Assembly (NCBI GenBank): GCA_022563855.1
Contig: JADFMN010000006.1
Location: 1 to 64,000, forward strand
Reading direction: 5' to 3'
From: Armatimonadota bacterium
Lineage (GTDB): Bacteria; Armatimonadota; Fimbriimonadia; Fimbriimonadales; Fimbriimonadaceae
Length of the DNA stretch: 64,000 nucleotides
Shown: positions 1 to 64,000 of the stretch, in pieces
How positions within the stretch are numbered: the first letter of the stretch is position 1
Layout of the letters: each line of letters starts with the position of its first letter
The notes under the pieces: model-generated
The model's database searches: none
Seen by the model: only the letters and a program-made list of their open reading frames with translations
Told to the model about the DNA's origin: nothing
Translations under genes and position numbers: made by a program

Positions 1-11
1 TGTAAACGGGT

Positions 12-365
12 TTACTTCTTGTAGAGCGGCTGGTAGAGCATGATGTGGAAGTTGCCGGGGGCTTGCATGAACGTCGTCAGGCCGAAGCCCTCGTTTTTGA
101 TGCCGTCTTTGAACACGACGCCTTTCTGCTTCAGCTCGGCGACGGTCTGCTCGATGTCGTCGCAGAAGAAGGATATGGCCGGCGTGCCTGAAGGCTGGGC
201 GTCGTCGGTGGCTGTGGGGTGGACGCCCATGTCGGCCTCGGGCATGTCGAAGATCAGCCAGCCGTCCCCGACGTCGGTCGCGGTGAACCCGAGCTTGTCG
301 CGGAGGAAGGCGCGCAGCTCCTCGGCCTGGGACGAGTAGAACATGGTGTGGACGCCGCGGATCAT
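12..365 (-). CDS. VOC (glyoxalase/bleomycin-resistance-like) family protein
   Basis: Small protein of about 117 residues with the vicinal-oxygen-chelate fold pattern. It opens with IRGVHTMFYSS, has an FRDKLGF-like helix-turn (LRDKLGF) and closes with PGNFHIMLYQP. Members of this family are metal-dependent lyases, dioxygenases or antibiotic-binding proteins; the substrate cannot be told. The frame stays open upstream to a GTG at 452, but that start would overlap the divergent SDR gene. The ATGs at 395, 386 and 365 fit better. I chose 365 because family members usually begin a few residues before the first strand (VHTMFY). Family call fairly sure, start uncertain. Confidence 0.75.
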   Translation of the reverse strand: MIRGVHTMFYSSQAEELRAFLRDKLGFTATDVGDGWLIFDMPEADMGVHPTATDDAQPSGTPAISFFCDDIEQTVAELKQKGVVFKDGIKNEGFGLTTFMQAPGNFHIMLYQPLYKK

Positions 366-420
366 GGGCCCATTGTGCCACCCCATCGGCCTCATTGGTT
401 TCAATAGTTTCTGAAACTTG

Positions 421-435
421 TGATAGTATGGGTGT
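421..435 (+). promoter_or_regulatory. Extended -10 promoter for a leaderless SDR transcript
   Basis: TG, one base, then TAGTAT occupies 421-429, and the ATG is at 436, where the first transcribed base would be expected. No clear -35 and no Shine-Dalgarno are present. Confidence 0.5.
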
Positions 436-1389
436 ATGAGGGTCGCGATCACGGGCGGGACTGGGTTCGTCGGGAGGCATCTGGCGCGGCTCCTAGTCTC
501 TCAGGGGCACGAGGCTGTGCTTGTCTCGCGGGGGGTGGACCGGCGGGACGAGTCGGTGCGGAGTTCGGCAGGGATGGAGTTCAAACCTGTCGGTATCGGC
601 GACGTAGACGCTCTGCCCGGCGCTTTCGAAGGGTGCGAGGCCGTCGCCCATCTCGGTGGGATCAACCGGGAGATCGGCTCACAAACGTATGAGCACGTAC
701 ACGTGAAGGGCACGGCCAACGTGATCGAGGCGGCTCGGCGAGCGGGGGCAAGGAAGATCATCTTCCTCAGTTTTCTGCGCGCACGCCCAAACTGTAAATT
801 GGCGTACCACGAGTCGAAGCACGCGGCCGAGCTGCTCGTGCAGAAGTCGGGGCTCGACTACACGGTGTTCAAGGCTGGTGTGATCTACGGGGCGGGCGAC
901 CACATGCTCGACCACATCTCCCATGCGCTGCACACTTTTCCCGTGTTCCTGCTGGTGGGTTTCCGGTCGCTGCCCGTGCGGCCGCTCGCGGTCGAAGACC
1001 TCGTCGATGTCATGTCGTCGTCGCTGACTGAAGGGCGGCTCTCGAACAAGACTGTTCCGATCACCGGGCCGGAACAGATGGACCTGCGCGAGGCGGTGGC
1101 ACGGATCTCGCGCGTGGCCGGCAAGAAACGATTGACATTTTCTGTGCCCGTGTGGGTGCACAGCGCGATGTCGTGGTTCTTCGAGCGCACGATGGCGGTG
1201 CCGCTCGCTGCCAAGGCGCAGGTGCGCATACTTTCGGAGAGTTTGGTTGAACCTCTGCTCGCGCAGGACCGCCTTCCATCCGACCTGGAGCCGCAGACGC
1301 CGTTCACGGACGAGCAGATCAGGAAGGGGCTACCGGAGCCGGGCGGCTTCACGGTTCGGGACTGTCTGTGCAGGGCGCAGACCCAGTAG
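436..1389 (+). CDS. NAD(P)-dependent epimerase/dehydratase, atypical SDR (NDUFA9-like)
   Basis: A 317-residue extended or atypical short-chain dehydrogenase. The nucleotide-binding motif GGTGFVG is at residues 7-13 and the YxxxK pair is Y124/K128 (YHESK). The layout resembles the complex I NDUFA9-like and ubiquinone-biosynthesis-associated SDR group, whose bacterial members often act on unknown isoprenoid or sugar-nucleotide substrates. No Shine-Dalgarno is seen. An extended -10 (TG, one base, TAGTAT, 421-429) ends 6 nt before the ATG, so the mRNA is probably leaderless. The gene is divergent from the VOC gene and lies 21 nt before the next gene. Substrate unknown. Confidence 0.85.
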   Translation: MRVAITGGTGFVGRHLARLLVSQGHEAVLVSRGVDRRDESVRSSAGMEFKPVGIGDVDALPGAFEGCEAVAHLGGINREIGSQTYEHVHVKGTANVIEAARRAGARKIIFLSFLRARPNCKLAYHESKHAAELLVQKSGLDYTVFKAGVIYGAGDHMLDHISHALHTFPVFLLVGFRSLPVRPLAVEDLVDVMSSSLTEGRLSNKTVPITGPEQMDLREAVARISRVAGKKRLTFSVPVWVHSAMSWFFERTMAVPLAAKAQVRILSESLVEPLLAQDRLPSDLEPQTPFTDEQIRKGLPEPGGFTVRDCLCRAQTQ

Positions 1390-1410
1390 TCGTCGGTCCA
1401 TACTGTCTGC

Positions 1411-2319
1411 ATGCGGTTCAAGGCGGGAGTCGCAGCACTGATCCTCTGTCTGGCGACGGTCGCCCAGGCCAATGGCGCTATGGGGCTCGGGCTGGAGATG
1501 TGGGACCTGCGTTACTGGTTCGCGTACGTCGTTGTGATGGTCGGGCTCGAGGCTTGGCTGATCGGTCGATGGATCGAATTGTCGTGGACGAAGAGCGTTC
1601 TGCTGTCGATCGGTGCCAACGCGATCACGGGGGTCGCGTGTGGCGCAGGCGGCCTGTTTGCACCGTTCCTTCACATGAGCTTCGTTGGCTCTCGGATGGA
1701 TCCGAACCCATTCGTGAACGCTGTCGTTCTGCTTACTGTCTTCGCGCTGCCATCTGCCTGGTTAGAGTCGGTCGTCTGGCGCTGGGCGAAGAAGCCGGAG
1801 GACGTCTGGCGGTTCGTCAAGAGAGTGTTGGTCGTTCATTTGGCCACTGTGCCGGTGGGCCTGGCGATCTTGCTCATTCCCGAGCACCCATACCAGGGGA
1901 TGGAAGCCATGACGGACTACAATCGACGGACGAAAGTTCGTCGCATAGAGAGGGCGTTGCAGCAATACGTCATGGTGAACGAGGCGCTTCCGGAGAGCAA
2001 AGACGTGCGGGGTTTAGCCCGGGAGCTTGAGGAGCACAGCATGAACTATGACGAGAACGAGATTGTGCTCGTGCTGCACAGGCCCGAACTAACCCGGTTC
2101 AGCACGGGCGAAAGGTGGAATCACCCGTTTGAGATCAACCCGGAACTTGTCGGGAAGCGCTTTGACGGAGGTCCCGAAGACATGATAGAAGAAGAGAAGT
2201 GGGTCTGGTACGTCCGAAGGCCTGACGTGGGGACGGGGTATGGATGGGGCCTATCTGTCGAGCTGAACTCTTGGACAGTCAAGGCTGAATTCGACGAAGT
2301 CATTCTGTACGGGAAGTAG
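1411..2319 (+). CDS. Hypothetical membrane protein with extracytoplasmic C-terminal domain
   Basis: 302 residues, not recognised. The N-terminus (MRFKAGVAALILCLATVAQANGA) looks like a signal peptide or first membrane segment. Hydrophobic stretches follow around residues 35-50, 60-85, 100-120 and 135-155. After about residue 165 the protein becomes polar and the segment TDYNRRTKVRRIERALQQYV looks like the pseudopilin-like or 'type II secretion GspG-like' small-domain region of lipoproteins, but I cannot assign it. It probably displays a soluble domain of about 140 residues on a membrane anchor. CATACT at 1399-1404 lies 6 nt before the ATG with no ribosome-binding site, a likely leaderless start. 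Confidence 0.6.
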   Translation: MRFKAGVAALILCLATVAQANGAMGLGLEMWDLRYWFAYVVVMVGLEAWLIGRWIELSWTKSVLLSIGANAITGVACGAGGLFAPFLHMSFVGSRMDPNPFVNAVVLLTVFALPSAWLESVVWRWAKKPEDVWRFVKRVLVVHLATVPVGLAILLIPEHPYQGMEAMTDYNRRTKVRRIERALQQYVMVNEALPESKDVRGLARELEEHSMNYDENEIVLVLHRPELTRFSTGERWNHPFEINPELVGKRFDGGPEDMIEEEKWVWYVRRPDVGTGYGWGLSVELNSWTVKAEFDEVILYGK

Positions 2320-2380
2320 CGGGCCTGAATCGTTTTTGAACCGTGACTGTGCATTGTCGGGAGGTCAGGAGAAGGCGCCG

Positions 2381-2429
2381 TCTCCTCAATCGTGCTCCTT
2401 CGATCCGCTCAGGATGACGATTGAGGGGA
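2381..2429 (-). repeat. Covarying-stem hairpin repeat, copy A
   Basis: The arms 2381-2393 (TCTCCTCAATCGT) and 2417-2429 (ACGATTGAGGGGA) pair over 13 positions with one G-T wobble. The 23-nt loop (2394-2416) is the reverse complement of the family core, which begins CATCCTGAGCGGATCGAAGG. A degenerate second core follows at about 2446-2470. This fills part of the sdhA downstream gap. Confidence 0.85.
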
Positions 2430-2519
2430 CTGAGTTTGTCACTTGGTCCCTCCGATCCGCTCAGGATGACGAATGCCCGCGCTCCATGTGTTCGAGCTTC
2501 TATTCAAACTACGGATCTA

Positions 2520-2551
2520 GCGGTAGCAAAAGCGGTGATAAACCACCGCAC
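2520..2551 (+). repeat. 32-nt repeat shared with the mnmG insertion
   Basis: This segment begins GCGGTAGCAAAAGCGGTGAT. It matches the reverse complement of 59632-59663, inside mnmG, with a single mismatch. It contains an inverted repeat (GCGGTGAT ... ACCACCGC) and lies downstream of sdhA. Confidence 0.85.
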
Positions 2552-2596
2552 TTCGAAAGCGGCTCGCGGGGACGCTCGCCCTCCCAAGTTCAATGC

Positions 2597-4408
2597 CTAC
2601 TTCATCTCCTCGATGATTGCGGCCTGGTCTTCGGTGACCGGGATCTTGGGGATCTGCTCGACGTGCATCGCGCCGTCGACCTTGCGTATCAAAGTGTTTA
2701 CGCCGCCTTGCTGCTCGTCCTTGTCGGGGTAGTCCTCGCGGAAGTGGCCGCCGCGGCTCTCTTTGCGCATGAGCGCGCTGAGGGCGATCGTCTCTGAGAT
2801 CGTCAGAAGGTGTTCGAGGTCGAGCGCGGTGTGCCAGCCGGGGTTGTAGTCCCGGTTGCCGGTGATGGAGGCCTTCCTTCCCCGTTCGCGGAACTCGGCG
2901 ACCTTCGGGGCCACCTGCCGCATATCGTCCCCGTTGCGCACGATGCCGACCAGCTCCTGCATCGTCTTTTGCAGGTCTTCCTGGACACGGAACGGGTTGT
3001 CGTCGTTCGGCTCGCGGTCGAAGGGAGCCAGAGCGAGCTTGGCGGCGTCGTCGGCCTGCCCCTGGTCCAGTGAGACGTCGCCGTTGTTCTTCGCGTACTC
3101 CGCGGCGTGCTCGCCAGCGCGCTTTCCGAAGACGAGCAGGTCTGAGAGCGAGTTGCCGCCGAGGCGGTTGGCGCCGTTCAGCCCCGCCGCGCACTCGCCG
3201 CAGGCGAAGAGCCCTGGGACGGTGGACAGCTGCGTGTCGCCGTCCACGCGCACGCCGCCCATGATGTAGTGGCACGTCGGGCCGACCTCCATGACGTCCT
3301 GGGTGATGTCGACGCCCGCAAGCTCCTTGAACTGGTGGTACATGGAGGGGAGCTTCTTCTTGATGTGCGCGGGCGCGTCCTTGATGTGCTCCTTGATCCA
3401 GGCGATGTCGAGGTAGACGCCGCCGTGCGGCGACCCGCGCCCCTCCTTCACTTCGCGGACGATGGCGCGCGCCACGTGGTCGCGCGTGAGCAGCTCCGGT
3501 GGGCGGTGCGCATCCTTGTCGCCGATGACATACCGCCAACCCTCGTCCTCGTCTTTCGCGGTCTGGTTCTTGTACATCTCAGGGATGTCGTCGAACAGGA
3601 ACCGCTTGCCCTCGCTGTTGCGCAGCACGCCGCCTTCGCCGCGCACTCCCTCGGTGACGAGGATGCCGCGCACCGACGGCGGCCAGACCATACCGGTCGG
3701 GTGGAACTGGATGAACTCCATGTCTAGCAGGTCTGCGCCCGCATGGTAAGCGAGCGAGTGGCCGTCGCCCGTGTACTCCCAACTGTTCGAGGTGATCGCG
3801 AACGCCTTGCCGATCCCGCCCGTTGCGAGGATGACCGCCTTCGCTTTGAACACGACGAACTTTCCGTGCTCGCGGTAGTAGCAGAAAGCGCCGGCGACCC
3901 GGCCGCCGTCCGTCAGCAGCGTAACGACCGTGCACTCCATGTGAAAGTCGATGCCCTGGTGGATGCCGTGGTCTTGCAGCGTGCGAATCATCTCGAGGCC
4001 TGTGCGGTCGCCGACGTGCGCTAGCCGCGGATAAGCGTGGCCGCCGAAGTTGCGCTGCAGGATTCTGCCGTCCGGCGTGCGGTCGAAGAGCGCGCCCCAT
4101 TTCTCGAGCTCCAAGACCCGGGCAGGCGCCTCCTTGGCGTGGTGTTCGACCATGACGGGGTTGCTCATGTACTGCCCGCCGCGCATGGTGTCTGCGAAAT
4201 GAACGCGCCAGTTGTCGCGGTCGTCTACGTTGCCGATCGCCGCCGCCACCCCGCCCTCGGCCATCACCGTATGCGCCTTTCCAAGAAGCGATTTGGAAAC
4301 GACACCGACCGAGACTCCTGCCGCAGAGACCTCGATCGCGGCTCGCAGGCCCGCGCCGCCCGCGCCGATGATCAGCACGTCGTGCTCGATGGTCTTGTAG
4401 TCGGCCAA
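2597..4408 (-). CDS. sdhA: Succinate dehydrogenase flavoprotein subunit
   Basis: 603 residues, the usual length. It oxidises succinate to fumarate in the TCA cycle and feeds electrons through an Fe-S subunit to quinone at the cytoplasmic membrane. The FAD motif GAGGAG is at residues 15-20 and the covalent-FAD histidine is expected at H46 in KAHTVMAEGG. Also seen are FHPTGMVWP, the RGEGG active-site loop, CHYIMGGV and the NRLGGNSLSDLL motif. The start codon is TTG (4408-4406), directly after the TAA of the membrane-anchor gene, which implies translational coupling. No SdhB gene lies downstream; the strand ends in repeat DNA. Confidence 0.96.
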   Translation of the reverse strand: MADYKTIEHDVLIIGAGGAGLRAAIEVSAAGVSVGVVSKSLLGKAHTVMAEGGVAAAIGNVDDRDNWRVHFADTMRGGQYMSNPVMVEHHAKEAPARVLELEKWGALFDRTPDGRILQRNFGGHAYPRLAHVGDRTGLEMIRTLQDHGIHQGIDFHMECTVVTLLTDGGRVAGAFCYYREHGKFVVFKAKAVILATGGIGKAFAITSNSWEYTGDGHSLAYHAGADLLDMEFIQFHPTGMVWPPSVRGILVTEGVRGEGGVLRNSEGKRFLFDDIPEMYKNQTAKDEDEGWRYVIGDKDAHRPPELLTRDHVARAIVREVKEGRGSPHGGVYLDIAWIKEHIKDAPAHIKKKLPSMYHQFKELAGVDITQDVMEVGPTCHYIMGGVRVDGDTQLSTVPGLFACGECAAGLNGANRLGGNSLSDLLVFGKRAGEHAAEYAKNNGDVSLDQGQADDAAKLALAPFDREPNDDNPFRVQEDLQKTMQELVGIVRNGDDMRQVAPKVAEFRERGRKASITGNRDYNPGWHTALDLEHLLTISETIALSALMRKESRGGHFREDYPDKDEQQGGVNTLIRKVDGAMHVEQIPKIPVTEDQAAIIEEMK

Positions 4409-5206
4409 TTAAAAGAACCTCACGTCGGTGATCACGCCCATTGAAACCATGCGGACGTAGAGGTCGGCGCCCATCACGCCGAACAGGGAGATCCATGCGT
4501 ATTGCATATGTCTTTGGTTCAGCCCTGAAACGCAGGAGTAGCAGGCGGATTGGAGCTTGTTTCCCGAGAGGCGGTTCTTGTAGCCTCCGATCAGGTGGCG
4601 GATAGAGTTGCAGCCGAAAGTGAAGAGGCTGAGGAGGACGACGTTCAGCAACAGAACTAGGGAGCCGACGCCCATGCCGAAGCTCGTGTTTCCCGCGGCG
4701 TCCTCAAATCGGAAGCCAAGGTAGGCGTCGTGCGAGAGGAAGAACAGGAAAATTACGGCCACGTACACGAAGTACCTGTGGACGTTGTGCATGACGCCTG
4801 GAAAGCTGTTCTCGCCTCGGTACCCCTTTTTAGGTTCGCTGACCGAGCAGGCGACCGGATCGGCCCAGAACGCCTTGTAGTACGCGCCCCTGTAGTAGTA
4901 GCACGTGAACCGGAACAGCGCCGGGAACGGGAGGATGATCAAGGCTGGAGAGAATGGAATGAACGCTGGCCACCAGCCGGGCTTCGGGCCGAAGAGCGAG
5001 TGGTGCGAGGCGCCGAAGATCTCGGGCGAATAGAACGGCGACAGGTAGTTGCCATGCCAGTAGTGCGCGTTCTGGAGCGCCGCCCAGGTGGAGTAAACGA
5101 CGAAAAGGGAGAGCACGACGAACGTCGCGGTCGGCGTTAACCACCACGCGTCTCGCCGCGAAGTCTTCCCAAAGCCCTTCTCGTAGAGCGTTTCCGATTT
5201 AGCCAT
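4409..5206 (-). CDS. sdhC: Succinate dehydrogenase cytochrome b-type membrane anchor
   Basis: About 265 residues with five hydrophobic segments (near residues 23-46, 90-112, 145-168, 180-210 and 235-260 from the chosen start) and several membrane-side histidines. It sits directly before sdhA, as expected for the haem b and quinone-binding anchor of complex II. It is longer than classical SdhC or SdhD and resembles the single-anchor type found in some bacteria; I infer the role mainly from position and topology. The frame opens at 5227, but MAKSETLYEKGFG at 5206 looks like the true start. Its TAA abuts the sdhA TTG. Confidence 0.8.
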   Translation of the reverse strand: MAKSETLYEKGFGKTSRRDAWWLTPTATFVVLSLFVVYSTWAALQNAHYWHGNYLSPFYSPEIFGASHHSLFGPKPGWWPAFIPFSPALIILPFPALFRFTCYYYRGAYYKAFWADPVACSVSEPKKGYRGENSFPGVMHNVHRYFVYVAVIFLFFLSHDAYLGFRFEDAAGNTSFGMGVGSLVLLLNVVLLSLFTFGCNSIRHLIGGYKNRLSGNKLQSACYSCVSGLNQRHMQYAWISLFGVMGADLYVRMVSMGVITDVRFF

Positions 5207-5305
5207 GCTGTTGCTGGACCATAGCATACACGGTGCGGGGTTCGGGGAAACGGGTTACGGGTTACGGGTGAGACGGCAGGGCGAGCAGTCATCCTGAGTC
5301 TGACG

Positions 5306-5372
5306 AAGGACCTCGCGAGCCGCGATATCGCCGGCACCGCCTCGGATGCTCACGGGCTGTCGCGCCGTTCGC
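5306..5372 (+). repeat. 67-bp direct repeat, left copy
   Basis: Identical to 6053-6119 except for one base (C versus A). The two copies bracket the gene at 5462-5998. The right part contains the dispersed word CTCACGGGCTGTCGCGCCGT, which also occurs at 6096, 6315, 23020, 46317 and, diverged, 62394. Confidence 0.9.
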
Positions 5373-5461
5373 GGATGTTGGATATGCTCTGATGAAAATT
5401 GATCCAACGTTGTCCAACTCAGCCATTGGCGCGAATTCCCGTGTACTGTGTAGATAGACCA

Positions 5462-5998
5462 ATGGATCAGGAGCAGAAAGGCTGGACCCAAGAACAGAAG
5501 AGAAAGGCGTCCGCGGTTCTTTTCTTGCTGGCCATCGCGGGCTGGCTTTGGTTCGCGGGCAAAATGGATATCTTCGTTGGCACCGGATGGGACTTGTACT
5601 TCACAGGGTTCGTCCTTGGTGCCATCGTCTTCGTTCTCCCGTTCGTGTTGTTTCACTTCGCGCGGTGGAAGGTCGCAGTCTGCGCGCTGGCGGTTCTTCT
5701 CTACTTTGGAATGATGCTGACGCCTTGGCACCCCCGAAAGCAGTTCATCGCCAAGCTTAACAGCATTCAGGTCGGCATGACGATCGACGAAGTCGACCAG
5801 ATTATGGACGGTTACATGCTCGGTTTTGGTCGCGGATTGGACCGCGTCGTGCCTGCCTATCCAACTGGAGAGGAGCGCAAGGTCGCCAAGGGGAATATGA
5901 CGTACCGCTGGAGCAAATCCGCTTCGTACAACGCCGACTGGGGCAGGGTTTTTTTCGAGGAAGGGAGAGTCGTGAAGACCGAGTTCCTGCCTGATTGA
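5462..5998 (+). CDS. Hypothetical membrane protein with a BamE/SmpA-like tail
   Basis: 178 residues, family not recognised. After a charged start (MDQEQKGWTQEQKRK) come three membrane segments near residues 17-33, 42-62 and 68-84. A soluble tail follows with VGMTIDEVDQIMDGY, which resembles the GMT-x-xEV helix motif of BamE/SmpA-like small domains. The gene stands alone between two 67-bp direct repeats, an arrangement seen when a segment has been inserted or duplicated. The frame is open further upstream, but the ATG at 5462 is the first sensible start. Confidence 0.6.
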   Translation: MDQEQKGWTQEQKRKASAVLFLLAIAGWLWFAGKMDIFVGTGWDLYFTGFVLGAIVFVLPFVLFHFARWKVAVCALAVLLYFGMMLTPWHPRKQFIAKLNSIQVGMTIDEVDQIMDGYMLGFGRGLDRVVPAYPTGEERKVAKGNMTYRWSKSASYNADWGRVFFEEGRVVKTEFLPD

Positions 5999-6440
5999 TC
6001 GGGAGAGCGAGCTGTCATCCTGAGCGAGCCTGTCCTGAGCGGAGACGAAGGAAAGGACCTCGCGAGCCGCGATATCGCAGGCACCGCCTCGGATGCTCAC
6101 GGGCTGTCGCGCCGTTCGCCTTTGTGATCGAGGGTCGATGGTCGAGTGACGACCGATGAATCGGCTCGTCTTGCAGTGTCAGCCGAAGGCAAGAGTCAGA
6201 ATCGCGAGTCAGCGCAGCCAGCGACACGTCCGAGGGATGAGTGCCGAGTGCTGAGCGATGAACGAGGGTGACCAATTGGCGACAGCGAAGCGGACGACCC
6301 ATCCATAGCTCGGGCTCACGGGCTGTCGCGCCGTTCGCCCTCGAGGAACGGGGATCTAGGGTCAAGGGCTGAAAGAGCGTCGCAAGAGGTGCGACGGTTG
6401 AGGGTCGCGGCCAATCCCCTTCCCCAGGCCTCTTCGATTT
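5999..6440 (+). repeat. Repeat-rich intergenic region
   Basis: No convincing gene. From left to right it holds a long-form hairpin core (about 6012-6059), the right 67-bp repeat (6053-6119), a heptad tract of GTGCTGA type (about 6239-6262), a GGCGACAGC word (6277-6304), the CTCACGGGCTGTCGCGCCGT word (6315-6337) and a GGGTCAAGGG-type word near 6360. Confidence 0.8.
6053..6119 (+). repeat. 67-bp direct repeat, right copy
   Basis: Partner of 5306-5372 with one mismatch, on the far side of the 178-residue gene. It is preceded here by the long form of the hairpin core word. Confidence 0.9.
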
Positions 6441-6497
6441 TGCGTGATCAAGTTCGACGGCGAGTCGCTTGGAATGCGTCCCGACGTAGCCGAACAA

Positions 6498-6608
6498 ATG
6501 AAGGAGAGCAACGGCGCGGCGGTCGAAGTCGTGGACGGGCTGGAAAGCGTGTCGAGCGTTGACATGGCAGGCGTGCGTCCAATGTTCTGCAACGACTCCA
6601 TCGCCTGA
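6498..6608 (+). CDS. Tiny ORF, homologous to the one at 7554
   Basis: 36 codons from ATG (54 if the in-frame GTG at 6444 is used). Its product shares VVDxLxSVSSxDxAxVRxxF with the 39-residue ORF at 7554-7673, about 16 identities in the first 30 aligned positions starting at Met. Many of the nucleotide differences are synonymous third positions (GTC/GTT, GTG/GTC, TCG/TCC, CGT/CGC), which supports translation. The two ORFs bracket the Fer2-cyclase gene. No strong ribosome-binding site is seen. Function unknown; a small partner or regulator of the cyclase is possible, as is a decayed duplicate. Confidence 0.45.
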   Translation: MKESNGAAVEVVDGLESVSSVDMAGVRPMFCNDSIA

Positions 6609-6629
6609 GCGAGCGGTATGCTTGCCGCC

Positions 6630-6643
6630 GGAGGCGAAGGATT
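6630..6643 (+). promoter_or_regulatory. Shine-Dalgarno pointing to an ATT start codon
   Basis: GGAGG at 6630-6634 is followed after 6 nt by ATT (6641-6643), in frame with the complete ferredoxin domain. The ATG at 6618 is in another frame. Confidence 0.5.
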
Positions 6644-7531
6644 CCCCGCATCGAGTACAGCGACGGTCAGGTGGTCGAAGCCTTCGAGGGCGAGTCGGTC
6701 CTTGAGGCGTCGATCCGCAACGGCATCGACCACCTTCACGCCTGCGGCGGGAACGGGCGCTGCACGACCTGCCGCATCGGGATCGTCGAGGGCCGCGAGT
6801 TCTGCCCAGAGCCTGAGCAGGCGGAAGTCGAGGCGCTCGCACTCCGAGGGCACGATTCCAAGACGCGGCTCGCCTGCCAGCTTCGCCCGACAGGGCCGAT
6901 CAAGGTCTGCTGCCTGCTCGCCGAGCACCCCGAGCACCGTCCGATCCTCGCCGAAGGCATGGCCTACGAGAGCGAGTTGGCCGTGCTCTTCACCGACCTC
7001 AGGGACTTCACGCCGTTCGCTGAGAGGAGCCTTCCTTTCGACGTCGTCCACCTGCTGAACCGGTTCTTCGACCGCATAGGCACGATCGTGGAGGCGAACC
7101 ACGGCCAGATCGTCGCGTTCCTCGGGGACGGGGCGCTCTGCATATTCGAGGACGAGGACCATTGGTCCTCGTCTGCCAGAGCGGTGACGGCGGGGCTGCA
7201 GATCGTCGAAGCTGCGGAGGTCTTCTCCAAGTATTCTCTGCCAGAATTCGGCTATGCCACGCGCACCGGGGTAGGAATCGCTTTCGGCCGCGCGGTCATC
7301 GGCAAGATCGGCTATTACAACCGCTCGTCGGACAACATCGTCGGCGACGTTGTCAACACAGCCTCGCGGATCCAGGACGAGACCAAGCGCGCGGGAGTGC
7401 CGCTGCTTGTCGAAGAGGCGGTCATGCACATGACGCGGGACCGGTTCGAGTACGTCGAGTGCTGCGAAGCGGAGCTGAAGGGCAAGTCGTGCACCCTCAA
7501 GCTGTTCTCGATCAAGGTCGCGGGCTCTTAG
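6641..7531 (+). CDS. [2Fe-2S] ferredoxin-class III nucleotide cyclase fusion
   Basis: About 296 residues. Residues 1-90 form a plant/adrenodoxin-type ferredoxin domain with ligands C35, C41, C44 and C79 (CGGNGRCTTC, then LACQL). Residues about 108-296 are a class III adenylate/guanylate cyclase with metal-binding VLFTDLRDF, FLGDGALCIFED and the NIVGDVVNTASR segment. Such fusions are thought to couple redox or iron state to cNMP synthesis. The first ATG/GTG/TTG in frame is GTG 6671, which would cut off the first ferredoxin strand (PRIEYSDGQ). An ATT at 6641, 6 nt after GGAGG (6630-6634), gives the full domain, so I propose ATT initiation. Start uncertain, domains sure. Confidence 0.85.
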   Translation: MPRIEYSDGQVVEAFEGESVLEASIRNGIDHLHACGGNGRCTTCRIGIVEGREFCPEPEQAEVEALALRGHDSKTRLACQLRPTGPIKVCCLLAEHPEHRPILAEGMAYESELAVLFTDLRDFTPFAERSLPFDVVHLLNRFFDRIGTIVEANHGQIVAFLGDGALCIFEDEDHWSSSARAVTAGLQIVEAAEVFSKYSLPEFGYATRTGVGIAFGRAVIGKIGYYNRSSDNIVGDVVNTASRIQDETKRAGVPLLVEEAVMHMTRDRFEYVECCEAELKGKSCTLKLFSIKVAGS

Positions 7532-7553
7532 AGGACGGGCCGGCACCACGCAA

Positions 7554-7673
7554 ATGCAAGAGCGCAAGAACGCGACGCTCAAGGTTGTCGACCGGTTGCA
7601 GAGCGTGTCCAGCTTTGACATTGCGAAGGTGCGCGAACTGTTCGATGTCTGGCCCAACGTCAGGCGCTCCTGA
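7554..7673 (+). CDS. Tiny ORF, homologous to the one at 6498
   Basis: 39 codons. It begins MQERKNATLKVVDRLQ and shares the VVDxLxSVSSxDxAxVR core with the ORF at 6498-6608. It starts 22 nt after the cyclase stop and could be co-transcribed with it. No recognised family. The pattern of synonymous differences to its partner argues for a real small protein, but it is short and lacks a clear ribosome-binding site. Confidence 0.45.
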   Translation: MQERKNATLKVVDRLQSVSSFDIAKVRELFDVWPNVRRS

Positions 7674-7713
7674 ACTCCGGACGAGCGAGTAGTATGAGCG
7701 TCGGGGAACTCAA

Positions 7714-9270
7714 ATGGGATTGACGCAGAGACTTGTCAAAGTTCAAGGAGCCGTCCGGCGATTTATACCGCAGCTGGTCGGTTATCTGTGGGTGCCAGCA
7801 CTCCTCACGTTTTTCATTTCTGAGATAGGATGGGTGCCCTTCGAGTCTGTGCCGGGATTCCTGTTAGCAAGGGGGCTTCAGCCCTGGCTCATGCTGATGT
7901 TCGTGACGTCGCTGCTGTTCATGGCAAGCGTAAAGAAGGACACCAAGTTTTCGAACTGGCTCTCGCTGCTGACTTGGATCTCCGTGTTGGGAGCGTTCTC
8001 GCTCTGGCTGAGCGGCGTGGGCTGGCTGCCGAACGCGATGCAATTCATCGACGCAGACAGCTTGAGCAACTTCGACTATGTATACATTCTCTTGCTTCCG
8101 CTCGAGGCGCTCGATCTTCGCCTGATGCTGGTCATGGCCCTCGCGATGTGGTTGCTCGCTCTTCACAGGACGGGCGACAGCGATGGCGCTCATCCTATCG
8201 GAGGAAGATGGCGTCCGGTGTATGGTTGGGCGTTGGCCGTTTTCCTCGCGATGTTGCTGGAACAGTACAACATCTTCGACCACTTTTCCCTGTTGCTTGG
8301 TTGGACGGGGTCTGTGGAGGTCCTAGGATCGGACGCCTCGGAGTGGTTTGAGCGAGCCAACTACTATCGCGATTTTATCCCGAGTGTCGTTGTGTCACTG
8401 TCAGTTCTCATCATTCCCTTCTTCGTTGCTGCATGGAAGACTTGCGCGACGTTGGCCTTGAGTCCTGACCGAATGACCGTGGGGCTTGGGCGCGGGCTGC
8501 CTCTCTTTAGCGTTAAGTGGCGAAACGTGCTCAGCGTCAAAGAGCTGAGAACGCCTGGGAAGCCCGGTGCCTTCATTGTTGAGCACGGTGTCCTGCCTTG
8601 GTACAGGTTTCGGTTTGGATTGAGCAAGCGGCGCGATGGAGAAGCGACTGTTCATGCTCTGCTGAATATGTGCGAAGGCAAACGCCGGGTCGTGCGCGTG
8701 CGGAGGTACACGGACGCGGTGGGCTGGGCGCTAGTCGTTTTTTCGCTGGGCTGCATGATTGCGATGCAGAAGCTCATCAACTACTCCTTCGGGCTGATCG
8801 CTGCAGCCTCAACCGACTTGCCGCGCGTCTTCGAGTCAGCCGGCTACTTCCGGGAGCTGGCGATACTTGAATTCGCCGCGGCCCTGTTCTTTGGTCTAGG
8901 GGTCGGGCTGCTCTTCGCCCGCAACTATGGGGGGCTGCGGCTATGGCCGATCATCGGTGTCGGTGTAGGAGCCGGGATCATGCCAGGCACAACGATCGTC
9001 AGCCTCGTCTACATCGCGATCTATGCGATCCTTCTTTCTCGACTGGGGCCTGTGGAGCCTGTGCCACACTTGGTTTTCCCCGATCCTCTCTATACTCTCC
9101 AGATCCTTTGGGTCGATTCTCACACTGTTCAAATCGCCGTCGCCGCGTACGTTGTGGGAACACTGCTATCCGTGCGGCCTTGGTACAGCGCTCTTCCGTC
9201 ATGGCCGTACCGGTGGCGACGAGCCGATACGGAGTTTGTCAAGTTAGCCGAGACAGTGTCGGGTAACTAA
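7714..9270 (+). CDS. Hypothetical polytopic membrane protein
   Basis: 518 residues, not recognised. About ten hydrophobic segments: roughly residues 22-45, 55-72, 82-108, 122-150, 168-188, 215-245, 335-360, 385-405, 412-445 and 475-490. A hydrophilic loop at about 245-333 probably forms a cytoplasmic domain (ALSPDRMTVGLG, KWRNVLSVKEL, a PH- or YcxB-like strand pattern). GGGGA just upstream of ATG 7714 may serve as ribosome-binding site. No operon partner is evident: the tiny ORF lies 40 nt upstream and an oppositely oriented gene follows. Confidence 0.6.
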   Translation: MGLTQRLVKVQGAVRRFIPQLVGYLWVPALLTFFISEIGWVPFESVPGFLLARGLQPWLMLMFVTSLLFMASVKKDTKFSNWLSLLTWISVLGAFSLWLSGVGWLPNAMQFIDADSLSNFDYVYILLLPLEALDLRLMLVMALAMWLLALHRTGDSDGAHPIGGRWRPVYGWALAVFLAMLLEQYNIFDHFSLLLGWTGSVEVLGSDASEWFERANYYRDFIPSVVVSLSVLIIPFFVAAWKTCATLALSPDRMTVGLGRGLPLFSVKWRNVLSVKELRTPGKPGAFIVEHGVLPWYRFRFGLSKRRDGEATVHALLNMCEGKRRVVRVRRYTDAVGWALVVFSLGCMIAMQKLINYSFGLIAAASTDLPRVFESAGYFRELAILEFAAALFFGLGVGLLFARNYGGLRLWPIIGVGVGAGIMPGTTIVSLVYIAIYAILLSRLGPVEPVPHLVFPDPLYTLQILWVDSHTVQIAVAAYVVGTLLSVRPWYSALPSWPYRWRRADTEFVKLAETVSGN

Positions 9271-9368
9271 GCAGTGGCGCGGACGGGCCAGTCGAGCACC
9301 GTCAAGCTAATCTCGATCCCACTGCGCGATGCATCGGCACCTTAAGCAGCAATCGAAAACCTAAGACT

Positions 9369-10256
9369 CTAGCCCTTCAGCTTCGCGATTAGGAACGCCG
9401 TCAAGTTGCGGTACTCAGTAACCGCTGGGCCGTCGCGATACTGCACGTGGCACTCGATTCCGATCGCGTCCATTCGCTCTTTGAGCATGATTCCGAGGCG
9501 GGGATGGTGAACCCAAATTCCTGGGTTCGTTTTATCTGTGACAACAGAGTCCGGCCCGCCGTAACTGAGGAAAACGGGAACGTCGTCTTTGGTCAAATGC
9601 GTGATTGGCGACGCGTCTTCGACCAACTTCCGCACTTCCGGCCTCTCAACTTCGTCGTAAGACTTGATGTCGAAGAGTGGCAGCAGCGCAGGGTGCGGAA
9701 CCAAGATTCTTACGTCGAACCACTTGTAGAACGTACGCGGATCGAGCGTCGGTTGTCCGTTTGTAGAGCCCGCACAGATCAGCCTCGTCGATTCGCGCGA
9801 GACCGGGTCGTCAGATCGCGGATCAGCCATGTCGTCGTGGAACGCGAGCCACATCGAGATGCACGCGCCGGCGGAGCCGCCGTAAGCGGCGACGCGCTCC
9901 TTATCAAGGTTGAACTTCGCCGCGTTCGCTCGCAGCCACTGCACCGCGCGCGCGGCGTCGTGCATCTGCATCGGGTACGGCCCTTTGTCGGTCAGCCGAT
10001 AATCGATGCTTGCAAACGATATCCCCTGGCTCAGGAACTGCTCGACTACGGTTTGACGGATCTGCTTGCGAGTCCCGCCACGAAAACCGCCGCCGTGGAT
10101 AAAGATCACCAGCGGCGCGGGCTCCTCAGTATCGGCGATCCACAAGTCGATCTTCTGCTGGTCGCTGTCGCCGTAGGAGAGCCCCTCGTGGAACTCCTGC
10201 CCCGCGACGACCAAACAGAGAGCAAGAGCGGCGAGAACTGACGCGAAACGCACCAT
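9369..10256 (-). CDS. Secreted alpha/beta-hydrolase (carboxylesterase/BD-FAE-like)
   Basis: About 295 residues. A signal peptide starts at MVRFASVLAALALCLVVAG and the mature enzyme at about residue 21. The oxyanion-hole motif HGGGF, the nucleophile elbow GGSAG (GxSxG) and AVQWLRANAAKFNLD are typical of the hormone-sensitive-lipase/BD-FAE esterases. The late SYGGPDS segment probably holds the acid residue. It likely hydrolyses esters outside the cytoplasm; the substrate is unknown. The frame opens at a TTG at 10319, but the start at 10256 gives a proper signal peptide. Confidence 0.82.
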   Translation of the reverse strand: MVRFASVLAALALCLVVAGQEFHEGLSYGDSDQQKIDLWIADTEEPAPLVIFIHGGGFRGGTRKQIRQTVVEQFLSQGISFASIDYRLTDKGPYPMQMHDAARAVQWLRANAAKFNLDKERVAAYGGSAGACISMWLAFHDDMADPRSDDPVSRESTRLICAGSTNGQPTLDPRTFYKWFDVRILVPHPALLPLFDIKSYDEVERPEVRKLVEDASPITHLTKDDVPVFLSYGGPDSVVTDKTNPGIWVHHPRLGIMLKERMDAIGIECHVQYRDGPAVTEYRNLTAFLIAKLKG

Positions 10257-10402
10257 GTACTGACGGACGAAATTGGAATCGCCTGGTTCACACAGGCTGA
10301 TCGTGGAGCACTGTTTCAATCAATTCCGGCCCAAAACCAGGCGTATCCGAAACCAACCCAGGCCTACTTCGTGATACTCTAGTGGAGAGGACGTGTGTGG
10401 TG

Positions 10403-12229
10403 ATGGTCGAACCTTCTAAGATTTTGTGGCTGGTGTGTGCCGGGGTGAGCGCCGTAGGAGCGGTCGTGGCGAGCAGCCAACAGGCCCCGATTCGGGTTGG
10501 TCCCAAGGTCGTAGATGCTGCGGAAAGCGGGATCGGCCGGCTGGTGCGAGGAGTGTCCGGCGACACGATCAGCGGCTCGACTTTCTCACTCGAGACTGCG
10601 CCGGAGGCCAAGGGGTATGTCGTCGCAATGACAGACCTGACATGTCCGGTGACCCAAAAGTTCGCGCCAACTTTGGCGGCGCTCGAGGATCGATTTAGCG
10701 ATCAGGGGATCGTCTTTATCTTCGTCAACTCTAGCAGCGCCGACGAGCGCGACGACATCGAGGCGGCTGTGCGCATACACGGTTTTGACGGTCCGTACAT
10801 ATGGGACCCCAAAGGCAGGATTGCCGCAGAACTCGGCGTGAGGACAACGACTGAAGTCTTCCTGCTCGACGCGGCGAAGACGCTCGTCTATCGCGGCGCG
10901 GTGGACGATCAGTACGGCCTTGGCTATCAGAACGACGCGCCGAGGAACACGTATCTAGCTGACGCGATCGACGCAATGCTGGCTGGCGAAAGACCGGCCG
11001 TAGAAGCAACCACAGCGCCAGGCTGCTTGCTCATGGTCGATGCGCCGAAGATCGAGCGGAGGGTCACTTACTACGACCAAGTCGCACGCATTCTGCAGCG
11101 CAACTGCGTGACCTGCCACCGAGACGGCGGCGTCGCTCCGTTCGCGCTCGACACCTACGCGAAGGCGGACAACTCCAAGGGCATGATCAAGTTTGTCGTG
11201 AACAACGGCACGATGCCGCCGTGGTTTGCCGCGCCGGCGGAGGACGGTCACAGCCCGTGGGCGAACGATCGCACTTTGAGCGCGCGGGACAAGGCGGATT
11301 TGATGACGTGGATCGACGGCGGCACGCCAGAAGGCGACCGTGACGACGCGCCCAAACCGCTCGTGTTCCACAACAAGTGGGAAATCGGCGAGCCGGACGC
11401 TGTGTTCTCGATTCCCGAAGTCGTCGACGTCAAGGCGACCGGGCAGATGCCGTACAAGTACTTCCGCGTAGAGACTGGCTTTGAGGAAGACAAGTGGATC
11501 GATGCATTGGAGATCAAGCCGACCCACGGGGAGGTCGTGCACCACGTCCTCGTGTTCGTAATGGCAACCGACCCCAAAACCGGCAGGCCGACTCTCAGCC
11601 TCGACGCCCGGCTCGGTTTCTTCGCAGGCTATGTTCCAGGAACCAACAGCATAGAGTTCCCAGACGGGTTCGCGAAGTTGCTGCCCGCCGGCGCGACGCT
11701 GATGTTCCAAGTTCACTACACGCCAAACGGCGTTGCGACGAAGGACCAGACTGAGCTCGCGCTCAGATTCGCAGAGGAGCCGACAGAGCACGAGATACGA
11801 GTTCACGGGCTGGCAAACTTTCGGTTTGAGATACCTCCGGGCGCTCCCAAACACTCGGACTCGAATTCGGTGACGCTCCCACGAGACATCATGGTCACCG
11901 GGTTTCTGCCGCACATGCACTTACGCGGCAAGGCGTTCAGATACGAAGTCGAGTACCCGGATGGACGAACCGAGGTGCTGCTGGACGTGCCGCGTTACGA
12001 CTTCAACTGGCAGCTCGTGTATCGGTATCGCGAGGCGAAGCTCCTGCCGAAGGGAAGCGTGATCACTGCGACCGGATGGTTCGACAACAGCGCGAACAAC
12101 CCTGCAAACCCCGACCCGACCGCGACCGTCCGCTGGGGCGACCAGACGGATGAGGAGATGCTGCTCGGTTACGTCGAGTTCTACGTCCCCGGCCTCAAGC
12201 CTGGGCAGAAATTCGAGATCGGTCGCTAG
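10403..12229 (+). CDS. Redoxin / cytochrome c / copper type II monooxygenase-like fusion
   Basis: About 608 residues, exported (signal near residues 5-25). Residues about 40-190 are an AhpC/TlpA-like thioredoxin fold, but the expected CxxC is reduced to a single cysteine (TCPVT). Residues 235-239 form a haem c motif, CVTCH, with a c-type cytochrome domain to about 310. The rest resembles the copper type II ascorbate-dependent monooxygenase fold, with VVHHVLVFV, QVHYT and HMHLRG as likely copper-ligand histidines. This order is known from uncharacterised proteins of Acidobacteriota and Planctomycetota. An upstream GTG at 10382 is an alternative start. Role is unknown; extracytoplasmic oxidation is likely. 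Confidence 0.85.
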   Translation: MVEPSKILWLVCAGVSAVGAVVASSQQAPIRVGPKVVDAAESGIGRLVRGVSGDTISGSTFSLETAPEAKGYVVAMTDLTCPVTQKFAPTLAALEDRFSDQGIVFIFVNSSSADERDDIEAAVRIHGFDGPYIWDPKGRIAAELGVRTTTEVFLLDAAKTLVYRGAVDDQYGLGYQNDAPRNTYLADAIDAMLAGERPAVEATTAPGCLLMVDAPKIERRVTYYDQVARILQRNCVTCHRDGGVAPFALDTYAKADNSKGMIKFVVNNGTMPPWFAAPAEDGHSPWANDRTLSARDKADLMTWIDGGTPEGDRDDAPKPLVFHNKWEIGEPDAVFSIPEVVDVKATGQMPYKYFRVETGFEEDKWIDALEIKPTHGEVVHHVLVFVMATDPKTGRPTLSLDARLGFFAGYVPGTNSIEFPDGFAKLLPAGATLMFQVHYTPNGVATKDQTELALRFAEEPTEHEIRVHGLANFRFEIPPGAPKHSDSNSVTLPRDIMVTGFLPHMHLRGKAFRYEVEYPDGRTEVLLDVPRYDFNWQLVYRYREAKLLPKGSVITATGWFDNSANNPANPDPTATVRWGDQTDEEMLLGYVEFYVPGLKPGQKFEIGR

Positions 12230-13194
12230 AACCTTCTTCTGGCGATACCTGCGTAACCGACGACGACCATTTCAAATGGGGTCGGCGCAGTGACCGAACC
12301 GGGGTTGTCCTTGGCGAGCTGCCACATCCGTTGGAACGACAGGCGCGGCATGGCAAGAATCCGCATTGGTTTCCGGCTGACGGTTCGAACTCGGGCGGAG
12401 TTCTGCAGCGCGCGCTCGGCCTCAGAGCCCCGCACGAAGACCATGCGGACTGCATCCTGGATATCATCTCCGTTCCAGTTGAAGACCTTCGCTTCGACGA
12501 ACGTGCCGTCTTCGACCACCATCATCGTATCGAAGTCGGGCACGATCGCGATCGCGACGTAGTTGTAGCCGACCTGACTCATCTCGATTTCGTAGAACTC
12601 GTCGCCGGGCGTGTACTTGATCGTGCAGGTTGCGCTGTTGTACTTCGCAAACGCGTCGACTGGATTCTTGTACTTGAAGCCAAGGTCGCCCGTGAGATCG
12701 CCGGGGATCATGCGCAGCGTGTGCAGAAGATCGTACGGCCCGAACTTCGTGAGCGGGTGTATCTCAAAGATGTGATCGGGGTTGGTGCCGGGCTCCGGAT
12801 CGAGCGGCTCGCCCTGCGTGAACGTGTTCGTTCCCGGATGCTCGGGCCAAATGCGGTAGACGCCGGTGACGCTCACGCTGCCCCCGGTTTCTTCGAGCTG
12901 GTTCGCCAGAGTGACGGCTCTCCACTCTTCGTATGCGTTCATCGGCTCGGCGACGACGCGGAGCCCGATGTCGGGGCTTCTACCGGCGATGTGAATGTCT
13001 CCATCTTCGGCGAGCGATTTTGGAGCATCGTGAGCGCCATCCACCGCCAAGGTCGCAGAAATCGTCACGCGGTGTCGGTACTGATCGACGAATCCGGGCT
13101 GCAATTTGACCGTAGCCGCGAACGGCGCGACCATCGCCGCCGCAAGTATCGCAACGGACGCGAACCCACTTTGTCTGTGCCTTCTTCTCATCAT
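12226..13194 (-). CDS. Hypothetical exported protein
   Basis: About 322 residues with a signal peptide (MMRRRHRQSGFASVAILAAAM). No family recognised. The mature part is beta-rich and includes TISATLAVDGAHDAPKSLAE, a proline-rich middle (EPLDPEPGTNPDHIFEIHP) and KYTPGDEFYEIEMSQVGYNY. This last part describes a compact all-beta domain, possibly a carbohydrate or ligand-binding module. The ATG at 13194 has GGAG upstream; longer readings run into the divergent dehydrogenase gene. It converges with the redoxin fusion with a 4-nt overlap. Confidence 0.65.
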   Translation of the reverse strand: MMRRRHRQSGFASVAILAAAMVAPFAATVKLQPGFVDQYRHRVTISATLAVDGAHDAPKSLAEDGDIHIAGRSPDIGLRVVAEPMNAYEEWRAVTLANQLEETGGSVSVTGVYRIWPEHPGTNTFTQGEPLDPEPGTNPDHIFEIHPLTKFGPYDLLHTLRMIPGDLTGDLGFKYKNPVDAFAKYNSATCTIKYTPGDEFYEIEMSQVGYNYVAIAIVPDFDTMMVVEDGTFVEAKVFNWNGDDIQDAVRMVFVRGSEAERALQNSARVRTVSRKPMRILAMPRLSFQRMWQLAKDNPGSVTAPTPFEMVVVGYAGIARRRF

Positions 13195-13276
13195 TGATTG
13201 TCTCCAATGCCGTAATACCCCATCGGTAAAACGGCCCGACCTTGTTCGAAACGCGCCTTGCGGGTACATTCCCGAG

Positions 13277-14704
13277 GTGACCAAGAGCTTTATCTTCATG
13301 GTGGTCGCCGTCGTCGGCGCAACATCGTGTTCGTTTTTTACACGGGCCGACGACTCAAACGAGAGGCAACAGCGGGTCAGGGTGACGGAGCTGTGGGTGG
13401 AGAACTGCGCCAGCTGCCACGGCGAGAACGGCAACGGCGGCGGTGCCGGTACGCAAACTCTCTTGACGCGAGAGCTGTTCGGACAGGATTACGACCGGCA
13501 GTTCTACGACACGATCAAGAACGGTTCGCCCGACGGCGGAATGGATGCGTACGGCGAGACGATGAGCGACGAGCTTGTCTGGTCGCTGGTCGTTCACATT
13601 CGTGAGTTGCAATCGCGGTTTCTCCGCAGGCGCGACGGGTCGCCAAGATCTGTCGATGGCGTGTACTTGTCGCAGCGGCACAAGTTTAGGGTTGAAGACG
13701 TCGTCACGAGCGGGCTTAGCACGCCTTGGTCGCTCGACTGGCTGCCAAACGGGCTGATGTTGGTCACCAACCGCCCGGGCGGGATGCACGTTTATCAGGG
13801 CGGCAGGAAGATCGCCGACGTCACCGGTCTGCCGCCGGTGGTTCAGCGAAATCAGGGCGGCCAGATGGAGGTCTCGGTGCACTCTAGCGGGTGGGTCTAC
13901 ATATCGGTCGCCGACCCGGTGAAGGCAGGGCGCGGCGTGATGACAAGGCTGTATCGCGGAAAGATCGTTGCGACGCGTTCAGCGGCGAGATGGACTAGCC
14001 AAGAGACGATTTGGGAGGCCGGGCAAGAGTTCTACAGTACCGCAAGTGTGCACTTCGGATGCAAGATCGTGTTCGACGGCGAGGGGCACGTGTTCTTCGG
14101 CATGGGCGAGCGCGGCACGAACATGCGCGTGCAGGACGACTCGACGCCGTACGGCAAGGTGATGCGTTTGAATCTCGACGGTTCCATTCCCGCCGACAAC
14201 CCTGTCAAGGGCAATCCGATGTGGTCGACCGGCCACCGCAACCACCAAGGCCTGGTGTTCGACCTCGACGGCGTTCTTTGGGACACCGAGCACGGCCCTC
14301 GTGGTGGGGACGAGGTCAACTTGATCGTGAAGGGCAGCAACTACGGTTGGCCGATCAAGGCGCTGAGCATCAACTACAACGACTCTCCTTTCCGGATTCC
14401 TTGGAACTATGACGGAGAGGATTACGTGCAGCCCGTGTTCCGGTGGCTGCCTTCGACCGGCGCGTCGGGCCTTGACGTGGTCGACGGCGAAGCTTTTCCT
14501 AACTGGAAGGGCGACCTGCTGGCCGGCGGCCTAGTCGGCAACAACCTCGACCGCTTCCGCATGAAGGACGGAAAGATGGTCGAGCGAGAGGAGCTGTTGC
14601 ACGGCCTTGGCCGAGTGCGAGACATCGCGGTGCACAAAGACGGCACGGTTTACGTGATCCTGAACGGTCCTGACAAGATCATCCGGCTCGTGCCTGCGGA
14701 CTGA
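13277..14704 (+). CDS. Cytochrome c - PQQ-type sugar dehydrogenase fusion
   Basis: About 475 residues. A signal peptide (or lipoprotein signal, GATSC) is followed by a short c-type cytochrome domain with CASCH near residue 45 (ENCASCHGENGNGGG). From about residue 130 there is a six-bladed beta-propeller of the glucose/sorbosone (PQQ GDH-B) dehydrogenase family: STPWSLDWLPNG, HFGCKIVFDGEGHVF, STGHRNHQGLVFD, DTEHGPRGGDEVN, NYGWP. It is likely a periplasmic aldose or sorbosone dehydrogenase that passes electrons to its own haem. The start is taken as GTG 13277, which gives a short signal sequence; an in-frame upstream start would overlap the divergent gene. Confidence 0.88.
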   Translation: MTKSFIFMVVAVVGATSCSFFTRADDSNERQQRVRVTELWVENCASCHGENGNGGGAGTQTLLTRELFGQDYDRQFYDTIKNGSPDGGMDAYGETMSDELVWSLVVHIRELQSRFLRRRDGSPRSVDGVYLSQRHKFRVEDVVTSGLSTPWSLDWLPNGLMLVTNRPGGMHVYQGGRKIADVTGLPPVVQRNQGGQMEVSVHSSGWVYISVADPVKAGRGVMTRLYRGKIVATRSAARWTSQETIWEAGQEFYSTASVHFGCKIVFDGEGHVFFGMGERGTNMRVQDDSTPYGKVMRLNLDGSIPADNPVKGNPMWSTGHRNHQGLVFDLDGVLWDTEHGPRGGDEVNLIVKGSNYGWPIKALSINYNDSPFRIPWNYDGEDYVQPVFRWLPSTGASGLDVVDGEAFPNWKGDLLAGGLVGNNLDRFRMKDGKMVEREELLHGLGRVRDIAVHKDGTVYVILNGPDKIIRLVPAD

Positions 14705-14810
14705 TTTTTTTGGGAGTGCGCTGGCTTGACCGCGCTTTCAATCGGCGCGGCTTGACGCGCCGAAGATAGGAGTGTCGTGCATTCGAAAATCAGGAGCATC
14801 GACGCAATGC

Positions 14811-14832
14811 GTGATGCTCAGGAGACCCGCAC
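14811..14832 (+). repeat. Degenerate copy of the 22-nt palindrome module
   Basis: The right arm GGAGACCCGCAC is intact, while the left arm is changed to GTGATGCTCA. Better copies lie at 20302, 51679, 61539 and 62657. The rest of the 234-nt gap holds no gene that I can support. Confidence 0.5.
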
Positions 14833-14938
14833 AACAATGGAGGGGGGCTTGCTCGCAATGCAGGTTTCCTGCCACTCGTTTGCACTGCATCAGGTCTACC
14901 AGACGTGATTTCTGATAAGATATCACCGTGAGGAGAAG

Positions 14939-17617
14939 ATGAAAAGCATGACGATGAGCGCAGTGCTGTTGGTACTCGCAATAAGTGGCGGAGGGCGTCT
15001 TACGGCGTCGGAAGTGGTTCCGGGCCAGCGATTCTGGCGGAATACCGACGTCAGCGAGGCGACTTCGCTCTCGGAGGACTGGCACATCAAGGTCGTCCCT
15101 TCGCACCGATATGGAATCGGCCCGGCAAAGTACCGGCTGAGGAAAGAGGGTGAAGTCGTCTGGGAAAAGGACCTGCCACTTACGTTTGTCGAAGTGTGGA
15201 TAGCAGACGACGGCACCTTCGCAGGATTCGGTTACACGTTTGGCTACGAGGGGTTCGGTCCGAGCGATTCTGAGGGCGATGGAGAGCTTGTGCTGGCGAT
15301 CTTTGACGCCGCTGGCGAGATCGTTGTTCAGAAGATCTGGACGCGCGAATTTGGTCGGATGTTGCACGCTTCCCCGTCGCCGACCGCGACTGGAATAGTC
15401 TTCGTCGCGCCGACGGCGCAGGCGCTCATCGACGTTCGCGCGACAGGAAACAACACTTCGATGGCGGGTGTCTGGCTCGTAGATCTAGAGCATGGAACCA
15501 TCAACCGGGGCGCAGATCCTGCGCAGTATGAAGGTACGAACAGGGTGCGATCGTTTGCGGAGAATCTGCCCGGTACCCCGCTTGTGCTGACGCAGTGGTA
15601 TGAAGCGGCTGGAGGGTTGAGGTATGGGACGCGCTTCACGCTGACCCGAGTTGACGGATCGACCATTTGGGAGATGAGCCTGCCGGACGACTACACAAAG
15701 GAGTTCCGCAAGGAAGACCATTCGGAGCTCTCAACTATGGTTCAGCGCGAAGGGACGGTCGTCTCGATGGGAGATCGAACGTTTACTGTTCGCAGCGTTC
15801 TTCTGGAAAGGGAGTTTTCATACGAAGTCGGTGCCGCTCCAGATTGGAAGGTCTCGGAGATCGGCTCCAAACCTCCAGAGACAGAGGCTGAAAAACCTGA
15901 GCCGATCGACTGGAGAAGCGCACCTGTCAAAAAGATCACCGTAGCCTCGTCGTTTAATCCGGTAACGACAGAGCCCAGCGCGGTCGCGGGAGCGCGGGAG
16001 TTTGCTCTGACGGCAGACGGAAACTACGTCGTTCTGAAGCACAACAAGCGTTGGAGCGGGCTTATCGAGATCGATAAACGTGGTGGAGTCGTTGGCAAAT
16101 CAGAGCTTGAGTTTCTGCCAGATCCGGACAGTTCAGAAGTCCACTTCTGCCGTGCTGAAGGAACGGTCTATCTCGTGACTGTGAGCTACAACGACCGCAA
16201 AATTCCTGCGGAGATTCACCGAGTCGATTTGTCGAACGGCGCACACACGCAGATCGCCACGCTCGGCGGGACGAGGATTGGCGGTCTGTCGGCGTCACAA
16301 GGACGCTTCGCAATTTACGGTGCCTTGCCGAGCCAATACTCCTCGGCGGACTTGGTTGCGGTTTACGGTCTGCACGGCAAAATTCTGTGGCGGATCGTGC
16401 AGGACGGGTGGAGAGGCGATCCAGGCGAAATCATGTCGCCAGAGGCCGTCGTCATTCGCGGCGATGAGGTCTTCGTTCTTGAGAACATCGCCGACGAAGT
16501 CTCTGTGTATGACTTGAAGAGCGGAAAATTCTTGCGCGAGTACAACTTGGAGGAGCTTTGGGACGACGGCTCCATGTACGTCACCGATATGGTCCCGGTT
16601 CGAGACGGTTGGCTGATCAACAACTTTGGCTCAATGGAGTCGCTCGTGTTCACAGATCTCAGCTTCAACGTCAAGGTGAAGTTGGCGCACAAGTTCAAGG
16701 ACGGTCGGGACTTCTACATTTTCGGAATCCCGATCATCAGGCAGGACGGCACTGTCTGCCTCTTGGCCGACGACGTCCTGGTCGAACTCGATAGCGAAGG
16801 GGTCGTCTCCAGCGAAACCGGCGCCGACCGCTCAGGAGTGGAACTCTCTGAGGTTGCTGATACAAACGTTTTCGGCGACTCGCTGATTCTTCTCATGGAT
16901 CGCATGTCAGGGACGGTCTACGGCTTCACTCCTGGAGGAGAGCTGGTGCGCAGGTACGTGGTTGGGGCGGATGACTTCGAGCAGTCGCCTCCTTGGACAC
17001 GGTTCGACGTGAGCGACGACGGACACGTTTTCATAACCTCGTTCAAGCTGGAAGGAAAGATTCGGTTTTCGCCGGAGGGTAAAAGGCTTGATCTCCAGTC
17101 GGCGAGACTTACGTTGTTCGACATGACGAGCTCGACGGATAAGGAGTATCCGCCTCTGAACAAGAGGCCGCCGGGCGCAAAGTGGAGCGGACTTGGCCTC
17201 TTCGATGCAGATGGCGAGGAGGTCTACAGAATCAACCGCAGGCCGGACGAGCGCTGGATTGAAGGTCAAGGATACGTCGGCATAAACAAAGAGATCGCAA
17301 TAATCGACAAACCGTACGGTCTAGAGTTCGACGAGTTGGTCATCAGCTACTACACGGACACCGGACGCCCTCTCACTATGGCAGAGGTCAGATTCGAAAG
17401 CGACTTCGCGCTTACCTTTGCGTACGATGGGAAGTTCGTGTACGTGTTCCACCCAGACGGAGTCGTCGCCTTGGATCGCGACGGATCGATTGTCTGGCAG
17501 GCGAGCTACCCGAAGGGCGTCGACGATGTGCCGAGGCCGGTCGGTTTTCTCACCGACGGTCGACTGGTCGTCTATCTTCGGGACACGGTGTTCGTGCTAG
17601 TTCTCCCCGCCGCATGA
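14939..17617 (+). CDS. Large exported hypothetical protein, probable beta-propeller repeats
   Basis: 892 residues with a signal peptide (MKSMTMSAVLLVLAISGGG). No catalytic motif recognised. Repeating strand patterns such as DDGTFAGFGYTFGYEGFG, KRGGVVGKSE, GLHGKILWRI, DLKSGKFLREY, TPGGELVRRYVV and DRDGSIVWQA look like blades of PQQ- or NHL-like propellers. It therefore probably reads as two or more propellers in the envelope. The start is well supported: GAGGAGAAG directly precedes the ATG, and an extended -10-like TGATAAGAT lies about 20 nt upstream. Confidence 0.7.
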   Translation: MKSMTMSAVLLVLAISGGGRLTASEVVPGQRFWRNTDVSEATSLSEDWHIKVVPSHRYGIGPAKYRLRKEGEVVWEKDLPLTFVEVWIADDGTFAGFGYTFGYEGFGPSDSEGDGELVLAIFDAAGEIVVQKIWTREFGRMLHASPSPTATGIVFVAPTAQALIDVRATGNNTSMAGVWLVDLEHGTINRGADPAQYEGTNRVRSFAENLPGTPLVLTQWYEAAGGLRYGTRFTLTRVDGSTIWEMSLPDDYTKEFRKEDHSELSTMVQREGTVVSMGDRTFTVRSVLLEREFSYEVGAAPDWKVSEIGSKPPETEAEKPEPIDWRSAPVKKITVASSFNPVTTEPSAVAGAREFALTADGNYVVLKHNKRWSGLIEIDKRGGVVGKSELEFLPDPDSSEVHFCRAEGTVYLVTVSYNDRKIPAEIHRVDLSNGAHTQIATLGGTRIGGLSASQGRFAIYGALPSQYSSADLVAVYGLHGKILWRIVQDGWRGDPGEIMSPEAVVIRGDEVFVLENIADEVSVYDLKSGKFLREYNLEELWDDGSMYVTDMVPVRDGWLINNFGSMESLVFTDLSFNVKVKLAHKFKDGRDFYIFGIPIIRQDGTVCLLADDVLVELDSEGVVSSETGADRSGVELSEVADTNVFGDSLILLMDRMSGTVYGFTPGGELVRRYVVGADDFEQSPPWTRFDVSDDGHVFITSFKLEGKIRFSPEGKRLDLQSARLTLFDMTSSTDKEYPPLNKRPPGAKWSGLGLFDADGEEVYRINRRPDERWIEGQGYVGINKEIAIIDKPYGLEFDELVISYYTDTGRPLTMAEVRFESDFALTFAYDGKFVYVFHPDGVVALDRDGSIVWQASYPKGVDDVPRPVGFLTDGRLVVYLRDTVFVLVLPAA

Positions 17618-17650
17618 CGGTTCGTTTGCGAGGTGACGCCCCTTTGAGTT

Positions 17651-20176
17651 TCAGCGCCGGTCTCGAAGCGCGCACTCGACAGCTTCTTCGCCTGTCATCT
17701 TCGCACCCTTGCGCCAGCACCCCTTGAAGAACTCTTCGCTGATTTCGTCCTTCGCTAGCTTCAGGGCTTCTTCGTTCCAATCACTCTCGTGCGGCGTGTG
17801 CTTGGACTGAAGCTCCCTGCGCCTCGCATCGCCGTAAGCCAGCATACGAACGGCGCAACCTGGGCAGCTTGTTGCAGCCAGCCGGCCGAACGCTTCGATC
17901 GTCTGTGCCACTCCGACCCGGTCTCCTACATCGAGGAACGTTGTCAGCGACGCTTCGTATTCTGCTCTGGCCGCATCATGGTCGCCGGATGCAAGGGCGG
18001 CGTTGCCCAGCCAAAGCCGCGTGTACACTGCACCGCGTCGATCGTCCAGGCCCTCCCGCAACTCCAGGCACTCTTTGAGCGCAGAGCGCGAGGTTTCGAT
18101 CTCGCCTTGGAGCAGTGTGACGATGCCGAGATAGTGCAGCGAGCTTGCGATGCCCCACAGGTCGCCGAGCCCTCTCCGAATGCTCAAGCTCTCCTCCGCC
18201 ATTTTTCGTGCAGAGCTGTAGTTTCGCGTCCACATGTCGATAACGGCTAGGTCGCCTAACAGATCGGCATGCCCGCGGCGATCACCGATCTCAAGACGCA
18301 CTTCCAGACACTGCTCGAACTTCATCCGCGCAGTCTTGTAGTCACCCTGTTTCATCGCAATGGTAGCGATGTGCGCGGTCGCGGCGGCCGCACGACCGCG
18401 GTCGCCGACTTGCTGATGCCCTTCGAGCGCTTCTTCGTACAGCGCAATCGCCCGGTCGTAATCGCCGAGGTGTTCGGCAACGGTTCCGAGGTTCTTCTTC
18501 GTGAGCGCGACGAAGTTCTTGTCACCGACCTCGATGTGCAGTCGCAGGCACTCTTCGAGCAGCTTTATTGCCAGCGGAGGGTCGCTGGACTCGATCGCCA
18601 GCGCCGCAAGGCTGTTCAAGCAGCTTGCTATTCCGCTCGTGTCGCCAATATCGCGTCGAATGTCGATGGCCTCCTCGTACAGTTTGCGCGCGTCGCCCTT
18701 TCGCCCTTGGTCCGTGCGAACGATACCGAGCGTGGCGAGCGCGCACGCGAGCCCCTTGCGTTCGTTGCACCGCCTCAGGAGTTCAGCGGCGCGGGCCAGT
18801 CGGGCTGAAGCTTGGTCGTAGTCGCCTTGCAGCCGTGCAAGCGATCCGGCGCCCAAAAGCGCGTTGCCCAATGTTGAAAACGGCACACGACCGTCCTCAA
18901 GGGATAGCGCGGACTCGGTCCATTCTCGCCCCTCGGTAAGGTGGCCGCGCCCTGCCCAGAACTGCCATGCGGACGCGACAAGTCGAAGCGCGGCTGTTGG
19001 CTCGGCGCCTCCTCCGGTCAGCCAAGCAAGGGCAGCGCGAATGTTCTCGTGCTCGCGGTCGATTCGGGCGAACCACTTGGCTTGGTCGGGGCCATTGAGA
19101 TGAGCCTGAGCATGCTCGCAAAACTCGATAAGAGCGCGAGCGTGCGCATCGCGCACTGCGTCTCCGAAACCTGACTCCGAAAGCCGGTCGCCGGCGTACT
19201 CGTCGATCGCCTCGAGCATCCGGAACCGACCGTCCTCCCTCACGACGAGCGACCGCTCGACAAGCGACGACAGCAAATCAGGAACGTCCACGTCGTCAAT
19301 GCCGCCGATAACGCAAACGCGCGCGGCGGTCTCCAACGTCCATCCGCCACGGAATACCGAAACGGCCTGGAAAACGGTCTTTTCGCCGTCGTCCATCAAG
19401 TCGTGCGACCAGTCGATCAGCGAGCGCAAGGTCTGATGTCGCTTCCGCGGAGTGTCAGTCCCACCGGTCAGGACGAGGAACTTGCGGTTGAGCCAGAGGA
19501 CAAGCTCTTCAACGCTCATGCGTTTGGTCGCGGCGGCCGCTAGCTCGATCGCTAGCGGGATGCCGTCGAGCCGCCTGCAGATCGCCGCTACTGCGCGCGC
19601 ATTCTCCTTGTCCAAGACAAACTCTTTAACTGCGGCTGCCCGATCGGCGAAGAGCCGGGCAGCCGAACTTTGCGTCACTGACTCAAACTCGTCCCCGACC
19701 GGCACTGGTAGAGACGGCACGGCGTACATCGTCTCGCGGTCGCTGCGCAGCGACTCGCGGCTCGTCGCCAAAATCCGCACGCCGGGGCAGGTGTCGAGGA
19801 TTTGATCGACTAGGTCGGCGACGGCCTTGAGCACGTGCTCGCAGTTGTCGATTACTAGCAGAGTTTTTTTCTCCTTTAGAAATTCGGTGACGCAATCTTC
19901 GAGCGACACGCCTGGATCGCAGCGAAGATTGAACACTTCGGCAAAAGCGCGCGGCACATTGGACGGCTCTGTGAGCGGAGCCAGCTCGATCAGCCACGCT
20001 CCGTCGGTGAACGAATCTGACTGAGCGGCAGCGTGGCGCAGGGCCAGGCGCGTTTTGCCCGCGCCCCCGGTGCCGGTGAGCGTTAGCAGGTTCGTGCGCC
20101 GGAACTCCGAACAGACGTCCTTGAGTTCCTGCTCGCGACCCCAAAAGGTCGTCGCCTCAGCGGGGAAGTTGTTCAT
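17651..20176 (-). CDS. STAND-type ATPase with TPR repeats (AfsR/LuxR-like core)
   Basis: 841 residues. An NB-ARC-like NTPase occupies about residues 10-300, with Walker A GTGGAGKT, Walker B LLVIDNCEH, the sensor ATSRE and a GIPLAIELAAA motif. A winged-helix-like segment follows and then roughly eight to ten TPRs (residues about 430-760; DYDRAIALYEEALEGHQQVGD and similar). This architecture is normally attached to a LuxR, SARP or cyclase domain at one end. Here neither terminus carries a DNA-binding or effector domain, so it is either an effector-less signalling hub or acts with a partner. Adjacent genes give no clue. Confidence 0.85.
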   Translation of the reverse strand: MNNFPAEATTFWGREQELKDVCSEFRRTNLLTLTGTGGAGKTRLALRHAAAQSDSFTDGAWLIELAPLTEPSNVPRAFAEVFNLRCDPGVSLEDCVTEFLKEKKTLLVIDNCEHVLKAVADLVDQILDTCPGVRILATSRESLRSDRETMYAVPSLPVPVGDEFESVTQSSAARLFADRAAAVKEFVLDKENARAVAAICRRLDGIPLAIELAAAATKRMSVEELVLWLNRKFLVLTGGTDTPRKRHQTLRSLIDWSHDLMDDGEKTVFQAVSVFRGGWTLETAARVCVIGGIDDVDVPDLLSSLVERSLVVREDGRFRMLEAIDEYAGDRLSESGFGDAVRDAHARALIEFCEHAQAHLNGPDQAKWFARIDREHENIRAALAWLTGGGAEPTAALRLVASAWQFWAGRGHLTEGREWTESALSLEDGRVPFSTLGNALLGAGSLARLQGDYDQASARLARAAELLRRCNERKGLACALATLGIVRTDQGRKGDARKLYEEAIDIRRDIGDTSGIASCLNSLAALAIESSDPPLAIKLLEECLRLHIEVGDKNFVALTKKNLGTVAEHLGDYDRAIALYEEALEGHQQVGDRGRAAAATAHIATIAMKQGDYKTARMKFEQCLEVRLEIGDRRGHADLLGDLAVIDMWTRNYSSARKMAEESLSIRRGLGDLWGIASSLHYLGIVTLLQGEIETSRSALKECLELREGLDDRRGAVYTRLWLGNAALASGDHDAARAEYEASLTTFLDVGDRVGVAQTIEAFGRLAATSCPGCAVRMLAYGDARRRELQSKHTPHESDWNEEALKLAKDEISEEFFKGCWRKGAKMTGEEAVECALRDRR

Positions 20177-20301
20177 TGCCGTAGCAGATTCAAATGCCGC
20201 AGTAAGAGTATAAACCGGAAACGATATGGAACCAAGTCCAAACTTGCCAAACAGCTGCTGTCATTCGTACTGGCTGCGACGGAGCGACGTCCTCCATGGT
20301 G

Positions 20302-20323
20302 GTGCGGGTCTCCAGACCTGCAC
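20302..20323 (-). repeat. 22-nt imperfect palindrome module
   Basis: On the minus strand the arms are GTGCAGGTCT and AGACCCGCAC around GG, with one A-C mismatch. It lies just after the ALDH stop codon. Its position suggests mRNA 3'-end protection, but no T-run follows. Confidence 0.75.
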
Positions 20324-20325
20324 GG

Positions 20326-21819
20326 CTAAACGTCGAACTTGACGCCTTGTGCCAGCTCGGGCTTCTCCGTTCCGTAGTACGTCGTGCTGGTCTGGCGGCG
20401 CATATACGCCTTCCACGCGTCAGAGCCGGATTCGCGGCCTCCGCCGGTCTCTTTTTCGCCGCCGAACGCGCCGCCGATCTCCGCGCCGCTGGTGCCGATG
20501 TTGACGTTGGCTATGCCACAGTCGCTGTTCATCTTGAAGAACTCGGCCTCGCGCAAGTCGGTTGTCATGATCGCGCTGCTGAGCCCTTGCGGGACGGCGT
20601 TGTGGATCTCCAGCGCGTCTTCGATCGTCGTATAGGGGATGACGTACATGAGCGGGGCGAACGTCTCTTTTCGCACTGTGTCGTCCATCGCGCCGATCTT
20701 GACGAGCGCGGGTTGCGCGTAGAAGGCGTCGGGGTATTTGTCGGCGAGAGCCCTCTCTCCGCCGGTGACTTCTTGCGCGTTTTCTTTGACCGCGTTCAAA
20801 GACCTCTGCATGTTGTCGAACGCGTCCTTGTCGATCAGCGGGCCGATGATCGTGCCCTCGTCCAGCGGGTTGCCGATCCGGTCGTGCAAGTTTTGCATCG
20901 CAGTCTTGATGCGGCTGTAGACGTCGTCGGCCATCGACTCGTGGACGATCACGCGGCGCGTGCTCGTGCATCTTTGACCCGCAGTTCCGACCGCGCCGAA
21001 AAGGATGCTCGGCAGCGCGACATCGAGGTCCGCAGAAGGCGTAACGATGATCGCGTTGTTGCCGCCGAGCTCCAAGAGCGATCGTCCAAATCGCACCGCC
21101 ACGCGAGGGCCGACGGCGCGTCCCATGCGCGTCGAACCGGTCGCAGAGATGAGTTTGAGACGTACGTCCTCGACCATCTGCTCGCCGACCTCTCGCGCCC
21201 CGATCACGACTGCCGACAACCCATCCGGCGCTCCGCCGTACTGTATCACCGCCTGCTCGAACAGCGACTGGCAAGCAAGCGCAGTCAGCGGGGTCTTCTC
21301 GCTCGGTTTCCAGACGCACGTATCACCGCAAACCAAAGCGAGCGCGCTGTTCCAAGCCCACACCGCGACCGGGAAGTTGAACGCGCTGATGATCCCGACC
21401 GGGCCGAGCGGCAGCCAGTTCTCCTGCATCGTGTGGCCGGGGCGCTCGCTCTTGATCGTGAGTCCATAAAGCTGCCTGGAAAGGCCGACGGCGAAATCGC
21501 ATATGTCGATCATCTCCTGCACCTCGCCGCGCCCTTCTTCGATGATCTTGCCGCACTCGATGGTGATCAGCCGCGCGAGATCCTCCTTGTTGTCGCGCAG
21601 GACGTTTCCGAAGATCCGCACCAGCTCCCCGCGCCGCGGCGCCGGCACGTCGCGCCACTCCTTGAACGCCTCTGTCGCCTTTGCGATCTTCGCATCGACC
21701 TCTTCGACCGTGTCAAAGCGCACGCCGCCGATCTGGCTGCCGTCGATCGGAGTCGTCACCGCCCAGTCGCCGGTCGGGGGCGCCACGCCGAGGCTGTTCA
21801 AAGTGCCGGAGATGTCCAC
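20326..21819 (-). CDS. Aldehyde dehydrogenase, ALDH7 / aminoadipate-semialdehyde type
   Basis: About 497 residues. It has ALDH7 (antiquitin/AmaB) features: NWLPLGPVGIISAFNFPVAV, CVWKPSEKTPLT, the glutamate motif LLELGGNN and the catalytic cysteine motif GQRCTSTRR. Members oxidise alpha-aminoadipate semialdehyde in lysine catabolism or betaine-type aldehydes using NAD(P)+. No lysine-degradation neighbour is present, so the substrate is inferred from family only. The start is TTG 21825 or GTG 21819. The latter lies 6 nt after a TAACCT box, consistent with a leaderless mRNA. The 22-nt palindrome follows the stop codon. Confidence 0.9.
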   Translation of the reverse strand: MDISGTLNSLGVAPPTGDWAVTTPIDGSQIGGVRFDTVEEVDAKIAKATEAFKEWRDVPAPRRGELVRIFGNVLRDNKEDLARLITIECGKIIEEGRGEVQEMIDICDFAVGLSRQLYGLTIKSERPGHTMQENWLPLGPVGIISAFNFPVAVWAWNSALALVCGDTCVWKPSEKTPLTALACQSLFEQAVIQYGGAPDGLSAVVIGAREVGEQMVEDVRLKLISATGSTRMGRAVGPRVAVRFGRSLLELGGNNAIIVTPSADLDVALPSILFGAVGTAGQRCTSTRRVIVHESMADDVYSRIKTAMQNLHDRIGNPLDEGTIIGPLIDKDAFDNMQRSLNAVKENAQEVTGGERALADKYPDAFYAQPALVKIGAMDDTVRKETFAPLMYVIPYTTIEDALEIHNAVPQGLSSAIMTTDLREAEFFKMNSDCGIANVNIGTSGAEIGGAFGGEKETGGGRESGSDAWKAYMRRQTSTTYYGTEKPELAQGVKFDV

Positions 21820-21850
21820 GGCCAAAGGTTACCGGGCGCGATAGCGCATA

Positions 21851-21872
21851 CGTCGTATAAGTCTTATAAGAC
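21851..21872 (+). repeat. TATAAGTCTTATAAGAC-type repeat
   Basis: The word CGTATAAGTCTTATAAGAC is partly self-complementary. Related words occur at 43563-43588 and 46618-46645. Confidence 0.6.
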
Positions 21873-21897
21873 CCATCGTCGCTAGTGCTGGGTTCGG

Positions 21898-21942
21898 CCC
21901 CGCTCCGTGCTCCTTCGATCCGCTCAGGATGACGGAGCGGGG
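21898..21942 (-). repeat. Covarying-stem hairpin repeat, copy B
   Basis: Arms CCCCGCTCCGT (21898-21908) and ACGGAGCGGGG (21932-21942) are perfectly complementary over 11 bp. The loop is the reverse-oriented 23-nt core. The arm sequence differs from every other copy. Confidence 0.85.
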
Positions 21943-22030
21943 TTGACCGGTCACTATTCCTCTGACGGTATCCTCAATACCTGTATCCCGCAATCTCAAT
22001 CCATCGCGGGATCTAAGAGCGTAAGGCTTT

Positions 22031-22077
22031 CTCATCCATCGTCATCCTGAGCGGATCGAAGGAGCACGATGGATGAG
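22031..22077 (+). repeat. Covarying-stem hairpin repeat, copy C
   Basis: Arms CTCATCCATCGT (22031-22042) and ACGATGGATGAG (22066-22077) pair perfectly over 12 bp around the 23-nt core (22043-22065). Confidence 0.87.
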
Positions 22078-22107
22078 ACAGCGCGGACGCTCCCGCCCCA
22101 ATTGGAC

Positions 22108-22977
22108 TCAGAACAGGCGCGGAACGGATGGCAGGCTGGCGCTTTGCTCGACGATCGTCACGTCGTCGCCGACACTTAGAGTCCTGCTCTCGCCGCGCGT
22201 GCACATCCCCTGAACGCCGAACATCGCGCCGGGGCGGTCGATGTAGTTCTTGAACCGCCGCTCTTCGGCGAGCACTTCGAGGTTTCCGTAGTCCTCTTCG
22301 ATTCCGGTCTGTTGATCGATGCTCGGAACTCTGCAGCGGCTGCACGGTCTTGTCAGATCGATCTTGACTTCACCGATTTGGAGCGCTGGGACATCGTCCT
22401 CCGCCCACGCCTCCAAACCGCTCAGCACGATGTTGGCGCGGAACCTGTCGATCGGGCAAGGCGGCATGTCGCGCGCGGCGCGCATCTCGTTCAGCGCGTC
22501 GAGCGACGCGGTGTTGACGATCAGGAAAGGGAGCACGTCGGAGAACGCGGCGGTCGCCTTCGTGTCGCCGATCCACTCCGGATCCAATTCGCGAAAAGAC
22601 GTCTCATCAAATCGCAACAGCCGGCAAGATGAATCAAGCACCGAGGAGAACCACGCGGCGGATTCGTCGCCTTCATCGAGTCCCGTGCATTCGTTGCCCC
22701 ATACGTCCACGTTCATTCGCACACAGAGTTCGTTTGCGAGAGGAACAGAAATATCCGAATGATGCGGAGCAGAAAGCGTGAGAGCGGCGGAAGAGAGCGA
22801 AGTTCCCACAGTCGCCATCGAAGTGATGTCGCGCTGGGTGAGCTTCTTGCCGTCGCCGTCCACAACGACCCAATGGCGGTCGAAGAGAAACCCGCGCGGC
22901 CCGACGGTCGCCTCTTGTAGGGAGATACCCTGGCAGGATTTAACCGGATAGACGTGCAGGCTCTCGATGCGGATCAT
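22108..22977 (-). CDS. MOSC domain protein (mARC/YcbX-like)
   Basis: 289 residues. The N-terminal beta-barrel MOSC_N domain (MIRIESLHVYPVKSCQG, GFLFDRHWVVVD) is followed by the MOSC domain with FRANIVLSG, TRPCSRCRVPSID and YGNLEV. Relatives bind the molybdenum cofactor through a conserved cysteine and reduce N-hydroxylated or sulfoxide compounds (YcbX, mARC). Unlike YcbX there is no C-terminal ferredoxin domain. The start at 22977 matches the conserved VYPVKSC opening; the upstream reading frame only translates repeat words. Probably a stand-alone transcript. Confidence 0.88.
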   Translation of the reverse strand: MIRIESLHVYPVKSCQGISLQEATVGPRGFLFDRHWVVVDGDGKKLTQRDITSMATVGTSLSSAALTLSAPHHSDISVPLANELCVRMNVDVWGNECTGLDEGDESAAWFSSVLDSSCRLLRFDETSFRELDPEWIGDTKATAAFSDVLPFLIVNTASLDALNEMRAARDMPPCPIDRFRANIVLSGLEAWAEDDVPALQIGEVKIDLTRPCSRCRVPSIDQQTGIEEDYGNLEVLAEERRFKNYIDRPGAMFGVQGMCTRGESRTLSVGDDVTIVEQSASLPSVPRLF

Positions 22978-23247
22978 AGTGCGCGAGGCTACCCGGCAGG
23001 CCAAATGACCGCTCGGATGCTCACGGGCTGTCGCGCCGTTCGCCCCTCCAGTTGGCAGTTGGCAGAGGCATGAGGGATGAATGATGAGGGATGAATGATG
23101 AAAGGGACGACGACTAGGCGACAACTAGGCGACAGCAAAGCGGCCGACGCATCCACGATGCCGGGCGACGCTCCCCGTGTCAGCGAAGCGCGAGTCAGGA
23201 ACGCGTGTCAGCGCAGCGCGAGACGCAAGGATGGTAGATTCTCAAGC
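22978..23247 (+). repeat. Repeat-rich intergenic region
   Basis: Holds CTCACGGGCTGTCGCGCCGT (23020-23042), a TTGGCAG heptad tract (about 23047-23063), ATGAATGATGAGGG-type iterations (about 23068-23100), the GGCGACAACTAGGCGACAGC word (23107-23153) and CAGCGAAGCGCGAGTCAG words. No gene is seen. Confidence 0.75.
23107..23153 (+). repeat. GGCGAC-type repeat word
   Basis: One of four good copies of a word reading GGCGACAACTAGGCGACAGC then AAAGCGG(G)CGACGCATC. The other copies are at 46539, 51740 and 56658, with a fragment at 6277. Confidence 0.75.
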
Positions 23248-23829
23248 ATGTCGAGGCCGAATTGGGGAATCGTCGCTCTGATCGCGGCGGTCTGTGCGTT
23301 TGGGGGTGGTGTTCTGGGGTTCATTATCGGGGTTGCGACCTCGGAGTTCGGCAAGGAGATGTTCAGCGGGTTCGACATGGTCGAAGAAGACGCGGACGTC
23401 CGGAATCCTGCGTCAGTCGACCGTGCGGCGTTCGAGTTTCAATACCCCGGCAACTGGGTACCCGACCCAGAAACGCCGTATTATGATATTGATCACTACG
23501 TTTACATCGAGACGCCTGGCGGCTCTTACGTCGCGGTCACATTTGAAGAGTTCAATTCCGATCCGCAAGAAACCCTAGTGGAGCAATTAGTGACTTGGGA
23601 GGATTATCTCAAGAATTCTGAGACGGTTTATTTCGACACCTACGGGTCGTTTCAAGGCCAGGGAGTGTACAAGAAGGGACGCACGATCGGCGCAAGCGTC
23701 AGTTGCCGCATCTTCTGCTACAGTGAGGGTGAAAAGACCCTCGTAGTTACAGAATTCGCCTACGAGACAGACCGCGATATGCTACAGCCCGGCTTCGACC
23801 TCATCGAGCGCACGCTGAAACTTAAGTGA
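23248..23829 (+). CDS. Membrane-anchored PsbP/DUF1795-like protein
   Basis: 193 residues. One N-terminal membrane anchor (about residues 7-30, IVALIAAVCAFGGGVLGFII) precedes an extracytoplasmic alpha-beta domain. FEFQYPGNWVPD and the C-terminal MLQPGFDLIERTLKL match the pattern of PsbP-like domains, which are widespread outside photosynthesis with no defined role. An extended -10 (TG, one base, TAGATT, 23232-23240) ends 7 nt before the ATG, indicating a leaderless transcript. The frame is open upstream through repeat DNA, which I exclude. Confidence 0.75.
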   Translation: MSRPNWGIVALIAAVCAFGGGVLGFIIGVATSEFGKEMFSGFDMVEEDADVRNPASVDRAAFEFQYPGNWVPDPETPYYDIDHYVYIETPGGSYVAVTFEEFNSDPQETLVEQLVTWEDYLKNSETVYFDTYGSFQGQGVYKKGRTIGASVSCRIFCYSEGEKTLVVTEFAYETDRDMLQPGFDLIERTLKLK

Positions 23830-23925
23830 CCTGTAAGCAGCTCAACTGCGTCGGTGCCTAAACGCATTGATCCACCATGCGTCAAACTCTGGAGAGATGG
23901 ACGACTTGGGAGGTGCAGGCGACCG

Positions 23926-24333
23926 ATGAGGGTTCTCGGCGTCGATTTCGGCGGCAGGCACATCGGACTCGCTACAGGCGAGTCCGAATTCGGAATCGTG
24001 AGTGCGAAACCGAACCTCGACGCGTCTGGAACTCTAGCTCTCGACGCGAAGGCGCTTGTCGAGATCGCCGCTGCCGAAAACGCCGATGCCATCGTGATTG
24101 GACTAGCGCTTGATTCGGGCGAGGAGACTAAGATGTCGCGCGTATGCAGAATGCTTGGCGACGAAATCGTGAAGCTCGACAGACGGGTCGAGTACGTCGA
24201 TGAGTCCCTGACCAGCGGCGAGTCGGAACAAGCGATGCAGGACGCAGGGCTGAAGGCTAGCGAACGACGAAGAAAGGTGGACGGCGAGGCAGCGTGCAGG
24301 ATTTTGGAGAGGTTCTTTGACCAAGAGAGGTAA
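23926..24333 (+). CDS. ruvX: Putative pre-16S rRNA nuclease / Holliday junction resolvase-like (YqgF)
   Basis: 135 residues, close to the usual 138. It opens with the RNase H-like motif VLGVDFGGRHIGLA and contains VIGLALDSGEE and YVDESLTSGESE, matching YqgF/RuvX. The E. coli protein trims the 5' end of 16S rRNA. It is the first gene of a tightly overlapping set: its last 17 nt are shared with mltG. A GGAGG lies about 12 nt before the ATG. The reading frame extends upstream to 23854, but family members start at MRVLG. Confidence 0.93.
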   Translation: MRVLGVDFGGRHIGLATGESEFGIVSAKPNLDASGTLALDAKALVEIAAAENADAIVIGLALDSGEETKMSRVCRMLGDEIVKLDRRVEYVDESLTSGESEQAMQDAGLKASERRRKVDGEAACRILERFFDQER

Positions 24334-25387
24334 ACGCTGGCTGTACTTTTCCGGAGGCCTGACCGTCGGCCTCGTGGTAGCCGGCCTCCTGACCCGGTCA
24401 TGGTACATCGAGGGGTTGAGGCCGACCCCGCCGGGCGAAGAGTTTCTCATCCGGTACGACAGAGGGTCTACGTTTTTTGGCGCGGTCGCCGATCTTGCCC
24501 TGCGCGGCGTGATCCGCAACGAGCGCGTGTTTCTGCTGTACTGCCGCCTGCAGAAGAAAGGCGTGCCGCCGTCTTCTGGCACGTATCGATTTCACCCGGG
24601 AATGACGACCGACGAGATCTTGAAGGCGATGAATTCGCCGCTCGTGCAGATGGTGCGCATTCCTGAAGGCTGGTGGATCGCGCGCGCAGCGCAGGTGCTG
24701 GAGGACCACAACGTCTGTTCGGCTGAAGAGTACATTGCGCTTGCAAACGATCCCTCGAAGTTTGAAGACGCAGTCGACTTTCCTTTGCCTGAGGGTTCGC
24801 TAGAAGGGTATCTCTATCCCGACACGTACGACTTTCCTCCGCTGCTCGGTGCCAAGAACGTTATCCTGATGCAACTGCGGACGTTCGAAACAAAGGTGTT
24901 GGACGAGTTCGTTAAGTTATCCAAGTGGGACGAAGACGTAGGTTTGCGGGCGGGGTGGGCGCCACCAGATGTACGCTACTTCATCACTATTGCATCGATG
25001 ATCGAGCTGGAGGCCGCAGTCGAGAAGGACCGGCCGATGATCGCCGGCGTGATCGAAAACCGCCTCAAGGCAAACATGACGCTCGACATAGACGCGACGA
25101 TCATGTACGCGCTACAGGAGTGGCGCACGCTTGAAGCAGGGGAGACGCGAACCGTCGACTCGCCATACAACACGTACCGCAACAGTGGCCTGCCGCCGGG
25201 GCCGATCGGTTCGCCGGCGTGGCGAAGCATCAAGGCAGCGATAAACCCCGCCGAGCACGATTACTACTATTACTATGCGCCGCCCGGTAGCATGGAGCAC
25301 ATCTTCACGAAGAGCTACGACGAGCATCGCAGGGCGATTCGCAACCCTGACCAGTTCATTCCGCCAGCCGAGGTAGCACAGCCTTGA
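24317..25387 (+). CDS. mltG: Endolytic murein transglycosylase
   Basis: 356 residues. A TTG start gives a short cytoplasmic tail and a membrane anchor (about residues 9-28). The YceG/MltG domain follows, with SGTYRFHPGMTTDEIL, PEGWWIARAA, LEGYLYPDTYDF and the catalytic glutamate region TIASMIELEAAVEKDRPMIA. Later come SPYNTYRNSGLPPGPIGSP and the YYYYYAPPGSMEHIFTKSY ending. It cleaves nascent glycan strands and sets their length. It overlaps ruvX by 17 nt and the next gene by 4 nt, so the block is probably translationally coupled. Confidence 0.95.
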   Translation: MTKRGKRWLYFSGGLTVGLVVAGLLTRSWYIEGLRPTPPGEEFLIRYDRGSTFFGAVADLALRGVIRNERVFLLYCRLQKKGVPPSSGTYRFHPGMTTDEILKAMNSPLVQMVRIPEGWWIARAAQVLEDHNVCSAEEYIALANDPSKFEDAVDFPLPEGSLEGYLYPDTYDFPPLLGAKNVILMQLRTFETKVLDEFVKLSKWDEDVGLRAGWAPPDVRYFITIASMIELEAAVEKDRPMIAGVIENRLKANMTLDIDATIMYALQEWRTLEAGETRTVDSPYNTYRNSGLPPGPIGSPAWRSIKAAINPAEHDYYYYYAPPGSMEHIFTKSYDEHRRAIRNPDQFIPPAEVAQP

Positions 25388-26463
25388 GCCGATTCCAAAC
25401 CGGCAAGTACGCACGCGACGAAATGCCGAGCATGCTGCGCAAGTTCAGCCCGCACGAGTCTCTCGCGACAGTCCAAGAAGTGAACCTTGAAGCACTGAAG
25501 GCATCCGGCAAGACGTTGATCATGCTCGACGTGGACAACACGCTTCTGCCGTGGCGGGGCAACGACGTTCCGTCCGCCGTGTTGAAGTGGCTGGCGCAGG
25601 GGAAGTCCCTTGGCTTCCAGTTCTGCATCCTCAGCAACACCCGCCACCCGGAGCGTCTCAAGGTTCTGAGCGAAATGCTCGGCGTGCAGTACATCCGCGC
25701 GAAGTTCAAGCCGAGCAGACAGATGTACTTCATGGCGTTGGAAAGATACAACGTCGCTGCAGAGGAGGCGGTGATGATCGGCGACCAGCTCTTGACGGAC
25801 GTGCTTGGCGCAAACCGCGCAGGGATCGACGCGATATGGATACGCCCTGTCGCCAAGCGCGAGTTTCTTGGAACGCGGATCGTCAGTCGGAACATCGAGC
25901 GCGTGATCGGTCGAGTGATCTTCGACTTCATCGAGCAGCCTGCGGGCAGCAAGCCGGGGTTCTTTCGTGGAGACCTGTTCTGGCAGGTTTTGAAGTTTGG
26001 CATCGTCGGCGGGTCATCGTTCGTGATCGACTACAGCATCAAGATGACTCTGCGCTTCGCAATACCGTACGGCGACGGTCAGATGAGCGACGCGCTTGGC
26101 CGGTGGTTGGTCGACAACCTGCCGACGCTCTTTGGATTCGCTGCTCGTGAGCCGATTCTTGCTGCCATAGTTCCGATCTCGGGCGTCGCAGCGGCGGTCG
26201 CGATCGTCAACAGCTTCGTCTGGAATCGCAGGTGGACGTTCAGGATTCGCAGCAAGGAGGAGCGAGGAATCCAGTTCGGGAAGTTCCTGATGGTAGCTGT
26301 CACTGGACTGGTCTTGAACACGGCGCTCACGACGTTCTTCTCGGCGGTTATGCCTGGCGGCGAAAGGTGGTCGTTCCGGCTTGCGATCATTTTCGCCGCT
26401 GCAACCGTTGCGGTATGGAATTTTACAGGTCAGCGCTTCTACGCGTTCAAGAAAACACCATGA
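25384..26463 (+). CDS. YqeG-type HAD phosphatase fused to a GtrA-like membrane domain
   Basis: 359 residues in two parts. Residues about 1-175 are a HAD IIIA phosphatase of the YqeG type, with MLDVDNTLLPW (DxDxT), ILSNTRHPER and MIGDQLLTDVLGANRAG. Residues about 195-355 match GtrA-like four-helix membrane proteins: QVLKFGIVGGSSFVIDY, VAIVNSFVWNRRWTF, GKFLMVAVTGLVLN, AVWNFTGQRFYAF. YqeG acts on phosphatidylglycerophosphate in some lineages, and GtrA proteins are thought to flip polyprenyl-linked sugars. The fusion would place a lipid phosphatase beside a putative flippase. It starts at TTG, overlapping the mltG stop. Confidence 0.88.
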   Translation: MSRFQTGKYARDEMPSMLRKFSPHESLATVQEVNLEALKASGKTLIMLDVDNTLLPWRGNDVPSAVLKWLAQGKSLGFQFCILSNTRHPERLKVLSEMLGVQYIRAKFKPSRQMYFMALERYNVAAEEAVMIGDQLLTDVLGANRAGIDAIWIRPVAKREFLGTRIVSRNIERVIGRVIFDFIEQPAGSKPGFFRGDLFWQVLKFGIVGGSSFVIDYSIKMTLRFAIPYGDGQMSDALGRWLVDNLPTLFGFAAREPILAAIVPISGVAAAVAIVNSFVWNRRWTFRIRSKEERGIQFGKFLMVAVTGLVLNTALTTFFSAVMPGGERWSFRLAIIFAAATVAVWNFTGQRFYAFKKTP

Positions 26464-27272
26464 ACGAAGCACACGAATGGCGGAGCGCTCCCGCAGCAAA
26501 GTACGCGGTTGTCGGCGATCCCGTCGCCCACTCGCTCTCCCCACAGATGCAGAACGCCGCGTTCCGCGCGCATGGCCTGGCCGATGAATACATCGCTGTT
26601 CGCGTGCCGCTCGAGGAGTTCGACGAGGCGATGGAGCATCTCTTGTCACTCCGTTATTTCGGAGTCAACGTGACCATTCCGCTCAAGGAAGCGGCGTTCC
26701 GATGGGCGATGAACACTCCCGACTTGGAACGGCGCATGGGCGTTGTAAACACGTTGCGCCTCTCAGATCGCGAGGCGATCAACACAGACGCCCCGGGCTT
26801 TCTCGACGTAATCAAGTCCCTCGACGTTGCAACACCGTGTAGGCTGCTGTTGCTCGGCGCTGGGGGAACGGCACAGGCGTTCATAGTAGCGCTTGCGGAC
26901 GCAGGGTTCGAAGTCGCGTGTTGGAATCGAACGCGCAAGAAAATCGACGCAGTGGTCGAACAGCGCGGCGTGTCCGCAACTGTCCTCGATGTGCCAGACC
27001 CAGATGGCTGTCAGATCATCGTCAACGCGACGTCGGCGAGCATGGCCGGAGAGAGCCTTCCCGTACTTTGGGACCAAGCGCCCGAGGGAGCCGTAGCTAT
27101 CGATGTCTTCTATGCGGATGGGCCGACGGTGTTTCAGAGCGAAGCGCAGCGGTACGGTATCCAAGTCGCGTTGGACGGCAGAGCGCTGCTAGTTGCCCAG
27201 GGGGCCCGGTCGTTCGAGTGGTGGACGGGCAAATCCGCACCGCGAGAGGCTATGCTGAAAGCCGTTCAGTGA
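26460..27272 (+). CDS. aroE: Shikimate dehydrogenase
   Basis: 270 residues. Reduces 3-dehydroshikimate with NADPH in aromatic amino-acid synthesis. Substrate-side motifs are VVGDPVAHSLSPQMQNAAF and the catalytic lysine in NVTIPLKEAA; N and D appear in VNTLRLSD and TDAPGF. The nucleotide-binding GAGGTAQA and the NRT motif (WNRTRKK) for NADPH follow. The ATG overlaps the previous stop (ATGA). The frame extends upstream inside the HAD-GtrA gene, but that part lacks homology. Confidence 0.94.
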   Translation: MNEAHEWRSAPAAKYAVVGDPVAHSLSPQMQNAAFRAHGLADEYIAVRVPLEEFDEAMEHLLSLRYFGVNVTIPLKEAAFRWAMNTPDLERRMGVVNTLRLSDREAINTDAPGFLDVIKSLDVATPCRLLLLGAGGTAQAFIVALADAGFEVACWNRTRKKIDAVVEQRGVSATVLDVPDPDGCQIIVNATSASMAGESLPVLWDQAPEGAVAIDVFYADGPTVFQSEAQRYGIQVALDGRALLVAQGARSFEWWTGKSAPREAMLKAVQ

Positions 27273-28195
27273 GGATAGAGAAGGCTACTACAGAGAGTAT
27301 CAAGGAGGCCGCCCGCGTCCTGCGCGAAGGGGGGCTCGTCGTGATTCCGACGGAGACCGTGTACGGACTGGCCTGTGACGCACTGAACGTTGAGGCCGTT
27401 CGCAAGGTGTACGAGGTGAAGGGGCGCCCCACGGAGAATCCGTTGATCGTTCACATTGCGGACTTTGACAGCCTCGGCGATGTCGCGGAATCTTGGCCGG
27501 ACGCTTGCGAGCGGCTTGCGGAGCGGTTCTGGCCGGGGCCGCTTACGCTCGTGCTCCCACGAAAGGCAACCGTGCCGAAGGAGACGACGGGAGGACTGGA
27601 TACCATCGCAGTTCGAGTTCCTCAGCACCCGGTCGCCCTCGACTTTATCCGGGAGGTTGGCGGACCGATCGCTGCCCCAAGCGCCAATCCGTTCATGGGT
27701 CTGTCGCCTACTTCAGCCGACGCGATCGATCCTCAGATCGGCGAGGGCGCAGAGATGGTTTTGGACGGTGGGCGGTGCGACGTCGGGCTCGAGAGTACGG
27801 TCGTTGATCTCTCCGGCGATCATCCGCGCGTGCTGCGGCCCGGAGGTGTCACCCGGGCTCAAGTACAGGCGGTCGTTGGCGGCCCGCTTGGCCATCACCC
27901 TCCGCCAAACGTCAAAGCTAGCCCCGGAATGTACCCTCGGCACTACGCGCCGCAGGCGAAACTCATTCTTGTGACCGCTGTAGCCGACGGCCAAGTTGGA
28001 CTGAAGCTTCAAGGTGAGCCGTGCTCGGGTCAGATTCGTATGCCGCTGGACCCTCGGGCCTATGCTGCCAACCTGTACGCGGCACTGAGAAGCCTTGATC
28101 AAGACGGCGTGCGTGAAATCGCCGTGGAGATGCCGCCGGAGTCGCCGGATTGGGAGGCCGTCTTGGATCGGTTGAAGAAGGCCGCCAGCGATTAG
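27269..28195 (+). CDS. tsaC: L-threonylcarbamoyladenylate synthase (Sua5 type)
   Basis: 308 residues starting at GTG, which overlaps the aroE stop. The YrdC domain (residues about 5-195) has EGGLVVIPTETVYGLACDA, KGRPTENPLIVHI, RFWPGPLTLVL and APSANPFMGLSPT. A linker with SPGMYPRHYAPQAKL leads to a C-terminal Sua5 Rossmann-like domain, so this is the two-domain Sua5 form. It makes threonylcarbamoyl-AMP for t6A37 on ANN-decoding tRNAs. It is last in the ruvX-mltG-HAD/GtrA-aroE-tsaC set and converges on the STAS gene with a 4-nt overlap. Confidence 0.94.
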   Translation: MRIEKATTESIKEAARVLREGGLVVIPTETVYGLACDALNVEAVRKVYEVKGRPTENPLIVHIADFDSLGDVAESWPDACERLAERFWPGPLTLVLPRKATVPKETTGGLDTIAVRVPQHPVALDFIREVGGPIAAPSANPFMGLSPTSADAIDPQIGEGAEMVLDGGRCDVGLESTVVDLSGDHPRVLRPGGVTRAQVQAVVGGPLGHHPPPNVKASPGMYPRHYAPQAKLILVTAVADGQVGLKLQGEPCSGQIRMPLDPRAYAANLYAALRSLDQDGVREIAVEMPPESPDWEAVLDRLKKAASD

Positions 28196-29007
28196 TCGCG
28201 CACCGCGCCGCGGACGATGACGACCGACCGGTTCACTCTCTGCAAGATGGCTGAGATCAGTTTAATGCCTTCTTCCTGCTGGTCAGGACTTCTTTTCGAA
28301 AGCGCAAAGATCACGCGAGCGGCGTCGACCTCTTCGGCCACGTCATGGATGAGTCCCGGCAGGTCCCTAGCCCGCTCTAAGCGCAGTTCGTGCGCGGTCT
28401 TGTACTGCTTCAACCGTTCCTTGCCAGTGTCGAACGCCCGAACAGCACGGTCTTCCAGCTCCGGCATCGGAGCCTGAAGCGGCAAGTTTCGCGGCACGAT
28501 GATCGGGAATAGCAGAACGACCTTGGCAGGGAGCGTACTGACGAATTCGTTAGCGACGTGAAACAGCTCTTCGTCGCTCTCGTCGCCCGATAGCACGGCG
28601 AGGATTATGCGGTCGTAGGCTCGCACCTCCGGCTCTCGCTTCCGTTTTTTCGGTTCGTCGTCGTCGTTCTCGACCAGCAGGTCTAAGGATTTGCGCGCGG
28701 CCTCAACGGTCTCGGCGATCGGTAGTTGCGAGCGCACTTCGGGCACGCTGCGCAAGACTTCCAACATCTCCTCGGATACTGCTGCGACGACGATCCTTGC
28801 CTGCTTGTGCTCTGCGACGAAGTCGATGGCATCGTGAAACGTCTCCGCTCCGTCTGGCGTGATCTCCGTGATTCCGCTGCAGTCGATGATGACGCCGGTC
28901 GGATGACGCTTCAACGTCAGAGAGATCGCTGTGTGGATCGTCTCCCAAAAGTTCGAGCGCAACGCCCCTGAGAGGATGATCACGTCTTCGTACGATTCAA
29001 CTATCAT
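28192..29007 (-). CDS. STAS + Usp-like two-domain protein, partner of the KimA-like permease
   Basis: 271 residues. Residues 1-110 look like a STAS (anti-sigma antagonist-like) domain: VIILSGALRSNF, GVIIDCSGITEITPDGAE and ARIVVAAVSEEM. After an acidic/basic linker (ENDDDEPKKRKREPE), residues about 128-271 resemble a UspA-type nucleotide-binding domain: YDRIILAVLSGDESDEELF, ending in LQRVNRSVVIVRG. The ATG shares one base with the stop of the permease (TAATG), so the two are almost surely co-translated. STAS and Usp domains occur as regulatory tails of anion and cation transporters; a regulatory role here is inferred. Confidence 0.8.
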   Translation of the reverse strand: MIVESYEDVIILSGALRSNFWETIHTAISLTLKRHPTGVIIDCSGITEITPDGAETFHDAIDFVAEHKQARIVVAAVSEEMLEVLRSVPEVRSQLPIAETVEAARKSLDLLVENDDDEPKKRKREPEVRAYDRIILAVLSGDESDEELFHVANEFVSTLPAKVVLLFPIIVPRNLPLQAPMPELEDRAVRAFDTGKERLKQYKTAHELRLERARDLPGLIHDVAEEVDAARVIFALSKRSPDQQEEGIKLISAILQRVNRSVVIVRGAVRD

Positions 29008-30890
29008 TAGAGGAAGTACCTCACGCTACTAATCACTACGTTCCGCCTCCCCCCGAGAGCCAGCTTCAAGAACAGTCCTACGTTGCTGTGCAGCAGGCTT
29101 TGCAATCGATTCCTGGGCACTGCCTCTGCTACGATCACCGTCACCATGTGGTTCGGGTCGTCTGCCTCTTCAATCGTTTGATCGACGTACTCTAGTATCG
29201 GTCGAATCAGTGATCGATACGGCGATTCCAATATTACCAGCGGCATGTCGGCGCCGATCTTCTGCCACTCCTCTTTTACTTGCGCAACACTGTCAGAGTC
29301 CAGGATGACGTGAACCGCGCGCACGTCGTCGGAAACGGTCCGCGAGTACGAAATCGCCTTGAGCACGCCGCGGTGCAGCCTGGGCACCAACAGCAAGACG
29401 GTTGTTGTGTACGTGACGGCCTCATCCCCCGGACGAATGTTCAGCTCTCGAGCGAGGTAATCGTAATGTCGTTTGATGCGAATGAAGCCGTACATCACCA
29501 GTCCGATCGCCGCTATAGTTATCCACGAACCCTCGGTCCAGCGCGTCAGCAATTGCACGATGACGACGGCTCCGCACACGATTGCGCCAAAGAGGCTCAC
29601 GTACTTCTTCCAAGACGTCCGGCCCCGCTTCTTCCACCATCTCACCATTCCGGCCTGACTGAGGGTGAACGACAAGAACACGCCGATCGCGTACATGGGC
29701 AAGAGCGCGTGTGTGTCGGCCCGCATCGCGACGATCAGCACGATTGACAGGACCGCCAGCAAGATGATCCCGTTTTGGTAGACCAGTCGGTCTCCGAGCG
29801 AAGCGAGCTGCCGAGGCATATAGCCGTCGCGGGCGATGAACATCGAAAGGCGCGGGAAGTCGGCGTAACCGGTGTTTGCGGCCAAGACGAGGATCATGGC
29901 CGTCGCGACCTGAGTAGCGTAGAACAGCCACCCCTCGCCGACCATCTCGACGACGATCTGGGCTATGACGGGCCGGTAATTGGCGTCGGTGAATTCCATC
30001 GGCGTGATACCGAAGTAGTACGCTGCCCAGGAGATCCCTCCGAACAGGACGGACATGACGCAGCCCATGGCGACGATCGTCTTCGAGGCGTTCCGCGCCT
30101 CCGGCGCCTTGAACGCCATGACGCCGTCGGCGATCGCTTCCGTCCCAGTCAGCGCAGTGCAGCCGGCAGCGAACGCTTTGAACAGAAAGAGCGCCAGGAA
30201 CAGCCCGGCCAGCGGTTTCATCGTCGCACTCGCGTCGAACTCAGGCATCGCTCGTTCAGCCCCGCCCATGGTCGCCTGCCAAACGCCAAGGCCGATGACA
30301 ACGCCGATCAGGAGGATGAAAGAGTACGTTGGCGGCGCAAAGACCGCGCCGCTCTCCTTCGCACCGCGCAAATTGACAAATGTGATCCCGATGACCGCCG
30401 AGCACGCCATCAGAACCGCGAAGCTGTGCGTGCCGGGGGCCATGGCAATGATCGCGCTTGCTCCAGCCGAAACGGAAACGGCAACGGTGAGTACGTAGCC
30501 GATCAGCAGAGCGGCGCCAGCAACGAGTCCGAAGCTCTTTCCGAGGTTTTCTGAAGAGACCCGGTACGAGCCGCCGCCCTTAGGATACGCGTTGATCGTC
30601 TGATAGTAGCTGAAGATAACCGTCCACAGCAGCAAGATGAGCGCGCCGGAAATCGGGACGAGATACCACATTGCGCCAGGCCCTTGGGCCTTGAGCTGGT
30701 GCATAATCTCCTCGCTCGCGTACGCCGTCGACGAGAGGGCGTCGGAGGCGAACACGGCCAAAGCGATCGGGATCACCATTCGCTCGTGGCTGGCGAATCG
30801 TCTGTGTATCGGACTGCCGAGCAGCCGGTGACTGAGTCTGCCTAGGACACCCGTGCGAGAACCGCCGCTTTTGGTTTCCTCTGGCTTCAT
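29007..30890 (-). CDS. APC-superfamily permease, KimA/YdaO-like potassium transporter
   Basis: About 627 residues. Twelve hydrophobic segments cover residues about 40-460, beginning with IALAVFASDALSSTAYASEE, the signature of the KimA (YdaO) group. NLRGAKESGAVFAPPTY and GTEAIADGVMAFKAPEARNA are further family marks. A cytoplasmic C-terminal domain (about 475-627) matches the region where KimA binds cyclic di-AMP. KimA imports K+ with protons. The start may be 30896 or 30890, two residues apart. The STAS-Usp protein follows in the same transcript. Confidence 0.87.
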   Translation of the reverse strand: MKPEETKSGGSRTGVLGRLSHRLLGSPIHRRFASHERMVIPIALAVFASDALSSTAYASEEIMHQLKAQGPGAMWYLVPISGALILLLWTVIFSYYQTINAYPKGGGSYRVSSENLGKSFGLVAGAALLIGYVLTVAVSVSAGASAIIAMAPGTHSFAVLMACSAVIGITFVNLRGAKESGAVFAPPTYSFILLIGVVIGLGVWQATMGGAERAMPEFDASATMKPLAGLFLALFLFKAFAAGCTALTGTEAIADGVMAFKAPEARNASKTIVAMGCVMSVLFGGISWAAYYFGITPMEFTDANYRPVIAQIVVEMVGEGWLFYATQVATAMILVLAANTGYADFPRLSMFIARDGYMPRQLASLGDRLVYQNGIILLAVLSIVLIVAMRADTHALLPMYAIGVFLSFTLSQAGMVRWWKKRGRTSWKKYVSLFGAIVCGAVVIVQLLTRWTEGSWITIAAIGLVMYGFIRIKRHYDYLARELNIRPGDEAVTYTTTVLLLVPRLHRGVLKAISYSRTVSDDVRAVHVILDSDSVAQVKEEWQKIGADMPLVILESPYRSLIRPILEYVDQTIEEADDPNHMVTVIVAEAVPRNRLQSLLHSNVGLFLKLALGGRRNVVISSVRYFL

Positions 30891-30903
30891 ACGCACTGAC
30901 CGA

Positions 30904-31956
30904 TCATGGTTTCATCATTCGGCGCTCGACGATTCCCAGCTCTTTGTCCAGTTCCAAGTACACACTCGGCGGATCGCTAAGCCTCAGCGCAGACCTAGGG
31001 TTCAGGCAGCACGCGCGTATCGCGATTTCCGGGCCGAAGTCGTCGTGCAGGTTGCGGAATGCATCAAGGAGCGTGATGGCGCTGCCCGCTAGCGCGCCGT
31101 TCGACAGCAACCTCACCTCTTTTGGGCCAGTGACGCACTCCATTCCCCACATGTTCAGTTTTTGGCCAGGTGGCATGCCGGTCGCCATTGTACTGTCGCT
31201 GACAGCAAGGACCCCGCCAGGCGGCTTGCTCTTGAACAGAAGCCCTGCCGCCTCGGGGGACACGTGCAGCCGGTCGTAAATGAGCTCGCACCGCAGCGCG
31301 TCGTTGAGCAGCGCGTAACCGACGGTGCCAGCCTCTCGGTGGTGGAGGGGGCGCATTGCGTTGAACGTGTGAGTGGTGTGCGCTGCCCCGTGGTCGAAAC
31401 CCGCACGCGCCTCGTCGTGCGTGGCGTTCGTGTGCCCCATGCTCGCGATGACGCCGTTGGAGTTGAGCTTGGCGATCAGTTGCAGGGCGCGAGGAGTCTC
31501 TGGCGCGATCGTGACGACCTTCAGCCGTGGGTCGTCCAGTATCGCATCCCACTCGCCGGGGCCATCGGGTGCTTCGCAAATGTGCTCCTTTGGCTGAGCT
31601 CCAGGGTACTCCGTGCTGATGAACGGCCCTTCCAGATGGAATCCGCCGATCAGACCATGATCTGGTATGTTCGACAGCGCGGTCGCAACGTCTGCTGCTG
31701 CTGCCGTCACCGTCGTGGGCAAGAACATCTCGTATCCGACTTCTTCGAGCCTCTCGCAAAGATCGAGCATATCGCTCTGGGAGGCTGACATGAAATCGAT
31801 CCCGTACGCGCCGTGGATGTGAATATCGACGAAACCCGGGATCACGAGAGCGGAAGGCTGCTTGTCGACTCGCTTTATGCCGGGTGGCGTTACGGACCAA
31901 TCGACTTCATACGTGCCGAATCCTTCTGAGCCTAACGTGTCTACGACTTCGTTCAC
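30904..31956 (-). CDS. nagA: N-acetylglucosamine-6-phosphate deacetylase
   Basis: 350 residues, a little short for the family (about 380). Metal and substrate motifs are VDIHIHG, GFHLEGPFIS, ASMGHTNA and HTTHTFNAMRPLHHRE; the catalytic aspartate is in AVSDSTMATG. It removes acetate from GlcNAc-6-P in amino-sugar catabolism or wall recycling. No NagB or PTS gene is nearby. The ATG overlaps the dprA stop by 4 nt, an unusual pairing but clearly one transcript. Confidence 0.92.
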   Translation of the reverse strand: MNEVVDTLGSEGFGTYEVDWSVTPPGIKRVDKQPSALVIPGFVDIHIHGAYGIDFMSASQSDMLDLCERLEEVGYEMFLPTTVTAAAADVATALSNIPDHGLIGGFHLEGPFISTEYPGAQPKEHICEAPDGPGEWDAILDDPRLKVVTIAPETPRALQLIAKLNSNGVIASMGHTNATHDEARAGFDHGAAHTTHTFNAMRPLHHREAGTVGYALLNDALRCELIYDRLHVSPEAAGLLFKSKPPGGVLAVSDSTMATGMPPGQKLNMWGMECVTGPKEVRLLSNGALAGSAITLLDAFRNLHDDFGPEIAIRACCLNPRSALRLSDPPSVYLELDKELGIVERRMMKP

Positions 31957-32951
31957 GGCTTGATTGAATACCCTAGTTCCGTTTTTACAACCACCCCGTC
32001 CAACTCCATCAGCGTCAACTCGGAGAGAATCTCGGGTGACTCCAGCCCAAGCTCGCTGACGATCACGTCCGCAGGCTGCGGATTTGCCGACAGGACGTCG
32101 ACGATGCTTTGCTGCACGCTTGTCAAGTCCCGTTCGACCGGTTCCTCTCCGAGCGGCTCAAGTTGCAGATCCTCCAAGACTTGATCCGGATGGTAGACGA
32201 GCGTCGCTCCGTCGCGAATCATGTTGTGCGATCCGCGGAAGTGCGGCATGTCGATCGTGCCTGGCACGACGTAGACCGGGCGCCCCAGCTCTGCTGCGGC
32301 GGTGCACGCCATGGACGCGCCCGACCTTTCGGGCGCTTCGACCAGTAGAACGGCCTTCGCCATGGCAGCGATCAGGCTATTCCTGATCGGGAAGCAGTAC
32401 TCCAGGGCAGGCATGCCGACGGCGAACGGACTGACCAGGCATCCGGACTCTCGGATTCTATTGAACAGCGGCTTGTTCTTCGGGGGTTGAGCGTGTTCCA
32501 CGCCGTTGGCGAGGACCGCGATCGTTGGTCCGCCTGCTTCCAAGGCGCCCTCGTGCGCTTGCGCGTCGATGCCCAGGGCGCCGCCGCTGAGAACGACCGC
32601 ACCGGAGCGCGCAAACGCGCCGGCGAATTTTCGAGCAACAGCTTTGCCGTACGTTGTGGCAGCCCTTGTGCCGATGACGGCGATCATTGGCCGCTGTAGG
32701 ACCGAGGCGTCGCCCCAAGCAAACATCGCCGGCGGACGGTTTTGTATGGCGAGCAGGTCCGGCCCGTACGACTCTTCTGTGACGATGTGCACCCCTGAGC
32801 GCACCGACTTCTCCAGCAGTTCGGGATCGATCTTCTGCATCTTCTGGCGGGCGCCGTCGCTGACATACCTATGTGATCTCAAGAAAGAGATTGGGTCAAC
32901 GTTCGAAGTCCCAAGAGATTGAAGGATCTCTTGGGACTTCGATGCCGGCAA
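31953..32951 (-). CDS. dprA: DNA processing protein DprA (Smf)
   Basis: 332 residues. The central Rossmann-like DprA fold has AVIGTRAATTYGKAVAR, VVLSGGALGIDAQAHEGAL, TIAVLANGVEHAQP and FPIRNSLIAAMA. A C-terminal winged-helix (DLTSVQQSIVDVL to the end) is present. DprA loads RecA on incoming single-stranded DNA, so the cell may be transformable. Start appears to be TTG 32951, just downstream of the propeller gene. The usual N-terminal SAM domain is reduced to a helical remnant. Confidence 0.93.
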   Translation of the reverse strand: MPASKSQEILQSLGTSNVDPISFLRSHRYVSDGARQKMQKIDPELLEKSVRSGVHIVTEESYGPDLLAIQNRPPAMFAWGDASVLQRPMIAVIGTRAATTYGKAVARKFAGAFARSGAVVLSGGALGIDAQAHEGALEAGGPTIAVLANGVEHAQPPKNKPLFNRIRESGCLVSPFAVGMPALEYCFPIRNSLIAAMAKAVLLVEAPERSGASMACTAAAELGRPVYVVPGTIDMPHFRGSHNMIRDGATLVYHPDQVLEDLQLEPLGEEPVERDLTSVQQSIVDVLSANPQPADVIVSELGLESPEILSELTLMELDGVVVKTELGYSIKP

Positions 32952-33004
32952 CTCCGCGGCGAGCAGATACTGCCAAAAGAGTGTCGAGGGGCGATTTTGC
33001 GTGG

Positions 33005-34714
33005 TTATGCGCCTCCGCCGGTTCTTCCGCCTCCGCCTCCGCGTCCGCCACCGTAACCACCGCCACCGCCGCCCAATCCGCCGCGGTTGCCAGCATCGCC
33101 CGTGTTGTCATCCAGTCGTCTTGGACCGCCCAAGGCCGTACGGATATCGTTGTCAACGGTCAGCACGAAGGTTGTGGCGCTGCGATTGCCCATCCAGTCC
33201 GAGAGGCTGACGTTGATTTGCGCTCTGCCTTCAGCCATTGGCCGATTAACGGTGTTCGAGTAAATCCGAATCCAAATCCGCCCTTCGCGATCCACTTCGT
33301 GATTGTAGATCGTGCCGTTGATCGCAACCTGCAGCGTGTCGAAGTTGATTCCAGATCCTAGGTCTTGCGCAATGAATACGAGAATCGTCGGAGGTGCTCC
33401 AGAAATCTGATCGCCAGCGTTCGGCCACGCCATCCTCACGCTCGGAGGCGTCAGATCGACGCCGAATTTATCGTCGAATGAGAGGATGCTGCCATCGCGG
33501 GCAAGCATGAGCATGGTGTCGTCAACGATCGTTGGCGCAGCGGCTGCGATCACGTACTTGATTTCGATTTCAGCGTCGTCGCTGCTGCCGGCAGTTTGGC
33601 CCCCGCTTCCACCTCCTCCACCAAGGCCACCGTCTCCGGCCCGGCCAGTGCCACTGCCAGCACCGGCACCTGCACCGGTGCCGCCACCGCTCACCGTGTA
33701 CTTAAGACCCTTGATCATCGGCGGTACGGTGAAGTTCCAAACGACGTCGCCAGTGACCGGATGGACCATGTTGACCGATCCGTTAGCGGTTGGCACGATT
33801 ACGTGGTCGCCAGCGTACAGCGGGCTGGAAACTGGCAGCGATTCAAGGTCAACGCCGTTGCCGGTCATCAGGCGTCCGTTGCCGATATTGAGCGAGTAGA
33901 GGATTCCCGATTCTGTTACCACGGCAACTCCAGTTGTCGAGACGGCGGGCTCATATAACAGACGTCCTCTGATCAGCCTCTGCCAGATCGGGCGTCCCGA
34001 GTTCGCTCGCAGAGCGTTCACGTAGTTGTCCGAATTGAGATAGATCACGTCGCCGTAGACTTTCGCTCCGACCGTCGGCGACAGACGCGTGAAGCTCTTG
34101 ACCCAGTTGATCCGGCGCGTGACGATGCTGATCGAGTAAATCTTTGCTGCGCTGGTGAAGACAATGACGTTGTCCTGCCATGTGTCCATCGAGGAGTACA
34201 GGCTTTCGCCTAGATTGATCGCGTTGGGCCAGATCGGTTGGCCCGTCGTCAGATTGACGGCCATGATTTCACCGCTCGCCATGCCGAACACGACGCTGTC
34301 AGCAGCGAAAACTGGAGTCGAGATGATAGAACTGTCCGCAAGGTAAAGCCACAGGCGTTTTCCAGTCTCCTTGTCGACGGCGTACACGGTCTTGTCATCG
34401 TCGGCGGCTATCAGCACGTCGCCGGCCAACATCGCACCGGTGAGAAAGTTGGTTTCGAGAGGCGCGCCCAGTGGGTACCGCCATATCTGATTGCCGGTCT
34501 CCAGGTCGAGGCAGTACATGCGCGACCCAACTGCCGCATATACGCGACCGTTCTCGACAATCGGAGAACCAGATGGCCGGGCGTTGATTCGCTCCGCCCA
34601 GCGCCAGGCGATAGGCGCAGGTCCGTCAAAGTCCGCTAAAGCCGTTCCTGCGAACGTCAACGCTAATATCGCCAACAGAAATCGCTGTATCAAAGCCATC
34701 GTAAGAATCTTCAT
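33005..34714 (-). CDS. Exported PQQ-like beta-propeller protein with glycine-rich linkers
   Basis: About 569 residues with a signal peptide (MKILTMALIQRFLLAILALTFAG). Residues about 35-330 are a BamB/PQQ-type propeller: repeated blades such as YCLDLETGNQIWRYPL, YAVDKETGKRLWLYLA and NMVHPVTGDVVWNF. A glycine-rich linker near 335-370 follows, then an Ig-like domain with PPSVRMAWPNAGDQIS and an FVLTVDN end. The extreme C-terminus is again glycine-rich (GGGGGYGGGRGGGGG). BamB acts in outer-membrane assembly, but the extra Ig-like part and tails point to an envelope-surface protein of unknown role. Confidence 0.8.
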   Translation of the reverse strand: MKILTMALIQRFLLAILALTFAGTALADFDGPAPIAWRWAERINARPSGSPIVENGRVYAAVGSRMYCLDLETGNQIWRYPLGAPLETNFLTGAMLAGDVLIAADDDKTVYAVDKETGKRLWLYLADSSIISTPVFAADSVVFGMASGEIMAVNLTTGQPIWPNAINLGESLYSSMDTWQDNVIVFTSAAKIYSISIVTRRINWVKSFTRLSPTVGAKVYGDVIYLNSDNYVNALRANSGRPIWQRLIRGRLLYEPAVSTTGVAVVTESGILYSLNIGNGRLMTGNGVDLESLPVSSPLYAGDHVIVPTANGSVNMVHPVTGDVVWNFTVPPMIKGLKYTVSGGGTGAGAGAGSGTGRAGDGGLGGGGGSGGQTAGSSDDAEIEIKYVIAAAAPTIVDDTMLMLARDGSILSFDDKFGVDLTPPSVRMAWPNAGDQISGAPPTILVFIAQDLGSGINFDTLQVAINGTIYNHEVDREGRIWIRIYSNTVNRPMAEGRAQINVSLSDWMGNRSATTFVLTVDNDIRTALGGPRRLDDNTGDAGNRGGLGGGGGGYGGGRGGGGGRTGGGA

Positions 34715-34924
34715 CGCTACACGTTCCGTACAACCTGACTTACAGGAGTATATCGAGGGCATTGCGTGTTTGTCTATGCGCTCTGCTATTCGGACGCTCC
34801 ATCGACGAGAATGGTCACGGCACACCAAGGACATGACTGACCGGGCCTAGTCGGGAATCAGGCCCGAACGACTCCCGGTGGACTCGGATTGAACCGACAA
34901 TTCTGGTAGAATTCACCCGCTTGC

Positions 34925-35001
<77 letters not shown>

Positions 35002-35042
35002 ATTCTCATCAAACTTCCTTTTTTTGTAAAGAATCGATCAGG

Positions 35043-35087
35043 CGCGAGAATTCCAAGCTAAACTGAACTCGTGGAATCCTGCTCGCG
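35043..35087 (+). promoter_or_regulatory. Inverted repeat in the sufS leader
   Basis: CGCGAG then AATTCCA (35043-35055) faces TGGAAT...CTCGCG (35072-35087), giving two stacked complementary blocks. It sits 26 nt before the sufS ATG and just upstream of a GATACT box (35087-35092 region). It could be an operator for an Rrf2-type regulator or an RNA hairpin. Confidence 0.4.
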
Positions 35088-35112
35088 ATACTAGGGTTTC
35101 CGGTTCTTTGAT

Positions 35113-36342
35113 ATGCAGGCACAGCTTTTGGACGTTGGAAGAGTAAGAGATCAGTTTCCGGCCATTCACCAAACGATCAATGGTTATCCGTTGGCGTATC
35201 TGGACAGCGCGGCATCCGCCCAGCGTCCTGAGGTCGTGTTGCAGTCAATGGATCGGTTCTACCGCCATGACAACGCGAATGTACACCGCGGCGCCCATGC
35301 CTTGAGCGATAGGGCGACTGAGGGGTTCGAGCGGGCCCGCGAGAACGTCCGAGCCTTCGTCAACGCTGCGTCGGTAGACGAAATCGTATTCACGAAGGGG
35401 TGCACGGAATCTCTCAACCTCGTCGCCAGCTCTTGGGGAAAGGCCAATTTGCGCGAAGGCGACGAGATACTGATCTCAGGGCTCGAGCACCATTCGAACA
35501 TAGTGCCTTGGCAGTTGGTGGCTGACGAGACGGGAGCGCGTTTGCGATCGATTCCCGTGACAGATTCGGCGGAGTTGGACCTCGAAGAGCTGGAGGGCAT
35601 GCTGACCGAGCGGGTGAAAGCGGTTGCGGTCAAGCACGTGTGCAACGCAACCGGCACGATCTCTCCGATTCGGGAGATCGTCAAAATGGCGCACTCCGTC
35701 GGTGCCGTTGCCGTCGTCGACGGCGCGCAGGCGCTGGCGCACGTTCCGGTAGACGTCCAGGCGTTGGACGTCGATTTCTACGCGATGTCCGCCCATAAAG
35801 TGTACGGTCCGATGGGCTTTGGCGCTCTCTACGGTCGTAAAGAGCTACTGAATGCAATGCGGCCATATCAGGGCGGCGGAGGGATGATTAAATCGGTAGC
35901 GATAGGTGAAATCACATACGCAGATCCGCCGGGACGGTTTGAGGCGGGAACCCCGCACGTAGCCGGAGCCATCGGCTTTGGCGAAGCTCTCCTCTTCATC
36001 GGTGGAATCGGAGTAGATGCTGCAGCCAAGCACGAAGATGCGCTGATGCGAAAGGCGGAGTCGGCGCTGCGCGAACTCGGGGGCGTGCGAATTGTGGGCG
36101 AGGCGAAGAACAAAGCTGCCATAGTTTCGTTCGTCATGGACTGCGCTCACCCGCACGACGTCGGCACGGTCTTGGACAAGTACGGCGTCGCCGTTAGGGC
36201 AGGCCACCACTGCTGCATGCCGTTGATGAGAAGGATGGGCGTACCCGCGACCACGCGCGCGTCGTTTGCTGCGTACAGCACTGTCGAAGACGTCGATCAG
36301 CTGGTCTCCGCCGTCGCACACGCCAAGGAGATCTTCTCTTGA
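35113..36342 (+). CDS. sufS: Cysteine desulfurase, SufS type
   Basis: 409 residues. A PLP-dependent fold-type I enzyme that frees sulfur from cysteine as a persulfide for Fe-S assembly. It has AYLDSAASAQRP, RGAHALSD, LEHHSNIVPWQ, VDGAQA, the PLP-lysine motif SAHKVYGPMG and the persulfide cysteine in RAGHHCCMPLM. The next gene, sufU, overlaps by 4 nt, the arrangement known from Gram-positive SUF systems. No sufB, sufC or sufD is in the window. An inverted repeat lies in its leader. Confidence 0.96.
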   Translation: MQAQLLDVGRVRDQFPAIHQTINGYPLAYLDSAASAQRPEVVLQSMDRFYRHDNANVHRGAHALSDRATEGFERARENVRAFVNAASVDEIVFTKGCTESLNLVASSWGKANLREGDEILISGLEHHSNIVPWQLVADETGARLRSIPVTDSAELDLEELEGMLTERVKAVAVKHVCNATGTISPIREIVKMAHSVGAVAVVDGAQALAHVPVDVQALDVDFYAMSAHKVYGPMGFGALYGRKELLNAMRPYQGGGGMIKSVAIGEITYADPPGRFEAGTPHVAGAIGFGEALLFIGGIGVDAAAKHEDALMRKAESALRELGGVRIVGEAKNKAAIVSFVMDCAHPHDVGTVLDKYGVAVRAGHHCCMPLMRRMGVPATTRASFAAYSTVEDVDQLVSAVAHAKEIFS

Positions 36343-36782
36343 GCCTCAGCGATCTGTATCAAGAGATCATCTTGGACCACGGTCGCAAGCCGAGGAACTT
36401 TGGAGAGATCGAGAATCCAACCCACACGGCACAGGGCTTCAATCCCCTCTGCGGGGATCACGTAAAGGTCCAGATTACGGTTCAAGCCGGTGTGGTCCAG
36501 GAGATTCGGTTCTCCGGTAGCGGCTGCGCCATCTCGACGGCCAGCGCCTCCATGATGACCCAACTGGTCAAGGGCAAACCGGTCGAGGCGGCGCTCGAGC
36601 TTTTCGATCGATTCCACAAATCCGTTGTTGGTGCAGCAGACGGCGATTCAGACGACTTGGGCGAGCTAAACTGCCTCTCGGGCGTACGGCAGTATCCTAA
36701 TCGAATCAAGTGTGCGACCCTGCCCTGGCACGCCCTGAAGAGCGCGTTGCTGCAAGACCCTGACCCAGTTACGACCGAGTGA
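36339..36782 (+). CDS. sufU: SufU zinc-dependent sulfur acceptor
   Basis: 147 residues. The IscU-like fold keeps the SufU zinc ligands: C and D in PLCGDHVKV, C in GSGCAISTAS, and C in NRIKCATLPWHAL. The extra SufU insertion between the second and third ligands is present. It takes sulfur from SufS. It starts 4 nt inside sufS and overlaps the next gene by 4 nt. Confidence 0.95.
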   Translation: MSLSDLYQEIILDHGRKPRNFGEIENPTHTAQGFNPLCGDHVKVQITVQAGVVQEIRFSGSGCAISTASASMMTQLVKGKPVEAALELFDRFHKSVVGAADGDSDDLGELNCLSGVRQYPNRIKCATLPWHALKSALLQDPDPVTTE

Positions 36783-37150
36783 AAAGACAAATGCCAGACC
36801 GAATTGATCGAGTGAAGGACGAAAACAAGCTGAATTCCATCGAGCGTTCGATGGTCGAGTCCGAGGTGATCGAGGCGATCAGGACCGTGTTCGACCCCGA
36901 AATCCCCGTCAACGTCTACGATCTTGGCTTGATTTACGGAATCGAGGTTGATGAGGCAGGGAACGTGGGAATCGACATGACGCTGACATCGCCTGCTTGT
37001 CCGGTCGCCGAGACGCTGCCGCTCGAGGTCGAAAACAGTGCGGCGGCAGTGAATCGAGTCAAGCAGTGCAAGGTCACCATGGTGTGGGACCCGCCGTTCA
37101 CAATCGACAGAATTCCGGAACATATCAGGCTAGAGTTGGGCTTGATGTAA
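36779..37150 (+). CDS. sufT: SufT/MIP18-like (DUF59) Fe-S maturation protein
   Basis: 123 residues. The DUF59 core reads EAIRTVFDPEIPVNVYDLGLIYGIEV, followed by MTLTSPACPVAETLP with the conserved cysteine and VTMVWDPPFTIDRIPE. SufT-like proteins help maturation of Fe-S enzymes under iron limitation. The first about 30 residues (MKRQMPDRIDRVKDENK) are not conserved, so an internal start is possible. It overlaps sufU by 4 nt. Confidence 0.88.
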   Translation: MKRQMPDRIDRVKDENKLNSIERSMVESEVIEAIRTVFDPEIPVNVYDLGLIYGIEVDEAGNVGIDMTLTSPACPVAETLPLEVENSAAAVNRVKQCKVTMVWDPPFTIDRIPEHIRLELGLM

Positions 37151-37238
37151 AATACAGCCGTAACCTTGCCAACAATATAATGAATATAATACAGAGTCAC
37201 AATCAGGTTGATTCACAGGGCAGGAGCGTGAAAGCAAG
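37151..37238 (+). promoter_or_regulatory. A+T-rich promoter/operator region before the rrf2 gene
   Basis: This 88-nt gap contains two TATAAT-like boxes (near 37171 and 37180) and a small palindrome, AATCA-GGT-TGATT (about 37199-37212). A C-rich Rrf2 regulator often binds such dyads at its own promoter, so autoregulation is plausible. Assignment of individual boxes is uncertain. Confidence 0.35.
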
Positions 37239-37721
37239 ATGAAATTCAGTGCACAGGAAGAGTACGGGCTTCGATGCCTTGTGACGCTTGCGGGGGCTGA
37301 CGATGGGGGCACGATGACTATCCCGGTAATAGCAAAGGCCGAGGGACTGACGCAGTCCCACGTTGCGAAGCTGCTCGCGCTTCTTCGCAAGAGCGGGTTT
37401 ATCAACAGCACGCGTGGCCAAGCTGGCGGATACGCCCTGGCCCGTCCCGCCTCACAGATCAGAATTCGAGAGGCCTTGGATTGCCTCGGTGGACGGCTGT
37501 TCGCCGATGAGCACTGTTCGAGATATTCGGGCACGGTCGACGAATGTGTGCATACTTCTGACTGCGCACTGCACTCCCTTTGGAGCGACATCCAATCGGC
37601 GGTGGACTCGGTGACGGACCGTCTCACATTGGATCAGATTATCTGCAACAGCTCACCGATTCCGATACACTTGAGCGCAGCGTCCGGTTCTGCCACAGGA
37701 CCGGGGAGGGGCAAGTCGTAG
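37239..37721 (+). CDS. Rrf2-family transcriptional regulator with Fe-S ligand cysteines
   Basis: 160 residues. The winged helix (residues about 1-65) reads MKFSAQEEYGLRCLVTLA, SQSHVAKLLALLRKSGF-like and TRGQAGGYALARP. Three cysteines in DEHCSRYSGTVDECVHTSDC match the cluster-binding region of IscR, SufR and RsrR-type sensors. It lies between sufT and an A-type carrier, so it probably senses Fe-S status and controls this operon. The exact cluster type cannot be read from sequence. Confidence 0.9.
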   Translation: MKFSAQEEYGLRCLVTLAGADDGGTMTIPVIAKAEGLTQSHVAKLLALLRKSGFINSTRGQAGGYALARPASQIRIREALDCLGGRLFADEHCSRYSGTVDECVHTSDCALHSLWSDIQSAVDSVTDRLTLDQIICNSSPIPIHLSAASGSATGPGRGKS

Positions 37722-37738
37722 CGACTCACCGCAAGTCC

Positions 37739-38116
37739 ATGGAGAACGCTGTGTCCGAAACGCCGAATCCGGTCGACTTTCCGGTATCGATTACCGAAGA
37801 GGCGCTAGCGCAGGTCAAGAGGCTCATCGAACGAAAGGGCGAGCCAGGTTGTTTTGTCCGACTCGGAGTGAAGGGCGGTGGGTGCAGCGGGCTCGAATAC
37901 GTTTTTCGACTGGACACGAAACCGTCCAAGTTCGATCTTTCTAAGCGAATCGACGACGTTGAGTTCGTGTGCGACGCCAAGTCCGCAGCGTTCTTGAACG
38001 GCGCGACGCTTGTTTGGACCGGGAATCTAATCGGCGGGGGGTTCTCGTTCGACAATCCCAACGCGGTGCGGTCTTGCGGATGCGGTACCAGCTTTACGCC
38101 AAAGCCTTCGTCCTAG
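37739..38116 (+). CDS. A-type Fe-S carrier (IscA/ErpA/SufA family)
   Basis: 125 residues. It has ITEEALAQVKRLI, the first cysteine in GVKGGGCSGLEY and the C-terminal pair RSCGCGTSF, the three ligands of A-type carriers. It delivers clusters to apo-proteins. The ATG at 37739 follows the rrf2 stop by 17 nt; a GTG at 37751 is an alternative. The stop overlaps the convergent transglycosylase gene by 4 nt. Confidence 0.93.
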   Translation: MENAVSETPNPVDFPVSITEEALAQVKRLIERKGEPGCFVRLGVKGGGCSGLEYVFRLDTKPSKFDLSKRIDDVEFVCDAKSAAFLNGATLVWTGNLIGGGFSFDNPNAVRSCGCGTSFTPKPSS

Positions 38117-39132
38117 TCGTCGCTGTAGCCGCATAGACGCCGGTACATCTTGACGACCTTTGCGATGTACGCTTCGGTCTCTTTGTAGGGTGGGATGCCG
38201 CCGTACTTTTTGACCGCTCCTGGCCCGGCGTTATACGCCGCAAGCGCCAGAATCAATTTCTCATACTCGTCCTCGGCATCCTTCCCTTGGCGATCGAGAT
38301 GACCGCGGATCGTGCGAACGGTCCCGTACAGATTCTGGCTGATGTCGAACGGGTCGGCGATGCCCAGCGCCTTGGCCGTTCCAGGCATGAGCTGGCCGAG
38401 CCCCATCGCGCCTGCGCCGCTGACGACGGTCGGGTCAAATCCGCTCTCGGCGAGCACCATCGCGAGAATCAGCCTGGCGTCAACGCCGTACTGAACGGAG
38501 TATGCGACGATTCCGAGCGCGATCTGATACACCTCGTCATCCGACAGCTTCTTGTTGTAGTGCCGGATGAACCCCATGTACTGGGGGAGAACAGCCGCGA
38601 CCTGCGCAGAAATGACCGGTGTGTTCTCCTTTGTCGGCTGCGTGAGGAGCGGAATCTCGCCAGGCAACTGCTTCGGCCGCTCTGAATTCGACTTTGCGAT
38701 CTCGTCCTGCCGTTTTCGCGCTTCAGCGGCTTTTCGCATCTCGTACTTCGCGATTTCGTGTTCAGGAATGACGCCGAGCAGCGTTATTTCCGGATCGGAG
38801 AATTCGGTCGCCCTGCTGGCGCTCACGAGAAGCCGGGCTCGGACGCCGCCTACCGTCAGCCACTCGGGAACTTCGCTGCACTCCACGAGAATCGGTCTTC
38901 CGGTCGTCGAGTTGATGATCAGCGTTATTCCCGCCGGACCGTCGATAGCTCCGGACACCGTCCCAGAGACCTCAAGCGTTCGCTCGCCGACGAGCGTCTC
39001 CAACGCCGCAACGCCTGCGGACTGGACGATTTTGTGCTCGGCTCTCAGTTTGAGATAGGTGTCGAGAGGCTCGTCAGTCCCGATCGACGGACTCGCGGTG
39101 CTCAGCGCTATAGCTGCCAACAGGATGTTCAT
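38113..39132 (-). CDS. Exported lytic transglycosylase (SLT domain)
   Basis: 339 residues with a short signal peptide (MNILLAAIALSTAS). Residues about 20-130 form an unassigned N-terminal beta domain. After a linker, residues about 205-335 are a Slt/MltE-like goose-lysozyme fold: the catalytic glutamate in AMVLAESGFDP, then SGAGAMGLGQLMPGTAKALG and LALAAYNAGPGAVKKYGG. It cleaves peptidoglycan with 1,6-anhydro product formation. It is convergent with the Fe-S carrier and upstream of tRNA-Ser on the opposite side. Confidence 0.92.
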   Translation of the reverse strand: MNILLAAIALSTASPSIGTDEPLDTYLKLRAEHKIVQSAGVAALETLVGERTLEVSGTVSGAIDGPAGITLIINSTTGRPILVECSEVPEWLTVGGVRARLLVSASRATEFSDPEITLLGVIPEHEIAKYEMRKAAEARKRQDEIAKSNSERPKQLPGEIPLLTQPTKENTPVISAQVAAVLPQYMGFIRHYNKKLSDDEVYQIALGIVAYSVQYGVDARLILAMVLAESGFDPTVVSGAGAMGLGQLMPGTAKALGIADPFDISQNLYGTVRTIRGHLDRQGKDAEDEYEKLILALAAYNAGPGAVKKYGGIPPYKETEAYIAKVVKMYRRLCGYSDD

Positions 39133-39150
39133 GCTTCGGCGAATTCGTTC

Positions 39151-39242
39151 TGGCGGACAGACCGGGATTCGAACCCGGGAGGAAACTTTCGCCTCCTACT
39201 CCCTTAGCAGGGGAGCGCTTTCGACCACTCAGCCATCTGTCC
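39151..39242 (-). tRNA. tRNA-Ser (GCU)
   Basis: A class II tRNA with a long variable arm (TAGGAGGCGAAAGTTTCCTCC). Acceptor GGACAGA/TCTGTCC, discriminator G and encoded CCA (39153-39151). The anticodon loop CTGCTAA gives GCU. D-arm GGCTGAGTGGTCGAAAGC and T-arm CCCGGGTTCGAATCCCGG are canonical. Confidence 0.97.
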
Positions 39243-39251
39243 GCTAGCCTC

Positions 39252-39279
39252 ATTATAGCTATGCCAACCAAAATTCAAA
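39252..39279 (-). promoter_or_regulatory. Promoter of tRNA-Ser
   Basis: On the minus strand, TTTGAA lies 16 nt before TATAAT (39257-39252), and the tRNA 5' end is 9 nt further on. Confidence 0.5.
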
Positions 39280-39299
39280 GGCTGATTTCGCCTTTCGAC

Positions 39300-39503
39300 G
39301 CTGGTGCGAATTCACGGATCCGCCCTAAGGATGCCTGCTCCCTGCGCCAACCATTGTGCTGGATGTAGGCTCGCTTTGCACCTCGCTTACGGGCCAACAG
39401 GGGCGATTTAACATCCGAGGACAACAAGCTAACCGCAAAACACGAGTCAGCGACAGCTGACAACGGGTATTCGGCGTCCCGCCTCGGCGGGGCGTCTTTT
39501 TTT
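39300..39503 (+). ncRNA. Candidate structured RNA ending in an intrinsic terminator
   Basis: No coding gene is seen on the plus strand here. The segment shows nested complementary blocks: GGATG (39329-39333) with CATCC (39412-39416), and inside it CCCTG (39340-39344) with CAGGG (39398-39402). It ends in a strong plus-strand terminator (39473-39503), immediately before the -10 of fabI. A rod-like RNA with internal loops, 6S-like in outline, or an unknown sRNA would fit. The 5' end is not defined. Confidence 0.3.
39473..39503 (+). terminator. Intrinsic terminator upstream of fabI
   Basis: GGCGTCCCGCC (39473-39483) pairs with GGCGGGGCGTC (39486-39496), including two G-T wobbles, followed by seven T residues. 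No plus-strand protein gene ends within the 1.3 kb before it. Confidence 0.8.
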
Positions 39504-39517
39504 GCCATAATCCACGC

Positions 39518-40285
39518 ATGTTGCTGGAAGGCAGACGGGGTCTTGTGCTCAACGTCACGAACAAGAACAGCATTGGTTGGGCGTGTGCCGAGGCCGCAAC
39601 GCTTCACGGCGCCGAAGTAGGCGTTGGCGCAGTCAATGAGAAGACGCTGTCGCGGGTGAACGCACTAGCGGAGGGCAACGACCGGATGAAGACGTTCTGC
39701 GTGGACTTCTGCGACGACGATCAGATAGAAGCGCTGGTCAGCGACGTCAGCGACAGGCTTGGCAAGATCGACTTCTTCGTTCACTCGGCCGCGTTTGCAA
39801 AGCGTGAGGACTTAGAGGGCCGTTTCATCGAAACATCTCGCGGCGGATTCGCAGTGGCGATGGACGTGTCGTGCTATTCGCTAGTCGCGCTCTGCCGCGC
39901 CCTCGAACCGATCATGAACGACGACGCAAGCGTGATGTGCATGTCGTACCTCGGGTCGTCGCGCGCTGTCGGCAACTACAACGTAATGGGCGTCGCAAAG
40001 GCGGCGCTGGAATCGACGGTTCGGTACTTGGCGCAGGACCTCGGTGGCCGGGGTATTCGCGTCAACACGATCAGCCCAGGTCCGATGAACACGGTCTCGG
40101 CTCGTGGAGTGAAAGGACTTATCGAGATGATCGAAACGGTCAAGGAGAAGGCTCCGTTGAAGCGCGACTATGGCCAGAGCGAGGTGGCCGCAACCGCCGT
40201 TTATCTGATGTCCGACCTAAGTCGAGGCGTGACCGGCCAGCTGATCTACGTCGACAGTGGTTACAACATCGTCGGTCTGGCCTAA
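39518..40285 (+). CDS. fabI: Enoyl-[acyl-carrier-protein] reductase (NADH)
   Basis: 255 residues. An SDR with FabI marks: GLVLNVTNKNSIGWACAEAA cofactor loop, FFVHSAAFA, and the widely spaced catalytic Tyr-Lys in NYNVMGVAKAALES (Y-x6-K). LAQDLGGRGIRVNTISPGPMNT also matches. It carries out the last reduction in fatty-acid elongation. A CATAAT box (39506-39511) ends 6 nt before the ATG, so the message looks leaderless, and an intrinsic terminator lies directly upstream. ftcD starts 3 nt after its stop. Confidence 0.93.
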   Translation: MLLEGRRGLVLNVTNKNSIGWACAEAATLHGAEVGVGAVNEKTLSRVNALAEGNDRMKTFCVDFCDDDQIEALVSDVSDRLGKIDFFVHSAAFAKREDLEGRFIETSRGGFAVAMDVSCYSLVALCRALEPIMNDDASVMCMSYLGSSRAVGNYNVMGVAKAALESTVRYLAQDLGGRGIRVNTISPGPMNTVSARGVKGLIEMIETVKEKAPLKRDYGQSEVAATAVYLMSDLSRGVTGQLIYVDSGYNIVGLA

Positions 40286-40287
40286 GC

Positions 40288-41151
40288 ATGCGGGTTCTTA
40301 CGGTGCCAAACTGGTCTTTCGGGCGCGACACGGACTTGCTGCGGCGGTTCGATTCGATCTTGAGCGAACGCGCCGTGGACGTGCACTACCTGGCTTCCGA
40401 CGTTGACCACAACCGCACGGTGAGCGCTTTTTCCGGCTCGACCGACGCCGTTGAGGGCTGCCTGATCGCGATGTGCGGGGAGGCGTTCGACAGGGTTGAT
40501 TTGAACAGGCACGTCGGGGTTCACCCCCGGATCGGCGCGCTCGATGTGTGTCCTTTCGTTCACCCTTGGCGAGACGACGACAATGACCTCCATGCCTGGG
40601 TTGAATCCATCGGGGGGGCGATTGCCGAGAAGTTCGAGGTGCCGGTTTTCCTGTACGAGCTGTCAGAGCGCGGACGCCACGCAGCGGACTTGCCAACGCT
40701 CAGAAAAGGCGGATTCGGCTCTCTCTTGGACCGGAAGATCGAACCTGACTTCGGCCCGAACGTCGCGCACGAGCGGCTCGGCGCAACTGTGCTTGGGCTC
40801 AGGCCGTTCCTCATCGCGATCAACGTGAACCTCAAGGCCGAGGACGGGCGAGTCGCCAAGCAGATCGCCAAAGAAATTCGCGATGGCCGCAAGGCGGGCG
40901 ACGAGCGGTTCGCCGGAGTCCGAGCCCTCGGCCTTGCGATACCATCGCGCGAGATGTCGCAAGTAAGCCTCAATCTGACGCAGCCAGATCGAACCCATCT
41001 GGACTCGCTCGTACAAACGATCTCAGTCAGCGCCCAAGCGCTCGGTACCGAGGTGATCGGCACGGAGCTGATCGGTGTGATTCGAGACGTAGACATGGAG
41101 CACACGACGATCGTCGATGTGCGGCCTGAGCAGGTGATCGCGACGAGATGA
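40288..41151 (+). CDS. ftcD: Glutamate formimidoyltransferase domain protein
   Basis: 287 residues, equal to the two N-terminal domains of FTCD without the cyclodeaminase. Seen are LTVPNWSFGRD, DHNRTVSAFSG, DLNRHVGVHPRIGALDVCPFV and the later LIAINVNLKAED, all typical. It transfers the formimino group from formiminoglutamate to tetrahydrofolate in histidine degradation or folate salvage. It lies between fabI and purK, overlapping the latter by 4 nt; the link to purine synthesis through one-carbon folates is an inference. Confidence 0.92.
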   Translation: MRVLTVPNWSFGRDTDLLRRFDSILSERAVDVHYLASDVDHNRTVSAFSGSTDAVEGCLIAMCGEAFDRVDLNRHVGVHPRIGALDVCPFVHPWRDDDNDLHAWVESIGGAIAEKFEVPVFLYELSERGRHAADLPTLRKGGFGSLLDRKIEPDFGPNVAHERLGATVLGLRPFLIAINVNLKAEDGRVAKQIAKEIRDGRKAGDERFAGVRALGLAIPSREMSQVSLNLTQPDRTHLDSLVQTISVSAQALGTEVIGTELIGVIRDVDMEHTTIVDVRPEQVIATR

Positions 41152-42260
41152 GGCCGTTCGACATCGGTTTCCTCGGCGGCGGCCAGCTCGCGCGCATGTC
41201 GATTCACGCCGCCCAGAGAATGGGCCTTGCTTGTCTGTCGCTCGACCCGGGAACCGATACGCCAGCGAGCCAGGTTGCCAAGGCGATCGCCGGCAGCCTG
41301 AGTGACACCATGCACGTCGCAGAGCTGTTTCGCTCTTGCGAACGCGTCACGCTTGAGAACGAGTTCATTCCGGCGGAGACGATCCGCGACGCGATGAAGC
41401 TAGCCGGACGCGAAGAGAGCGCCTTGCTGCCCGGAACGTCGTCACTGGAGACGACGCAGGACAAGCTTCTGCAAAGGCGCACATACGACAAACACGGCGT
41501 GCCGAGTCCGAAGGCTGTCGCGCTTTCAGACGATGGCGAGGAAGCAGTGGCGAAGATCGGTTTTCCGATGGTGCTGAAGTCTCGGTTCGGCGGATACGAC
41601 GGCAAAGGGACGCGCTACGCAAACGATCTCGCCGAGCTGGACAGCTTCAATCGCCTTTGGCGCGACGGCGGCTGGTTGGCAGAGCAGTTCGTGGCGTTCC
41701 GGCGTGAGTTAAGCGTCATGGTCTGCCGCAGCGCCCAGCAGACGACCTGCTTTCCGACGGTCGAGACACGCCAGTCCAATCTCGTGTGCGACCTCGTCCT
41801 GCCGTGCGACGCGGACGCCCGCGAAGTCGCCGTCTCGGCGGTCGAGGCGATCGACGGGTTCGGGCTGTTCGGCGTGGAGATGTTCGAGTTGGAGAGCGGC
41901 GACATCGAGGTCAATGAGATCGCACCGCGACCGCACAACGCCGGGCACTACACGCTGGACTGGGGAGGCGTCAGCCAGTTCGAGGCCCACATCAGGCTCG
42001 TCATGGGTCTGCCGCTGCCAGCGCTCTCGGGACAGGAGGTCTGCATGGCAAATTTGCTGGGCATCGAGGGGGCTGTCAACCTCCGGGGCGCAGTCGCCGC
42101 AGCGATGGGGCCAGACGCCGCTGTATTCGTCCACTGGTACGGCAAGCGCGAGGTTCGAGACGGTAGGAAGATGGGGCATTTGAACGCGGTAGGCGCCGAT
42201 TGCGTCCAGCGCGCCCATGCCGCGAGGGAGCGTTTTCTACGCGCCTGGGCGGGTGCCTGA
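41148..42260 (+). CDS. purK: N5-carboxyaminoimidazole ribonucleotide synthase
   Basis: 370 residues. An ATP-grasp enzyme that carboxylates AIR with bicarbonate in purine synthesis. It begins with FDIGFLGGGQLARM and has VLKSRFGGYDGKGT, WLAEQFVAFRRELSVMV and EVNEIAPRPHNAGHYT. No purE is in the window. The ATG overlaps the ftcD stop (ATGA). Confidence 0.95.
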   Translation: MRPFDIGFLGGGQLARMSIHAAQRMGLACLSLDPGTDTPASQVAKAIAGSLSDTMHVAELFRSCERVTLENEFIPAETIRDAMKLAGREESALLPGTSSLETTQDKLLQRRTYDKHGVPSPKAVALSDDGEEAVAKIGFPMVLKSRFGGYDGKGTRYANDLAELDSFNRLWRDGGWLAEQFVAFRRELSVMVCRSAQQTTCFPTVETRQSNLVCDLVLPCDADAREVAVSAVEAIDGFGLFGVEMFELESGDIEVNEIAPRPHNAGHYTLDWGGVSQFEAHIRLVMGLPLPALSGQEVCMANLLGIEGAVNLRGAVAAAMGPDAAVFVHWYGKREVRDGRKMGHLNAVGADCVQRAHAARERFLRAWAGA

Positions 42261-42273
42261 GACGCCAGCTGCC

Positions 42274-42302
42274 CGGAGGCAAGAACCCGGCTCCGGTATA
42301 AT
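42274..42302 (+). promoter_or_regulatory. Promoter region of the L25 gene
   Basis: A perfect TATAAT (42297-42302) lies 49 nt before the ATG in the purK-rplY gap; no good -35 is evident. The start itself has GGAG 7 nt upstream. Confidence 0.45.
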
Positions 42303-42350
42303 CGCCCCGTTGTGTTGGCGCCGAAGTGCGGTGCCGTGTTGGAGTTGTTG

Positions 42351-43082
42351 ATGGCTACGTTGCATGTCCAGAGTCGCGAGAGGGCGAATAGCGCAGAGGT
42401 GCGCCGCTTGCGCAAGAAGGGCATCTTGCCGATGGCCCTCATCGTCAAAGGGAAGGGCACTCGCCTCGTGCAGGCTACCGCGAGCGAAGTGAGGTCAACG
42501 ATCCGATCCGCAGGCGGTGTCGCCGTCTTCGGTCTTGACGTCGATGGCGAATCTCGCCAAATGAACGTCGTCATCAAAGACGTCCAGCGCGACGTCATCA
42601 GCCGTGCGGTCGTGCACTTGACTCTTCAGGAGGTCAAGGAGGACGACATCATCAAGATGCAGGTGCCGGTCATCATCGAGGGCGAGCCGGAAGCCGTGAA
42701 ACAGCGCGAGTCGACTCTGTTGGTTCCACTCGTGTTGATCGAGGTGCAGGCGAGGCCCGGTGACATTCCCGCCTCGATCACGCTAGACGTTTCGGGCATG
42801 GGACCGAACGACAAGATCGTGATCGCAGACGTTGATTTTCCAGAAGGCGTAGTCTCGATCCATCCTGACGATGCGGTCATCGTGACGACCGCGCCAGCCA
42901 AGGTGGTTTCGCTCGAAGTTCCTGTAGCAGAGGGCGAAGAGGCCGTTGTCGAGGAAGAGCTCGCCGAGGGCGAGGAATTGGCGGAGGGCGAAGAGGCTGC
43001 AGAGGGCGAAGCGACGGAGGAAGGCGCAGAGGGAGCAGCCGAGGGAGCCGAACCGAAGGCGTCAGAAGAGAAAAAGTATTAG
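42351..43082 (+). CDS. rplY: 50S ribosomal protein L25/Ctc with acidic tail
   Basis: 243 residues. The N-terminal 5S-rRNA-binding domain (VQSRERANSAEVRRLRKKGILPMALI) and the C-terminal TL5/Ctc beta domain (VPVIIEGEPEAVKQ, ASITLDVSGMGPNDKI) are complete by about residue 185. A low-complexity acidic tail rich in AEGEE/EGAE repeats follows to the KKY end; such tails are common in long L25 forms. Upstream in-frame codons to 42312 are unlikely to be translated. A bidirectional terminator follows. Confidence 0.93.
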   Translation: MATLHVQSRERANSAEVRRLRKKGILPMALIVKGKGTRLVQATASEVRSTIRSAGGVAVFGLDVDGESRQMNVVIKDVQRDVISRAVVHLTLQEVKEDDIIKMQVPVIIEGEPEAVKQRESTLLVPLVLIEVQARPGDIPASITLDVSGMGPNDKIVIADVDFPEGVVSIHPDDAVIVTTAPAKVVSLEVPVAEGEEAVVEEELAEGEELAEGEEAAEGEATEEGAEGAAEGAEPKASEEKKY

Positions 43083-43103
43083 ACATCCTCGTTGGGAAAA
43101 AGA

Positions 43104-43135
43104 AGGCGGCCACCTATTGCTAGGTGGCCGTTCTT
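43104..43135. terminator. Bidirectional terminator between rplY and ssrA
   Basis: CGGCCACCTA and TAGGTGGCCG form a 10-bp stem with a 5-nt loop. TTCTTCT follows on the plus strand, and CCTTCTTTTT on the minus strand, downstream of the tmRNA 3' end. Confidence 0.85.
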
Positions 43136-43147
43136 CTATTCAATCCC

Positions 43148-43505
43148 TGGTGGAGGCGGGGGGAATTGAACCCCCTTCCAAAACCGCCGTACCCAAAGCG
43201 TCCACGAGCGTCTCCCTCAAACTAGTTTTCAGAGTCCGCTAATGCCTGAGGGCGGGCCACGCGGTCACCTAGCCTGATTTTTTTAGGCCGCTGGGCTGCA
43301 GGCGGAAGCCTCAACGGACGATTCAGCTTTTACGCGGCTAGCTTCAGACCCGGCTAAAACGGTTCCAAAGGGCCCGCAGCAGTTTTAGGCTGCGTAGGCG
43401 AAGTTATCGTTCGCAGTTACGTTTATTTGCCGCTTTTTACGAGGCCAGCGGCGCCTCGGCTCGCAACTAAGGGTCGGTCCGGCTCTGTCGAACCCTGACG
43501 CCCCC
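43148..43505 (-). ncRNA. ssrA: Transfer-messenger RNA (tmRNA)
   Basis: 358 nt. The 5' end GGGGGCG pairs with CGCCTCC at the 3' end, with discriminator A and encoded CCA. The 5' part has the usual GTCAGGGTTCGACAG and the 3' T-arm is GGGGGTTCAATTCCCCC. The tag reading frame ends NVTANDNFAYAA before a TAA; the resume codon cannot be placed with certainty. It releases stalled ribosomes and tags nascent chains for degradation. A hairpin terminator follows. Confidence 0.93.
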
Positions 43506-43562
43506 ATCGCTCTCGACAGTATATAACATCGGTCGGAAGAAAGTTGTTCCATGGCGAATATA

Positions 43563-43588
43563 TGTCTTACAGGACTTATAAGACTTAT
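43563..43588 (+). repeat. Copy of the TATAAG/CTTATA repeat word
   Basis: GTCTTACAGGACTTATAAGA resembles the words at 21851 and 46618. It lies between the ssrA 5' end and the dapB stop. Confidence 0.5.
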
Positions 43589-43596
43589 CCTGCGGA

Positions 43597-44367
43597 TCAC
43601 ATCAATCTATCAAGCCCAACGACGAAATCGCTCAAGCCCTGCACCTTTCGCACAGCCAGCTTCACCCCTTCCATGAACGACGAACGGCTCATCGAATCGT
43701 GGCGGATCGAGAGCACCTCGCCGGGGCCGCCGAACATCACCTGCTGGTGCGCGACCAGGCCCGGCAGGCGCACGCTGTGAACGTGCACACCGTCGACGGA
43801 CGCGCCGCGCGCCCCTTCAAACTTCACGACTTGCGTCGGGTCTTCACCGGGCTCGCCGCGGGCCGACGCGATCAACTGCGCAGTATAAATCCCGGTTCCC
43901 GACGGCGCATCCCTTTTGCCGTCGTGGTGCATCTCGATCACCTCCGCATCGGGCATCCACCGGGCCGCCTCTTCCGCAAACCGCATCATCAGCACCGCTC
44001 CGATTGCAAAGTTCGGCACGAGAATCCCGCCGACGCCATTCAGTCTGCATGCGTCGGAGACTTCTTCCTGCTGCAATCGCGAAAGGCCGCTCGCCCCGAT
44101 CACCGGACACACGCCGCTGTTCGCCGCGCGCACCGCGTGCTCCGTTGCGCTGTCCGCGTGTGTGAACTCGACCAGCACGTCGCAGTCCTCGACCGGCTCC
44201 GGCAGGAAGTTCGTGATCGACAGGCCAACGAGCGGCGACTGAACGTTCTCGCCGGTATCGACGGCCAGCGTCAGCTGCATATCCTCACAAGAGTCGAGCG
44301 CTCGCAAGGTTTCGGACCCCATGCGCCCGGCGGCGCCGACGACCCCAACGCGAATCCGGTTCGTCAT
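43597..44367 (-). CDS. dapB: 4-hydroxy-tetrahydrodipicolinate reductase
   Basis: 256 residues. Reduces HTPA with NAD(P)H in the lysine/diaminopimelate pathway. The Rossmann motif is VVGAAGRMGSE, and the catalytic and substrate-binding segment is EMHHDGKRDAPSGTG. Other conserved parts are EFTHADSATEHA and NFAIGAVLMMRFAE. The start MTNRIRVGVVG follows the upstream gene's TGA by 1 nt, so the pair is coupled. Confidence 0.95.
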   Translation of the reverse strand: MTNRIRVGVVGAAGRMGSETLRALDSCEDMQLTLAVDTGENVQSPLVGLSITNFLPEPVEDCDVLVEFTHADSATEHAVRAANSGVCPVIGASGLSRLQQEEVSDACRLNGVGGILVPNFAIGAVLMMRFAEEAARWMPDAEVIEMHHDGKRDAPSGTGIYTAQLIASARGEPGEDPTQVVKFEGARGASVDGVHVHSVRLPGLVAHQQVMFGGPGEVLSIRHDSMSRSSFMEGVKLAVRKVQGLSDFVVGLDRLM

Positions 44368-44368
44368 A

Positions 44369-45010
44369 TCAGTCAACTCGCTCGAGTACCGTGCCGCTGT
44401 CCCGCAATTCGATGCGCACCGGATCACCTTCGTCGTCTACCCAAGCCTTCGTCTTGTCGTACATGACGAGGTGCGTCTTGACCTGTCTGCCGTTCACCGT
44501 GATCGTTCGCTCGCCCATATATACGACGACCGTTTCTACCCATGTGCGGGTCTGCAAGTCGAATCGGAAAAAGGTCGTGCGTCCGCCTGCTGGAATCTTG
44601 TCGCGGATGAACCAGAACTCTGACTTAGCGGCGATCGGTTTGCCAATCGGCCTCTCGACGCGCCCCGTGCCTCTCTCACCCGCGGAACGGATTTCGAGGT
44701 TGACTCCGGTCGAGTCGAACGTTGCGATGATCGTCTGCTTCGATCCTCCCGGCGAGGTCGCTGACTGGAGCTTTCGTATGGGGAAGCCGCGCTTGTCGTA
44801 GACCGACTCCTGAATTATCGTGACGATCTGCCCGTCCGCGCTGCGCAGCTCGAGGGTCAATTGGACGTATTTCGATCCGTCCTCCTGAATTCTGTTGACC
44901 AGCGTGCCCGTGCCGCGCAAACCGGACTTGCCGCTCACCTTCAGCTTGGTTTCCCCAGCAAAGCACACACATGCCAGCCCCAGGAGGGCAACAGTCAACA
45001 GGTTCTTCAT
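44369..45010 (-). CDS. Hypothetical exported protein preceding dapB
   Basis: 213 residues with a clear signal peptide (MKNLLTVALLGLACVCFAGE). Beta-rich with no recognised family: KVSGKSGLRGTGTLVNRI, YVQLTLELRSADGQIV and GTGRVERPIGKPIAAKSEF. It may be a LolA/outer-membrane-lipoprotein-sorting-like or generic secreted domain, but I cannot support that. The stop codon is separated from dapB by 1 nt, so it is in the dapB transcript. Confidence 0.65.
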   Translation of the reverse strand: MKNLLTVALLGLACVCFAGETKLKVSGKSGLRGTGTLVNRIQEDGSKYVQLTLELRSADGQIVTIIQESVYDKRGFPIRKLQSATSPGGSKQTIIATFDSTGVNLEIRSAGERGTGRVERPIGKPIAAKSEFWFIRDKIPAGGRTTFFRFDLQTRTWVETVVVYMGERTITVNGRQVKTHLVMYDKTKAWVDDEGDPVRIELRDSGTVLERVD

Positions 45011-45124
45011 CGTCTTCGCACCAGTCTAGCGGTTTTCTTTGATGGCCCGGCACAATCGCGTAGTCATCGACCATAAATGCTCGCATCCCGCGCGTGAACA
45101 AATCGTATACAGTATGAATGAACG

Positions 45125-45583
45125 ATGGATGACGCGCGAGACCGACTGACGACGGACGAAGACGTCGATGAAATTCTAAAGCTGGCCGTGCGACGCCAGG
45201 GCGGCTCACACGGCGACCTGCGCGCGCGAATGCTTGAAGCAGCGGACGAACTTGGAATATCCGACTCGGATCTGCAACAGGCCGAAGATGAGTACTTGCA
45301 GCAGAAGATCGACCGCGATGAGTTCGATGAATTCAGACGCAAGCAAAGGCGCGAGTTTCGCCAGCACCTGTTCTGCTACGTGGTCACCAACGCGCTGCTC
45401 GTTGGAATCGATGTCATGGCTGACGGGGGGATTGACTGGGCGATGTGGTCGATACTCGGATGGGGCATCGGTATCGCGTCCCATGCCTGGGCCACGCTGA
45501 ATAGCGACAGTCAGCCGTTCCAAGAGGAGTTTGAGAAGTTTCGCGACAAGAAGAGAAGGCGCGCTCGCAACCGCCCAGTATAA
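45125..45583 (+). CDS. 2TM-domain protein with an N-terminal helical domain
   Basis: 152 residues. Residues about 10-60 resemble the short DUF1707/SHOCT-like helical module (DEILKLAVRRQGG, LGISDSDLQQAEDEY). Residues about 70-130 match the 2TM domain, with FRQHLFCYVVTNALLVGID and WSILGWGIGIASHAWATLN. Basic residues form the end (KKRRRARNR). 2TM domains are membrane anchors often linked to sensor kinases. It lies 8 nt before the DtxR-type gene. Confidence 0.78.
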   Translation: MDDARDRLTTDEDVDEILKLAVRRQGGSHGDLRARMLEAADELGISDSDLQQAEDEYLQQKIDRDEFDEFRRKQRREFRQHLFCYVVTNALLVGIDVMADGGIDWAMWSILGWGIGIASHAWATLNSDSQPFQEEFEKFRDKKRRRARNRPV

Positions 45584-45591
45584 TCCTGGCG
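45579..45591 (+). promoter_or_regulatory. -10 box for a leaderless dtxR-type mRNA
   Basis: A perfect TATAAT (45579-45584) ends 7 nt before the ATG of the regulator, inside the last codons of the 2TM gene. No Shine-Dalgarno is present. Confidence 0.55.
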
Positions 45592-46305
45592 ATGGCGACC
45601 CGCGATCCGATGACGTTGCGAGTTCCTGCTAGTTGCCGACCCGGTCAGCAGGACAAATCTGCGCGACTTTTCACTGAGAGCGTGGAAGAGTACGTCGAGG
45701 GCATTTACCGCTTGCAAAAGGAGATGGACAAGGTCACAACCGGCGAGATCGCGACCTACATGATCGTCACGCCCGCGTCGGCGACGAACATGATCAAGAA
45801 GCTCGCCGCTCTCGGCCTGGTTGACCACGTGCCGTATCAGGGCATCAAGCTGACGAAGCACGGCGAGAAGATGGCCCGACAAATGACGCGCGCGCACCGC
45901 GTGATCGAACGGTTCCTCGTCGACGAACTTGGCCTTCCTTGGAACGACGTTCACGAACTTGCCTGTAAGCTGGAACACTACATCAACGACGACATCATCG
46001 ACATCATCGACGACAAGCTCGGCCATCCGACGACCTGTCCCCACGGCAACCCGATAGACGCGGACGCTCCCGATTCCAGTTTCCGTCTCGAAGAGGCTTC
46101 ATCCGGTCCGTTGACCGTCGTGCGGATCAGCGACGAGCGCAAGGAGTTCCTCGAACACCTTGAGAAGATCGGTCTGAAGCCAGGCGTGAAGTTTGAGGCG
46201 GTCGGTTCAACAAAAATAGATCGACTGATCCATCTCAAGGTCAACGGCAAGAAGGTCACCGTCGGCGCAGAAGTCGCACGGCATCTTTGGGTCGAGCCGA
46301 GGTAG
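45592..46305 (+). CDS. DtxR/MntR-family metal-dependent repressor
   Basis: 237 residues. The winged helix covers about residues 25-90 (SVEEYVEGIYRLQKE, TPASATNMIKKLAALGLV). A dimerisation domain with metal ligands follows: AHRVIERFLVDELGL, HELACKLEHYINDDIID, CPHGNPI. A C-terminal FeoA/SH3-like domain occupies about 160-237. It represses iron or manganese uptake when metal-loaded. A TATAAT lies 7 nt before the ATG. No transporter neighbour reveals the metal. Confidence 0.92.
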   Translation: MATRDPMTLRVPASCRPGQQDKSARLFTESVEEYVEGIYRLQKEMDKVTTGEIATYMIVTPASATNMIKKLAALGLVDHVPYQGIKLTKHGEKMARQMTRAHRVIERFLVDELGLPWNDVHELACKLEHYINDDIIDIIDDKLGHPTTCPHGNPIDADAPDSSFRLEEASSGPLTVVRISDERKEFLEHLEKIGLKPGVKFEAVGSTKIDRLIHLKVNGKKVTVGAEVARHLWVEPR

Positions 46306-46380
46306 TTGGCCGAGGACTCACGGGCTGTCGCGCCGTTCGTCTTTTGAGTGTCGAGTGCTGAGTGCTGAGTGCCTCGCCAA

Positions 46381-46431
46381 GTCCCCTCGACCGTCATCCT
46401 GAGCGGATCGAAGGAGCGCGGTTGAGGGGAC
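46381..46431 (+). repeat. Covarying-stem hairpin repeat, copy D
   Basis: Arms GTCCCCTCGACCGT (46381-46394) and GCGGTTGAGGGGAC (46418-46431) pair over 14 positions with two G-T wobbles. The 23-nt core is at 46395-46417. Confidence 0.88.
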
Positions 46432-46538
46432 GGCTCCATCTGCACGATTTCGAATCCGCTCGGGCGTTGCGCTGAGTGCCGAGTGCCGAGTTCTGAGTGC
46501 CGAATGCTTGAGGATGAAGGATGAGGAATGAACTGGGG

Positions 46539-46583
46539 GCGACCACCGGGCGACTACCAGGCGACAGCAAGTCAGGCGAGGCA
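46539..46583 (+). repeat. GGCGAC-type repeat word
   Basis: Reads GGGCGACTACCAGGCGACAG followed by a diverged right part (CAAGTCAGGCGAGGCACG). Confidence 0.65.
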
Positions 46584-46727
46584 CGATAATGGCGGGCGCC
46601 CACGCGACCTGGGCAATATGTCGTATAAGTCCTATCGGACCTACGCTCTCGTCGCGTTGCCCCGAAACGCATTGCAAGCAAGCTGTCCGAAGAGCCGAGA
46701 GCAAGGTCGCGCGGGAGTGCCGCGCTC

Positions 46728-48116
46728 CTAGTACGGCTGCATGAATCCCTCGGATTTCAACAACCCGTTCGCCTGCTTGATCTGCTTTGCGACGGCCTTT
46801 GGGCCAGTGCCGCCCTCGGAGTCGCGGGACTTGACGCTGTTGGCCGTTTTGAGCAACTTTAGCGCTTCAACTGATACAGATGGAGCGATTTCTTGCAAGT
46901 TTTTCTTCGTCAGATCCTCCAAACCGATGCCGCGCTCCATGCACGCCCGGACGGCCTTTCCGACCACCTTGTGCGCTTCGCGGAACGGCATTCCCTCGTG
47001 CGTCAGAAAGTCTGCGAGGTCTGTCGCTGTGGAGAAGTCGCCCACCGTCGCGGCGGCCATCTCTGCCGTGTTCCATCGAGCGCCCTCGACCATCTCGGTC
47101 ATCAAACGCAGGGAATCGAGGCATAGCTGCAGAGACTCGAAGAGCGGCGGCTTGTCGTCCTGCGTATCGCGGTTGTAGCCCATCACCAACCCCTTCATCG
47201 TCGTCGCGACCGACACGTAGTTCCCGACTGCGCGGCCCGCGCGACCGCGGATCAGCTCGGCCATGTCCGGGTTCTGTTTCTGAGGCATGATCGAAGAGCC
47301 CGTCGTGAGAGAGTCGGGCAAACACACCCACCCGAACTCCGGCATCGACCAGCACACTGTCTCTTGCGCCATGCGGCTAAGGTCGAGCATCACGAGAGAG
47401 CAAATATGTAGCGCGTCGAGAACATAAGACCGGTCGCTCGTCGCATCGAGCGCGTTCGGGATCGGTGCATTGAAACCCAGTTCGTCAGAAGTCATTCGGC
47501 GATCGACAGGGAAGGGCGTGCCAGCCAAAGCCGCCGCGCCGAGCGGAGAGTAGTTCGTCACTTCGTAAAGGTTTTCGAGCCGCCAGCCGTGCCGCTGGAA
47601 AGACCAGAAGTGAGCGAGCAGGTGAAAGCCGAGAGTGATCGGTTGCGCGTGTTGTTGGTGCGTGACGCCGGGCATCAGCGCACCCTTGTGCGCTGTCGCT
47701 TGTTTCAAAAGGGCTGACTGCAAGGACTTCACCGCGCCCTGCATCTCATCGACGCGCCCGCGAAGATACAGCCTCGTATCGGTCGCGACCTGGTCGTTGC
47801 GGCTGCGCGCAGTGTGCAGCTTCCCCGCGACGTCCCCAACGATCTTGCGCAGACGCACCTCGACCGCAGTGTGGATGTCCTCGACGTTCTTCGGGAGCTT
47901 CGCCGAACCCTCCTTCAGAATCTGCTTCAACCCTCTAACCAATGAAGCGGCCTCTTTCTTCTTGATAATCCCAGTCGCCCCGAGCATCCGCGCATGCGCG
48001 ATCGAGCCCTCGACGTCCTCGCGCCAGAAGGCCAGATCAGACTCGATCGACTGGCCGAACCGGTCTGCAAGCTCGCTCGAAGACTCCTTGAACGCGCCAC
48101 CCCACATCTTCTTCAT
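46728..48116 (-). CDS. argH: Argininosuccinate lyase
   Basis: 462 residues. Splits argininosuccinate into arginine and fumarate. It has MWGGAFKESSSELADRFGQS, ARSRNDQVATDTRLY, the signature GSSIMPQKQNPDMAE and the histidine motif GVTHQQHAQPITLG. The start ATG follows the carbonic anhydrase TAG directly, so argG, the anhydrase and argH form one coupled unit. Confidence 0.96.
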   Translation of the reverse strand: MKKMWGGAFKESSSELADRFGQSIESDLAFWREDVEGSIAHARMLGATGIIKKKEAASLVRGLKQILKEGSAKLPKNVEDIHTAVEVRLRKIVGDVAGKLHTARSRNDQVATDTRLYLRGRVDEMQGAVKSLQSALLKQATAHKGALMPGVTHQQHAQPITLGFHLLAHFWSFQRHGWRLENLYEVTNYSPLGAAALAGTPFPVDRRMTSDELGFNAPIPNALDATSDRSYVLDALHICSLVMLDLSRMAQETVCWSMPEFGWVCLPDSLTTGSSIMPQKQNPDMAELIRGRAGRAVGNYVSVATTMKGLVMGYNRDTQDDKPPLFESLQLCLDSLRLMTEMVEGARWNTAEMAAATVGDFSTATDLADFLTHEGMPFREAHKVVGKAVRACMERGIGLEDLTKKNLQEIAPSVSVEALKLLKTANSVKSRDSEGGTGPKAVAKQIKQANGLLKSEGFMQPY

Positions 48117-48716
48117 CTAAAGCGTCCTCTCCCGCTGTTCCAGTATGTCCACGCGGCCTGATTCCATGTCGTACACAGCGCCGATGATCGACGTCGTCCC
48201 GTTTGCAATCGCCTTCTTCAGCTCGTACGACTCCTCGCGCAGTTTGCTGATCGTCTGATAAACGTTCTCAATGATCGTCTGGTACATCACATCGTCCTTG
48301 TTTACGCTCCGCGCGCGAGTCAGCGCCGCGCTGATCTGATGCCGAAGCATCCCGCCGGGGCCCGAGGCCTGCCCCTCGACGATCTGTGTGACTGCCAGGC
48401 ATCCTGTGTGACCGATGACCAGCAACAGCGGCACCTTCAGCTCGTCAACCGCGATTTCGATCATCCATTTGACGCTGTCTGCAGAGACGTTGCCGGGAGT
48501 GCGCGCGGCGAACACCGTGCCGAGCGGCTGGTCGAACACGACCTCCGGCGCGACGCGGCTGTCGCTGCACGCGACGATCGCGGCGAGAGGCTTCTGACCT
48601 TTTGCGATCTCCTGCAATTGTGCAAGAGAGTACGTCTCACGCGTGCTCTTACCGTTGCGAAATCGCTCGTTCCCCGCGAGCAGCACGTCCAGTGAAGCCT
48701 TCGCGTCGTCGGTCAT
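48117..48716 (-). CDS. Beta-carbonic anhydrase
   Basis: 199 residues. Zinc ligands are in ACSDSRVAPE (C and the Asp/Arg pair) and VIGHTGCLAV (H and C), the class beta pattern. It interconverts CO2 and bicarbonate. It is inserted between argG and argH with a 4-nt overlap and a zero-nt junction. Supply of bicarbonate for carbamoyl-phosphate, the precursor used one step earlier in arginine synthesis, is the obvious inference. Confidence 0.92.
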   Translation of the reverse strand: MTDDAKASLDVLLAGNERFRNGKSTRETYSLAQLQEIAKGQKPLAAIVACSDSRVAPEVVFDQPLGTVFAARTPGNVSADSVKWMIEIAVDELKVPLLLVIGHTGCLAVTQIVEGQASGPGGMLRHQISAALTRARSVNKDDVMYQTIIENVYQTISKLREESYELKKAIANGTTSIIGAVYDMESGRVDILEQRERTL

Positions 48717-49900
48717 TTGTCCGAGAGCTTCTTGAACAGCAGGCTTTCCATGCCGTGCGTCTGGACCATGCCGGTCATCTTGCTCTGCTCGAGCTCGTCC
48801 ACGTCGTCGAACGATGCGGCTGCTTCGCTGTACAAAGCGTCGTCAGAACCGCGCGACGTGACCTGTAGACCGCCTTTGAACAGCCGTATCTTCACCCAAC
48901 CGTTCACGCGCTTCTGCACTGAGCCGATGAACGCGTTGAGGTCGCCCATGAGCGGCTCCCACCAAAGTCCGCGATAGGCGGTCTCCGCCCACTGCTGATC
49001 GACGTGGGCCTTGAACGCCCGTTCTGCGTGCGTTGTCACGAGCGCCTCCAAATCGCGGTGAGCCTCGATCAGGACGGTCGAGCCGGGGCACTCGTAGTTC
49101 TCGCGCACCTTCAGGCCGATCATCCGGTCCTCCATGATGTCGATGCGTCCGACGCCGTGCTTCCCGGCGATCTCGTTGAGCATGAGGATTGCGCCGAGCG
49201 GCGTCACGGACATTCCGTCGATCGCGACCGGGTTGCCGCTCTCGAAAGCGATCTCGACCAGCTGCGGCTCACCCGGTGCGTCGGACAGCGAGGCCGTCCA
49301 CTCGAAGATCTCTTCGGGCGGTTCGCAGGTCGGGTCTTCGAGTTGGCCGCCCTCGATCGAGCGCCCCCAGAGGTTCTCGTCGATCGACCATATTTTGTCC
49401 TTGCTCTGCCCGATCGGCGCGCCGACTTTCTCGGCGTACTCGATCTCCCAAGACCGCGTCAGGTTCTTCTCTCGCACAGGCGCAAGGATCGGGATTTCGC
49501 CCGCGAACATCCGCAGCCCGTGCTCGATCCGGAACTGGTCGTTCCCCTTGCCAGTGCATCCGTGAACGAACGCGTCCGCGCCGACCGCAAGCCCTTTCTC
49601 AGCCGCGAGCTTCGCGATCAGAGGCCGCGCGATCGCCGTCGACAACGGGTAGCCGAAATAGTCCGCGTTCGCATGGACCGCAGGCATGCAGTACTCGCTG
49701 GCGAACTCGTGCTTCGCATCGAGGGTGTAGTGCTCAGTCCCCAGGACGGACGCTCGCTCCTCGGCCTGTGCGATGTCCTCGGCGGGCTGTCCGACGTCGA
49801 CGGTCACGGTCACGATCTCGTCGAACCCCTCCTCACGCATCAAGGGGATGCAAACGGTGGTGTCGAGCCCACCCGAGTAGACGATCAGCGCCTTGCCCAT
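48713..49900 (-). CDS. argG: Argininosuccinate synthase
   Basis: 395 residues. ATP-dependent condensation of citrulline and aspartate. The PP-loop is VYSGGLDTTV; also AVHANADYFGYPLSTAIARP, GCTGKGNDQFRIE and DENLWGRSIEGG. The frame is open far upstream into fluC, but MGKALIVYSGG at 49900 is the family start. fluC ends 20 nt upstream; the carbonic anhydrase overlaps its stop by 4 nt. Confidence 0.96.
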   Translation of the reverse strand: MGKALIVYSGGLDTTVCIPLMREEGFDEIVTVTVDVGQPAEDIAQAEERASVLGTEHYTLDAKHEFASEYCMPAVHANADYFGYPLSTAIARPLIAKLAAEKGLAVGADAFVHGCTGKGNDQFRIEHGLRMFAGEIPILAPVREKNLTRSWEIEYAEKVGAPIGQSKDKIWSIDENLWGRSIEGGQLEDPTCEPPEEIFEWTASLSDAPGEPQLVEIAFESGNPVAIDGMSVTPLGAILMLNEIAGKHGVGRIDIMEDRMIGLKVRENYECPGSTVLIEAHRDLEALVTTHAERAFKAHVDQQWAETAYRGLWWEPLMGDLNAFIGSVQKRVNGWVKIRLFKGGLQVTSRGSDDALYSEAAASFDDVDELEQSKMTGMVQTHGMESLLFKKLSDK

Positions 49901-49920
49901 AGGCGGATATTTTGGCAGGA

Positions 49921-50310
49921 TTACGCGCTGAGCTTCTGGGCCAGGGCAAAGCCCGCCCACGCGAACAGAACTCCGAGCAGAAGTGCTGCCAGCGCGTTGG
50001 CGAGCATGGGGCCGACCTTGCCGGACTGGAGCAACAGAAGGTTTTCGCTGGAGAACGCAGAGAACGTCGTGAAGCCGCCCAGCAAACCAGTGATGAGCAG
50101 CAGCTTGCTGTTCTCGCTCCAATCCTGCGTGGCCGCGATCAAAACGACGAGCCCGATAAAAAACGATCCGACGACGTTGACGATCATGGTTCCCCATGGG
50201 AACTCTTCGCCGATGTACTTGACTGCCGCTAGTCCGACCACGTAGCGCAGGATCGCGCCCACTCCTCCCCCAAGGCCGATGAAAAGCGTCTTCGCGAGCG
50301 TGACGTCCAC
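49921..50310 (-). CDS. crcB: Fluoride ion channel Fluc/CrcB
   Basis: 129 residues with four membrane helices. It has the family marks GGGVGAILRY, GTMIVNVVGSFFIG and GGFTTFSAFSSE, the latter with the pore phenylalanines. It exports fluoride as a dual-topology dimer; only one copy is present. No fluoride riboswitch fold is seen upstream, where a coiled-coil gene ends 4 nt away. Confidence 0.94.
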   Translation of the reverse strand: MDVTLAKTLFIGLGGGVGAILRYVVGLAAVKYIGEEFPWGTMIVNVVGSFFIGLVVLIAATQDWSENSKLLLITGLLGGFTTFSAFSSENLLLLQSGKVGPMLANALAALLLGVLFAWAGFALAQKLSA

Positions 50311-50314
50311 GGAT

Positions 50315-50905
50315 TTACTTGATAGAACTCTTCTCTGGCTGGCGCTCCGTCATCGCCGTGACGACAGCGTTCGGCGGCAACTTCGGCTTTTCGAGTTCCG
50401 CTCTCCCCCGTTCGACGTTGCTCATCACCTTGCTCACGACCGCTTCGAGGTTGTCGAGAGTGTCCATGGCAAACCGGTCTGCCTCGCGCCGCAGGTACGA
50501 CGCGTCGGACTCTGCCATCCGCCGAATCTCCCCGGCCTGCGACTTCGCCAGCTTCAACACCTCGTTGTCGCTGACCATCTGTTCCTGTTGCAGCCTTGCG
50601 TGCTCGAGGATTCGCTGCGCTTCCTGGCTAGCCTCTTCGGTCGTCCGGGCGGCCTCTCGCTTGGCGTGATCGATGATCCTGCTGGCTTCGTCGTCTGCCG
50701 CATCCATCACGCGCTCGGTCTCGCGCAGCAGTTGCGACGCCTCTTTGACCTCCTTCGGGAGCGATCCCTTGATCCGGTCGATCTGTATCTGGAAGTCCTC
50801 TCTTCGGTACCCGACGGTCAGCCCGAACAGCGATCGCGGTTTCTCGACCAGCTCGTTCAAGTTGTCGAGCAGTCGGAAAACGTCAATGTTAAAATCCTTC
50901 TTCAT
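50315..50905 (-). CDS. DivIVA-like coiled-coil protein
   Basis: 196 residues, nearly all helical. The start MKKDFNIDVFRLLDNLNELVEKP and GLTVGYRREDFQIQIDRIKGSLP precede a long charged coiled coil (about 55-170; EASRIIDHAKREAARTTEEA, EAQRILEHARLQQEQ). Similar small coiled-coil proteins of the DivIVA or 'ATPase subunit b-like' kind follow coaD in several phyla and may take part in cell-pole or division organisation. Function not known here. coaD ends 71 nt upstream and fluC follows at 4 nt. Confidence 0.75.
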   Translation of the reverse strand: MKKDFNIDVFRLLDNLNELVEKPRSLFGLTVGYRREDFQIQIDRIKGSLPKEVKEASQLLRETERVMDAADDEASRIIDHAKREAARTTEEASQEAQRILEHARLQQEQMVSDNEVLKLAKSQAGEIRRMAESDASYLRREADRFAMDTLDNLEAVVSKVMSNVERGRAELEKPKLPPNAVVTAMTERQPEKSSIK

Positions 50906-50976
50906 CGTATGCCTGCCCCGATCCGAGGTTCCAATATATCACGTCGCGAAATCGATCAGCGCCAAGACAGCGCATG

Positions 50977-51459
50977 TCATTTTGCCAGCTTGTCGCGGAT
51001 GCGCTCTGCGACAGGTCCCGGAACGAACGACCCGTAGTCGCCGCCCAGCGCCGCTACTTCTCTGACGACCGAGCTGGCCAAAAAGGAGTATTCGTCGCGC
51101 GTATTGAGGAATACGGTTTCGATCTCAGGAGCGAGCCGCTTGTTCGCGCTCGCCACGCGAAACTCGTACTCGAAGTCGCTGATCGCGCGCATTCCCCGCA
51201 CGATCACCTTGCAGTCGTGCCGTCGGGCAAAGTCGATGAGCAGACCGGTGAACTCCACGACCTGCACGTTTTCTATGTGGCTGGTGCACTCGCGCAAGGC
51301 GGCGACGCGCTGATCCGGCTCGAGGAACGGGTCCTTCTCGTCGTTGTGCCCGACCGCGACGATCAGCTCGTCGAATATGCCAGCCGCCCGCTCGACCAGG
51401 TCGATGTGACCGAGTGTCGGAGGGTCGAACGAACCGGGATAGATCGCCAGCCGCGCCAT
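50977..51459 (-). CDS. coaD: Phosphopantetheine adenylyltransferase
   Basis: 160 residues, the usual size. It transfers AMP to 4'-phosphopantetheine in CoA synthesis. Nucleotidyltransferase motif IYPGSFDPPTLGHIDLV, then VRGMRAISDFEYEF, ETVFL and EYSFLASSVVREVA. TAAACT lies 7 nt before the ATG with no Shine-Dalgarno, another likely leaderless gene. It heads the minus-strand run coaD, coiled coil, fluC, argG, carbonic anhydrase, argH. Confidence 0.96.
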   Translation of the reverse strand: MARLAIYPGSFDPPTLGHIDLVERAAGIFDELIVAVGHNDEKDPFLEPDQRVAALRECTSHIENVQVVEFTGLLIDFARRHDCKVIVRGMRAISDFEYEFRVASANKRLAPEIETVFLNTRDEYSFLASSVVREVAALGGDYGSFVPGPVAERIRDKLAK

Positions 51460-51576
51460 CGCCCCCAGTTTAGCTCAGGGCTTCATTCAATGCTGAGTGC
51501 TGAGTGCTGAGTGCTGAATGGGGAGTGCAACACGCAGAATCCGGCACTTGGGTCAAATGATCAATGGATACAGCCA

Positions 51577-51700
51577 GTCTCCTCAACCGTCATCCTGAGC
51601 GAGCCTGTCCTGAGCGGAGACGAAGGAAAGGAGCGCGGTTGAGGAGACGGCCTTAGCCACAGAACGTCGAAACCGCACGTGCAGGTCTGGAGACCCGCAC
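51577..51700 (+). repeat. Composite element, copy E: hairpin plus tail palindrome
   Basis: Arms GTCTCCTCAACCGT (51577-51590) and GCGGTTGAGGAGAC (51635-51648) pair over 14 positions with one wobble. The loop is the 44-nt long form with an extra GAGCCTGTCCTGAGCGGAGA segment. A tail of about 30 nt leads to the palindrome GTGCAGGTCT-GG-AGACCCGCAC (51679-51700) and CACAA. Confidence 0.9.
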
Positions 51701-51739
51701 CACAAGGGAGGGCGGTGATTTATGATTGATGTTTGGAGG

Positions 51740-51785
51740 AGACTGCTAGGCGACAACCAGGCGACGGCAAGGCGGGCGACGCATC
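51740..51785 (+). repeat. GGCGAC-type repeat word
   Basis: Reads GACTGCTAGGCGACAACCAG followed by GCGACGGCAAGGCGGGCGAC; same word as 23107, 46539 and 56658. Confidence 0.75.
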
Positions 51786-51857
51786 ACTAAGGGAGGGCGG
51801 CTAGGAATAGGAAGCGGTCAGCGACTGGAATCGACTGTCGTCAGCTGCATCGGCGCG

Positions 51858-52283
51858 TTAGCAGTCCAGGTGCAAGCGTAGTAGCCGCAGCCCTGTCTTT
51901 TCGTCCAGTCGCTCGCCAACGACGGCGAAGCCGTAGGCATCATAAAATGCCCTGCCAATCTCGTTAGCCTCGAACACCTCAAGCTCGAGGTGATCGCGGG
52001 ACGCTCTGGCATGGTCCATCAGCGCACGACCAATCTCCTTTCCGTGCAGCGCTGGAGCCACAAAGATTCCCCCAACCTCGTGGCCCAGCAACGAAATGAA
52101 CCCGGCCACCCGCCCCTCTCTCTCGAAAACCCAGGTTTCCCCAACCGGGAGGAACTCTTGCGAGATATCCCTCCGCTCCTGCTCGAACAAGTCGCGAGTC
52201 CAGAAAGGATGAGCGACCTGCGAAGCGTCATACCAGACGTCCAACAACTCGGCCAGGTCGTCCGTGTCGTACTTGCGAATCAT
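51858..52283 (-). CDS. GNAT-family N-acetyltransferase
   Basis: 141 residues. It opens MIRKYDTDDLAELLDVWY, and the acetyl-CoA-binding segment is GGIFVAPALHGKEIGRALMDHA. EVFEANEIGRAFYDAYGFAVVG is the typical motif B. The substrate may be a protein N-terminus or small amine; not determinable. The ATG has AGGAG upstream. Repeats lie on the 3' side. Confidence 0.88.
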   Translation of the reverse strand: MIRKYDTDDLAELLDVWYDASQVAHPFWTRDLFEQERRDISQEFLPVGETWVFEREGRVAGFISLLGHEVGGIFVAPALHGKEIGRALMDHARASRDHLELEVFEANEIGRAFYDAYGFAVVGERLDEKTGLRLLRLHLDC

Positions 52284-52442
52284 TTGATGTCGCCTCTCCT
52301 GCGGCTGCTAACATATCTTCTTGATGCCTCGGTAGTGCGGAGCGAAAGCGACACTGCAGAGGCTATGACTCTATGGCGTCGGCTCACTGCCTTTGTCGCT
52401 CCTCACACGGCGCAACGCGAAAACGGATAACTCCGCGCGGAC

Positions 52443-54209
52443 CTATCCAGCCTCGTCGTCCTCGAACACGTTCTCGCCCCGGTGCAGCCGCGACGCGATG
52501 TCGAACGTCTGCTTCTGCGCGCGCACGGTCGGCGCGTGCGCGGCCAGGTACCGCGCCGCCGCGATCAGGAAGTGCGGCCCCTCGGGCGCGTCCCGGTTGA
52601 GCTGGAACTGCCGCACCGCCGCCTCGAAGGTCTGGATCGTGTGGAAGTCGCGGTCCTCGCGCAGCAGCATCCGCCCGAGCAGGGCGATCAAGCGGTCCGG
52701 GTCTCCGCCGCCGTACAGGTAGCTCCCGACCGCCTTCCCGACTGCGGCGATCTGTTGCTGTTTGTCCAGCATCGCGGGAATCTCCGCGAGCACAGCATCA
52801 GGGTCGTCGGCGCGGCTCTTCGGCAGCGGAACCGATGGCACATTGAGAAACCTGTCTAAGTACACGCTAGTCGCTGCGTCGAACACGCCGCGAAGCGTCT
52901 CCACGCTCGGCGACCTGCGCAGTCCCTGCTCGATCGCGTGCGCGAACGTGAAGGTGTGCAGCGCGGTGTCCCAGTCGTTGAAATCGTTGCTCTTGTGGAA
53001 GTGCGCGATCCTGCGCGCTGCGCAATAGGTCACGATGCTCGCCAGCTCGACCGGGTCGCAGCCAGAGCGCAGGGCGTCCATCATTGCATCGACGCTCGCC
53101 TGCGGGTCGTCCGCAAGGATCGTCTCGACAAGGGCGTCGCGTTCTGGCCAGCGCCCCGGCTTTGCCTCCGCTGATTCCACCGTCTCAGGAAGCACTTCGA
53201 AAGCCGCCTCAAGCATTGAAACAAGGTCGATCGGGTGGCGCCACGCGTTCGATTCCTCCATTCGATCGGCGAACGCGAACCCCCTGGGCAGCGTCGTCAA
53301 GATTCTCTCTGCGTGCTCCCAGCCGATGTGGTCGAGCGCCTCGAACGCCTTGTTCGTGAAGTCGGCGACGTGCCCGATATTGATGTAGCGGTGGTCGGTC
53401 GCCGCTGCGAACAGCATGTCCGCCATCTGCCGGTCGTCACCGCCCGAGCGGATCGCCGTGACGATGCACCGCTCGGCACCTTCGGAGTCCCGCACCTCGA
53501 CGAACTGCCGGAACCAACGCTTGAGCGTCGCGACGTCGGTGGTCGCGTCTGGCAGCGGCTCGATCACAAATCGCGGCGCGTCGCCGCTCAACTCTCGAGT
53601 GACTGCCGAGAGGCCGTGGTACAGCGCGTGCGCCCGATCATTCTCATCGAGCGTTGGCAATAGGTTGAAGAGGCACGTGTGCATGGTCATGCCCATCCCC
53701 CAGCCGGTTCGGCGGTACGTCGCTCCGAAGTCGAGCCCCGCGCGGAAAGGCACGGCAGGATCGACCCCGGCACTGAGCATCCCGATGACCGACTTGCCGA
53801 CGACGAGCGTCAGATTGCGCTCCAAACCGAGGCGGAGCCGACCGCGCATCTGCTCCGCGTAGTCGCCCTTCGGTCGGACGTCGATATACACCTCGTCGCC
53901 GACGACCTTCGTCGGGAACGAGCGTACGTCGCCCGCGAACTGGTCGAACGTGCCGCCGGTCTCCAGGTCGAACCGCGCGTGGTGCCAGTGGCAGGTCAGG
54001 ATGCAGTCGTGGACGCTGCCCCGGTCGAGCGGGAACCCCATGTGCGGGCAGCGGTTGTCGACGGCGAACACCCTGTCCTGATGGTAGAAGAGCGCGACGG
54101 TGTGCCCCTCGACGTGTACGACGAGGATATCCTTACCCTTCAGTTCTTCGAGGCTTGCGGCGCGGACGAATCCTGTGGTTTCTTGGTCGGCACTGGTCTT
54201 GACGGACAT
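52443..54209 (-). CDS. Rieske [2Fe-2S] protein with large helical C-terminal domain
   Basis: 588 residues. A Rieske ferredoxin domain at about residues 15-115 has cluster ligands in NRCPHMGFPLD and TCHWHHARFDL. The remaining 470 residues are mostly helical and not recognised in detail; repeated helix-pair patterns such as ATLKRWFRQFVEVRDSEGAERC and ADMLFAAATDHRYINIGHVADF suggest an alpha-solenoid or multi-helix redox-partner domain with several histidines. The start at 54209 follows GGAGGAG, a strong ribosome-binding site, so the upstream frame to 54290 is not used. Confidence 0.82.
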   Translation of the reverse strand: MSVKTSADQETTGFVRAASLEELKGKDILVVHVEGHTVALFYHQDRVFAVDNRCPHMGFPLDRGSVHDCILTCHWHHARFDLETGGTFDQFAGDVRSFPTKVVGDEVYIDVRPKGDYAEQMRGRLRLGLERNLTLVVGKSVIGMLSAGVDPAVPFRAGLDFGATYRRTGWGMGMTMHTCLFNLLPTLDENDRAHALYHGLSAVTRELSGDAPRFVIEPLPDATTDVATLKRWFRQFVEVRDSEGAERCIVTAIRSGGDDRQMADMLFAAATDHRYINIGHVADFTNKAFEALDHIGWEHAERILTTLPRGFAFADRMEESNAWRHPIDLVSMLEAAFEVLPETVESAEAKPGRWPERDALVETILADDPQASVDAMMDALRSGCDPVELASIVTYCAARRIAHFHKSNDFNDWDTALHTFTFAHAIEQGLRRSPSVETLRGVFDAATSVYLDRFLNVPSVPLPKSRADDPDAVLAEIPAMLDKQQQIAAVGKAVGSYLYGGGDPDRLIALLGRMLLREDRDFHTIQTFEAAVRQFQLNRDAPEGPHFLIAAARYLAAHAPTVRAQKQTFDIASRLHRGENVFEDDEAG

Positions 54210-54522
54210 GGCGCTCCTCCAACCGAAGGGTAGCAGAGAATTTGCAACCTGCGCGCCAGCGGGGACTTTCGTGCCTGGAGCCAGAGCCAATCCCCTCTCC
54301 CTGAGCCTAGGGAGAGGGTTAGGGTCGTGGTTGCCATTCGAGTCCTTTCCGCTTAATCCCCTCGACCGTCATCCTGAGCGGATCGAAGGAGCGCGGTCGA
54401 GGGGACGCCGCCCGCGGCAGGCTCTGCAGTGTACGCCGTCTATCCAGCGGCGTCCTTACCGCCCGTCCGTCTTCTCGTGCCGGGCGGCGCAGGCGATCAA
54501 CGGATCTTCACCGCGCCCGATC
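54210..54522 (+). repeat. Intergenic region with hairpin copy F
   Basis: Besides hairpin F (54357-54405) it contains a CCCTCTCCCTGAGCCTAGGG / GAGAGGGTTAGGG word (about 54292-54325). No gene is supported in the remaining sequence. Confidence 0.7.
54357..54405 (+). repeat. Covarying-stem hairpin repeat, copy F
   Basis: Arms TCCCCTCGACCGT (54357-54369) and GCGGTCGAGGGGA (54393-54405) pair over 13 positions with one wobble; core 54370-54392. Confidence 0.88.
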
Positions 54523-56550
54523 TTACCGACCGCCGGAGCCGGACAGCTGGCGAACGAGATCGTCCAGTTTAAGGTCGGAGGTCTTGTACCGCTCCATCTG
54601 ACGTGCAAACTTCAGGGTGACGTACGACCCGTCCGGAACGGAGAGGCGCATCGTCAAGTAGTCTGTACGAGCGTAACAGCTCAAGGTCACGTCGGGGAAG
54701 TTGTAGAAGTGCGGGATGAATTTCCGACGTCGGTCAGGATCGTTCGCTAGCGGTTCTAGCACTGAGAGCCTGGCTTGTGAGAACACCGTTCGCACCTTTC
54801 CGTCCATGAACTTCGCGTCTCTCAGCGTAGCGATCAGAACGTCTTGCGCGATCTCAAATTCGATTCGCATACTGTCGGGAAGTCCCGAAGGAAAATGCTC
54901 TTCGGGAACCATTCTCAGGTGGTCGCTGGGAATCGTGTCGGACGTCCAGGCCCGCCGACCGACTGTATCGTCTAGCAGCTTCGTTATCTTCGCCGGAAGC
55001 GTGCCGGCTTCCAGCCAGATTCCTGTTCCGACGAGGTCTCGCGAACTCTTTGGCAAGTAGTGCCAAAACGCCATCGCTGCCATCGTGTCAGGGAAGCGCC
55101 AGTTGTCCGTGCCCATGCCCGCCCTGGCCCAGTTCGACATCTCGGTCTGTCCTAACGACGCCTTTCCTGCTTGCTCCCAGTTCGACGCGCAGAACTTCGC
55201 CGTTGCGTTCAAGCGGTTCCCGATGCTGGCTATCCCTCGCCGATACTCGCCCAGGCGCTTCGCCCACCCTTTGTCCATAAAGCTGTGGAAATCCACGAGC
55301 GGGCGTACCCTCAGGACTCCATCGCGCCCTTCGACCTGGAGCGTGCGCACGGTTGACAGGGTCAGCCATAGGTCGGCGAGGTCGAGCTCCTCTTGCCACT
55401 CAACTTGAGCGAGGTACCGGTCGAAGAACGCCGGCAAGTGCGCGACCAGCTCCAGGCCGGCTTCGTCCGCCCACGCGAAGAACGCGTCGGTCGCCATGAA
55501 GCTCAAGGGGTCTTGGTTTTCCGGGTCGCGCAAGATCTTCATCACGCGGGACTCTTCGCTGTCCTCGTCGTACTGGCCGCCGAACCAGTACTTGCCGAGC
55601 ATGAACCGACGCACGAGGGCGCTCTCCTCCGATAGCCGGTGCTTCGTCTTGACGCCTCTCGTCAGATGAGCCGGAATCTTGCCGGGAGGCAGCAACGGGA
55701 TCGACAGCATGAAACCGCCGGTAAACCGCGTCTGATCAGCGGCGTACACAGCGACGCTTGCACCAAGACTGCCGCGGATGCGAGAGATCGAGGCGATGGT
55801 TTTGCCACGTCCGCTCTGCGGCATCTCGAGCGCGAGCAGGGCACGGTCGAAACCTGAGCCGCGTCCTGCCTCCAAAAGCGCGGACTTAAGGCGGACGAAG
55901 GTCACGGTGTTCTTCCAGAACTGATCGACGGCGGCGAGCGCTTCTGAGTTCATCTGTGTCTGCCTGCGCATCGGGATGTCCGACAGCCTGAGCTTCTCCC
56001 CGCTCTTGATCTTCAAAAGCTCGTCAGGATCGACGCTCAGAAGCAGCTGCTTGGCTAGGAGGCTCGCAGGGGAGGCCAGACGTGGCCCGTCCAGGCTCAT
56101 CCCTACGCCGTTCGCTGGGGGACGGCTTGTCCTATCGACTTCCGCGACGAACTTCTCGACGTCCTCGAACGCGAAAACACCGTCTCCCGTCTCCTTGCGA
56201 AGTTTCGTCACGAGGGATTGGAGCCCCTGTCTTTCGAGTGCTCGCTGCTGCGTTTCCCTGAGTCGGATGTCCGCGGGGAGTCGGCGCAAGAGGAGTGCGC
56301 CGTCGTCTTGCTCGACCCATCTCGCGTTCACCTGTTCGGCGACGATGCGCAACAGGCTCTTCGCTGGACGGTCGCGCACTTTGACGATGATCACGAGGTC
56401 TTCGATCTCCTCGTCCACTTTCAGGTTCAGGCCAGTTGCCGTCGCAATAGCAGGGACGGCGTTCTCAAGGCGCGAAGCGCGGATGGTCAGAGTGACGGGC
56501 GCGTCCTGTGACGCTTGGATCGCCGACAAGAGCAACAAGCTGCTGAGCAC
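54523..56550 (-). CDS. Large exported protein with an STN/secretin-N-like domain
   Basis: 675 residues starting at GTG. A signal peptide (MLSSLLLLSAIQASQ) precedes an STN-like small domain at about residues 18-92 (LTIRASRLENAVPAIATATG, KVRDRPAKSLLRIVAEQ), as found in secretins, TonB-dependent receptors and FecR systems. The remaining 580 residues are not recognised and contain no secretin beta domain. The promoter is fairly clear: TATAAT about 20 nt before the start and AAGGAG as ribosome-binding site. Probably an envelope protein. Confidence 0.7.
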   Translation of the reverse strand: MLSSLLLLSAIQASQDAPVTLTIRASRLENAVPAIATATGLNLKVDEEIEDLVIIVKVRDRPAKSLLRIVAEQVNARWVEQDDGALLLRRLPADIRLRETQQRALERQGLQSLVTKLRKETGDGVFAFEDVEKFVAEVDRTSRPPANGVGMSLDGPRLASPASLLAKQLLLSVDPDELLKIKSGEKLRLSDIPMRRQTQMNSEALAAVDQFWKNTVTFVRLKSALLEAGRGSGFDRALLALEMPQSGRGKTIASISRIRGSLGASVAVYAADQTRFTGGFMLSIPLLPPGKIPAHLTRGVKTKHRLSEESALVRRFMLGKYWFGGQYDEDSEESRVMKILRDPENQDPLSFMATDAFFAWADEAGLELVAHLPAFFDRYLAQVEWQEELDLADLWLTLSTVRTLQVEGRDGVLRVRPLVDFHSFMDKGWAKRLGEYRRGIASIGNRLNATAKFCASNWEQAGKASLGQTEMSNWARAGMGTDNWRFPDTMAAMAFWHYLPKSSRDLVGTGIWLEAGTLPAKITKLLDDTVGRRAWTSDTIPSDHLRMVPEEHFPSGLPDSMRIEFEIAQDVLIATLRDAKFMDGKVRTVFSQARLSVLEPLANDPDRRRKFIPHFYNFPDVTLSCYARTDYLTMRLSVPDGSYVTLKFARQMERYKTSDLKLDDLVRQLSGSGGR

Positions 56551-56590
56551 GGTTTTCTCCTTGCCTTCGATTATAGCCGGAGGGGCGTGG

Positions 56591-56704
56591 GGGAGTTGGC
56601 AGTTGACAGTTTGCAGTTTGCAGCAGTGCCGAGTGCCGAGTGCCGAGTGCTGAATAGGGGCGACTACTAGGCGACAATCAGGCCGACGGCAAAGCGGGCG
56701 ACGC
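56591..56704 (+). repeat. Heptad tracts and GGCGAC word
   Basis: TTGGCAG/TTGACAG/TTTGCAG heptads (56591-56622) are followed by GTGCCGA heptads (about 56626-56652) and the GGCGAC word (56658-56704). Together they fill the gap between two genes. Confidence 0.8.
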
Positions 56705-56709
56705 GCCCG

Positions 56710-57204
56710 TCAAGGCGCCTTCCGCGCGCACCAGACGAACAGCGCGGCCCACTCCTGCCTCTGCAGCTCGACAGTTTTGGGCGAGTTCGCGTCCGCCATA
56801 TCGACGAGCCGCTCTGCGTCGTATCTGTCGATCGACGCGCACGCTTCGTGGCGTTGCGTCTGCCGCAGCCAGTACTTGCTGTTCCAGAAGTCTCCCTCGC
56901 GGCGGTGCATGATCGCGTGCCAGTATGCGCCGGTCGGGTCGTCCAGCCCCTGGCTGACGACGTGGCTTTTTTGCAGATCGTCGACGTACAGCCAGATCCC
57001 GGCGACGAGGTATGGGTTGCTCTTGATAGCGGCACTCTTAAGCGCTTTTTCGACGAGAGGGTAGAGGTCTTCCTGTCCGGATTGAACGACCGGCGCGGGC
57101 ATAGCCTGCTCGATCGGAAGCCGTTCGAACAGCTCCGTACACGCCTCTCGGACGTCCTCCGGCAAGCCATCCAGAATCTCTCGTGCGGTCACGGTCGAGA
57201 GCAT
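56710..57204 (-). CDS. Hypothetical cytoplasmic protein
   Basis: 164 residues, no signal or membrane segment. Conserved-looking core: YLVAGIWLYVDDLQKSH, HAIMHRREGDFWNSKYW and YDAERLVDMAD. The HRREGD/NSKYWLR block with several His and Asp residues suggests a metal or nucleotide site, but I do not recognise the family. CATATT ends 7 nt before the ATG and no Shine-Dalgarno is seen, another leaderless candidate. Divergent from the next gene. Confidence 0.65.
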   Translation of the reverse strand: MLSTVTAREILDGLPEDVREACTELFERLPIEQAMPAPVVQSGQEDLYPLVEKALKSAAIKSNPYLVAGIWLYVDDLQKSHVVSQGLDDPTGAYWHAIMHRREGDFWNSKYWLRQTQRHEACASIDRYDAERLVDMADANSPKTVELQRQEWAALFVWCARKAP

Positions 57205-57352
57205 ACCGACGAATATGCGCTCCCGTTCGGCCTTCGCGCAGATGTTGCTCAGGTACCCGCAAACGCCGCGCCTAGTTCTTGAGACCCACTGCTCGACAAT
57301 GTCGAAACGCAAACCTCAGGACGGCGTAATCGGTGTGTCAGGAGCAAAAGAT

Positions 57353-57994
57353 ATGTTGACAACAATCATCGCAGCTACGGCGTTCGCCGTACCAGTGCCC
57401 AGCGCCGAGTGGGACTTGAAAACGCCCTACGAGGCCGATAAGACATACGAGTACTTGGTCGAAATCGATATCGACGACGAAGCGACTGGGTTCCAGGCAT
57501 TGGTCACGCTGGAGTCTGTGATGACGATCAGCAAAGCTGTCGACGATGGATTTGAAGTCCAGTTGAAGTGGCTCGACATGGAGGTGGAGGGCGATTATCA
57601 GGACGACTCGGAGTTTACGGCCGAGCTATCCACGTCGGGCCTGATCACGAAGATGGAGGACGATGAAGGCGTGGACTATCGCAGCATGTTTGTCTCGTTC
57701 ATGTTCGTGTATCCGAACAAGACAGTGTCGGTCGGCGACAAGTGGTCTTACGAAGAGAAGGACGACGAGATCAAGGTTCTGCTCGAGGCTGTGGCGGAAG
57801 AGACCGTGAGGGGCACCAAGACCTTGAAAGTGCGCGCCAAGATCACGGAGGGCGAGAACGGCATGACGTGCACGGGTGACTACTGGCTCACCGCCGACGG
57901 CGAGTTGCTGAAGTACGAGCTCGACCTGAAAAACTGGTTTGTGCCGATGGTCGGAATGGCGTTCGACGCCAAGGTCACGGCGAAGAAAGCTTAG
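57353..57994 (+). CDS. Hypothetical exported beta-rich protein
   Basis: 213 residues with a short signal peptide (MLTTIIAATAFAVPVPSAE). The mature part is acidic and beta-rich (YEYLVEIDIDDEATGF, YPNKTVSVGDKWSYEEKDD, CTGDYWLTADGELLKYEL). DKWSYE and YWLTADGELLKYEL resemble the repeated strands of DUF6263-type or LolA-like secreted domains, which is tentative. CAGGAG precedes the ATG. Confidence 0.65.
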   Translation: MLTTIIAATAFAVPVPSAEWDLKTPYEADKTYEYLVEIDIDDEATGFQALVTLESVMTISKAVDDGFEVQLKWLDMEVEGDYQDDSEFTAELSTSGLITKMEDDEGVDYRSMFVSFMFVYPNKTVSVGDKWSYEEKDDEIKVLLEAVAEETVRGTKTLKVRAKITEGENGMTCTGDYWLTADGELLKYELDLKNWFVPMVGMAFDAKVTAKKA

Positions 57995-58008
57995 GCGTTC
58001 AGCTTTTT

Positions 58009-58121
58009 GGTTCGGGGGTTCGGAGGTTCGGGTTGGTTCGGATTTGTTCGGATTTGTTCGGACTTGTTCGGATTTGACCCTCGGCCCTGCCAACTGCCAA
58101 CTGCCAACTGCAAACTGCAAA
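58009..58121 (+). repeat. TTCGG decamer tract and CCAACTG heptads beside mnmG
   Basis: Tandem GGTTCGGATTTGTTCGG-type units run 58009-58076, then GCCAACTGCCAACTGCAAAC heptads run up to the mnmG stop codon. The same TTCGG word recurs inside mnmG (about 59668-59712) and just upstream of it (about 60219-60262). Confidence 0.85.
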
Positions 58122-60194
58122 CTAGATCCTGACCCGGTCGCGCTTGCGCAAGTGCCCGATCAAGAGGGCGATGTCGGTCGGCCGCACGCCGGGTATGCGG
58201 CTGGCCTGACCGATTGTAGTTGGTCGCACGCGAGTCAGTTTCTCCACCGTTTCGTAGCTCAAGCCGGTCAGCCGTTGGTAGTCGAAAGATTCCGGGATTG
58301 GCAGTTGCTCCAGGCTTTTGGCGCGATCGACTTCCTCTTGCTGCCTGCCCAAGTACCCGTCGTACACCGCCATGATCTCGATCTGCTGGCGTGTGGTGTA
58401 CGCGATCCCGCCGTAGTCGCCGTTCGTGTTGGCGCTCGGCAGCAGGGAGAGGTCCATGCCTGCCTCATCTGCGAGGCGCTCGATTAGCCTAAGATTAACT
58501 TCCGGCCTTTTGAGCATGGCGCGAAGAGAAGTCTTGTTCTTGACCGGTGCCAGTTGATGCGCGATCAGTAGCTCGTTGTGCGCGTTGATAAAGTGCAGCT
58601 CTGAAAGACACTTGACTGAAGCATTGATCGCTGCGATCTTCTGCTCGAATCTTTTCTTGCGGAGATCACACGCGATCCCGAGCTTTATGGCGAGCGGCGT
58701 CATCCGCTGGTCGGCGTTGTCGTGCCGCAGTAGCAGGCGGTGCTCAGCGCGCGCGGTGAGCATCCGGTACGGGTCGTCCACCCCCTTCGTCACGAGGTCG
58801 TCGATCATCACGCCGATGAAGCTTTCGTGCCGTGGGAACTCGACCTTCTCCTCTCCCCGGGCGTACCGCGCCGCGTTGATCCCCGCGACGATACCTTGGC
58901 CTGCGGCCTCTTCGTAGCCGCTCGTGCCGTTGATCTGCCCGGCGAGGAACAGCCCGTCGAGCAGCTTTGACATCAGCGCGGGGGTGAGCTGCAACGGGTC
59001 GGCCATGTCGTACTCGACCGCGTACCCCGGCTTGATCATCTCGACGTTCTCAAGTCCCGGGATCGTCTTCAACGCCTCCAATTGCACCTCGCCCGGCATA
59101 GAAGAAGAGAAGCCCTGGACGTAGATGCTCTCGCTGTCCCACTCCTCCTGCTCCAGGAAGATCGGGTGCGAGTCCTTGTCGGCGAACCGCACGACCTTGT
59201 CCTCGATGCTCGGGCAGTAGCGCGGCCCGACGCCTTTGATCTCGCCGCTGAACATCGGGCTCTCGCTGAGCTTGTCGCGGAGTGTGTCATGGGTTTTGGA
59301 GTTGGTGTGGGTCTGCCAAGTCGGGAGCAGTTCGCGCTTGGGGAACGGCCGGTCGTGCAAGAAGCTCATCGGCCCCGCGTCCTCCTCGCTCGGCATGACT
59401 TCGGTCTTGCTGAAGTCGATCGACGAGAACTTGATGCGCGGCGTCGTGCCGGTCTTGAACCGCTTCTGCCGCACACCCAGGTTCTTAAGGAAGTCACTGA
59501 GGGTAGTGACCGCTTGCTCCCCATCCCGCGCAGCGACGGTCTTCTTCCGCCCTTCGTGGCAGAGCCCGTTGAGGAACGTGCCGGTGGTGATGATGGCCGC
59601 GTCGCACTCTATCGTTCGGGCCTCTTTGGGAGTGCGGTGATTTATCACCGCTTTTGCTACCGCGTCTTGACCAGTTCGGGTTGGTTCGGATTGGTTCGGG
59701 TTGGTTCGGGTTCGTCCTTCGTCGTCCCGACCCTCGACCCTAGACCCTTGACCCTCGTACCCCGCACCTCGAACCTCGTACCTCACCAGCACACCCGTCA
59801 CCTTGCTGTCTTCGTGCAGCACCGTCTCCACCTGTGCTTCCAGCAAGTCCAGATTCTCCTGCTCACGCATCACGCGCTGCATGAACAGCGGGTACTCGCG
59901 CTTGCAGACCTGCGCGCGGGTGGTCTGCACCGCCGGCCCCTTGCCGGTGCCGACCTTGCGTAGATGCGTCAATGTGTAGTCGGTCGTGACCCCCATCTGC
60001 CCGCCGAGCGCATCCACCTCTCGGGCGATGTGCCCTTTCGCCGGGCCGCCGATCGAGCAGTTGCACGGCAGGTGCCCGATCTTGTCGAGCCGCAGCGTCA
60101 CGCAGAGCGTGCGCCGCCCCATGCGCGCCGAAGCCAGGGCCGCCTCGATTCCAGCATGCCCCGCTCCGATGACGACGACCTCGTACCGCTCCAC
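58122..60194 (-). CDS. mnmG: tRNA uridine-5-carboxymethylaminomethyl modification enzyme, with in-frame repeat insertion
   Basis: 690 residues; the family usually has about 620-640. With MnmE it makes cmnm5 or nm5 at U34 of several tRNAs, using FAD. Seen are [42 protein letters not shown], the [18 protein letters not shown] segment and the C-terminal [13 protein letters not shown]. Residues about 139-194 (59613-59780) interrupt the strand VTGVLVR...[16 protein letters not shown]. They translate as repeat vocabulary ([26 protein letters not shown]). Without them the length is 634. Start is GTG, 7 nt after a TACACT box, so probably leaderless. Confidence 0.94.
59613..59780 (-). repeat. 168-bp mosaic of intergenic repeats inside mnmG
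   Basis: From the 5' side of the gene: a TCGAGGGTCAAGGGTC-type word, a TTCGG decamer tract and the 32-nt word (59632-59663) also found at 2520-2551. It keeps the reading frame (56 codons, no stop). Borders are set by comparison with the conserved family sequence and may be off by a few codons. Confidence 0.85.
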
Positions 60195-60218
60195 GCTTGA
60201 AAGTGTACCGAGGGGCGT

Positions 60219-60262
60219 TCGGGGTGGCTCGGGTTGGTTCGGTTTTGTTCGGATTTGTCCCG
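60219..60262 (+). repeat. TTCGG decamer tract upstream of mnmG
   Basis: Units of TTGGTTCGG and TTTTGTTCGG, as at 58009 and inside mnmG. It lies between mnmG and the divergent reductase gene. Confidence 0.8.
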
Positions 60263-60339
60263 ACCCGAATCCCTCCCGTCTCGGGACTCATGACTTGTGA
60301 CTCGGGACTATTCCCGTATACCGGATACACTTCCTGCCA

Positions 60340-61326
60340 ATGGATCGAGTCGACGTAACGATCATAGGCGGCGGGCCGGTGGGGCTGTTCGGGGCGTTCT
60401 ACGCAGGAATGCGCGGGATGAGCGTGCGCATCATCGACAGCCTGCCCGCGCTAGGCGGCCAGCTTACGGCGCTCTATCCCGAGAAGTACGTCTACGACAT
60501 GCCGGGTTTTCCCGAGGTTCTCGCCAAAGACCTGGCACGTGAGATGGCGGAACAAGCCATGCGGTTCGATCCCGCAATCGTGCTGAACGAGACGGCCTCC
60601 GCGATTACCAAAGACGATGATGGCTGGACGATTCAAGGCTCTTCGGGCGAGTCATATCCTACACGCACGGTCATCGTGTCAGCCGGCCCTGGCGCGTTCT
60701 CGCCGACGAAGCTCGGCGTTGACAACGAAGAGGATTTCGTCGACAAGGGACTGGCTTACGGCGTGATGGACAAGGAAGCGTATCGCGATAAGCGCGTCAT
60801 CGTTGTCGGCGGCGGAGACAGCGCGTTCGACTGGGCGCTCAACCTCCATCCGATCGCGAAGTCGATCAAGCTCGTCCACCGGCGCGACGTGTTCCGAGCG
60901 CACGAAGAGACGATCAAAGCGGTCCGCGAGACCGACGTCGAGTTCTGCCTTTTCGAGACGGTCGTCGAGCTTCACGGTGACGGCCGCCTCGACGCAATAA
61001 CGGTTGAGAACTCTAAGAGCGAAGAGACAAAGCGGTACGACTGCGACGCCGTCACGGTCAACCTTGGCTTCAAGTCGTCGCTCGGTCCGCTCGAAGAGTG
61101 GGGCATGGAGATCGTGAAGCGCCAGATCAAGGTCGATGGGATGTATCAGACCAGCCTGCCGGGGGTGTTCGCCGTCGGCGACGTCTGCACGTTCGACAAC
61201 AAGATCAAATTGATCGCGACCGGCGTCGGCGAGGTGACCACGGCCGTCTGCGTTGCAAAGCGGCTCATCGACCCAAGCGCAAGGCTGTTCCCCGGCCACA
61301 GTTCGGACATGAAGCAGTTTCAGTGA
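60340..61326 (+). CDS. Ferredoxin-NADP+ reductase, thioredoxin-reductase-like type
   Basis: 328 residues. FAD motif TIIGGGPVGLFGAFYAG, NAD(P)-binding VIVVGGGDSAFDWALNL and the C-terminal GVFAVGDVCTFDNKIKLIATG. It lacks the CxxC of thioredoxin reductases, which marks the YumC/TrxR-like ferredoxin-NADP+ reductases. It passes electrons between NADPH and ferredoxin. TACACT (60326-60331) ends 8 nt before the ATG, so it may be leaderless. Divergent from mnmG, about 145 nt apart. Confidence 0.93.
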   Translation: MDRVDVTIIGGGPVGLFGAFYAGMRGMSVRIIDSLPALGGQLTALYPEKYVYDMPGFPEVLAKDLAREMAEQAMRFDPAIVLNETASAITKDDDGWTIQGSSGESYPTRTVIVSAGPGAFSPTKLGVDNEEDFVDKGLAYGVMDKEAYRDKRVIVVGGGDSAFDWALNLHPIAKSIKLVHRRDVFRAHEETIKAVRETDVEFCLFETVVELHGDGRLDAITVENSKSEETKRYDCDAVTVNLGFKSSLGPLEEWGMEIVKRQIKVDGMYQTSLPGVFAVGDVCTFDNKIKLIATGVGEVTTAVCVAKRLIDPSARLFPGHSSDMKQFQ

Positions 61327-61457
61327 TGGAAGGTGCGAGGTGCGAGGTACATGGAACTTGGTACTCGGTTCTACAGAACTCGGCCGTCTCCTCGACCGTC
61401 ATCCTGAGCGAGCCTGTCCCGAGCGGAGACGAAGGAAAGGATCGAGAGTCAGAGCTA

Positions 61458-61560
61458 GTCTCCTCGACCGTCATCCTGAGCGGATCGAAGGAGCGCGGTT
61501 GAGGAGACGGCATTCGTCGCAGAATATCGAAATCACACGCGCAGGTCCGGAGACACGCAC
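61458..61560 (+). repeat. Composite element, copy H: hairpin plus tail palindrome
   Basis: Arms GTCTCCTCGACCGT (61458-61471) and GCGGTTGAGGAGAC (61495-61508) pair over 14 positions with two wobbles; core 61472-61494. The tail leads to a palindrome copy (61539-61560). A related long-form core with a disrupted right arm (about 61386-61440) lies just before. Confidence 0.88.
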
Positions 61561-61578
61561 CACAATTTTGGCCCGTTG

Positions 61579-62286
61579 CTAACCTGAATCTTCTGAGTCA
61601 GTCTTGACTTCTTCGATTGCATCCTTCAACGCCCGAAATTGCTCCAGACTGTCTTGCAGGTCAGCAGAGTCTTCGGCCTTCTCGCTCAGGTCGGAGAGAG
61701 CACGAGACTCGGCCTCCAAAGACCGCAAGCCATCTCGAAGTCTCGTCAGATTTGCGATCTCGTCTTCACTGGTCGTCATGCCAAGATGGATCGGGCGTCG
61801 TACGGTAAAGAGGGCGCGGCGCATTAGGGCGTCGGAGGCGCTCGCGGCCTCGCGCTGTGCCTTCAAGTAGGCGCGCGATGCACCTGCTCTAAACATTCTT
61901 GCTTCGGTGTGAAGCGCTAGCGGCACGTTCGCCGCCTCTGCGCACCGGTCGAGCAGCGCAGTGGCTTCTTCACCTATTTTGGAAACCAGCTGCCGTTTTT
62001 TCAGCAGCAGCTTCATTCTTTCGGGCAGCTTGTGTTTCAGACTATCCGCGAGCAGTTCCTGCAATCCGAAACTCTTGATTCGAATACAAGTGAAGACGTG
62101 TCTAAGGCCGGCCCCCAATACCACCGCCAAAATAACTCGCCCGAGCAATGTCAGATCGGAAACAAGTAAAGCAACGACAATCCCGGCAATACCTGCCCAT
62201 GTCTCAATCCGGCGGAATTCGTAGATTGTGTTTGCTAGGACAATTCCCTTTAGCGACTTCTCGAGATTGGGATAGCTGTCGGCCAT
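61579..62286 (-). CDS. Hypothetical membrane protein, tandem paralogue 1
   Basis: 235 residues. After SYPNLEKSLKGIVLANTIYEF come two hydrophobic segments (about 31-48 and 52-68). The rest is helical and charged: ERMKLLLKKRQLVSKIG, AEDSADLQDSLEQFRALKDAIEEVKTD at the end. Family not recognised. It is a paralogue of the gene at 62697-63401: the C-terminal 30 residues are nearly identical and the N-terminus diverged. AGGAAA is a weak ribosome-binding site before ATG 62286. Upstream codons are not used. Confidence 0.7.
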   Translation of the reverse strand: MADSYPNLEKSLKGIVLANTIYEFRRIETWAGIAGIVVALLVSDLTLLGRVILAVVLGAGLRHVFTCIRIKSFGLQELLADSLKHKLPERMKLLLKKRQLVSKIGEEATALLDRCAEAANVPLALHTEARMFRAGASRAYLKAQREAASASDALMRRALFTVRRPIHLGMTTSEDEIANLTRLRDGLRSLEAESRALSDLSEKAEDSADLQDSLEQFRALKDAIEEVKTDSEDSG

Positions 62287-62696
62287 TTCACGTCGCTTTC
62301 CTCGCGTGATAAGACCAACTATACATCGTTTCGGACATGGAGGGCGTTGCTCAGTCGACGCCAAGGAGCGAAGCACAATCCGCCAGCCGGCTACTCACGG
62401 GCTATCGCGCCATTCGTCTTTTGGGTTGACGGCCGAGGGGCGAGGGTGTCGGTTGAAGGGTGCCACGGTCTGACCCGTAGGGCAGGCCGTGCGCCTGCCA
62501 GATACTTACTCTAGAACGGGAGGGCGAGCTGTCGTCCTGAGCGGAGACGAAGGAAAGGATCGAGAGCTAGAAGTAGTCCCCTCAACCGTCATCCTGAGCG
62601 GATCGAAGGAGCGCGGTTGAGGGGACGGTATTTGCCGCAGGATATCAAATGCGCCCGTGCAGGTCTGGAGACCCGCACCACAATTCCAGGCCGTCG
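62287..62696 (+). repeat. Repeat-rich region between the tandem paralogues
   Basis: Holds a diverged CTCACGGGCTATCGCGCCATT word (62394-62416), a GGGTCAGACCGTGG-like word, a partial long-form core (about 62530-62560), hairpin I (62576-62626) and its palindrome (62657-62678). No gene is supported. Confidence 0.8.
62576..62678 (+). repeat. Composite element, copy I: hairpin plus tail palindrome
   Basis: Arms GTCCCCTCAACCGT (62576-62589) and GCGGTTGAGGGGAC (62613-62626) pair over 14 positions with one wobble; core 62590-62612. The tail ends in GTGCAGGTCT-GG-AGACCCGCAC (62657-62678) and CACAATT. Confidence 0.9.
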
Positions 62697-63401
62697 CTAA
62701 CCTGAATCAGTGTCGGTCTTGACTTCTTCGATTGCATCTTTCAACGCCCGAAAGTGCTCCAGACTGTCTTGCAGGTCAGCAGAGTCTTCTGCCCTTTCGC
62801 TCATGTCGGAAAGGGTACGCGACTCTCTTTCCAGTAAATGCAAATCATCGCGCAAGTCATTTAGTTGGTTAATCTCGGCGTCGCTCGGTTCGGTCTGAAA
62901 TGTTAGTGATCGCTGGACTGCAGACAACGTCCGTCGCATCAAGACATCGGCAACTTTGAAAGCCTCGAACTGCGCCTTCAAGTAAGACGGCGAAGCTCCT
63001 GGTTTCAACATTTTTGCCTCCGTATGAGAGATCTGAACTTCCCACGACGCCTTCGAGCACTCCTCTAGAACATTCATGATATCTTTGCTTAGCATCGCCT
63101 GCAGCTTGCCCTTCTTTAACCACGAACGCATCCGTCTGGGCATAACCTCTTTCATGCCTTCCGAAATCGAAGCTGCAAAGCTGAAGTCCTTTAGACGAAT
63201 TCCTTCGGCCAAATGCGACAACACGAATGTCGTGGCTAGCGCAAGAATCGCCAGCCCGTACGACCCATCAACCAAGAACATCGTGAGTGCGACCATCCCA
63301 ATTGCCCAAATCCATTGATCTAGTTTTCGAAGGTATGAAAAGTAATCGGCAACAATAATTCCTTTCAGGACTCTGTCTAGATTCGGATAGCTCGCGGTCA
63401 T
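62697..63401 (-). CDS. Hypothetical membrane protein, tandem paralogue 2
   Basis: 234 residues, colinear with the gene at 61579-62286: SYPNLDRVLKGIIVADYFSYL, two hydrophobic segments (about 31-45 and 49-66), MPRRMRSWLKKGKLQAML, and the same AEDSADLQDSLEHFRALKDA end. The first about 75 nt from the stop differ from the paralogue at only about two positions, although the N-terminal halves are much more diverged. Family unknown. The shared 3' repeat tail was copied with the gene. Confidence 0.7.
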   Translation of the reverse strand: MTASYPNLDRVLKGIIVADYFSYLRKLDQWIWAIGMVALTMFLVDGSYGLAILALATTFVLSHLAEGIRLKDFSFAASISEGMKEVMPRRMRSWLKKGKLQAMLSKDIMNVLEECSKASWEVQISHTEAKMLKPGASPSYLKAQFEAFKVADVLMRRTLSAVQRSLTFQTEPSDAEINQLNDLRDDLHLLERESRTLSDMSERAEDSADLQDSLEHFRALKDAIEEVKTDTDSG

Positions 63402-63443
63402 GTCAAAACTCTGTTGCTAGCGGTCGCACCATGATCTGGGTGC

Positions 63444-63968
63444 TCATGTGACCACCGGCACCGTTCCAGTCATTGCAATACGGTTTTGCTCCGCCCAGTG
63501 GCAAATCGACTCGATTGCGTCGGGCTGTGCCAGAAGCCTGCAGTCGATGTAGATAGGCGGAAGCATCGACCACTTTCGTCTCACGAGACACCCCTCGTCA
63601 AGCCACTCGATAGATTTGACCCGCTTAGCTCGGATTATGACAGTGAAAGGCAGTTCGTACAGCCACTTCGTCCGGTGCCTCTCCTTAAGGCCGATCCAAT
63701 CGGACTGCAATGTAAATTTGATTTGGTCGAGGGAACCAACGATTCTTCGAACTTCTGGCAGTAGACCGAATAAAACTGCACCAATGGCAAAGCCGAGCGG
63801 CGCACCCCATCCGAAAAACAGGTCCATGAGGAACGTCCCGATGACCGATGCCAGACAGAGGCAAGCGAGCGTATTTTCGTCTCTCCACTTCAATACCGTG
63901 CGCCGAGAGTGTTTATAGGACCGCAAGTCGGCGGCGTCCGTGAAGGCGTACTCGTACGACGCCCCCAA
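63444..63968 (-). CDS. Hypothetical membrane protein, possibly incomplete at its 5' end
   Basis: 174 residues from a TTG at 63968; the frame has no stop before the window edge, so the true start may lie outside. Two hydrophobic segments (about residues 34-52 and 56-72) are followed by a strand-rich domain (IKFTLQSDWIGLKERHRTKW, RVKSIEWLDEGCLVRRKW, LPPIYIDCRLL). The layout resembles YcxB/PH-like membrane proteins, a weak suggestion. Neighbour of the two paralogues on the same strand. Confidence 0.55.
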   Translation of the reverse strand: MGASYEYAFTDAADLRSYKHSRRTVLKWRDENTLACLCLASVIGTFLMDLFFGWGAPLGFAIGAVLFGLLPEVRRIVGSLDQIKFTLQSDWIGLKERHRTKWLYELPFTVIIRAKRVKSIEWLDEGCLVRRKWSMLPPIYIDCRLLAQPDAIESICHWAEQNRIAMTGTVPVVT

Positions 63969-64000
63969 GACCCCCCGTAAACTATCGGCAGCTACGTGTG

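Follow-up and report, generated by a model that had tools for sequence, protein, structure and literature searches.

An anchorless [2Fe-2S] ferredoxin-class III cyclase gene from a Fimbriimonadaceae genome and its probable AUU start codon

A reading frame in which a [2Fe-2S] ferredoxin is fused to a class III nucleotidyl cyclase, and which has no canonical start codon at its expected N-terminus, raises the question of where its translation begins and what kind of enzyme it encodes. The frame is found in an Armatimonadota bacterium (Fimbriimonadaceae; assembly GCA_022563855.1), on the forward strand of contig JADFMN010000006.1, positions 1-64,000 of which make up the window analyzed here. Its coding features are:

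6563-7531, + strand: open frame, preceded by TGA 6560-6562 and ended by TAG 7529-7531
6641-7531, + strand: anchorless [2Fe-2S] ferredoxin-class III cyclase gene, 296 codons and a stop when read from its probable start
6647-6913, + strand: ferredoxin domain (Pfam PF00111), its limits taken from modelled strands (residues 3-91)
6965-7513, + strand: class III cyclase catalytic domain, its limits taken from modelled strands (residues 109-291)

Pfam recognizes Fer2 (PF00111, 1.2e-10) followed by Guanylate_cyc (PF00211, 5e-17, spanning 6971-7489), and cysteines 35, 41, 44 and 79 are arranged as C-x5-C-x2-C-x34-C, which bears out the fusion described in the first-pass annotation. The ferredoxin domain is similar in sequence and cysteine pattern to the adrenodoxin/ISC-type ferredoxins (TIGR02007; PDB 1i7h), but it is fused to a cyclase and its TIGR02007 score of 40.1 bits is below the NCBIfam cut-off (132.1). 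In the profile search, cyclases and ferredoxins were matched as separate chains among the best 60 of 101 matches. The catalytic domain carries the class III signature, with two metal-binding aspartates (D119 and D163) and an N-x3-R motif (N239, R243). When the protein was aligned with eleven other fusions (n = 12), the four cysteines, both metal aspartates and the arginine were conserved in all twelve sequences and the asparagine in eleven. The AlphaFold2 model (23 alignment rows; mean pLDDT 89.2, pTM 0.69) matched class III cyclase catalytic domains in the PDB by Foldseek (3r5g, 1wc1, 2w01 and others, TMt 0.81-0.88; 0.84-0.88 for the 3r5g and 1wc1 chains), and no ferredoxin-cyclase was named in the best 50 of 1020 matches.

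In class III cyclases, a purine-selecting pair made up of K with D or T corresponds to adenylate, and E with C to guanylate. The pair found here, A159/N232, is neither K/D, K/T nor E/C, so the substrate is not predictable from the sequence. The rule is not followed by every fusion in the 12-member alignment either, as K occupies the first position in only two of them (L065 and L072).

The fusion of a ferredoxin with a cyclase is already known, and the anchorless form is a variant of it. The same order of Fer2 and class III cyclase is found in CyaC from Sinorhizobium meliloti, a class IIIb adenylate cyclase that is 38.9% identical to the present protein over 98% of the latter. CyaC has a 6TM domain that binds two heme B and makes its activity redox sensitive, and its [2Fe-2S] cluster is named in a figure legend of the same article (PMC10463352). 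A cluster of 30 class IIIb cyclases in which a ferredoxin separates the membrane and catalytic domains has also been described; their anchors resemble the cytochrome b of fumarate reductase/succinate dehydrogenase (PMC4821796). The protein studied here differs from CyaC in its lack of the 6TM diheme-B anchor, in its purine pair (A at the K position of CyaC and N at its T position) and in its apparent ATT start. Since the frame opens only 26 codons before this ATT and contains no 6TM SdhC-like diheme-B anchor with signature histidines, the protein was not classed as a CyaC-type membrane ferredoxin-cyclase. It is closer in architecture to five anchorless Fer2-cyclases, namely WP_245126431.1 from Hymenobacter volaticus (L066), two proteins from the phylum genomes G210 and G211 (L034 and L035, respectively) and those of R. 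gallicum (L071) and R. etli 8C-3 (L095). As here, the first purine position is neither K nor E in any of these five; the second is T in four of them and N in the present protein.

Some of these homologues carry additional domains: the ferredoxin-cyclase at L034:1456-3153 is extended C-terminally by a heme peroxidase domain, and those at L071 and L095:2477-3856 by a Rieske domain. Judging from their sequences, the extended proteins form a modular redox-cyclase group. A literature search, with most subscription journals outside its scope, found no report of a class III adenylate cyclase with both ferredoxin and Rieske domains.

The distribution of the full-length fusion is sparse. It was detected in at least 3 of 291 genomes of the phylum (the present one, G210 and G211) in a survey that scored up to 8 candidates per genome, among which full-length matches rank at the top. 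The present genome is the only carrier among 61 near kin, 38 of which have some cyclase or ferredoxin match. A search of genome contigs for orthologues gave a single locus, matching residues 110-282 only. Among 72,556 plasmid records, 166 had a match with at least 80% coverage (E up to 1e-25), 141 of them from Rhizobium. Nine plasmid loci were inspected by eye: the N-terminal part is long and hydrophobic in six (L065, L067-L070 and L072), and no such part is present in the other three (L066, L071 and L095).

The start-like codons in frame between 6563 and 6673 are CTG 6587, CTG 6605, ATT 6641, ATC 6650 and GTG 6671; no ATG, GTG or TTG lies upstream of GTG 6671 in the frame scanned from 6563. 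The elements relevant to initiation are:

6630-6634, + strand: GGAGG, candidate Shine-Dalgarno (SD) sequence, spacing 6 to ATT 6641
6641-6643, + strand: ATT, the most likely start codon, with no canonical in-frame start upstream and close to the position of the homologues' nearest ATG
6618-6620, + strand: ATG, out of frame, but in frame with the gene if CCCC 6644-6647 carries a one-base indel
6671-6673, + strand: GTG, rival start at residue 11, which removes residues 1-10 (strand 1) and has no SD
6650-6652, + strand: ATC, a competing start three codons 3' of ATT; its AGGA core (6638-6641, spacing 8) is weak

Translation probably starts at ATT 6641. The placement of this codon six nucleotides 3' of GGAGG, as reported in the first-pass annotation, was verified in the sequence. 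GGAGG followed by an ATH codon at 5-9 nt arises in 538 of 100,000 random 36-codon stretches drawn from part of the genome (0.5%), and 3 of 316 sampled genes, the ferredoxin-cyclase gene included, have such a codon ahead of their first canonical start. SD cores of at least 5 nt at a spacing of 4-11 precede 95 of 4736 internal in-frame ATG, GTG or TTG codons (2.0%) and between 22 (first start) and 37 (best start within the first 150 nt) of the 316 gene starts. SD use is thus weak in this genome, so that the GGAGG before ATT 6641 amounts to modest evidence and, alone, to no proof. These statistics come from a custom-built gene finder, as does the coding boundary, which codon usage places at 6650, that is, 5' of GTG 6671. 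The gene has a codon-usage score of +66.0 and the 26 in-frame codons before ATT (6563-6640) score -9.1; codon usage in this upstream part looks non-coding.

The starts of the five anchorless homologues (L034, L035, L066, L071 and L095) were compared by counting from the nearest ATG to the first-turn residue aligned with D8. All five have an ATG just before strand 1, whereas the present gene has none there. The distances are 14 residues in L034, 14 or 7 in L035 (two ATGs), 9 in L066 and 8 in both L071 and L095; from ATT 6641 it is 7. Further canonical codons exist 5' of these ATGs (a GTG 3 codons away in L034, 82 in L035 and 11 in L066; GTG and TTG in L071; a GTG 4 codons before the ATG, then a stop, in L095), and only the start of L066 has been annotated by others (RefSeq), those of the other homologues being our own reading. 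By this reading, since the nearest ATGs lie 7-14 residues before the first turn, the relatives appear to start at the position of the ATT or slightly before it, and none after. The comparison of orthologue starts proposed in the first-pass annotation therefore did not place the start elsewhere.

Non-canonical starts of this kind have precedents. infC starts at ATT in E. coli and at ATC in Streptomyces, where sigR, a redox-response gene, has a GTC start and is repressed by IF3 (PMC5472188). The present gene would share with the infC-type AUU/AUC/AUA starts and the GTC of sigR a non-canonical initiation codon, but it encodes a cyclase. The infC gene of the same genome (L112:1462, C3:188671) apparently starts at ATA: this codon is preceded by AGGAG at 7 nt and followed 15 codons later by the INER-like motif; the sole canonical codon is an ATG that abuts the motif and lacks an SD. 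Among 21 infC genes (loci L103-L123; 13 from the family and 8 from the order), eleven have no ATG, GTG or TTG before the INER-like motif (G002, G003, G006, G008-G012, G041, G043, G044), five have a canonical codon only at the motif (G000, G001, G005, G040, G042) and five have one further upstream (G004, G007, G037, G038, G039). In the family and order, infC thus seems to start at ATA, or in some cases at ATT or ATC, with a Shine-Dalgarno sequence.

AUH initiation as a general habit of the genome was rejected on the SD counts over 938 predicted genes (1.264 Mb). Strong SD cores near gene starts precede ATG in 87 of 1025 cases, GTG in 40/621 and TTG in 31/505, compared with 3.5% for all codons; the values are 20/359 for ATT, 28/899 for ATC and 8/230 for ATA, a slight excess for ATT and none for the other two. 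AAA (28/418) takes the second rank, above GTG, which again indicates that the SD signal is weak in this genome. In 36 of the 938 genes the coding boundary has no canonical start close to it; of the six inspected in more detail, five look like selenoprotein candidates and one seems to start at ATA or GTC. The selenoprotein candidates (L075, L079, L134, L149 and L150) have an in-frame TGA at a redox cysteine and look by eye like three TlpA-like proteins, one peroxiredoxin-like and one AhpD-like; a tRNA-Sec is encoded at L168:1497-1590 (Rfam 74.2 bits; ARAGORN anticodon tca). A HAD-like gene at L085:13413 (IAEVKALIFDFDGLI, named by eye) has no canonical start nearby; its candidates are a GTC, or an ATA that follows AGGAG by 8 nt and overlaps the preceding frame's stop codon. 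In an SRPBCC-like gene (by eye) on the reverse strand (L079:10004-10618), the coding signal extends about 93 codons 5' of the first canonical start, for which an ATC start or a frame break is possible.

The ATT start, as the first-pass annotation proposed it, thus draws support from the SD, from the ATG positions of the homologues and from the ATA of infC in the same genome; it is not proven, and an indel could join ATG 6618 to the frame. In that scenario, a base would be missing from CCCC 6644-6647, either by assembly error or by a real -1 frameshift, and the protein would begin MLAAGGEGF-PRIEYSD. With 15 residues ahead of the first turn, its start would be near those of L034 and of L035 read from the outer ATG (14), and the codons between 6618 and 6641 score slightly positive in the ATG frame (+1.0). 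Nevertheless, ATG 6618 has no SD upstream and a homopolymer of four bases is short. Moreover, coding signal above threshold 5' of the first canonical start was seen in only 2 of the 316 sampled genes, both of them readable as non-canonical starts, though an indel is possible there, so that frame breaks look rare. The scenario is therefore unlikely.

Slightly less likely again is a start at GTG 6671, with a protein whose ferredoxin fold has lost strand 1 or manages without it. This codon is the nearest canonical start in frame and retains all four cysteines, so that the earlier claim that the complete ferredoxin domain is reachable only from ATT holds for residues 1-10 and not for the cluster ligands. 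The related claim that the GTG removes the first strand agrees with the AlphaFold2 model, in which the first ten residues have a pLDDT of 92 and strands 1 and 2 correspond to residues 3-6 and 11-13; since GTG 6671 is residue 11, strand 1 would be lost. The GTG has no SD to support it, residues cover strand 1 in all 10 other aligned fusions, and the codon signal has already begun at 6650.

The gene could also be a decaying remnant that has lost its anchor and its start, in keeping with its single occurrence among near kin, its A/N purine pair and the diverged repeats on both flanks. Yet its 296 codons are intact with a strong bias (+66.0), the cysteines and catalytic residues are retained and anchorless forms exist elsewhere, which makes decay improbable. 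A start at ATC 6650 has the AGGA core at spacing 8 and coincides with the codon-usage boundary, but the core is the weaker one, 4-nt cores precede 383 of 4736 internal start codons (8.1%), and such a start would cut into modelled strand 1 (residues 3-6); it is very improbable. An extension upstream through CTG 6605, CTG 6587 or readthrough of TGA 6560 would find the frame open back to 6563 and a tRNA-Sec in the genome, but neither CTG has an SD and the -9.1 of the intervening codons makes it barely credible.

With the AUU start retained, the explanation that we favor, with somewhat more confidence than doubt for the whole of it, is that the gene product is a class III nucleotidyl cyclase of about 296 residues that is soluble, forms a homodimer and has the N-terminal adrenodoxin-type [2Fe-2S] domain as its sole input domain. 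The GGAGG would direct initiation to AUU 6641, six bases downstream of it. Electrons passed to or taken from the cluster, or loss of the cluster, would alter how the ferredoxin domains pack on the catalytic dimer and, in turn, how fast the cyclic nucleotide is formed, as in CyaC except that the quinone-responsive heme anchor is absent. Redox gating seems reasonable by analogy with CyaC, although the redox sensitivity of the latter is ascribed to the heme-B anchor that is absent here. The analysis gave no sign of the iron gating that the first-pass annotation also suggested; its proposal that the ATT start could limit cyclase synthesis is conceivable. More speculatively, and with rather low probability, the AUU start may place synthesis under the activity of IF3, like the GTC of Streptomyces sigR, while the redox state of the cluster would set activity and the A/N pocket the product. 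RNA folding at the start is neither unusually open nor structured (6606-6680, z = 0.26). The wider interval 6600-6750 has a z of -2.15, and the hairpin 6669-6735 is internal to the gene; an RNA-structure mechanism was rejected.

In CyaC, the co-occurrence of the heme anchor and the [2Fe-2S] cluster makes their inputs hard to separate, and an anchorless form of 296 residues would allow the iron-sulphur input to be studied alone in solution. If the AUU start is real, the few genes that have an AUH start would gain a signalling enzyme, and annotation limited to ATG, GTG and TTG would put its start at GTG 6671.

The gene is flanked by two short frames, each containing one copy of a repeat:

6444-6608, + strand: 54-codon ORF with repeat copy 1 (6495-6587), no NCBIfam match
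7536-7673, + strand: short downstream frame with repeat copy 2 (7551-7643), no NCBIfam match and no start asserted

The two copies are identical at 66 of 93 nt (71%, E 1e-14) and their mismatches are distributed as 13/3/11 over the codon positions, a pattern that would agree with coding use. A two-row profile of the repeat matched only the present genome among 85 genomes of the family (E up to 0.01). The copies, one on either side of the cyclase, suggest a duplication at this locus. Further upstream, identical 26-nt direct repeats occur at 6095-6120 and 6314-6339, 219 nt apart. The window also contains sdhA (succinate dehydrogenase/fumarate reductase flavoprotein, 2597-4408) without an adjoining sdhB. 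No sdhB above the family cut-off was found in this genome and one is present in 15 of 15 relatives searched; gene loss, an assembly gap or a misassembly are alternative explanations. Downstream of the cyclase, 7714-9267 encodes a 518-residue protein that is membrane-like by eye and has no Pfam or NCBIfam match, with a 38% paralogue at C14:35663-37111 and weak kin in 2 of 20 relatives.
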